A DNA stretch of 36,153 bases from Acidimicrobiales bacterium (GTDB lineage: Bacteria > Actinomycetota > Acidimicrobiia > Acidimicrobiales > Ilumatobacteraceae), in NCBI GenBank assembly GCA_947465505.1, contig CANIBN010000005.1, forward strand, positions 1-36,153. Reading direction: 5' to 3'. Shown in pieces: positions 1-36,153 of the stretch (positions within the stretch are counted from its first letter, which is position 1; every line of letters begins with the position of its first letter). The notes beneath the pieces were generated by a model. It was not told the DNA's origin, did no database searches, and was given only the letters and a program-made list of their open reading frames with translations. A program made the position numbers and the translations under genes.

Positions 1-338
1 TCGATCTCCATGAGGCGCTCGGCGCCGAGGATGAAGGGCACCTCGTTCGCGAAACTGCCGAGCCAGTCGATGCGGTTGATGAGCGCCGTGACCTGTGGGA
101 AGGAGCGCACCTCGGTGAGCTTCTCGTACCCGCGGTGCATGTAGCCCGCTGACGGCTCAGCCCACACCACCTGCTCACCGTCGAGGCGAGCGATGATGCG
201 GAGTGTTCCGTGCGTTGCCGGGTGCTGCGGGCCGATGTTGAGGGTCATGCCCTCGGTCTCGAGTTCCACGTTCACCCGTGCATCAGCGGCCTGTGCCGCG
301 ATGTACGACAACTGACGACGTTCGTCGATCATGGTCAT
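1..338 (-). CDS. nuoD: NADH-quinone oxidoreductase subunit D, N-terminal part (runs off window)
   Basis: Reverse-strand translation MTMIDERRQLSYIAAQAADARVNVELETEGMTLNIGPQHPATHGTLRII... with the NuoD GPQHPATHG motif; lies downstream of nuoABC. Confidence 0.93.
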   Translation of the reverse strand, partial: MTMIDERRQLSYIAAQAADARVNVELETEGMTLNIGPQHPATHGTLRIIARLDGEQVVWAEPSAGYMHRGYEKLTEVRSFPQVTALINRIDWLGSFANEVPFILGAERLMEI

Positions 339-342
339 GGCG

Positions 343-1002
343 TCACTCACCTCCCTCTTCGTCGTCGCCGCCACCAGGCATCGGCTCTACGTCGGCGATG
401 CCGGGCCACGGCTTCACCAGTCGAGCCAACAGCGGGAAGTCCTTGCGCAGGGGGAACCCCTCGAACTCGGTCGGCAGGTACATGTGGCGCAGGTCGGGGT
501 GACCGGCGAAGTTGATGCCGAACATCTCCCACGCCTCACGCTCGTGCCAGTTGGCGCCTGCGTAGGCAGTGACCCACGACTCGACAGTCATCGACTCGGG
601 GACATCGGCCTTGATGTTGATGCCGACGTGCGCGGTGCTCGACACGACCCGGGCAAGCAATTGAAAGCGAGTCTCGCCGCCGGCATAACCCTGACGGATG
701 GTGTCGTCACGCTCGGGTGCCTCGGCGGTGGGATCTTCCTCGCCTCGGCCGAACGGCGAGGGCATCCAGTCGATGGCCGACAGGTAGCAGAAGTAGTCCA
801 TCCCCAACTGGTCACGCAGTGCGATGCCGGTGGCTCGCCATGCATCAGTGCGCACGCGCACCCACACATCGGCACCCGGCACTAGGTGGGAATCGAGCAG
901 TGCATCTCCGATCGCGCTGCGCAGGCGGTCGATGAGACCTTCGCGCAGGTGATCGGAGGCCAGTGCGGCGGGTGCGTCACCGGTTGACGACAATCGGCTC
1001 AC
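343..1002 (-). CDS. nuoC: NADH-quinone oxidoreductase subunit C
   Basis: ORF 219 aa with [38 protein letters not shown], characteristic of NuoC. Confidence 0.95.
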
Positions 1003-1516
1003 CCCTTGATTCGCTCGTCATCGGCTTGGTTCCTTCGCCCCGCCAGCGTGCGCCCATGTCCTCGTTCTTGATGCGCTGCTGCAGGAGCACCACACCCTCG
1101 AGCAGGGCCTCGGGCCGGGGCGGGCAACCGGGGACATACACGTCCACGGGGATGATCTGGTCGACACCCTTGGTGACCGAGTAGCTATCCCAGTACGGGC
1201 CGCCGCAGTTTGCGCACGATCCCATGGAGATCACGTACTTCGGCTCGGGCATCTGCTCGTAGAGACGCTTGATGGCCGGAGCCATCTTGTCGGTAACGGT
1301 GCCGGAGATGACCACGAGGTCGGCCTGACGGGGGCTCGCGGGAAGCGGGATGACGCCAAGGCGCATCACGTCGTAGCGCGGTGAGCCAAAGGCAGCGCCC
1401 ATCTCGATGGCGCAGCAGGCGAGACCCCACTGGTACACCCACACCGAGTACGAACGACCCAGGTTGAACAGAGAGGTAAGCGGCTTGGGGAGCCGGCCCT
1501 TGTCGACGATGCCCAT
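977..1516 (-). CDS. nuoB: NADH-quinone oxidoreductase subunit B
   Basis: [40 protein letters not shown]...[40 protein letters not shown]; Cys ligands for cluster N2 present; start trimmed from the longer ORF. Confidence 0.95.
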
Positions 1517-1526
1517 GGCTAGTTCC

Positions 1527-1943
1527 TCACACCCACCGCAGAACGCCCTTGCGCCAGGCGTACACCAGGCCAAGGAGGAGAACGAACACGAACACCGCCA
1601 TCTCCGTGAGACCGAAGCCGGCGTAACGCTCAAGCTGGGTTGCCCACGGGAAGATGAACACGGCCTCGACGTCGAACATGACGAAGAGAAGCGCAAAGAT
1701 GTAGTAGCGGATCTGGCTCTGCGACCAGCCGTCGCCGACAGGGTCCACACCGCTTTCGTACGGAATGGATTTTTCGACAGTTGGGCGCTTGGGACGGAGC
1801 AGGGCGCTCAATCCCAGCAACAGCCCGGCCAACAACAGGCCAAGCGTTCCGAAGATGGCAACCGTGAGCCACCCGCGCAGGAAGCTCGAGAAGTCTGTGG
1901 GCATCGGATGCGACGCTACTACGGCGGCACTTTCCGACAGCAA
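1527..1943 (-). CDS. nuoA: NADH-quinone oxidoreductase subunit A
   Basis: Small 3-TM protein with [44 protein letters not shown]; true start may be the internal MPTDF. Confidence 0.93.
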
Positions 1944-1974
1944 ACCCTCGCGTTCGCGGCTGGTCGGGACGGGC

Positions 1975-3606
1975 TCAGGCGCCGTCGCCGAGTTGCTCCT
2001 CGAGGGCGGCGAGTTCTTCCTCGGTGCCCTGAGGACGCGGCCCGACGAACCATTTCCGGCCGGACAGCGTCCAGTACAGCCCGAACCCGAGGGCTGCGAG
2101 AAGGAGGATCGGACCGGTGAAGTTCACGTTGTTCTGGTGGTAGGTCACCACCTCGCCGGCGGTGCCCGCTCCCACCACGGTGGACCCGAACGGTGGCCAG
2201 AACGGCCGGAACACCGGCCCGACGAAGAGAACCGTGATCACCGCAATCCAGCCAAGCGCCGTCCAGCCAACGAGCCGATGGCGCCCCTTCAGGTGCCAAG
2301 GTCCCACCTGGAAGTCCGCAGTGCGAAGCCGCAGGTAGATGGGGATGGCGTACGAGAGGTACAGGCCGATCACGCAGATCCCGGTGAGGGCGAAGAAGGC
2401 CGTGGAGACGCCGCCTTTTTGGTAGATCGACACCAGGCCAACGGCAAGCGCCAGCCCGACAGCCAGCCAGATCGAATTCGTTGGGGTCCGCGTCCGACGG
2501 TTGATGCGGTGCCACAGACGGGAGCCAGGCAGGGCGCCGTCCCGGCTGAAGGCGTAGATCATCCGGCTGTTCGCCGTCACACAGGCCAAACCGCAGAAGA
2601 ACTGGCCGACGATTGCCACGAGGATCACGAATTTGGCCATTCCGGTGCCGAGGGCGCTCGAGAACAGCCGAGGAGCAGCGTTCACGAGGAAGGCGTCACC
2701 CGGGCCACCAAACGCGATGGTGCTGTACGCCGAATCGCCCTTGGGGAGGGTCTTGTTCATGGCGAGGCAAAGCACCAGGGCAGCGACGGCGGAGACGTAG
2801 ATGGACCGGACAATCGCAGTCGGCGCTGCCCGGGCGGCGCCGACGGTCTCCTCGCTGACGTGGGCTGATGCGTCAAACCCCGTGATCGTGAACTGGGCGA
2901 GGAGTAAACCAATTCCGAACATGTAGACCACAACGAACCCCTTGCCACTCCAGCCAGCAAGGACGCCCTGTTGACCGTCGAGGACGTGCGCCCAGCCCCG
3001 CTGTTCCCCCCGGCTCGAGAGGGTGAGCGCCAGCACTAGGGCGGCCACGCCGGCTAGGTGCCACCACACGCTGACATCGCCGAGGACCTTGACGAGGCGA
3101 ACGCCGAACGCATTCAGCAGGCCGTGCAAGAGCAAAAGGCCTGCGTAGAGGCCAAAAACGGTCCAGGCGGTCAGGCGGAATCCTGGGCTGTGGAGACGGA
3201 TGAAGTACCCGATGAAGATGGCGAGGCCATAGTCGACGCTCGCCGTGGTCCCCACCTGGCCGACGAGATTGAACCAGCCGGTAAACCATGCCCAACGCGG
3301 GCCGTTGCGGCGCGCCAACTTGGCTGACCAGTAGTACAGGCCGCCTGCGGTGGGGTAGGCCGAACAGATCTCGCCCATGGCCATCCCGACCAGCATCGAG
3401 AAGAAACCCACGATGACCCAGCCGAGGGCAATGACCCGGGGCCCTCCGGTGACGAGCCCCAGCCAGTAAGAGAGCAGGGCGCCGGACAGCACCGAGATGA
3501 TCGAGAAACTGATAGCGAAATTGCTGAAACCGCCGAGACCCCGTCGGAGTTCCTGGGCATAACCGAGACGGTGGAGCGTCGCCCGGTCCTCGTCGATGCC
3601 GCTCAA
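1975..3606 (-). CDS. APC-superfamily amino acid permease
   Basis: ~12 TM segments; GGFSNFAISFSIISVLSG...AYPTAGGLYYWSAKLA, typical of the eukaryote-like GABA/amino acid permease branch of APC. Confidence 0.85.
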   Translation of the reverse strand: MSGIDEDRATLHRLGYAQELRRGLGGFSNFAISFSIISVLSGALLSYWLGLVTGGPRVIALGWVIVGFFSMLVGMAMGEICSAYPTAGGLYYWSAKLARRNGPRWAWFTGWFNLVGQVGTTASVDYGLAIFIGYFIRLHSPGFRLTAWTVFGLYAGLLLLHGLLNAFGVRLVKVLGDVSVWWHLAGVAALVLALTLSSRGEQRGWAHVLDGQQGVLAGWSGKGFVVVYMFGIGLLLAQFTITGFDASAHVSEETVGAARAAPTAIVRSIYVSAVAALVLCLAMNKTLPKGDSAYSTIAFGGPGDAFLVNAAPRLFSSALGTGMAKFVILVAIVGQFFCGLACVTANSRMIYAFSRDGALPGSRLWHRINRRTRTPTNSIWLAVGLALAVGLVSIYQKGGVSTAFFALTGICVIGLYLSYAIPIYLRLRTADFQVGPWHLKGRHRLVGWTALGWIAVITVLFVGPVFRPFWPPFGSTVVGAGTAGEVVTYHQNNVNFTGPILLLAALGFGLYWTLSGRKWFVGPRPQGTEEELAALEEQLGDGA

Positions 3607-3632
3607 GGTTCCCCCCAGGTCCGCACGCCGGC

Positions 3633-4298
3633 TCAGCCGACCTCGCCGAGGAACCAGTCCACGAGGCGCCCGCAGGCCAGACGTGAACGCCCTACCTCGC
3701 CCCGGGTTCGCTGTCGCAGTTCGTCCGGGACGATGCCCAGGCGTTCGAGTTCATCGGCACCCCCCGTGCTCCACCGGGTGACGATCGACTCGTTTACCTC
3801 CGGGTGGAACTGCAGCCCAACCGTACGGCCCATACGAAATGCCTGCTCAGCGCGGTCGCTGCGGCCGAGTCGGACGGCGTCCGGGGGGACGACAAACCGA
3901 TCGGAATGCCACTGGAACCACGGTCCGTCGCCGGCCAGTGCAGGAAGCGCGGAGTCCACGTTCCACCAACCAACCTCCGGTTCGGGAGCACGCGCCACCG
4001 AACCCCCGAGGGTGTGGGCCAGCATCTGGGCCCCGAAACAGATCCCGAGGATAGGGACGCCTCGGTCGTGGGCGGCCTGCAGCAGCGCCGACTCCGACGT
4101 GACCCACTGCTGGACGTGCTCCCAGTAGACCGACCAGTCCGACCCGAGCGACACCACCAAGTCCACACCGTCGAGGGTCGGCCAGTCACCCGGCCGTTCG
4201 CGGTGGCACTCCGCAAAGGCGTAGCCCGCATTGCGGAGATGCTCCCCGACATAGCCCGGGTCGGCGTCGTATCCATTGGCCACCAGAAGGGCGCGCAC
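3633..4298 (-). CDS. Class I glutamine amidotransferase-like protein (GMP synthase GATase-like)
   Basis: GVPILGICFGAQMLAHTLGG nucleophile elbow, WFQWHSD and GLQFHPEV motifs. Confidence 0.85.
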   Translation of the reverse strand: MRALLVANGYDADPGYVGEHLRNAGYAFAECHRERPGDWPTLDGVDLVVSLGSDWSVYWEHVQQWVTSESALLQAAHDRGVPILGICFGAQMLAHTLGGSVARAPEPEVGWWNVDSALPALAGDGPWFQWHSDRFVVPPDAVRLGRSDRAEQAFRMGRTVGLQFHPEVNESIVTRWSTGGADELERLGIVPDELRQRTRGEVGRSRLACGRLVDWFLGEVG

Positions 4299-4318
4299 GT
4301 CGGTACGTTAGGCGTTGC

Positions 4319-5554
4319 ATGGCGTCCTCACCTGCCCCCGATGATGCGCTGATCCAGCAGGCCCGTGCCGCAGGTAGGGGCGTGGTGAAGCACACCCCGG
4401 TTACGTCGTCGGCAGCAATCAGCGAGGCGTGCGCAGGATCAGTGGTGCTGAAGGCGGAGAACCTCCAACGCACAGGGTCGTTCAAGATCCGCGGCGCCAT
4501 GGCCAAGGTGTCATCGCTCGGGGACGCAGCTGCCCGAGGTGTGACGGCCGGTAGCGCCGGAAACCACGCCCAAGCGCTCGCGTTTGCGGCGCGCCACCAC
4601 GGTGTCCCCTGCCAGATCTTCGTGCCCGCCGGTGCGCCGATCTCCAAGACCGAGGCCTGCCGCGCCTACGGCGCCGAGGTAATCGAGGGCGGTGACTCGC
4701 TGTCCGAGGCAGTTGCTGCAGCGAAGGCTCGTGCTGCCGAATCCGGCATGACGTTCTGCCACCCGTACGACGATCCGGTCACCGTTGCCGGGCAGGCGAC
4801 GCTCGGCCTCGAACTGCTCGCAGACCTCCCCGAGTTGCGCCGGGTGATCGTTCCGCTCGGCGGTGGCGGCCTCGCGGCCGGAATCGCAATTGCGGTGAAG
4901 CGGGCACGGCCTGACGTGAAGGTGATCGGCGTGCAGACCGACGTGTGCGCACCGTACGCAAATCAGCCAGCACCCGAAGGAGCAGTACTCACGCTCGCCG
5001 ATGGCATCGCCGTGAAACTGCCAGGTGACATCACCCGTCCACTCATCGAGGCATTCCTCGACGATGTGGTCACCGTGAGCGAGGACGCCATCGCCGACGC
5101 AATGGTGCTGCTCATGGAACGCTCGAAACTGTTCGTCGAAGGCGCTGGCGCAGTGGGCGTTGCTGCGCTGATGAGCGAGCGCGTCGCGCCGGCCCGCTCG
5201 GGCACGACCTGCGTGGTGCTCTCGGGCGGCAACGTCGACCTCGGAGTGGTGCCCGGCCTCATCCGACGTCACGAGACGCGTGCAGGACGTCGCATGATCC
5301 TGTTCGTCCGGATCAGCGATCGTCCCGGTGGTCTGGCCAATTTGCTCACGATCCTTGCCCGCGCCGGTGCGAACATCATCGAGGTGGAACACGTGCGCGA
5401 AGGCATCGATCTCCACGTGCGCGAGACCGGCGTGCAGGTTGCCCTCGAGGTGCGCAATCCGCAGCACGCCGAGTCGGTGGTGGAGGCTGCTGAGGCCGGC
5501 GGCTACGAGGTCACCGAACTCCACGCCTCTCGGTGGACGGGTCTCAACACCTAA
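4319..5554 (+). CDS. ilvA: Threonine ammonia-lyase with C-terminal ACT domain
   Basis: ENLQRTGSFKIRGA PLP lysine motif, GGGGLAAG loop, C-terminal ACT-like region. Confidence 0.88.
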   Translation: MASSPAPDDALIQQARAAGRGVVKHTPVTSSAAISEACAGSVVLKAENLQRTGSFKIRGAMAKVSSLGDAAARGVTAGSAGNHAQALAFAARHHGVPCQIFVPAGAPISKTEACRAYGAEVIEGGDSLSEAVAAAKARAAESGMTFCHPYDDPVTVAGQATLGLELLADLPELRRVIVPLGGGGLAAGIAIAVKRARPDVKVIGVQTDVCAPYANQPAPEGAVLTLADGIAVKLPGDITRPLIEAFLDDVVTVSEDAIADAMVLLMERSKLFVEGAGAVGVAALMSERVAPARSGTTCVVLSGGNVDLGVVPGLIRRHETRAGRRMILFVRISDRPGGLANLLTILARAGANIIEVEHVREGIDLHVRETGVQVALEVRNPQHAESVVEAAEAGGYEVTELHASRWTGLNT

Positions 5555-5619
5555 CCGATTCCTCGGGCAGCGTTTCCCAGTCGGACGACGCCAACCGAGA
5601 CTGACTAGGGTGATCCGCT

Positions 5620-6213
5620 GTGGCAGATCGGACAACGTTCGCGGATCAGGCGATGCAGTACGCCCCGCAGTTGTACGCGGCCGCACTTCGGCTCACCCGA
5701 AACCCGTCCGACGCCGAGGACCTCGTTCAGGAGACGTTCCTGAAGGCGTACCGCGGCTTCGGTGGGTTCGAGGAGGGGTCGAACCTGCGCGCATGGCTCT
5801 ACCGGATCCTCACGAACAACTACATCAACACCTACCGCAGCAAGCAGAGGCGCCCCGACGAGACCGACCTCGCCGACGTGGAGGACCTCTACCTGTACCG
5901 CCGCCTGGACAACCTCGAACAGGCCATGGCCAGCCGGAGCGCCGAGGACCAGTTGCTCGACCTGTTCACCGATGACGAGGTGAAGGCGGCGCTCGAGGAG
6001 CTCCCGGACAACTTCCGATTGCCGGTGCTGCTCGCCGATGTGGAGGGTTTTTCCTACAAGGAAATGGCCGACATGCTGGGACTTCCCATCGGAACCGTGA
6101 TGTCGCGCCTCCACCGGGGAAGAAAAGCGATGCACAAGCGGTTGTACGAATTTGCCATGGAACGTGGCCTCGTCGAGCGAGGCACACCCACAACGGCAGA
6201 TACCCCCTCGTGA
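5620..6213 (+). CDS. sigR: RNA polymerase ECF sigma factor, SigR/SigH (redox-response) type
   Basis: Region 2 [17 protein letters not shown], region 4 [41 protein letters not shown]; followed by a ZAS anti-sigma gene. Confidence 0.85.
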
Positions 6214-6243
6214 TCACCCTGACCACCCGCCCGGAGCCCTCGA

Positions 6244-6525
6244 ATGGCTGACTGCAACGAGACCCTGCGCGAGCTGCAGACTTATCTCGACGGCGAACTG
6301 CCGGACGACATGAAGTACGTCATCGACGACCATCTGCTCGAGTGCACCGACTGCATGCAGGCCTTTGACTTCCATGCGGAGCTGAAACTGGTCATCGCCA
6401 CGAAGTGCAAGACCGATGCCATGCCGGCATCGCTCTTCGGACGGATCGAGGCCTGTTTCGGCATCGAAGCCGACGAGTTCGTCGTTGACGGCCTCGACAG
6501 CGTCGATCCCGACCTCCCTGCGTAG
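6244..6525 (+). CDS. rsrA: Zinc-binding anti-sigma factor, RsrA-like
   Basis: ZAS signature DDHLLECTDC (HX3CX2C) plus N-terminal Cys, ~93 aa, directly downstream of the SigR-like gene. Confidence 0.82.
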   Translation: MADCNETLRELQTYLDGELPDDMKYVIDDHLLECTDCMQAFDFHAELKLVIATKCKTDAMPASLFGRIEACFGIEADEFVVDGLDSVDPDLPA

Positions 6526-6586
6526 CGGTTGGCCCTCTCCCGACGGAATTGCGCCGGGACCCCCGTCCACTGGCTACGCTGGAAGC

Positions 6587-6727
6587 ATGCTTGCGGCCGA
6601 AATCTGGCATTGGTGGCTTGGACTCATCCTCGTGGGAGCCGGCGCCTTGGCGATCCTCCAGGTGGTTGTTGGCTACCTGCGCAAGGTGGTTGCGCCGCAG
6701 TACCCGAAGCGCCGTCAGCGTTCCTGA
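6587..6727 (+). CDS. Small single-TM protein (46 aa)
   Basis: MLAAEIWHWWLGLILVGAGALAILQVVVGYLRKVVAPQYPKRRQRS; -10-like TACGCT six nt before the ATG. Confidence 0.6.
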   Translation: MLAAEIWHWWLGLILVGAGALAILQVVVGYLRKVVAPQYPKRRQRS

Positions 6728-6751
6728 CCGTGCCCGGCTCGCCGGTCTGTC

Positions 6752-7636
6752 ATGACTGAGCCTGCCGACCTTCTCCAACGCTGCACGTTTCCCCCTGCTC
6801 ACACCTCGGTCACCTGTGCCGTGTCCGGCGGCGCCGATTCGCTTGCGTTGCTCGTGCTCGCCACCCGTGCTGGCTGTGCAGTCACTGCGGTACACGTTGA
6901 CCACGGCGTTCGTGAGGGTTCCGAACGCGAGGCCGACGTTGTGGCAGCTGCTGCCGATCGCTTCGGTGCACGGTTCCGGGCCGAACGAGTGAGCGTGGCA
7001 CCCGGAGCAAACCTCGAGGCGCGATTGCGGGCCGCTCGATACGGCGTGCTCCCCGACGATGCCCTCACCGGCCACACCGCTGACGACCAGGCCGAGACCG
7101 TGCTGCTCAATCTGGTGCGCGGTGCCGGCAGCACCGGACTCGCAGGCATGCGCAGTGCGAACCACCCGTTGCTTGCACTCCGTCGCTTCGAGACGGTCGC
7201 GCTGTGCGCGTCACTGGGTCTCGAGCCCGTGGTCGATCCCTCGAACTCGTCCAGTGCCTACCGCCGCAATCGCGTACGACACGAATTGCTCCCGCTGGCC
7301 GATTCGATCGCCGAACGAGACGTAGCGACGCTCATTGCCCGCACAGCCTCGTTGCTGCGCGAGGACGATGACCTGCTGGAGACACTGTCGCTCGACATCG
7401 ACCCCACCGATGCACGCGCCGTGAGCGGCGCACCGCGGCCGCTTGCCATGCGCGCGATCCGACGCTGGCTCGTCCCGCACCTGTGCGGCTACCCGCCCGA
7501 TCTGGACGCGGTCGAGCGTGTGCTCGATGTGGCGTGCGGACGGGCCACAGCCTGCGAAGTGAGCGGCGGTGTGACAATCCGACGTTCTGCGCAACAACTC
7601 GCCGTTCTCGCTACGCCACCGCGCACGGCGCGTTAG
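6752..7636 (+). CDS. tilS: tRNA(Ile)-lysidine synthase
   Basis: N-type ATP pyrophosphatase SGGADS motif, HVDHGVREGSEREAD, GHTADDQAETVLLNLVRGAG. Confidence 0.93.
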   Translation: MTEPADLLQRCTFPPAHTSVTCAVSGGADSLALLVLATRAGCAVTAVHVDHGVREGSEREADVVAAAADRFGARFRAERVSVAPGANLEARLRAARYGVLPDDALTGHTADDQAETVLLNLVRGAGSTGLAGMRSANHPLLALRRFETVALCASLGLEPVVDPSNSSSAYRRNRVRHELLPLADSIAERDVATLIARTASLLREDDDLLETLSLDIDPTDARAVSGAPRPLAMRAIRRWLVPHLCGYPPDLDAVERVLDVACGRATACEVSGGVTIRRSAQQLAVLATPPRTAR

Positions 7637-7667
7637 AGTTGCTCCTCGTGACGAAAGGCTGGTGGTG

Positions 7668-8180
7668 ATGCCCCCGAGACTGCGCGGCAAGTGGGCTCTC
7701 GGCATCACGCCCCGGAACTTCACCTGGATCCTCAAGGACAAGCTCGCGATCTGTGAGCGTCCCGGTGGCTACGGCGACAACCATCGTCGTGTGCGCCGTC
7801 AGGAAGAGATCATCTGGTTGCGCGAAAACGGTTTCGGTTGCGTCATCTCACTCATCCCGGCACCTCACAACCTGCACAACTACGACGAACTCGGTGTGAA
7901 CTATCGCCATCGTCCCTTCACGGGCGCAGAAGATCTTGCTCAGTGGCTCACGGCCTTCTACCGAGAACTCGACGTGCTGCTCCTCGAGGGAACCAAGGTG
8001 ATCCTGCACGCCGAGGAAGTGGGCGACCGCATCGTCGGCATCATGGGTGGGTACATCCGGTGGTGCGGCCTCGTCAAGGAAGGCACGCAGGCCATCGCGA
8101 TCACGGAGCGAATTGCACAGCGTCAACTCGATCCCTTTGCCCGTGAGGTCATCCTCATGGCGGCGAGTCTCCGCTCGTAA
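7668..8180 (+). CDS. Dual-specificity/tyrosine phosphatase-fold protein lacking the catalytic cysteine (putative pseudophosphatase)
   Basis: VILHAEEVGDRIVGIMGGYIRW aligns to the HCX5R P-loop with Ala at the Cys position; in-frame GTG at 7662 is an alternative start. Confidence 0.6.
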   Translation: MPPRLRGKWALGITPRNFTWILKDKLAICERPGGYGDNHRRVRRQEEIIWLRENGFGCVISLIPAPHNLHNYDELGVNYRHRPFTGAEDLAQWLTAFYRELDVLLLEGTKVILHAEEVGDRIVGIMGGYIRWCGLVKEGTQAIAITERIAQRQLDPFAREVILMAASLRS

Positions 8181-8227
8181 GTCACCCGGGCTCTGCTGGA
8201 GCCGGTATCGGACGAGCGCCTGACCTC

Positions 8228-8237
8228 AGCTGAGGCC
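8228..8237. repeat. Candidate target-site duplication, left copy
   Basis: AGCTGAGGCC, 2 nt outside the left inverted repeat; same 10-mer at 9864-9873. Confidence 0.6.
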
Positions 8238-8239
8238 CG

Positions 8240-8273
8240 GTTCGGCAGCAAGGTGAGGTCGGTGTGCAAAAGT
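8240..8273 (+). repeat. Left terminal inverted repeat
   Basis: GTTCGGCAGCAAGGTGA GGTCGG TGTGCAAAAGT. Confidence 0.85.
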
Positions 8274-8307
8274 GGCGTGTCACACCCCTGTGCGCACCAT
8301 GTGCGGT

Positions 8308-9717
8308 ATGGCTGGCGGCGAGTATGTGACGAGGGCGGTGAGGTTCACGCTCGACCCGACACCAGCCCAGCAGCGCATGCTGCGCAGCTACTGCGGTGCT
8401 GCCCGTTTCGGGTTCAACTGGGCGCTCGGTCGGGTGAAGGACAACCTCGCAGTCCGGGCCGTCGAACGTGAGGCAGGTGTCGACGAGGATGCGTTGACGC
8501 CGTCGATCTCGTGGTCGAAGTACAGCCTGCGCAAGCAGTTCAACGCCGAGAAGGCGGATGTCGCCCCGTGGTGGTCAGAGGTTGCCAAGCACTGTTTCGA
8601 CACCGGGATCATCCAGGCTGCGGACGCGTTGCGCAACTGGTCGGATGCCAAACACGGCCGCCGGCGAGGACACATGGGTTTCCCGTCGTTCCGGTCGAAG
8701 AGACGTCCGATGCAGTCCGTGAGCTTCGTCGAGTTGAACCATCAACTCTCCTGGCTGAACGAGTCCCGCCATGCAGTTCGCCTGATGCTTCCCCAGGCTC
8801 TGGTCCAGTCGAAGGACCAGCGTGTGCGTGCCAAAGCCCGGTTGCTGGCGTGGGTGCACACGGTCGAATCCACTCGTCGCCTGTACCGGCTCGTCGAGGA
8901 CGGTAGGGCAACGATTCAGAAGGTGACGTTCTCACATCGTGGCGGACGCTGGCATGTGTCGTTCCAAGTCCGACACCGTGCTGCGCATGCCCCGACACCC
9001 AAGCCGGGCCGCAAGCTCGGCGACGTGGTCGGTGTCGACATGGGCATCAAGCACCTCGCCACGGTGTCCCAGCCCGTGCCAGGCGTGTCGGACGACGACG
9101 GCCACGTCGCGAACCCCAAAGTCCTTGCCGAACAGCTGCGTCGTCTGCGACGACTCGACCGGCGCATCGCACGCAGCCAGACAGGATCGAAGAACCGGGC
9201 CCGGTTGCTGCAACGTCGAGCACGGTTGCACGGCCAGATCGCCAACACCCGGGCGTTACACCTGCACGCCCTGGCGAACACGCTGGCCGGCGGGTTCGAC
9301 ATCGTCGGCATCGAAGACCTGAACGTGAAAGGCATGAGCCACAAGAAACGGCGCCTCGGCCGTCACCTCGCCGACGCGTCACTCGCCGAGCTACGACGCC
9401 TGCTCACGTACAAGACCGCCGATCACGGGCACCGTCTGGTGGTCGTGGATCGGTTCTATCCGTCGTCGAAGACCTGTTCGACCTGTGGCGCAGTGAAAGC
9501 CAAACTGCCGCTGCACGCCCGGACCTTCGACTGCGAACACTGCGACGCTCATGTCGATCGTGATGTGAACGCCGCGCACAACATTGCCCGTGAAGCCGTC
9601 AGGCTGCACGGGAGCACCTCCCACGAGGACGTCGCCGGGCTACGACCGGAGACGGTAAACGCTGACTCGAGGCTGTGTCAGACCGACCAGGGCGACCTGG
9701 CGGCAACGGCCGTTTGA
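8308..9717 (+). CDS. tnpB: RNA-guided endonuclease TnpB/OrfB family protein
   Basis: RuvC-like residues GVDMGIKHLA, GIEDLNVKGM and DRDVNAAHNIA; zinc ribbon CSTCGAVKAK...FDCEHC; N-terminal RFTLDPTPAQQRMLRSYCGAARFGFNWAL. Start uncertain (8299, 8308 or GTG 8326). Confidence 0.9.
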   Translation: MAGGEYVTRAVRFTLDPTPAQQRMLRSYCGAARFGFNWALGRVKDNLAVRAVEREAGVDEDALTPSISWSKYSLRKQFNAEKADVAPWWSEVAKHCFDTGIIQAADALRNWSDAKHGRRRGHMGFPSFRSKRRPMQSVSFVELNHQLSWLNESRHAVRLMLPQALVQSKDQRVRAKARLLAWVHTVESTRRLYRLVEDGRATIQKVTFSHRGGRWHVSFQVRHRAAHAPTPKPGRKLGDVVGVDMGIKHLATVSQPVPGVSDDDGHVANPKVLAEQLRRLRRLDRRIARSQTGSKNRARLLQRRARLHGQIANTRALHLHALANTLAGGFDIVGIEDLNVKGMSHKKRRLGRHLADASLAELRRLLTYKTADHGHRLVVVDRFYPSSKTCSTCGAVKAKLPLHARTFDCEHCDAHVDRDVNAAHNIAREAVRLHGSTSHEDVAGLRPETVNADSRLCQTDQGDLAATAV

Positions 9718-9736
9718 GAGCAGAACCACACAACGA

Positions 9737-9766
9737 GACAACCCCCACCGCAAGGCAGGGGTTGTC
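9737..9766 (+). ncRNA. Hairpin 3' of tnpB, candidate part of omega-RNA (reRNA)/right-end hairpin or terminator
   Basis: GACAACCCC-N12-GGGGTTGTC, 9-bp perfect stem just after the tnpB stop, where TnpB guide RNAs normally lie. Confidence 0.45.
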
Positions 9767-9826
9767 CGTGTCAGATGTGGACGGGTTGCCGGCAACGGCG
9801 ACCGGTTCGACAGCAGAGCGAGATGG

Positions 9827-9861
9827 ACTTTTGCACATCTCACATCACCTTGCTGCCGAAC
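9827..9861 (-). repeat. Right terminal inverted repeat
   Basis: Reverse complement reads GTTCGGCAGCAAGGTGA TGTGAGA TGTGCAAAAGT; 17-bp and 11-bp blocks identical to the left end. Confidence 0.85.
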
Positions 9862-11409
9862 TTAGCTGAGGCCGAGGATGTTGACAACTACCGGCGTTGC
9901 CCGCGACGCGCTGATGCAGATGTCGCCGCCGCGCAAGGTGACCCATCGCTTCTCCGAGGCCGTCTCGCCCGCTTTCACGGTGACGAACGCCTTTCGGGCC
10001 GTGCCGCACTTGGCAACCAGCACGGTCGACTTCTTGTCGCCACCGGTGGCCGTGATCGACAGCAGCACCGCAGTTGCCTTCGCCGGCATGCCCTCGATGC
10101 TGCCGAGTTTGATGCGAATGACGTTGCCCTTGCTGGGAACCTTCTTGCCATCGACACTCTCGAGCACCTTGGTGACCTCGGTGAAGGTGTAGCGCCGCAT
10201 CCGCGGTGTCCACGCCCGGCGCACCTTCACGACGAGACGCGCATTGGTGCTCGTGGTGATGCACAACTTGCCCGACCCGCTCAGTTCCACCACGAGCGAC
10301 TTGGAGCCCTTCTTCTTTGCCCGGACCGTCATCACCTTGGACGGTTCGGTCTTGCAATCGCCCACCAGAACCGAGGTGGACTTCTTCGTTCCGGATACCT
10401 CGATCTTCACATCAGCCTTTGCAAGGTCCGACGGAAGCAAACCGGTTCCTGCGATCTGCACGGCAGTCTCGCTCTTGGCCTTCACGGCGTCGTCGTGCAC
10501 CGTGAGCGAGGGCGCATTGTTGGAAGCCGGGAGCAGATCGGGATCCTTGGGGGCATCCGTCGTGGTGCTTTCCTCGGGCTTGGCGGTCGTCGTCGGCTTC
10601 GCTGTGGTGGTGGTCTTCTTGACCGTGGTGGTCGTCGCCTTTTCCGTGGTGGTGGTGCGCTTTTCCGTGGTGGTCGTGCGCTTCTCGGTGGTGGTCGTGC
10701 GCTTCTCGGTGGTCGTCGTGCGCTTCTCGGTGGTGGGAGGTTCGGTCGTGGTAGTCGGAGGAGCGATCTTCTTCAGGCGCGGACCCTTGTAGCCACATCG
10801 ATCCACCTGGGCGACGTATGGCGTGGGGTCGACGGCCTTGCCGCCACCGGGGTGGATCTCGAAGTGGATGTGGGGTACGAACGTGTCGCCGGTGGACCCG
10901 ACGTAGCCGATGATGTCGCCGGCCTTCACCTTCGAGCCCTTCTGGATGCCCTCGGCGAAACTGCTGAGGTGGGCGTAGAAGTAGTAGGTGCCGTCGGGGA
11001 TCTGGATGGCGATTCCGTTGCCGGCGAGCTTTGCGCCTGAGTATTTCTTGGACACCCTGCCGTCGCGAACGGCGTAGATCGGCTTGTTCCGACCGGTGAT
11101 GATGTCGACACCCTCGTGCTTGCGGCCGCCCGAACGAGCAGCGCCCCACGAGTTCGCGTAGAAGCAAGGCCCATCGGTGGGGAACACATCAAGGGCCGCC
11201 GGGTAGCCATACGGCCTCGGCTTGATGGGCGGCGGGGCTGCGTGGCTGAACGTCAGGCCATTGGAGAGCAGAACCGTGAGGAGCCCGAGGACCAGCGTGC
11301 ACGCGACAACACCACGCCTCCAGCGTGAGCCGGGACGTGCTGTGGAACCGACCGGTTCCGCCCAGACCGGCCGCTCAGGGGTGTCCTTAGCGGTCAGCAA
11401 CGAGGTCAC
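9862..11409 (-). CDS. Secreted/anchored M23 (LytM-type) peptidase with Thr-rich repeat linker
   Basis: HEGVD and HIHFEIH metal-ligand motifs; N-terminal TM; TTTTEKR repeats; C-terminal unknown domain. Confidence 0.85.
   Translation of the reverse strand: MTSLLTAKDTPERPVWAEPVGSTARPGSRWRRGVVACTLVLGLLTVLLSNGLTFSHAAPPPIKPRPYGYPAALDVFPTDGPCFYANSWGAARSGGRKHEGVDIITGRNKPIYAVRDGRVSKKYSGAKLAGNGIAIQIPDGTYYFYAHLSSFAEGIQKGSKVKAGDIIGYVGSTGDTFVPHIHFEIHPGGGKAVDPTPYVAQVDRCGYKGPRLKKIAPPTTTTEPPTTEKRTTTTEKRTTTTEKRTTTTEKRTTTTEKATTTTVKKTTTTAKPTTTAKPEESTTTDAPKDPDLLPASNNAPSLTVHDDAVKAKSETAVQIAGTGLLPSDLAKADVKIEVSGTKKSTSVLVGDCKTEPSKVMTVRAKKKGSKSLVVELSGSGKLCITTSTNARLVVKVRRAWTPRMRRYTFTEVTKVLESVDGKKVPSKGNVIRIKLGSIEGMPAKATAVLLSITATGGDKKSTVLVAKCGTARKAFVTVKAGETASEKRWVTLRGGDICISASRATPVVVNILGLS
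9864..9873. repeat. Candidate target-site duplication, right copy
   Basis: AGCTGAGGCC, 2 nt outside the right inverted repeat; overlaps the 3' end of the M23 peptidase gene. Confidence 0.6.
10630..10740 (-). repeat. 21-bp tandem repeat encoding (TTTTEKR)n
   Basis: About five consecutive near-identical units of the form cggtggtggtcgtgcgcttct. Confidence 0.8.
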
Positions 11410-11498
11410 AGTACCGCAGAGGGTGAGGGCGTGGCCACGATTTCAGTGTTTTCTCTGTAACAAATCCGCAATATCGGGTCACCGGGTAGGTTCGCTGT

Positions 11499-12449
11499 GT
11501 GGACGTTGTCGTTGTAGGAGCCGGCCTCTCGGGACTGATCGCGGCCCGGAATCTCACCCGAACGGGTCACCGGGTGACGGTGCTCGACAAGGGACGGGCC
11601 GTGGGCGGACGAATGGCCACTCGCCGCGTCGGAGATGCCCGACTCGACCACGGAGCGCAGTTCTTCACCGTTCGTACCCCCGAGTTCGCCGACGAGGTCG
11701 CTGCATGGATCGAACTCGGACTCGTTCACGAGTGGTGTCGGGGCTTTGGGCCTGAAGGCGACGGTTACCCCCGCTATGCGGCGCGCAACGGGATGACCGC
11801 GCTCGCGAAGCATCTCGCCGACGGACTCGAGGTGCGGTGCAACTCGCTCGTCTTCGCGGTGCGCCCCGGTGACGGTTGCTGGGACGTCGGCCTCGACGAC
11901 GCCACCTCCGTGCGCGCCGATGCCCTCGTGGTGACCTGTCCGCTTCCCCAGGCGTTCTCCGTGCTCGTGTCGAGCGGTGTCGAACTCCCGAAGGATCTTC
12001 GCGAGACCGAATACGACCGCACGCTGTCGATCCTCGTTGCGCTAGACCGCCCGTCGGCAATCCCATTCCCCGGTGGTGTGCAGAACCCCGACGACGTGTT
12101 CGGGTTCATCGCGGACAACGTGAGCAAGGGAGTCTCGGAACAGCCAGCCGTGACCTTCCATGCCAACGCCGCATGGAGCGAGGCCCACTGGGACGACGAC
12201 CCTGCGGTGAGCACCGCTGCCCTGCTTGAGCGTGCGCAACCGTGGCTCGGATCGGCGCAGGTGCTTGAGGTGAGCCCGAAGCGTTGGCGATTCGCGACAC
12301 CGCGCACAATCTGGCCAGAGCGTTGCTGGGTGCACCTCGACGGCGCTGCACCACTCGTGGTCGCAGGCGACGCCTTCGCCGGTCCGCGTGTGGAGGGCGC
12401 TGTGCTCTCCGGCCTCGCTGCAGCAGCCTCGCTAGCCTCGCCCGTATGA
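11499..12449 (+). CDS. Renalase-like FAD-dependent amine oxidase/oxidoreductase
   Basis: VVVVGAGLSGLIAARNLTRTGHRVTVLDKGRAVGGRMATRR...LDHGAQFFTVR and C-terminal GDAFAGPRVEGAVLSGLAAA. Confidence 0.88.
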   Translation: MDVVVVGAGLSGLIAARNLTRTGHRVTVLDKGRAVGGRMATRRVGDARLDHGAQFFTVRTPEFADEVAAWIELGLVHEWCRGFGPEGDGYPRYAARNGMTALAKHLADGLEVRCNSLVFAVRPGDGCWDVGLDDATSVRADALVVTCPLPQAFSVLVSSGVELPKDLRETEYDRTLSILVALDRPSAIPFPGGVQNPDDVFGFIADNVSKGVSEQPAVTFHANAAWSEAHWDDDPAVSTAALLERAQPWLGSAQVLEVSPKRWRFATPRTIWPERCWVHLDGAAPLVVAGDAFAGPRVEGAVLSGLAAAASLASPV

Positions 12450-13726
12450 CCGACCGACCCTGGGGATTCCGCACACGGGCGCTCCATGCCGGTGGTCGGC
12501 CCGACCCCACGACGGGCGCCCGGGCTGTGCCGATCTATCAGTCCACGTCGTTCGTGTTCGAGGACACACAAGACGCCGCAGACCTCTTCGCGCTGCAGAA
12601 GTACGGAACGATCTACAGCCGAATCTCGAACCCCACGGTGAACGCGTTCGAGGAGCGCATGGCATCGCTCGAGGGCGGGATCGGCGCTGTTGCCACTGCG
12701 TCGGGACAGGCAGCGGAGTTCATCACTGCCGCAGGTCTGTGCGATGCCGGTGATCACCTCGTGTCGGCGTCGAGCCTCTACGGAGGCACGGTTACCCAGT
12801 TCGATGTAACGCTGCGCAGGCTCGGCATCGACACCACGTTCGTTCCTGCCGATCAACCCGATGCATTCGCTGCCGCCATCACACCGTCGACCAAGTTCCT
12901 GTTCACCGAGATCGTGTCGAATCCATCGGGCGTCGTGGCCGACATCGAACGACTTGCAGACATTGCTCACGCCCACCAGATTCCACTCGTCGTCGACGCC
13001 ACCACGGTGACCCCATACCTGTGCCGGCCAATGGAGTGGGGGGCAGACATCGTCGTCCATTCGGCTACCAAGTTCATCGGCGGGCACGGCACGTCACTGG
13101 GCGGTGTCGTCGTGGAATCCGGTCGCTTCGACTGGGGAAGCGGCAAGTTCCCGCACTTCACCGAACCCGTTGCGTCCTATGGCGGACTGCGCTTCTGGGA
13201 GAACTTCGGCGAATACGCGTTCTGCACAAAGTTGCGCGTGGAGCAACTCCGAGACATCGGCGCGAGCCTCAGTCCGTTCAATGCGTTCATGCTGCTGCAG
13301 GGCCTCGAAACGCTGCCGCTTCGCATGGAAGCCCACGTTGCCAATGCGCTCAGCATCGCCCGCTGGCTGGAAGCCCACCCCAAGGTGTCTTGGGTGCGTC
13401 ATGCCGGGCTCGGCTCCTCCTCCTCTGCTGCGCTCGCCAAGAAGTACCTGCCGAACGGTGCCCCGTCGGTGTTTGCATTCGGGGTCAAGGGCGGTCGCGC
13501 TGCCGGCGCACGATTCATCGAGCGGCTCGAGCTCATCAGCCACCTCGCCAACATCGGCGACGCCAAGTCCCTCGTCATCCACCCCGCTTCCACGACGCAC
13601 CAACAGCTCACCGACGCCCAGCTCGATGCCGCCGGTGTCGGTGCCGACCTCATCCGACTGTCAGTCGGGCTTGAGGATGTGGAGGACATCATGTGGGACA
13701 TCGACCAAGCACTGGAGGCCTCGTGA
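12446..13726 (+). CDS. O-acetylhomoserine sulfhydrylase-type Cys/Met metabolism PLP enzyme
   Basis: TRALHAGGRPDPTTGARAVPIYQSTSFVFED, SATKFIGGHGTSLGGVV PLP-Lys motif; start trimmed to ATG 12446. Confidence 0.88.
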   Translation: MTDRPWGFRTRALHAGGRPDPTTGARAVPIYQSTSFVFEDTQDAADLFALQKYGTIYSRISNPTVNAFEERMASLEGGIGAVATASGQAAEFITAAGLCDAGDHLVSASSLYGGTVTQFDVTLRRLGIDTTFVPADQPDAFAAAITPSTKFLFTEIVSNPSGVVADIERLADIAHAHQIPLVVDATTVTPYLCRPMEWGADIVVHSATKFIGGHGTSLGGVVVESGRFDWGSGKFPHFTEPVASYGGLRFWENFGEYAFCTKLRVEQLRDIGASLSPFNAFMLLQGLETLPLRMEAHVANALSIARWLEAHPKVSWVRHAGLGSSSSAALAKKYLPNGAPSVFAFGVKGGRAAGARFIERLELISHLANIGDAKSLVIHPASTTHQQLTDAQLDAAGVGADLIRLSVGLEDVEDIMWDIDQALEAS

Positions 13727-14196
13727 CCACCTGGTCGCCACCGTCTGCACGCGAACGAAAGGCGATCCTTGACCGCACACGATCGATTGCGATCGTCGGT
13801 GTGTCGAGCAAGCCGTCGCGGGCGTCGTACTTCGTTGCGACGTATCTGCTCAGTTCGTCTGCGGACTACGAGGTGTACTTCGTGAACCCGGTTGAGACCG
13901 AGGTGCTCGGGCGACCCGTCTACGCAAGCCTCGCCGACCTGCCGGTGGTACCCGATTTGGTCGACGTGTTCCGCAAGCCGACCGACCTGCCAGGTGTTGC
14001 ACGGGAGGCCGTGGACATCGGGGCGAAGGTGTTCTGGGGGCAGTTGGGCCTGCACAGCGACGAGGCCGTGGAAATCGCCCACGCTGCGGGCCTCGACGTG
14101 GTGATGGACCGGTGCCTGAAGATCGAGCACGCCCGTTTCCACGGCGGTCTGCACCTTGCCGGTTTCGACACCGGAGTGATCTCGAGCAAGCGTTGA
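13723..14196 (+). CDS. CoA-binding (YccU-like) Rossmann protein
   Basis: SIAIVGVSSKPSRASYFVATYLL, YEVYFVNPVETEVLGRPVYASL, VMDRCLKIEHAR; GTG overlaps the upstream TGA. Confidence 0.85.
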   Translation: MTTWSPPSARERKAILDRTRSIAIVGVSSKPSRASYFVATYLLSSSADYEVYFVNPVETEVLGRPVYASLADLPVVPDLVDVFRKPTDLPGVAREAVDIGAKVFWGQLGLHSDEAVEIAHAAGLDVVMDRCLKIEHARFHGGLHLAGFDTGVISSKR

Positions 14197-14211
14197 GCAG
14201 TTCCACGAATA

Positions 14212-14229
14212 TTCCCGTTTTTTCGGGAA
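14212..14229. other. Small hairpin in the clpC 5' region
   Basis: TTCCCG-TTTTTT-CGGGAA perfect 6-bp stem. Confidence 0.45.
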
Positions 14230-14286
14230 AACCCTGAGATTTCTGCCGCTCAGCAAGCGTGACACCCCACCGATACACTCGCTTTT

Positions 14287-16875
14287 GTGTTCGAACGATT
14301 CACTGATCGAGCCCGGCGAGTGGTGGTACTGGCGCAGGAAGAAGCGCGTCTGCTGAACCACTCGTACATCGGGACGGAGCACATCCTCCTCGGCCTCATT
14401 CATGAGGGCGAAGGGGTTGCTGCTAAGGCCTTGGAGTCCCTCGGCATCTCACTGGAAGCAGTGCGCAGCCAGGTCCAAGACATCATCGGTCAGGGCGGCT
14501 CCAGTCCGTCCGGCCATATCCCGTTCACGCCCCGTGCCAAGAAGGTGCTCGAGCTCTCGCTGCGCGAAGCACTGCAGCTCGGCCACAACTACATCGGCAC
14601 CGAGCACATCCTCCTCGGCCTCATTCGTGAGGGCGAAGGTGTTGCTGCACAGGTGCTCGTGAAGCTCGGCGCAGATCTCTCCCGTGTTCGCCAGCAGGTC
14701 ATCCAGCTGCTGTCGGGCTATCAGGGTTCGCAGGGCAAAGAGCCCCAGGCTGGCGGCGGCGCCGGCGCTACGCCCGCCGGTGCGGGCACCGGCAGCCGTG
14801 AGCAGCAGGCATCCGGCGAGGACAAGGGCGGCAGCCAGATCCTCGACCAGTTCGGCCGCAATCTCACCCAGCTCGCACGCGAGAAGAAGCTCGACCCGGT
14901 CATCGGCCGTGCTCGCGAGCTCGAGCGTGTCATGCAGGTGCTGTCGCGCCGCACGAAGAACAACCCCGTCCTCATCGGTGAGCCCGGCGTCGGCAAGACC
15001 GCGATCGTCGAGGGCCTCGCCCAGAAGATCGTGTCCGGCGACATTCCCGACACCCTGCGCGGCAAGCAGCTCTACACGCTCGACCTCGGCGCACTCGTGG
15101 CCGGCTCGCGTTACCGCGGTGATTTCGAGGAGCGCCTCAAGAAGGTGCTGAAGGAGATCCGTACGCGCGGCGACATCATCCTCTTCATCGACGAGATCCA
15201 CACGCTCGTCGGAGCAGGTGCTGCAGAGGGCGCGATTGACGCAGCGAGCATCCTCAAGCCGATGCTCGCCCGTGGCGAACTGCAAACCGTTGGTGCCACC
15301 ACCCTCGATGAGTACCGCAAGCACCTCGAGAAGGATGCTGCGCTCGAGCGCCGCTTCCAGCCCGTCAAGGTCGACGAGCCTACGCTTGCGCACACCATCG
15401 AGATCCTGAAGGGTCTGCGCGACCGCTACGAGGCACACCACCGGGTCACCATCACCGACCAGGCACTGGTGGCAGCGGCAAACCTCGCCGACCGCTACAT
15501 CTCCGATCGTCACCTCCCCGACAAGGCCATCGACCTCATCGACGAGGCTGGTTCGCGCCTGCGTATCAAGCGCATGCAGACCCCGCCCGACCTGAAGGAC
15601 ATCGACCAGCGTCTCACCGAAGTGCAGGAGTCCAAGAAGCGCGCCGTTGAGGAGCAGCGTTTCGAGGAAGCCGGCAAGCTGCGCGATCAGGAGAAGAACC
15701 TCCTCGAGGAAAAGGCCCAGAAGGAGGCCGAGATCAAGGCCTCCGGTGTCGACCTGTTCGACGAGGTCGACGAAGAAGCCGTGGCCGAGGTGCTGTCCTT
15801 GTGGACTGGCATCCCGGTGTACAAGCTCACCGAAGAAGAGACCCAGAAGCTGCTCCAGATGGAGTTGGAACTGCACAAGCGGGTCATCGGCCAAGAAGAC
15901 GCCATCCGCGCCGTGTCGCAGAGCATCCGCCGCACGCGTGCGGGCCTCAAGGACCCCCGCCGGCCCAGCGGTTCGTTCATCTTCCTCGGCCCCACCGGTG
16001 TGGGCAAGACCGAGCTCGCCAAGACACTCGCCGAGTTCCTCTTCGGCGACGACGACGCACTCATCACGCTCGACATGTCGGAGTACATGGAGAAGCACAC
16101 GGTGAGCCGCCTCGTCGGATCGCCCCCCGGCTATGTCGGGTACGAAGAGGGCGGCCAGCTCACCGAGGCAGTACGCCGTCGTCCGTTCAGCGTGGTGCTC
16201 TTCGACGAGATCGAAAAGGCCCACCCCGACGTGTTCAACACGCTCCTGCAGATCCTCGAAGAGGGTCGCCTCACGGACTCGCAGGGCCGCTCGGTGGACT
16301 TCCGCAACACCGTGCTCATCATGACGTCGAACCTCGGTACGCAGGATCTCCGCAAGGCTCACGTGGGATTCACCACGTCAGACGAAGCGGTGTCCTACGA
16401 GCGCATGCGTGAGAAGGTCATGGATGCGCTGAAGGCGCACTTCCGTCCCGAGTTCCTCAACCGCATCGACGAGACCATCGTGTTCCACGAGCTCACCCGT
16501 GACGAGGTGACGCTCATGGTCGACATGATGATGAAGCGACTCACCGGTCAGCTGGAGGGTCAGGGTCTCGGAATCGAGCTCACCCAGGCGGCTAAAGAAC
16601 TCCTTGCCCGCAAGGGATACGACCCGCAGCTCGGCGCACGCCCGCTGCGTCGTGCCATTCAGCGTCTCGTCGAGGACCCGCTCTCGGAGAAGATCCTCTA
16701 CAAGACGTACAACGCTGGCGAACTCATTGTTGTCGACGTGGAAGACGACCCCGATCGTCCCGGCGATCAGCGCATCGTGTTCCGCGCCATTGAGGGCATC
16801 CGTGCCCCCAGCACTGCGGAACTCGCGGCTGCCGGTACCGGCGAGTCCGGTGCCGAGCCGGCTAGCGGCGACTGA
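14287..16875 (+). CDS. clpC: ATP-dependent Clp protease ATPase subunit ClpC
   Basis: ClpN repeats, two AAA+ modules ([35 protein letters not shown]), UVR-like middle region. Confidence 0.97.
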
Positions 16876-16897
16876 CACACCGAACCAAGAAACGTCG

Positions 16898-16926
16898 AAC
16901 GGCCGGTCGCTCTGCGACCGGCCGTT
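16898..16926. terminator. Intrinsic (bidirectional) terminator hairpin
   Basis: AACGGCCGGTCGC-TCT-GCGACCGGCCGTT, 13-bp perfect stem between convergent clpC and the 16961 gene. Confidence 0.8.
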
Positions 16927-16960
16927 TCGCTTGCGTAGACCAGTGGTTCGAAGCGACCGA

Positions 16961-18019
16961 TCAGAGGTCGTCGAGTTTCGACCAGCGGTCGTTGTTCGAC
17001 AACCGACTCGATCGCTTACCGGTAACGGGCCGTACGCGTCCCTGCTCCACCACCACGAGACCGGCACGGAGCAGGACGCGTACGTGGTCCTTCAGTTCGC
17101 GCACGGAGATGCCAACCGCACTCGCCAGTTCCTCGGCGTTGGGCGGTGAGTCGAAACGCAGCAGGTACCGCATCACCCGACGCTCGTCGGGCTGCAGTTC
17201 GAGCATCTCGGCCATCTTCATGGGCGGTCGGTTGTCCTTGGGCCGGTTGCGCTTCGAACGGGCGTAGAACCAGACCCCCGCCAGCCCTCCCACGATGAGC
17301 ACGTAGACGATGAGGATGGCTTTGAACTGGCCCTCGATTTTGCGGGCGGTCTTGACGCCCTTGCTTACCTGCACCGACTCGACGCTGAGGTCGAGCGCCG
17401 CATCACCGGGTCGTACCGTCCACTCGTTCGAGGTGGTGGAACCCGCATCCTCGGACCCGGCCACGGTCTTGCCGGGCATCGTGATGCGGAACGTGACACT
17501 CGCCGCGTCGGTCGGGGTGAGCTGACGGTTCGCGAGTTCCTTGATCCACGGCGTCTCGCCGACGGCGGCGATGAGGTCCTGGTCGGCAACGGCACTGAGG
17601 CCCTTGGAGAAGTCGAGCGACCCGACGAAGGTCCAGTGCACCTCCCCGGTAGAACCCTTGGCCGACAGCATCGGCTCGAGAATCGGACCATCCGGTCCCG
17701 ACAGTGAGGCGAGGATCTCGTTGGCCTCGGCGAGATTCTCGAACGGGTGCGAGAGGACGATGGTGAGCCCGTTGTCGGGAGTGGGTTCGGGGCCGGTCAC
17801 CTGCCATCCGGCCTGCGTGAGGTCGGTGAACTGGAGTTCCTTGGCGAGATTGGGCTCGGCGGCAACCACCTCGGCGTCGGCCGTGACCTTGACGCCGACC
17901 ACACCAGAACCGTCGGGGTTCACGATGGTGGATACCTCGGCGTCCACGCGACAGGCGGTGAGCGCCACCACGCACGCCAGCGCAGCGAGCGCTCTGTGGA
18001 CGAACCTGCTCCCTCGCAT
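16961..18019 (-). CDS. Putative lipoprotein/LppM-like ectodomain, single TM and cytoplasmic winged-helix protein
   Basis: Lipobox-like VALTAC, ectodomain, TM FKAILIVYVLIVGGLAGVWFYARSKRNR, then DERRVMRYLLRFDSPPNAEELASAVGISVRELKDHVRVLLRAGLVVVEQGRVRPV. Confidence 0.7.
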   Translation of the reverse strand: MRGSRFVHRALAALACVVALTACRVDAEVSTIVNPDGSGVVGVKVTADAEVVAAEPNLAKELQFTDLTQAGWQVTGPEPTPDNGLTIVLSHPFENLAEANEILASLSGPDGPILEPMLSAKGSTGEVHWTFVGSLDFSKGLSAVADQDLIAAVGETPWIKELANRQLTPTDAASVTFRITMPGKTVAGSEDAGSTTSNEWTVRPGDAALDLSVESVQVSKGVKTARKIEGQFKAILIVYVLIVGGLAGVWFYARSKRNRPKDNRPPMKMAEMLELQPDERRVMRYLLRFDSPPNAEELASAVGISVRELKDHVRVLLRAGLVVVEQGRVRPVTGKRSSRLSNNDRWSKLDDL

Positions 18020-18073
18020 GACCCCGAGATTCTTTCAGAAACCCTGTAGCACCCCCCTGTCACCGTGGGCCCC

Positions 18074-19465
18074 ATGAGCAAGATGCGAATTGTCCACCGA
18101 TGCGGCGATTGTGGAGCCGAGCACCCGAAATGGTCCGGTCGATGCGGGTCGTGTGGCGCTTGGAACTCACTCATCGAAGATGTGGAGGGCGACGTCGGCG
18201 CTCCGCCGGTGCTCAGCGGCCCACCGCCGATGGTGCAGCCCATTACGCAGGTTGACCCCCTCGAGGGTCGGCCACGTCCTACCGGCATCTCCGAGATGGA
18301 CCGTGTGCTCTCCGGTGGGCTCGTGCCCGGTTCGGTCACCCTGCTGGGCGGCGAGCCCGGAGTGGGCAAGTCCACGCTGCTCCTGCAACTGCTCGCCGCC
18401 ATGGGTGGTCGCACGCTCTATGTCACGGCCGAGGAGAGCGCGCAGCAAGTACGACTCCGGGCCGACCGCCTCGGCGCCCTGCACGACAACATCTCGCTCC
18501 TCGCAGAGACCTCGCTTCCGCGTATCCGCGCTGCGGCGGCTTCCCTACGGCCCGATCTCGTGATCATCGACTCCATCCAGGCCATCTCCGACCCCGACAT
18601 TGCGTCTGGTCCCGGGTCGGTCACCCAAGTGCGCGGCTGCGCTCAGCAGCTCGTCGCCGACGCCAAGACCACGGGGCTCACCACACTCATGGTGGGTCAC
18701 GTCACCAAGGAAGGTGCCCTTGCCGGTCCACGGGTGCTCGAACACCTCGTCGACACCGTTCTCTCCTTCGACGGCGAACGGCATCATGCGCTGCGCATGC
18801 TCCGTGCGGTGAAACATCGGTTCGGTACCACCAACGAACTCGGTCTGTTCGAGATGGAGGGTGAAGGCCTGCGGCCCGTGCCCGACGCCAGTCAGTTGTT
18901 CCTCGCAGACCGTCGGGCTGGAGTGCCCGGGTCGGTGGTGGCCCCCATCCTCGACGGCTACCGACCGTTGCTCGTTGAGGTGCAGGCACTCGTCACGTTG
19001 TCGTCGCTGTCGTCGCCCCGCCGGTCGGCCCAGGGGTTCGACCACGGACGTCTGGCGGTCTTGCTTGCGGTGCTCGATCAGCGCGCAGGGCTACTGTTCG
19101 CTCCCTGCGACGTGTATGCCTCGGTGGTGGGAGGTATTCGGCTCAGCGAACCGGGAGGCGATCTCGCCGTCTGCGTTGCAGCGGCATCCGCAGTTACGGG
19201 GCGTGCCGTATCGGCACGTGTCGTGGTCTGTGGCGAGGTGGGCCTCGCCGGTGAACTCCGTCAGGTCAGCCAAACCGCAAGACGCCTCTCCGAAGCAGCG
19301 CGTCTCGGCTTCAAGACCGCCATCGTGCCGCGTTCGGCGGCCGTCGAGATTCCGGGGCTTGAGGTCATACGAGTCGGCACCCTCGCCGAGGCGCTCCACG
19401 TACTCAGGCTCATCGACAGTCCAGAGTTTGTGCCACGAAATCTGCTGCTCAACGAGCCCCTCTGA
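18074..19465 (+). CDS. radA: DNA repair protein RadA/Sms
   Basis: CGDCGAEHPKWSGRCGSCGAWNS zinc finger, GEPGVGKSTLLLQ Walker A, KHRFGTTNELG (KNRFG-like) motif, Lon-like C-terminus. Confidence 0.95.
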   Translation: MSKMRIVHRCGDCGAEHPKWSGRCGSCGAWNSLIEDVEGDVGAPPVLSGPPPMVQPITQVDPLEGRPRPTGISEMDRVLSGGLVPGSVTLLGGEPGVGKSTLLLQLLAAMGGRTLYVTAEESAQQVRLRADRLGALHDNISLLAETSLPRIRAAAASLRPDLVIIDSIQAISDPDIASGPGSVTQVRGCAQQLVADAKTTGLTTLMVGHVTKEGALAGPRVLEHLVDTVLSFDGERHHALRMLRAVKHRFGTTNELGLFEMEGEGLRPVPDASQLFLADRRAGVPGSVVAPILDGYRPLLVEVQALVTLSSLSSPRRSAQGFDHGRLAVLLAVLDQRAGLLFAPCDVYASVVGGIRLSEPGGDLAVCVAAASAVTGRAVSARVVVCGEVGLAGELRQVSQTARRLSEAARLGFKTAIVPRSAAVEIPGLEVIRVGTLAEALHVLRLIDSPEFVPRNLLLNEPL

Positions 19466-19518
19466 GGTTGCTCACTATTCCGGCAATGCGTTCTGCCCTC
19501 AACAACTAGAATCCGTAT

Positions 19519-20601
19519 ATGTCTCTGGGATCACGGCACCGTTCCGAGGTCCTCCACGCCGCCCTTGCGAAGGTGGCGCCCGGTACGGCCCTGCGTGAGG
19601 GGCTCGATCGCATCGTGCGAGCCAAGATGGGTGCACTGTTGGTGCTCGGTGATTTTCCCACGGTGCTGAACATCTGCTCCGGTGGATTCCTGCTCGACTC
19701 CGCCTACAGCCCCCAGCGGCTCTCCGAACTCGCGAAGATGGACGGTGCCGTCATCCTCGGCTCGGATGCCACGCGCATCGCACGCGCAAACGTGCATCTC
19801 GTGCCCGATCCCGCGACGACGACGAGCGAAACCGGCACCCGTCACCGCACTGCCGAGCGAGTGGCGCGCAGCATCACCGTGCCCGTGGTGTCGGTGAGCG
19901 AGGAAATGGGCGTCATCACCGTGTACGTCGGTGAGCACAAGCACGTGCTGCAGGAAATCGGTCGTCTGCTCGAGCGCGCAAACCAGGCACTCCAAACCCT
20001 CGAACGGTACAAGGCCCGGCTTGACGACGTCACCAGTGCGCTCGGTGCGCTCGAGGTGGAGGACGTGGTGACGCTGCGCGATGTCAGTGCGGTGGTCCAG
20101 CGCAGCGAGATGGTGCGCCGCATTTCCGACGAGATCGACATGATGATTGTCGAACTCGGTGTGGATGCTCGCCTGTTGCGACTGCAGCTCGACGAGTTGT
20201 ACAGCGGCACCGAGAACGATCTTGATCTCGTGGTGAAGGACTACGCACCCGACACCGAACCCGGAACGGTAGAGGCCATCCTCGCCAAACTGCAGGAGAT
20301 CGATGACGACGCGCTCCTCGACACCCGCAGTGTTGCCGGCATTCTCCTGCCCCTCGCACCGGATGCAGATCTCGACCAACCGCTGCAGCCCCGCGGCTAC
20401 CGCTTGCTCTCGCGCATCCCGCGCATGAGCGAGGCACTCGCCCACAACGTGGTGGAGCGCTTTGGCAACCTTGCCAAGGTGTTGCGTTCCACCACCGCCG
20501 ACCTCGCCGAGGTGCCCGGGGTGGACGAGCCCCGGGCGAGAGTGATCAAGGATGCGCTCGGCCGTCTCGCCGAGACGAGCATCCTCGAACAGTACGGCTG
20601 A
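19519..20601 (+). CDS. disA: Diadenylate cyclase / DNA integrity scanning protein DisA
   Basis: MDGAVILG and TGTRHRTAERVAR DAC motifs, C-terminal HhH domain; adjacent to radA as commonly seen. Confidence 0.96.
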   Translation: MSLGSRHRSEVLHAALAKVAPGTALREGLDRIVRAKMGALLVLGDFPTVLNICSGGFLLDSAYSPQRLSELAKMDGAVILGSDATRIARANVHLVPDPATTTSETGTRHRTAERVARSITVPVVSVSEEMGVITVYVGEHKHVLQEIGRLLERANQALQTLERYKARLDDVTSALGALEVEDVVTLRDVSAVVQRSEMVRRISDEIDMMIVELGVDARLLRLQLDELYSGTENDLDLVVKDYAPDTEPGTVEAILAKLQEIDDDALLDTRSVAGILLPLAPDADLDQPLQPRGYRLLSRIPRMSEALAHNVVERFGNLAKVLRSTTADLAEVPGVDEPRARVIKDALGRLAETSILEQYG

Positions 20602-20616
20602 GCGGCTTCCCAGCGT

Positions 20617-22065
20617 TTACGCAGTCACCGAGTCGGCGAGCAGTTCTCTCACCAGTTCGGTCAACCAGGGTGACGGCTCGGTCTGCCACGGATCTCCCAG
20701 CAGGCTGCGAACGTAGGTGTTCCACTCGTGCCTCACACCCGCGCCGTCGCCTGCGCGGGCGTGAGCTCGCAACCGAAGTGCCACGAGTTCTTCGTGACCC
20801 GGCAGTACCGACAACCCGATGCTCGTTGCCCAGAACACCTCATCGAGTCGTTCGCTACTGAGCGCACGTTCGGTCAGATCGACCGCAGTCGACACCACGA
20901 GCAGCGTAAGGCCCGACGTGGTTGCCTCTGAATCCGCCCACCCAAATCCACTGCCGATGAACGGAGCCCCGCGCACCAGTGTCAGCGCGCTGCTCAATTC
21001 GCTTGCCACGTCTGACGATGGACTACCGATGCTCGCGAAGTGCTTTGCCCGGGCGACATGCGCCTGGAACAGGTCGACGTCGCTCACCACCTCAGGGTGC
21101 AGCCCGAGGCGCTCACCGCGCGGTCGCTCCACCCACTCTGCGTCGAAGCCTGACGATGAGTGCGTAGCGAGAGTGCGACGGAGTGCAGACACCACATTGG
21201 CGAACGACGTATCGCGAACATCAGCCTCCCAAAGCGCAGTGCGCGCCGCCTCCCGCGTCGCGGAGCGTCGGTGAAGTGTCAGCCACGCCATCAACTCGAT
21301 CGCCTTGGCGCGTTCGAACACCACTGGCTGTCCGTCAGCGGCCAACACATCGACCGGACCGAGCAGCCGAACCATGAACCGCCAACGTGGCAACGAAGGA
21401 ACCACCGGTGGCGGTGCCGGCTCGAGCATTTGCTTCGCCACGTGTAACTCATCCGTACTAGCGACATCCCGGGCCTGCGGCAGTGGAGCCGGCGGCAACG
21501 AGGTCGGCGTTCTGGGAGAACGGTGTCTCGATCGCTGATGTTCGCGCCAGCGGGTGGCCCCGACCGCCGTGGTGATGCCTGCCGCAAGGAAGCCGGCCTC
21601 TGTCCAGCCGATCTGAACACCGTTCTGCTGGAGCGAGAGCGCAACCACCCCACCGGGACGCCCGTGGGCCGGAGCAGGCCCCACCGGTGTCGACGAGGGT
21701 GCTGTTCCTGTGACCACAGCGCCACCGAGCGCCAGTGCCACGAGGGTTTGGGAGGCACCGAGCAACGGGATCCGTGGCACCCGGCAACGCAGGAAGCGAC
21801 AGGTCATCGTCAGGGTGGTCGCCACCGCGATTCGTGCCCAGGTCAGCCACAGCAGCGCTCCGAGACCCGCAATGACGACCATCCGCGAGTCCGTACCGTC
21901 CACCCTCCCCCAGTTCACCGAACGCAATCCTTCGACCAGCGTCGTCGGCCCGCCCAGCAGACGGCGCAGCAGAAGTGGCCCCACGATGACAGTCATCGCA
22001 AGGGGAACGACTCCCGCAAGGCGGTAAGCAAACGCAGCAGTTCTTCGCACGATACGTACCTCCAT
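20617..22065 (-). CDS. Membrane-anchored BTAD/SARP-like regulator at the end of the Tad cluster
   Basis: N-terminal TM segments, then LLGPVDVLAADGQPVVFERAKAIELMAWLTLHRR...ALW winged-helix and BTAD TPR region. Confidence 0.75.
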   Translation of the reverse strand: MEVRIVRRTAAFAYRLAGVVPLAMTVIVGPLLLRRLLGGPTTLVEGLRSVNWGRVDGTDSRMVVIAGLGALLWLTWARIAVATTLTMTCRFLRCRVPRIPLLGASQTLVALALGGAVVTGTAPSSTPVGPAPAHGRPGGVVALSLQQNGVQIGWTEAGFLAAGITTAVGATRWREHQRSRHRSPRTPTSLPPAPLPQARDVASTDELHVAKQMLEPAPPPVVPSLPRWRFMVRLLGPVDVLAADGQPVVFERAKAIELMAWLTLHRRSATREAARTALWEADVRDTSFANVVSALRRTLATHSSSGFDAEWVERPRGERLGLHPEVVSDVDLFQAHVARAKHFASIGSPSSDVASELSSALTLVRGAPFIGSGFGWADSEATTSGLTLLVVSTAVDLTERALSSERLDEVFWATSIGLSVLPGHEELVALRLRAHARAGDGAGVRHEWNTYVRSLLGDPWQTEPSPWLTELVRELLADSVTA

Positions 22066-22071
22066 GTTTGT

Positions 22072-22479
22072 TCAGTGATCCACCGGAGTCGCCGTGCGCG
22101 TCACACGAACCGTTCGGGAGCCCACGCCTATGGCTCCCAGCAGCAATGGTGCGACTCCGATCGAAACGGTCACCGTGACGGTGTGCTCTGTGGCGACCAC
22201 GCTTCCGACAGCACCGGCCGCCTCAAGATAGGAGTAGGCCCGGCGCTCGGCTGCGGGAATGTCCAACACGATCAAGCCCTCGCGCAGGCGGTGTACCTCC
22301 TGCACCCCATCCCTTGCTGCCGCAAGGGCGAGTCCTGCGGCCTTGGAGCGAGCACCAACCAGTCGGCCGCCATCGAGGACCAGACCGGCGCAGGCAACGA
22401 ACACCACGATGAGGCACACGACCATTGCACTGATCGATCCGACGTCGTCTGCATCGCTGATTGGACGTTTGAACATCAC
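22072..22479 (-). CDS. TadE/TadG-like (Rv3654c-like) protein
   Basis: DDVGSISAMVVCLIVVFVACAGLVLDGGRLVGARSKAAGLALAAAR; position in Tad cluster. Confidence 0.65.
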   Translation of the reverse strand: MMFKRPISDADDVGSISAMVVCLIVVFVACAGLVLDGGRLVGARSKAAGLALAAARDGVQEVHRLREGLIVLDIPAAERRAYSYLEAAGAVGSVVATEHTVTVTVSIGVAPLLLGAIGVGSRTVRVTRTATPVDH

Positions 22480-22871
22480 GTTGCCCGGTACCGATCAATC
22501 GGTGACACCGCGACGGCGCTGACGCTGCGGGCGTCGAACGGCCAGAGGCCCCGTGACTCGGTAGTGCAGCGAACGGTGACCGCTACGCGATCCTCCAGGA
22601 CCTCGACGCTGGCCTCGGCAGCAGCACATACCACGCCGTTGTTTTGCAGCGCACCGAGCGCCGTGGCGCGCCCAACCTCCGCCATGCGGGGACGACGCAC
22701 CATCGACGCCGCACGGGCCCCGCTCTCGGCCGCCAGATCAATCTGACTCCGTGCCTGGCCCAGTCGACCACACCAGAACACGAACACTGCGCACAGACAC
22801 ACCACCGGCGTGAGGATGACCAGTTCGGCGGCGGCGTTGCCGCCGTCGCTGTCGCGAGGAGCGCGTTTCAA
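22476..22871 (-). CDS. TadE-like pseudopilin
   Basis: SDGGNAAAELVILTPVVCLCAVFVFWCGRLGQARSQIDLAAESGARAASM; TTG start overlapping the upstream TGA. Confidence 0.7.
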   Translation of the reverse strand: MKRAPRDSDGGNAAAELVILTPVVCLCAVFVFWCGRLGQARSQIDLAAESGARAASMVRRPRMAEVGRATALGALQNNGVVCAAAEASVEVLEDRVAVTVRCTTESRGLWPFDARSVSAVAVSPIDRYRAT

Positions 22872-23260
22872 CGCTCGTCCTCGGGCACGAAGCGCTCCTT
22901 GGGAGTCTCGGCGTGGCGGGTAACGGTGCCGGGGAAGAAGGGCACAACTCGGTCGACGCGAACGCTCACGACCGCCCGCACAAGGTCTCCGTCTGAGACC
23001 GAGGCCGAGACGAGGACCGACCCCGAGTCCCGGACCACGATCTGCGCCTCTCGTTGTCCGGATGAGGCATCGGCACCACGCCGCGATGCAACGGTGACCG
23101 CCCGAGCACCGGCATGTTGGGCAATGTTCGCTGCGTGGAAGTAGACCGCCGCCTGAATGCCGAGCATCACGAGGAAGAGCGCGACCGGGACAAGGATGAC
23201 GTATCCCACGACAGCCTCGCCACGGTCCACTCCCGTGGCCGGTGACCGCATCGTGCTCAC
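22868..23260 (-). CDS. TadE-like pseudopilin
   Basis: DRGEAVVGYVILVPVALFLVMLGIQAAVYFHAANIAQHAGARAVTVA. Confidence 0.72.
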   Translation of the reverse strand: MSTMRSPATGVDRGEAVVGYVILVPVALFLVMLGIQAAVYFHAANIAQHAGARAVTVASRRGADASSGQREAQIVVRDSGSVLVSASVSDGDLVRAVVSVRVDRVVPFFPGTVTRHAETPKERFVPEDER

Positions 23261-23448
23261 AACTCGATGGAGTTCGCCTTGGCGGTGACCTTCGCCCTGA
23301 TGATTCCTCCCACGGCGATGGCGGCCAGCACCAGGAGCGCCGCGAGCGCAACGGTGGTTGCGGAGATCTCACCCCGGTCTCGATCGTGATCATGCGATGC
23401 ACGCAGGCGTGTCCAGTAGTACGTCCAGATCTGCTCGATGTCGGACAT
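23257..23448 (-). CDS. Small Flp-pilin-like single-TM protein (63 aa)
   Basis: DRGEISATTVALAALLVLAAIAVGGIIRAKVTAKANSIEL between tadC and tadE. Confidence 0.6.
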   Translation of the reverse strand: MSDIEQIWTYYWTRLRASHDHDRDRGEISATTVALAALLVLAAIAVGGIIRAKVTAKANSIEL

Positions 23449-23501
23449 GTGGTTTCTGCTTTCTGTTGTGGTTGTTGAGATGGAGGAACGGTGCCCGTCT
23501 G

Positions 23502-24368
23502 TCAGGACGAGCCGAGGATGATCTGTGCTGCCGGATACCCGAGAAGGAAGAGAAACCCGACGAAGAGAAGCACCGTGGGTAGCCCCATTCGTTCACTCGA
23601 CGACTGCGCCTGCTCCTCGATGCCCGCAAGGACGTGGCCGCGGAGCGACTGTGCACGCGTGGCAAGCGACTGGGCGATGCGCGCACCCTGTTGGCCGGCC
23701 AGCTGTACCGAGGCACTGAGCTCTACGAGTTCCTGGAGACCAACGCGACGGCCGAACTCGGAGCAGCACGACCACACCGATTGACGCGTGGTGCGCGCTC
23801 TGGTCAGCATCGCCCGCAGTTGTTCGAAGGTCCACCCATCACCGGATTCCGCCGCTGCGTGAAGCGCCGTCTCGAGACCAGCACCTCCGGCGAGCAGGAT
23901 GTTCACGAGATCGAGAAATGCCGACAGCGCTGCGACCGCATCGACGCGTCGATGTTTCGCTGCGGTACGCAGCCGACGGTCCGGCAAGAGATATCCGACG
24001 GCAATCCCGACTACCGCGAGGACGGCCACCAACCCAGAGGAAGTGTCGCTGTCGAGCGACCAGAGCACACCCAGCGTGAGGCCGGTTGTACACCCAATGA
24101 ACGAACCGGTGATCTTCCGTGTCGCATGAGCAACTGGCTCGCGTCCCATCACGGCGAGGTCGACCAGTCGCTCGGCGGGGATACGGCCTGCAACCCGGTT
24201 GGCGAGTTCGGTCCATGGCCTGTGGCTGCCTGACTGACCGATGATCGATCCAGTACGGCCGAGGCGACCCAACGCGCTGGCCAGTTCTGTCCGGCGCGTG
24301 GAACGCACGATGACGAGTCCGCCGAGACCGGCGAGCGCACCGAGGAGAATCGGGATGAGGAGTGTCAC
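23502..24368 (-). CDS. tadC: Type II/IV secretion system F-domain protein, TadC-like
   Basis: TM-rich, LVNILLAGGAGLETALHAAAE...SASVQLAGQQGARIAQSLATRAQSLR T2SSF-like; GTG start inferred at 24368. Confidence 0.8.
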   Translation of the reverse strand: MTLLIPILLGALAGLGGLVIVRSTRRTELASALGRLGRTGSIIGQSGSHRPWTELANRVAGRIPAERLVDLAVMGREPVAHATRKITGSFIGCTTGLTLGVLWSLDSDTSSGLVAVLAVVGIAVGYLLPDRRLRTAAKHRRVDAVAALSAFLDLVNILLAGGAGLETALHAAAESGDGWTFEQLRAMLTRARTTRQSVWSCCSEFGRRVGLQELVELSASVQLAGQQGARIAQSLATRAQSLRGHVLAGIEEQAQSSSERMGLPTVLLFVGFLFLLGYPAAQIILGSS

Positions 24369-25234
24369 GGCGTTGATCCGTCCGTGACCGGCCGCGCAAG
24401 GAAACGTTGCGGCATTCGGATTCGCCCCATGCGCTCCATCCCGAGGAACGACGCAGCGAACACTGCGAGTACGGCGAACAGCGCGGCCTGTCCAGAGGCG
24501 CTGTTGTAGGGATCGAGGTAGTGACGATCGAGCAACATCACGGCGCCGACCATGGCAGGAATCACGCCAGCGATGATCCGCACGGAGGTGCGGGTTCTTG
24601 CTCTCCCCACCCACACCCGGGTGCGCATCCGAGCCTCCTCACGTGCGGTTGCCGCTAACTGTCCGAGGAGACCCGAGAGGTCCCGCGCTTCGTGCTGTGC
24701 GGCAACGAGCAGGGCGGCCACGACGAAATCGCCAACCGGATGGTCGATGTCGACCGCAAAGCGTCGGAGCGCATCAGCCGTGCGTTGGTACTCCAGCCGA
24801 GCGGCAAGCAGTTCGACAGCGGATGCAATCTCCGGCGGCGCCAGTGCCGACGTGGCGACCAGAGCACTCTGCAACCCACTTGCGGCGCCGAGCGTGTCCC
24901 GCAATTGTTCGGTCCAGGTTGCGAGGGCCTCCACCTTGGCAATCTCCCGCTTCGTCCTCCTGCTCACGGCTTGCGCGCTCGGGAGCCACGCACCGAGCAG
25001 CGCACTAGCGAGCGCCACCACCGGCCAACGCGTGACCAGAAGCATGGTGGCCCCGGCCGTCGCAGCGAGTGCTGACCGCAACAACAGGCGGTCCACCCGA
25101 AGGCCAAGTCTGCTCACCGCCGTACCGACCAGGATTCGTCGACCAGTAAGGCCTGCTCGGGACACGAGCAGCCCGAGACCCGCCAGTGCTCCGAGCAGGG
25201 CGACAACCAGGAGGTTCCCGATGGAACGACTCAT
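24365..25234 (-). CDS. tadB: Type II/IV secretion system F-domain protein, TadB-like
   Basis: LATWTEQLRDTLGAASGLQSALVATSALAPPEI and C-terminal TMs; between tadC and cpaF. Confidence 0.8.
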   Translation of the reverse strand: MSRSIGNLLVVALLGALAGLGLLVSRAGLTGRRILVGTAVSRLGLRVDRLLLRSALAATAGATMLLVTRWPVVALASALLGAWLPSAQAVSRRTKREIAKVEALATWTEQLRDTLGAASGLQSALVATSALAPPEIASAVELLAARLEYQRTADALRRFAVDIDHPVGDFVVAALLVAAQHEARDLSGLLGQLAATAREEARMRTRVWVGRARTRTSVRIIAGVIPAMVGAVMLLDRHYLDPYNSASGQAALFAVLAVFAASFLGMERMGRIRMPQRFLARPVTDGSTP

Positions 25235-25237
25235 CGC

Positions 25238-26617
25238 TCACCACCAGCCGCGCGGACGGTCGAGCAGAGCGAGATCGAAGCCGGCGGACTCGAGCGAGTC
25301 GATGGTTGCGTCGGTCATCGGGTAGCCCGGCTCGGCTCGCCCGTCTATGCCTGGGCAAAAGATCTCGTTCGACGTGATGATGGGACCATCAGCGTCGACG
25401 ACCTCACGAATGCTCGTGACCCGACGGGAGCCATTGATGAGGTCGAGGTGCACGACGAAGTGAACTGCGTTGGCGATGAGCAGGTTCACCGTCTGGACAG
25501 GCAACCCGGTCTCGGCCATCGAAACGTATGCAGCAAGCTTCGGGAACACCGAACGGGTGGAGTCTGCGTGCATGGTGCACATCGAGCCGTTGTTGCCCTG
25601 TGACATCGCCAGGAGCATCGGGAACGCCTCGGCCCCGCGAACCTCTCCGAGCACGACACGGTCGGGGTCCATTCGCAGCGCCATGCGGGTGAGGTCCGCC
25701 ATGCTTACCTCGCCCCGGCCCTCGGTGTTCTCGGGCCGTGCCTGCAGTGCGTCGAGGTCTGGATGCTGATCGGGGAATCGCTCGAGTCCGAGCTCGAAGG
25801 CATCCTCGATCGTGACAATGCGCTCCGAGGGCGGGACCTCGTTGAGCAACGCACGCATCAAGGTGGTCTTTCCCGAACCGGTCCCGCCAGCAATCACGAT
25901 GTTCCGGCGTGCCCGCACTGCAGCCGAGAGAAAGCCCTCGAGTGCGAGGTCGATCATTCCGCGCTCGCGCAACTGCGCGAGATGGGAGAGCTCGAATCGA
26001 TGACGTCGAATGACCACCGAGGGTCGATGCGACACCGACATCACCGCAAAGAGCCGGGAGCCATCAGGGAGTTGGAGGTTCAGCTCGGGGTTTGCCGCGT
26101 CGAATCGCCGCTCGTCGGTGCCCAGCCGAACCGCTGCGAGACGGACGAGTTCGATGAGCTCGTCGTCGCTGTCGGCAACCGGCGCGACGCGGCGACGAGA
26201 GCCGTCTCGCAGCTTGAGCCACACGGCCTCGCTGCCCCGGATGTGGATGTCGCTGATGTCGTCGTCCTCGAGCAACGGCTGGATACGACCGAGACCAATC
26301 ACCGCAGCACGCACTGCGTCCGCGAGACGTCGTTCCTCGTCGAGCCCGAGAAGTGAGCGACCCGCACCGAGCCGCTCACCTGCAACGCGATCGAGCTCGA
26401 CCACGATGAGTTCCTCGACGAGCCGCTGCTCCTCGATGGGCAGCAGCGTGCGCCTTGTGTCCGTGGAACGCTTCACCTGTTCCTCGACCAGTCGCTCGGC
26501 GATACGTCGGGCGATGTCGCTTGCCTCTGCAGGTGGTGCGCCGTCGACATTGCTCAGCGCACCAAGATCGGGCGGCAGCAGCAGTGTGCCGCCCGCTGCG
26601 TTGTGGTCGTTACTCAT
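25238..26617 (-). CDS. cpaF: Tad/CpaF-family secretion ATPase
   Basis: IVIAGGTGSGKTTLMRALLNEVPPSERIVTIEDAFEL, MRMDPDRVVLGEVRGAEAF, QGNNGSMCTMHADS. Confidence 0.92.
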   Translation of the reverse strand: MSNDHNAAGGTLLLPPDLGALSNVDGAPPAEASDIARRIAERLVEEQVKRSTDTRRTLLPIEEQRLVEELIVVELDRVAGERLGAGRSLLGLDEERRLADAVRAAVIGLGRIQPLLEDDDISDIHIRGSEAVWLKLRDGSRRRVAPVADSDDELIELVRLAAVRLGTDERRFDAANPELNLQLPDGSRLFAVMSVSHRPSVVIRRHRFELSHLAQLRERGMIDLALEGFLSAAVRARRNIVIAGGTGSGKTTLMRALLNEVPPSERIVTIEDAFELGLERFPDQHPDLDALQARPENTEGRGEVSMADLTRMALRMDPDRVVLGEVRGAEAFPMLLAMSQGNNGSMCTMHADSTRSVFPKLAAYVSMAETGLPVQTVNLLIANAVHFVVHLDLINGSRRVTSIREVVDADGPIITSNEIFCPGIDGRAEPGYPMTDATIDSLESAGFDLALLDRPRGWW

Positions 26618-26690
26618 GACTCGTCCCCTCCTGATGTTGTTTCTGCCCCTACTGGGGTGCACGAGATCGTCGTTGCGGAAACCGGGGTGC

Positions 26691-27416
26691 TCAATGGGTC
26701 GACGGACCCATTTCCTCGCCGGGTGTCACGCCGAGTGAGGTGGCCAGAGTTGCCACCTGCTGCATCCAGCGTCGCCGCTGGCGGCCACCGGAGCCTCCCT
26801 TGCCGGCCTGACCGAGTTGGCGCACGAGAGGGAGCGTGGTGAGCACCCGCAGTGCTGTTGCCTCGGTGACCTGGGAGGCCTCATACGGTCGTTCACCGAC
26901 GAGCACCACCTGCACTCGCTCGCGCAGTTCGCTGCTCGAGGCCAACGAGACCAAGCGCACGACGTCCTCGAGGATCGGTCTGGCCACCACGATCACGGTT
27001 GGTGCTGCGTCGAGGAACGGGCGAGCGGGAGAATCGGGACGCCATCGGCCCACATCGGTGATCACGCTGAAGTCGGCAGCAACAAAGGTTTGTGCAAGGG
27101 ACTCTGCGCTCGCGCGCAATGCGGAGGCCGTCTGATCGGCCGACGGATGGGCAACTACCACCGGCAGGCGGTCACCCAAACGCTGCGCATACTTCGCGAG
27201 CTCACCCACCTCCACAGTCCGCCGCGCGGCAGCAGCCAGTTCGGTGAGGCTCGGTGTCAGTGGCAGGTCGTAGCGAGCCGCAAGCACGCCACCGTCGGGA
27301 TCGGCCTCAACGAGCAGTGCCGCCCGGCCGCTCCGGTTCATTTCGTTGCCCAAGGCCGCTGCCAGCGTGCTCACTCCCGGCGAGCCGTGCAATGAAGCGA
27401 CTGCAAGGAGTGTCAT
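26691..27416 (-). CDS. ParA/MinD-fold CpaE-like protein with degenerate P-loop
   Basis: MTLLAVASLHGSPGVSTLAAALGNEMNRSGRAALLVEADPDGGVLAARYDL. Confidence 0.75.
   Translation of the reverse strand: MTLLAVASLHGSPGVSTLAAALGNEMNRSGRAALLVEADPDGGVLAARYDLPLTPSLTELAAAARRTVEVGELAKYAQRLGDRLPVVVAHPSADQTASALRASAESLAQTFVAADFSVITDVGRWRPDSPARPFLDAAPTVIVVARPILEDVVRLVSLASSSELRERVQVVLVGERPYEASQVTEATALRVLTTLPLVRQLGQAGKGGSGGRQRRRWMQQVATLATSLGVTPGEEMGPSTH
26693..26713. promoter_or_regulatory. Operator-like inverted repeat, copy 2
   Basis: AATGGGTC-GACG-GACCCATTT, 76-96 bp upstream of the cpaF start; 24-nt window 20/24 identical to copy 1. Confidence 0.5.
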
Positions 27417-27417
27417 C

Positions 27418-28098
27418 TCAGCCCGCGATCGCCGATGACGGACTGGCGGGGAGGCGTGCGAGGCGAACGTGATCTGCAGCAGCAATCGCTGCGACATCGA
27501 CCTGCTGCACGGTGAGCGTCACACTCACCCTCGTGGTGCCGACGTTCGCCGCTGCATGTACTGCGCTCACCACAGCCGTTCGACTGGGCAACAATGCGAC
27601 TGTCTCGGTCCCCGAGACACCGGGTTGCGCCACGAGCACCACACTGACGCGGTCACCGGTGGCAAGATCCACGGGGAGTTCACCCGGGTCGATCGACAGA
27701 CCGACCTCGGCCTCGTCGGCCCGCAACGAATCAACCGGCCGCAGCATGGCGTCCTGGAGCGGTGCTCCGGCGGGCACGTCTCCGGCGAGCACCCTGCCGC
27801 GCAGGTCCGCCGTATCGGTGATTCCCGCCAGGCGGTCACCCGACACCGTTGCCCAACGGATCCCGGAGGCGTCGAGCACCTCACCACGGTGTAGCGACCG
27901 TGCGGCCACCACGATGCGTTCGCTCGGGGCGCGCGTAGCCCAGAGCACCGAGCCGAGTGCACCTGCGGCAACGAGGCCGATGCCGAGGGCGAGTTCGGGA
28001 ACCCGCAGCCGGGACGGCACAGGAGGGAGGAGGTTCTGCGACTTGTTTCGGCGATACGCCATCCGTTGGGATGCAGTGCTGGTGAGGGGATCGGCCAT
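27418..28098 (-). CDS. SAF-domain CpaB/RcpC-like protein
   Basis: N-terminal TM; VVAARSLHRGEVLDASGIRWATVSGDRLAGITDTADLRGRVLAGDVPAGAPLQDAML. Confidence 0.78.
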   Translation of the reverse strand: MADPLTSTASQRMAYRRNKSQNLLPPVPSRLRVPELALGIGLVAAGALGSVLWATRAPSERIVVAARSLHRGEVLDASGIRWATVSGDRLAGITDTADLRGRVLAGDVPAGAPLQDAMLRPVDSLRADEAEVGLSIDPGELPVDLATGDRVSVVLVAQPGVSGTETVALLPSRTAVVSAVHAAANVGTTRVSVTLTVQQVDVAAIAAADHVRLARLPASPSSAIAG

Positions 28099-28152
28099 CT
28101 GGGCTCCTCGTTCGTCGGTAGAACGATCGTTGCCGTGACATGCCGTTGCGCC

Positions 28153-28173
28153 AATGGGTCGGGAGACCCAATT
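28153..28173. promoter_or_regulatory. Operator-like inverted repeat, copy 1
   Basis: AATGGGTC-GGGA-GACCCAATT, 55-75 bp upstream of the SAF gene start. Confidence 0.55.
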
Positions 28174-28238
28174 CCACACGCGTGCACACACTGGGTGCTC
28201 GGACGGGAACGCTGTGTGCGCCCGTAGCCTTGGTGCCC

Positions 28239-29216
28239 ATGAACCGTCCCACGCCGTCGATGCCCGTGCAGGCCAACGACCCGTGCTGGTGCGGTAGCGG
28301 GCGCAAGTACAAGCGCTGCCACCGTTCGATGGAGGGACGTGTGGTGCAGGGCATCATCAGCCCGATGCGCACCGTGCCGGAAGGTATCGAGCGACCGCCG
28401 TACGCCGACACCGGATCGGCGCCGCGCTGGGACGAATCGCGTGTGAAGTCACCCGAGGTGATTGCCCGTATGCGCTTGGCCTGTGCCATGGCCGCCGAGA
28501 TCCTGCGCCTTGCGGGCGAGTTCGTTCGCCCCGGCATGACCACCGACGAGATCGACGTGTACGTGCACCAACTCACCATTGAGCGTGGTGCGTACCCGAG
28601 TCCGCTCAACTATCACGGCTACCCCAAGAGCGTGTGCACCTCCGTGAACGAGGTGATCTGCCACGGCATCCCCGACTCGCGCGTGCTGATCGAGGGCGAC
28701 ATCATCAACATCGATGTCACCTGCTACGTCGGTGGTGTCCACGGTGACTGCAACGCAACCTTCGCCGTTGGCCAGATTGACGACGAGAGCCGGCGACTCA
28801 TCGATGTCACCGAGGAATGCATGTGGAAAGGCATCGAGGCTGTCGTGCCAGGCCGCCCGATTAGCGACATCGGCAAGGCCATCGAGAAGCACGCAAACGA
28901 GCATCGTCTCGGCGTCGTTCGTGCGTTCGTCGGTCACGGCATCGGCGAGCAGTTCCATACCGACATGCAGATCCTGCACTACTTCTCCCCCACGGCAACC
29001 ACGGTGATCAAGCCCGGGATGACGTTCACGGTGGAGCCGATGATCACTATCGGCACGTGGCAGCACAAGCTGTGGAACGACGGGTGGACCGCCGTCACGG
29101 CCGATTACAAGCGCACTGCGCAGTTCGAGCACACGCTGCTGGTCACTGACACCGGGGTGGAGGCACTCACCGGTGGAGATGGCTCGGTCAGCCCGGCCGC
29201 GCCGTGGAGCCGCTGA
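28239..29216 (+). CDS. map: Type I methionine aminopeptidase with N-terminal SEC-C zinc motif
   Basis: CWCGSGRKYKRCH SEC-C motif; YPSPLNYHGYPKSVCTSVNEVICHGIPD, NIDVTCYVGGVHGDCNATF, GHGIGEQFH, TVEPM. Confidence 0.95.
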   Translation: MNRPTPSMPVQANDPCWCGSGRKYKRCHRSMEGRVVQGIISPMRTVPEGIERPPYADTGSAPRWDESRVKSPEVIARMRLACAMAAEILRLAGEFVRPGMTTDEIDVYVHQLTIERGAYPSPLNYHGYPKSVCTSVNEVICHGIPDSRVLIEGDIINIDVTCYVGGVHGDCNATFAVGQIDDESRRLIDVTEECMWKGIEAVVPGRPISDIGKAIEKHANEHRLGVVRAFVGHGIGEQFHTDMQILHYFSPTATTVIKPGMTFTVEPMITIGTWQHKLWNDGWTAVTADYKRTAQFEHTLLVTDTGVEALTGGDGSVSPAAPWSR

Positions 29217-30639
29217 CGCGCGCTGCCCACCAGTCGTAGAGATCGTTGCGGGACGACAGTCCGTACGCGTGGAGCATTCTCCGACCACAGTCCAGCACTG
29301 AGCCGCGCTGCAGTGCTGATGCTGCTTCGATCCACGCAGCGTTGTCCGACGGAATCGGCAGGCGCGCGAGATCGCTCGCGGTAACCCGGATGGCGTGTGC
29401 CGACAGTCCGGTGCCGATGCGCTGCAGCGCAATCCATGCCGATGCAACCGGTGAGGTGAGCAGCGCTGCGACGCGCCACACGTCTGCAGGGTCGTTCGGC
29501 ACCACGGAGATCACGGGAACCGACGGGAGCCACTCGCCCTGCTCGTCGACAACCGCCTCGATCACCTTGGTCTGCGTCGCTACGAGCACCTTGGGGACGA
29601 GGCGTGTCTGCGCCCACGACTGCAGCGAGGGACTCAGCAAGGAGAGATCAACGCGCGGTGCGTCGTATCGCTGCTTCGCAAATCGTGTAGCACGAGTTCC
29701 CCAGGCACACCGGCCTACGTCGATGAGACCGCTCGTGACGAGTGGCGGGCCGTCACTCGTGTCCCCGACGGCACCGACGAGTCCGTAGTACTGATCGCGG
29801 AAGTCGGCGGTGCAGTTCACGAGCGCTCCGAGCACTCCGTTGTCGACGTCGAGATTGACCGACGGGATGCCGGCCGCATCGGCAACGAGCCAGCCCCACG
29901 AACCGTTGGTGTCCGGGCCTGGTGCGCTCACCGATGAGATGGAGCGAGCCTCGGGCCCGAACAGCCTCCGTACCTCCGCTGGTGCACGGCCCGTCACGAG
30001 GCCCAGCACACAGGTGCGCACATTGGCGTCGAACATCGATTCATTCGCCCACCAGCACAGTTCGATACCCGCATCACGCTCGACCTGCGCACGGATGGGC
30101 GCCACATCACGAGTTGCAAGGATCGACATGGGGAGTACGAGACCGATGCGACCGGCGTGCTGTCGGACCACCTGTGTAGAGAGGGAGAGAAACTCGGCAG
30201 CGACGTCTGCATACGGACCGCCGCCGAGTGCCGAGCGTCCGCCGCGGGCGGTGGACGACGACAGTTGTGAGAGGTAGGGCGGATTACCAATCAGTACGTC
30301 GTAGCGATAGGCGTGCTCGGAGCCGGTGAGCAGTGTTCGCGCGTCGCCGCAGTGCACCACACACCCGAGACGACAGGAGGTGTCCGCAGCGGTTACGGGA
30401 TCCAGTTCAACGCCCACGAGGTATGGCGATGGATCAACACCGTACCGATCGGTAATGGCACGACCGGCGGCATCGAGCAGCCTTCCGTCGCCACAGGCCG
30501 GGTCGATGACCAAGGGCGGTTCGTCCCGTCCGTCGAATGCCTGCACCAACACCTCGCGAACGAGCAGGTCTACCAGCACGGGGGGCGTGTAATAGGCGCC
30601 AACACGGCGCCGCTCGCTCCTCGTCCCACGTTCGCTCAC
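29188..30639 (-). CDS. N6-adenine DNA methyltransferase (TaqI/Eco57I-like), apparently orphan
   Basis: [15 protein letters not shown] motif [14 protein letters not shown] motif IV, C-terminal TRD-like region; start GTG 30639 or 30654. Confidence 0.82.
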
Positions 30640-30685
30640 ACCCCCATCTTTCACCGTGGGGGCATCACGGCCTAGCGTTCGGGTT

Positions 30686-31636
30686 GTGGACGCCATCGAC
30701 CGCTTTGTCACTCCCGCCGATCGCTACGTGCGATTCGATCGTGAAGAGTGGGCGGACCTGCGCGCAGCCACCCCGTTGACCATCCGGGAGAAGGATCTCG
30801 AAGCGCTCCGTGGCATCAACGAGCGCATCGATCTCGCCGAGGTGGAGGCGATCTACCTCCCCCTCACTCGGCTGCTCAATCTCTACGTGTCGGCCACCCA
30901 GAACCTCCACAAGGTCACGGCCACCTTCCTCGGCACCATGTCGCCGAAGGTTCCCTACGTCATCGGCGTTGCCGGCTCGGTAGCCGTGGGCAAGAGCACG
31001 TTCGCCCGAATCCTCCAGGCGCTGCTGTCGCGTTGGCCGGACCACCCGAAGGTTGATCTGGTGACCACCGACGGATTCCTGCACCCGAACCGTGTGCTGC
31101 TCGAGCGGGAGATCATGAACCGCAAGGGGTTCCCCGAGAGCTACGACACCAAGCGCCTCCTGCAGTTTCTGCGTGAGGTAAAGGCCGGCACTGACGAAGT
31201 CCGCGCCCCGGTCTACAGCCACGTCGTGTACGACATCGTGGACGGCGAGGAGATCGTGGTGCGTCAGCCCGACATCCTCATCATCGAGGGCCTCAACGTG
31301 CTGCAGATGGGGCCTCCCGGTTCGGCGCCCGAGTTCGTGTCGGACTACTTCGACTTCTCGATCTACGTGCATGCCGAGGAGAGCGACATCCAGAACTGGT
31401 ACGTCGACCGCTTCCTCAAACTGCGAGAGACGGTGTTCCAGGACCCGCAGAGCTTCTTCCAGCACTTCGCCCATCTCACGCAGGACGAGGCGATCACCAC
31501 CGCCAAGGGCATCTGGCGCGAGATCAACGGACGCAACCTCGTCGAGAACATCCTCCCCACCAAGCACCGCGCAGCGTGTGTGCTCACCAAGGGTGAGGAC
31601 CACCGCGTCACCGACGTCGAACTCCGCAAGCTCTAA
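30686..31636 (+). CDS. coaA: Type I pantothenate kinase
   Basis: [60 protein letters not shown]. Confidence 0.96.
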
Positions 31637-31643
31637 CCACCCA

Positions 31644-31701
31644 TCGGTTTCCGGGCTTATTCCTGGTCGATATTCGACCAGGAATAAGCCCGGAATACGG
31701 G
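31644..31701. repeat. 58-bp repeat containing a 22-bp-stem hairpin, copy 1
   Basis: TTCCGGGCTTATTCCTGGTCGA-TAT-TCGACCAGGAATAAGCCCGGAA (31649-31695) inside a 58-bp block identical to copy 2 except in the loop. Confidence 0.92.
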
Positions 31702-31765
31702 GGAAGGTGGGGAAAGTTCGGCCCGGTGTCACGCGAACAGGCGAGTGGCGGCGTCATCACGTTGA

Positions 31766-32257
31766 ATGTTCGACATCGACGACACTCCCACCACCGGCAT
31801 CGCCGGCAACCGCACTGACGATCTCTGGCGTACCCACGCGCCGGCGATGATGCGGTTCGCCACGGTGCTCGTGGGCTCCACCGACGCCCACGACATTGCG
31901 GTGGAAGCCTTCCTGCGCAGTGCCCCGGCTGTCGTCAGCGGACGCGTGGACAACCCGCGCGCCTACCTGATGCGTGCCGTGGCAAACCGGGCCCACGACC
32001 TGCGCAGGGGTCGGGAGCGTCAATGGGTACGTGATCTCGCAGCGGTGCAGCCAGCATCGTCACCCGCGCACGAACCGAATGTCGACGTTCGCCGAGCCGT
32101 GGCAGAACTCAGCCTCACGCAGCGTGCCGTCATCTACTTCGTCTACTGGGAAGACCTCCGGGAACGAGACGTCGCTGCAGTGCTGGGGATCTCCCTCGGC
32201 TCGGTCCATCGTCACCTCGTGCGCGCACGCGCCCATCTCCGAAAGGCCCTCTCATGA
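31766..32257 (+). CDS. ECF-type RNA polymerase sigma factor
   Basis: Region 2 VGSTDAHDIAVEAFLRSAPAV, region 4 LSLTQRAVIYFVYWEDLRERDVAAVLGISLGSVHRHLVRARAHLRKAL. Confidence 0.82.
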   Translation: MFDIDDTPTTGIAGNRTDDLWRTHAPAMMRFATVLVGSTDAHDIAVEAFLRSAPAVVSGRVDNPRAYLMRAVANRAHDLRRGRERQWVRDLAAVQPASSPAHEPNVDVRRAVAELSLTQRAVIYFVYWEDLRERDVAAVLGISLGSVHRHLVRARAHLRKALS

Positions 32258-33570
32258 ACGGTCGCCAACACGATCCGCTCGACCACTCCATCCGCTCCGC
32301 CCTCCACGACATCGTGTCCGAGAGCCCCACCCCTGGCGAGTTGCCGGTGCGCTCGCTCGAACTGCGCCGCACGGCCGAGCCGGTGCGTTCGCGCCGCCCG
32401 ATGCTCGTGGCCGCAGCGGCCATCATCGCCGTGGCCGGTGTGGCCGGCACGGTCGCCGTCGCCAACCGGTCGTCCGGTCCGTCCAACCTTGGCACTGCCG
32501 ACACGATCGAGCAGTCCGACACGAGCGTCCCGACCGTCGCACCGACCACTTCGACCACTTCGACCACTGGGCTCGACGAGACGAGCACCGCACGGTTGCT
32601 CTATCCCATCGCCGCCGAGATGGACGTGTCTGGCGCGGTTTCCGCCGCATCAGTCAACGCCAGGGTGACCGGCACGGACTCCACCTGGATCGCCCACTCC
32701 ACGGCCTTCGTCACCCCCGAGGGTCACGTCGTCTCGGCGCAGGAGCAGAGCCGAGCGCTCGACCCTGTTCCTGCGGAACTGCCGACGCGAACGGTAGGTG
32801 ACAACGTGTTCCATCTCAGCAACGAGGAGGGCAACCGCGTCTACTTCGCAGCGGGCACCTGCCGCGCGGTGGCGGTGCTCCCCGGCAGCGAGACCTCGAA
32901 GTCCGAGCCGTGGTCGAACGATGCCCTCACGCTGATGGCAACGGTGGACCTCACGAGTCCCGACCGTTGGGTCACCGCGCCGAAGGGCTGGACGGAGATC
33001 GAGGGTGGTTTCGCCGAACTCATTTACGACGTCTCGTTCGCCGCGAACAAGCGTGGCCTCACCGGCACGAAGGCTCACCTGCGCCAGGCATTCGCGCCGC
33101 TCGGACTGCTCATCGGCGCCTCTGTGGGAATGGTGCGCGCCGAGCAGGTCACGATGAAGGGCCTGCCGGAGGGAACGAGCGATCAGGCTTGGGTACTCGT
33201 CAACAGCGATGGCCTGACCTACCTCGGATGGAACACCACGTTCGGATCGGCGTTGCTATTCCTCGAGGGTGACGATCCCTTCGCTGGCGGCGAGTTCCCG
33301 GGCGTGGTGCTCGAAGCCGGTCACGGCGAACTCTGGAACGCAGGGCTCACCGCAACGGCACAGGCAGCCGCACAGTCCTCCACCGAGACGACCATCCCCC
33401 GCGGCTCAGGCGATGTGACCACGAGCTATCCCGAGTCCGTGCAAATCGACACAACGGTTCAGATCACCGAGCAGTCGACCACGAGCTACCCGGAAGGCGT
33501 GACTCCCACCACGAGCCAGATCGCCGTGTCCACCACTCCGGCTTCCTGCAGTACTCCCGAAAACGGCTGA
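32254..33570 (+). CDS. Single-TM protein with large extracytoplasmic domain, putative anti-sigma/sigma-associated membrane protein
   Basis: ATGA overlap with the sigma gene; cytosolic N-terminus, TM MLVAAAAIIAVAGVAGTVAVA, Thr-rich stalk. Confidence 0.6.
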   Translation: MNGRQHDPLDHSIRSALHDIVSESPTPGELPVRSLELRRTAEPVRSRRPMLVAAAAIIAVAGVAGTVAVANRSSGPSNLGTADTIEQSDTSVPTVAPTTSTTSTTGLDETSTARLLYPIAAEMDVSGAVSAASVNARVTGTDSTWIAHSTAFVTPEGHVVSAQEQSRALDPVPAELPTRTVGDNVFHLSNEEGNRVYFAAGTCRAVAVLPGSETSKSEPWSNDALTLMATVDLTSPDRWVTAPKGWTEIEGGFAELIYDVSFAANKRGLTGTKAHLRQAFAPLGLLIGASVGMVRAEQVTMKGLPEGTSDQAWVLVNSDGLTYLGWNTTFGSALLFLEGDDPFAGGEFPGVVLEAGHGELWNAGLTATAQAAAQSSTETTIPRGSGDVTTSYPESVQIDTTVQITEQSTTSYPEGVTPTTSQIAVSTTPASCSTPENG

Positions 33571-33577
33571 ACCCACC

Positions 33578-33635
33578 TCGGTTTCCGGGCTTATTCCTGG
33601 TCGATTATCGACCAGGAATAAGCCCGGAATACGGG
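33578..33635. repeat. 58-bp repeat containing a 22-bp-stem hairpin, copy 2
   Basis: TTCCGGGCTTATTCCTGGTCGA-TTA-TCGACCAGGAATAAGCCCGGAA (33583-33629). Confidence 0.92.
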
Positions 33636-33663
33636 AGGTTTTGGGGGCCGCCCGAACGGAGGG

Positions 33664-34023
33664 TTAGCGGTGGATGGCGTTGAGGTAGTTGTAGACCGTG
33701 ATCCGCGAGACGCCCATAGCGTCGGCGACATCCTCGACGGCGCGACGCAGGATGAATGCGCCACGTTCGTCGAGCAGACGGATCGCACGCTGCTTGTCCT
33801 CGCGTGAGAGGTCGGGAAGCCTGCCCCCGAGGTCTCGTTCCACTCCTTCGATGAGCCGGTCGAGTGCACCGTGCAGAGCAGGTAAACGCACCGCTACCAC
33901 CACCTGTCCGTCCCACACGATCGGGATGTCGGACGGTTCACGGTCTGCGGCAGCAACGAACTCGCCACCCATCGCCCGCACAAGCGGAGCGATCGAACTG
34001 AGCAGTGGGTGCTGGTCGTTCAC
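33664..34023 (-). CDS. YheO/HTH_22-type DNA-binding regulator
   Basis: C-terminal RGAFILRRAVEDVADAMGVSRITVYNYLNAI; GTG start at 34023. Confidence 0.65.
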   Translation of the reverse strand: MNDQHPLLSSIAPLVRAMGGEFVAAADREPSDIPIVWDGQVVVAVRLPALHGALDRLIEGVERDLGGRLPDLSREDKQRAIRLLDERGAFILRRAVEDVADAMGVSRITVYNYLNAIHR

Positions 34024-34271
34024 GGCGTGCCCCCGTCGAGCACGTCGACCTGGAACGACACGTGGGTGGCACCGCCCCAAAGCGCTGCACGAAGGATCTC
34101 CTGGATGAGCGACGGAGCCTCGCCGGCCGACACGATGGCCTCCGAGCTGAACGGACCGTGCTCGAGTGTGTACCCGCGACCTTCGACCGCCCGCCACACC
34201 GAGAGGACGTGCTCTCCCGGCTGACCGTCAACGAACGGCTCAACCGTGAACTCCAATCGCACTCGGCTCAT
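34020..34271 (-). CDS. Small protein resembling the thiamine-binding/DUF77 (YkoF-like) fold
   Basis: EGRGYTLEHGPFSSEAIV...LIQEILRAALWGGATHVSFQVDV, alpha/beta pattern of the MTH1187 family; overlaps the downstream regulator start. Confidence 0.45.
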   Translation of the reverse strand: MSRVRLEFTVEPFVDGQPGEHVLSVWRAVEGRGYTLEHGPFSSEAIVSAGEAPSLIQEILRAALWGGATHVSFQVDVLDGGTP

Positions 34272-34331
34272 CAGGTACCTCGTTGTGAGCGGTCCGTCGA
34301 GCTGGCGGATCCGGAACCCTGAGCATACGAA

Positions 34332-34826
34332 TCACAGGAGTGGCAGCACCAGCGCCACGCTGTCGGGGACGAAATCGAGCGAGCCAGCAGCCCCGCGCTG
34401 AATCTTTTCCAACGTCATCCAGTGCGCCTCTGACACCTCACCATCGGCGAAACGCACCCTGCCATCCCAGCGCACCCGGTACACCACTGCGATCTCCGCA
34501 ACGTCGGCATCTTCGTAGGTGCCGGCCCCAAGCCGCTCGAGTGCCACATCCTCGATACCGAGTTCTTCGGCGAGTTCCCGTACGGCCCCGTCGTCGTAGG
34601 TCTCGCCCGATGCCAGCACGCCGCCGGCCGCAAGGTCCCACCGACCCGGCCACACATCCTTGTGGTCTGCACGGCGGTGCACGAGCACGTCGCCCGACGA
34701 CGACGTCACCACCACGAACACCGTTCGGTGGCGCAGCCGACCCACCCGCATCTCACGCCGTGTTGCGACGCGCACCACACGGTCGTGTTCGTCGACGATG
34801 TCGACCAGTTCGTCTGCACTGCCCAC
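34332..34826 (-). CDS. Nudix hydrolase
   Basis: Nudix box GGVLASGETYDDGAVRELAEELGI. Confidence 0.9.
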   Translation of the reverse strand: MGSADELVDIVDEHDRVVRVATRREMRVGRLRHRTVFVVVTSSSGDVLVHRRADHKDVWPGRWDLAAGGVLASGETYDDGAVRELAEELGIEDVALERLGAGTYEDADVAEIAVVYRVRWDGRVRFADGEVSEAHWMTLEKIQRGAAGSLDFVPDSVALVLPLL

Positions 34827-34848
34827 GGTGGAGTCCTACCATGCGGTT

Positions 34849-36078
34849 ATGCCCGAACACTCACTGGACACGCTCGTCGAGGAGTCTCACGATCTCCTCT
34901 CGGCCGCCATCGATCTGCGGCGTGACCTCCATCGCTGGCCCGAGCAGGGCAACCACAACCCGATCACCCGGGATCGCATTCTCGAATCGCTGGAGTCGCT
35001 CAATCTCGGCATCACCCGCCACACCACCACCTCTGGCGTTGCCGCGATGCTGACCGGCGCACTGCCCGGCCCGACCGTGCTATTGCGAGCAGACACCGAC
35101 GCGCTGCCCATGCCGGAAGACACCGGGCTCGACTTCTCCTCCCGCATCGAGCAGACCATGCATGCCTGTGGCCACGACACGCACGTCGCCATGTTGGTCG
35201 GTGCGGCTCGACTGCTCGCTGCGCGCAAGGACACGCTGCGCGGGCGTGTGCTGTTCATGTTCCAGCCGGGGGAGGAGGGTCATCACGGCGCCCGCTACAT
35301 GCTGGAGGAGGGTCTGCTCGATGTGGCTCCGCTAGCCGACGGCACACCCTCACCGATTACTGGCGCCTACGCGCTGCACACCACCTCGGCTGCGCACACC
35401 GGCGTCATCGCCTCCCGGCCCGGTCCGGTGATGGCCTCAGCCGATCGACTGCTCATCACCGTGACCGGTCGCGGTGGACACGCCTCCGAGCCGTTCCGCA
35501 CGATCGACCCGATCCCGATCGCCTGCGAGATCGTCCAGGCGCTACAGACCATGGTGACCCGGCGCATCGACGTGTTCGACCCGTCGGTGGTGACCGTGGC
35601 TCGCATCAGCGCCGGCACCACGAACAACGTCATCCCCGAAACCGCCGAGATCGAGGGCACCATCCGTGCTGTCAGCGAACGCACCCGCGCACGGGTGCAT
35701 GACGGGATCAAGCGGGTGGCCGAAGGTGTTGCCTCTGCCCACGAGGCATCGGTGACGGTGGAGATCGACTACGGCTATCCCGTCACCGTGAACGGTGAGG
35801 ATGCGGCGAACTTCGGGCTCGACCTCGCCCGCAGCATTGTGGGTGCAGATCGTGTGGCGACCTTGCCCCACCCGGTGATGGGTGCCGAGGACTTCAGCTA
35901 CGTGCTGCAGCGAGTACCCGGGGCGATGTTGTTCCTCGGCGGCACTCCGTGGGACAAGGACACGGCAACCGCAGCACCCAACCACTCGAACCGGGTGTTC
36001 TTCGACGAAGAGGCCATGGTGTCGGGGATGGCGATGTATGCCGGCATGGCGCTCCGCCACCTCGATACACAGCCCTAA
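34849..36078 (+). CDS. M20-family amidohydrolase/peptidase (hippurate/IAA-amino acid hydrolase-like)
   Basis: RRDLHRWPE, LLRADTDALPM, HACGHDTHVAMLVGAARLL, MFQPGEEGHHGARYMLEEG. Confidence 0.92.
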   Translation: MPEHSLDTLVEESHDLLSAAIDLRRDLHRWPEQGNHNPITRDRILESLESLNLGITRHTTTSGVAAMLTGALPGPTVLLRADTDALPMPEDTGLDFSSRIEQTMHACGHDTHVAMLVGAARLLAARKDTLRGRVLFMFQPGEEGHHGARYMLEEGLLDVAPLADGTPSPITGAYALHTTSAAHTGVIASRPGPVMASADRLLITVTGRGGHASEPFRTIDPIPIACEIVQALQTMVTRRIDVFDPSVVTVARISAGTTNNVIPETAEIEGTIRAVSERTRARVHDGIKRVAEGVASAHEASVTVEIDYGYPVTVNGEDAANFGLDLARSIVGADRVATLPHPVMGAEDFSYVLQRVPGAMLFLGGTPWDKDTATAAPNHSNRVFFDEEAMVSGMAMYAGMALRHLDTQP

Positions 36079-36106
36079 CCCGACACGTCCCCACACACCA
36101 CCGTTG

Positions 36107-36153
36107 TTCTCGGTCTCCAAACTTCACGTTTTGAGCGTTTTGGGGACCGAGAA
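36107..36153. repeat. Imperfect inverted repeat truncated by or ending at the window edge
   Basis: TTCTCGGTCTCCAAA ... TTTTGGGGACCGAGAA (9 bp perfect, then one mismatch/bulge). Confidence 0.6.

Follow-up and report, generated by a model that had tools for sequence, protein, structure and literature searches.

A dispersed family of long, U-less palindromes at gene ends in Acidimicrobiales, with two copies beside an ECF sigma operon that is inverted in a congener

The question raised by this locus is why two almost identical hairpins stand on either side of a small sigma-factor operon, each just behind a stop codon. The window, that is, the whole stretch of 36,153 nucleotides analysed here, is contig C5 of a draft genome (G000; 2.48 Mb, 237 contigs, 81% complete). 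Hairpin 1 (31644-31701, no strand assigned; stem 31649-31670/31674-31695, loop TAT) follows coaA (30656-31636, plus strand), which encodes a type I pantothenate kinase (TIGR00554, 2.9e-138). Downstream, also on the plus strand, are the genes for an ECF-type sigma factor of 163 aa (31766-32257; Pfam Sigma70_r2 and Sigma70_r4_2, sigma70-ECF above cut-off) and its membrane partner of 438 aa (32254-33570), which is anti-sigma-like by position, matches no Pfam family and resembles CU044_5270 weakly, below cut-off. Hairpin 2 (33578-33635, likewise unstranded; stem 33583-33604/33608-33629, loop TTA) is located where the partner gene converges with an HTH regulator gene on the minus strand (33664-34023; Pfam HTH_22, 6e-20), the stop codon of which faces it. 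The description given in the earlier note was borne out: the two 58-mers are the same apart from the loop, both 22-bp stems are perfect, each copy begins 7 nt past a stop codon (ending at 31636 and 33570, respectively), and no T-run lies beside either hairpin on either strand. Both therefore lack the U-tract right after the stem that characterizes a canonical intrinsic terminator. When folded as RNA, either strand of both hairpins reaches -52 to -59 kcal/mol, with z from -8.6 to -10 relative to shuffles. Comparison of stems across the family described below demonstrates that the window hairpins are each other's nearest copies, which implies that one gave rise to the other, whether by duplication or through inversion between palindromes. 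Elsewhere in the window, a 21-bp tandem repeat (GGTGGTCGTGCGCTTCTCGGT-like) occurs seven times at 10585-10752, probably representing a low-complexity protein stretch.

Further copies were sought in G000 by pattern and covariance model, and in sampled stretches. In a 390-kb sample, 25 hairpins were detected (stem of about 14 bp or more, at most two mismatches), as against none in a first-order shuffle. The pattern search of the genome returned 13 palindromes built around TTTCTGGTYGA-NNN-TCRACCAGAAA or near variants of this core, and also revealed a second subtype of gene-end palindrome, TTTCTTGTGAC-NNN-GTCACAAGAAA. The family covariance model (R1), built on 21 copies, scores hairpins 1 and 2 at 69.6 and 69.4 bits, respectively, and finds at least 24 complete copies in G000; two of the 24 (C169 and C183) are identical and both close to contig ends, and one further copy is interrupted by the end of contig C44. 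When 120 relatives were scanned with the model, about 19 copies were found in a congener (G001), at least 14 in G084, which belongs to another family within the order, and few each in G042 and G066. No copies were found in 113 of the 120, a second congener (G002) among them, and the hairpin family is therefore non-essential. The proposed count of the 58-mer hairpin thus disclosed copies genome-wide, and a dispersed palindromic element with a preference for gene ends, one of the options raised at the outset, is supported, 22 of the 23 copies classified among the 24 in G000 lying after a stop codon. Several other candidates were set aside. Model matches in G020 and G053 represent a distinct family of 49-50 nt palindromes (GATCTCGGCCGG...CCGGCCGAGATC; L174, L178 and L187 in G020, L222-L227 in G053), those of G053 being placed mostly off gene ends and often by gene starts. 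Another hairpin family, arranged in tandem (GTTCTCGGTCCCGAAAATGCAC / GTGCGTTTTCGGGACCGAGAAC), was observed in both congeners (L096:18826-18937, L092:14630-14745 and L198:1345-1400). The sole match among GTDB contigs (L016) is a lone unpaired arm attributable to chance, as are sub-threshold matches to animal and viral microRNA models in Rfam 15, where no match to the hairpins reached the gathering score. An inverted DNA-uptake-sequence terminator was ruled out, half-sites with at most one mismatch existing solely as inverted pairs.

The placement of the copies relative to genes was analysed with gene calls made from open frames and GC3, uncurated. Within 120 nt past the stop codon of a gene that reads towards the hairpin lie 52 of the 56 copies in G000, G001 and G084, at a median distance of about 13 nt and mostly 8-16 nt. 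Such a distance would fit a stem beginning just past a ribosome that has come to rest on the stop codon. Among the 42 placements with genes on both sides, 19 are convergent, 22 codirectional and one divergent, as compared with 13, 67 and 25 among background intergenic gaps no shorter than 50 nt. It can also be observed that, in 355 kb of G000, 15 of 167 gene ends are succeeded by a U-poor stem of at least 12 bp, as compared with 0-2 in shuffles; most of these stems are mutually unrelated in sequence. Canonical U-tract terminators at gene ends reach chance level only in this sample. U-less hairpins therefore look like the general style of G000, and the palindrome family would look like a repeated subset of it. 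A U-less terminator, another of the options raised by the earlier note, is accordingly supported as the likely predicted function by position, by the covariation described below and by the gene ends of G000 that carry no U-tracts. One copy in G000, L145:1559-1609 on contig C23, apparently lies within the 3' end of an ORF, in frame and just before the stop codon; the palindrome of the congener differs.

All copies align about the centre, ungapped, across 21 pairs, with stems of 21-27 bp, several invariant positions per arm and flanks of symmetric composition (44% C on the 5' side, 44% G on the 3' side). In the 21 aligned copies, 96.1% of cells are paired, and sliding the partner abolishes pairing. 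Compensatory double changes occur at 15 of the 21 pairs, amounting to 80 double-change cells versus 30.8 in shuffles, although such counts are not probabilities, given the relatedness of the copies, from which the structure had itself been picked. Greater weight is carried by the comparison of orthologues. Nine orthologous gene ends of G000 and G001 retain a hairpin, and of the 189 pairs compared there, 121 are unchanged, 34 differ on both sides with pairing preserved, 12 differ on one side, and 22 are broken in one genome. A generic terminator requires neither fixed length nor common sequence, and the uniform geometry and shared sequence therefore ask for an extra cause, either descent from a recent common source or a protein that reads the hairpins.

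In another reading, each palindrome would be a site in double-stranded DNA for a protein that binds as a dimer, either a chromosome organiser or a regulator. The fixed length and invariant positions would suit such sites. However, the joint variation of both arms at 15 of 21 pairs weakens this explanation, and the tight spacing from stop codons and the rarity between divergent genes favour RNA, leaving DNA binding sites very improbable. It should also be considered whether the copies are selfish, REP-like miniature mobile elements, moved by a Y1/RAYT or other transposase and tolerated mostly at gene ends, with any effect on RNA secondary. The family is indeed multi-copy and patchy (7 of 120 genomes), and its sites are filled in one genome and empty in another: C60 is a clean empty site in G001, where 68 nt including the hairpin are missing, the sites of C20, C112 and C15 are likewise hairpin-free there, and the G001 copy L208:419-470 is missing from G000. 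Furthermore, in eight of nine pairs the orthologue is a poorer match to the G000 copy than some other copy in G000 is, the ninth being a tie; copies are therefore gained, lost and partly homogenised. REPs are placed in a similar manner, convergent or unidirectional and often less than 20 bp from ORF 3' ends (PMC3733652). Set against these likenesses, PF01797, the Y1 (RAYT-type) transposase, was not found in any carrier genome (G000, G001, G020, G042, G053, G066 and G084, all incomplete drafts), nor any family copy in phages, plasmids and viral contigs, scanned partly by exact pattern. The GTAG/CGTC tag is absent, stems are much longer than those of REPs, and orthologous gene ends keep their hairpins through compensatory changes, so that mobile elements of this type are an unlikely explanation. 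Two loci at which the congeners also differ may be recorded here. Copy C112 lies beside a TPP riboswitch identified with Rfam, upstream of which G001 has about 1.07 kb extra (L229:1730-2900, contig C79, versus L103:7060-7200) where G000 has the hairpin. On contig C108 of G000 (L102:6842-7514), a hairpin and a 164-aa lipoprotein-like ORF are placed between the 3' end of another gene and a hairpin shared with G001; in G001 the shared hairpin comes immediately after that other gene, indicating that here, too, a gene was gained (or lost) next to hairpins.

The sigma operon itself suggests another possibility, namely that the hairpins are boundaries at which recombination between palindromes inserts or flips modules, the gene-end position simply reflecting modules of whole genes. 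The suggested check of synteny between coaA and the HTH gene demonstrated that, in other genera, the two are convergent and either adjoining or separated by one conserved gene; among the genomes searched, the operon lies between them only in G000 and G001. In G001 it is inverted within flanks that are collinear at 79-83% nucleotide identity in draft assemblies, and the segment 31727-32369 (plus strand) has 96.4% identity to the reverse strand of the congener (L105:3463-4105). An assembly error behind the inversion is unlikely, given shared stretches of about 28 nt. At 4-fold sites, identity between the two genomes is 98% for the sigma gene versus 57-62% for coaA, nudix, M20 and a small gene, and 38% for the HTH gene, far enough above its neighbours to imply that 31727-32369 was recently exchanged. 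The partner proteins are alike at the N-terminus and unrelated past about 32369, and this combination of a near-identical sigma segment with an unrelated sensor half would point to recent exchange or sensor swapping. A cassette delimited by the two hairpins, as proposed in the earlier note, thus stands in part: the operon is absent here in other genera, and the version in G001 lies the other way round and is unusually similar. However, the operon of G001 is accompanied by a single hairpin, which belongs to the other subtype and lies where coaA and the partner gene converge, and no hairpin of the window family was found beside its HTH gene; a relative with the operon and only one hairpin had been named beforehand as evidence to the contrary, and this therefore counts against a strict two-hairpin cassette. 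The gene and extra hairpin at C108 and the mutual closeness of the window hairpins agree with boundaries, but most copies are flanked by neighbours that keep a collinear order in the two genomes, with no inserted gene, and the inversion depends on draft assemblies. When the operon was un-inverted, 27/28-bp stems were restored and the window pair came out top among 210; this was dropped as proof, since any direct duplicate passes and such stems are equally expected from simple duplication. The orientation in G001 is, from comparison of the two sequences, an argument for a flip over plain duplication as the origin of the window pair. As a general account of the family, boundaries seem improbable.

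The answer to the question posed by the locus is probably that the window hairpins belong to a family of long palindromes, scattered through the genome and specific to certain lineages, that exert their effect in RNA at the ends of genes. Most likely, they would serve as U-less, bidirectional transcript-end signals, REP-like in habit. The transcript would fold into a very stable hairpin of 21-27 bp about 10-15 nt past the stop codon, and a single copy could serve two convergent genes, because the palindrome reads alike from either side. The hairpin would then set or shield the 3' end of the transcript: it could be a U-less (I-shaped) terminator, or it could stop 3'-exonucleases once Rho-dependent termination has taken place. 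Copies may come, go and partly homogenise through what we infer to be within-genome copying, and pairing may be upheld by selection, by template-switch repair, or by both. Regarding the window pair, one hairpin may have given rise to the other when the operon entered the space between coaA and the HTH gene, or flipped there, whether through local duplication or through inversion between palindromes. A broader version, in which the palindromes are both bidirectional transcript-end signals and exchange points where genes arrive, leave and flip, with partly concerted evolution within a genome, is conceivable but doubtful; if it were true, modules like the ECF-sigma operon would pass between species beside such hairpins. 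Transcript ends that lack U-tracts are little understood in high-GC actinobacteria, and the filled and empty orthologous sites of two congeners provide ready pairs for testing termination, RNA protection or mere spread. The family also offers a concrete example of a structured non-coding element that evolves partly in concert, and of an operon carried in opposite orientations by two sister species at such palindromes.

Several known systems resemble these putative transcript-end signals in part. REPs comprise the GTAG and CGTC superfamilies, with stems of 5-13 bp (GTAG) or 8-9 bp (CGTC) and a tetranucleotide tag; they are often paired as dimers, and those of the GTAG type occur with RAYT genes (PMC3733652). 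The window family resembles them as short dispersed palindromes in convergent and unidirectional positions near ORF 3' ends, at tens per family and unevenly among species. It differs in that copies are single, no conserved GTAG or CGTC occurs in the flanks of the 21 aligned copies, every copy has 21 paired positions, and the carriers have no detected Y1 transposase. Template switching (PMC8794818) produces hairpins in which perfect arms are similarly preserved via paired changes, and may help to maintain the arms here; being a mutational route, it alone leaves dispersed gene-end copies of the same sequence unexplained. In mycobacteria, hairpins that lack a U-tract and lie no more than 50 bp from the stop codon have been described as the main intrinsic type, although termination by them is disputed and a review cites both sides (PMC12288462); in Streptomyces, transcript ends that lack U-tracts have stems (PMC8780764). 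As judged from sequence, the family has the position and structure of these I-shaped or U-less actinobacterial terminators, a stable hairpin free of a U-tract within 50 bp past the stop codon (PMC12288462; PMC8780764). Unlike those hairpins, which are unrelated from gene to gene, the predicted terminators described here form one sequence family with a fixed geometry.
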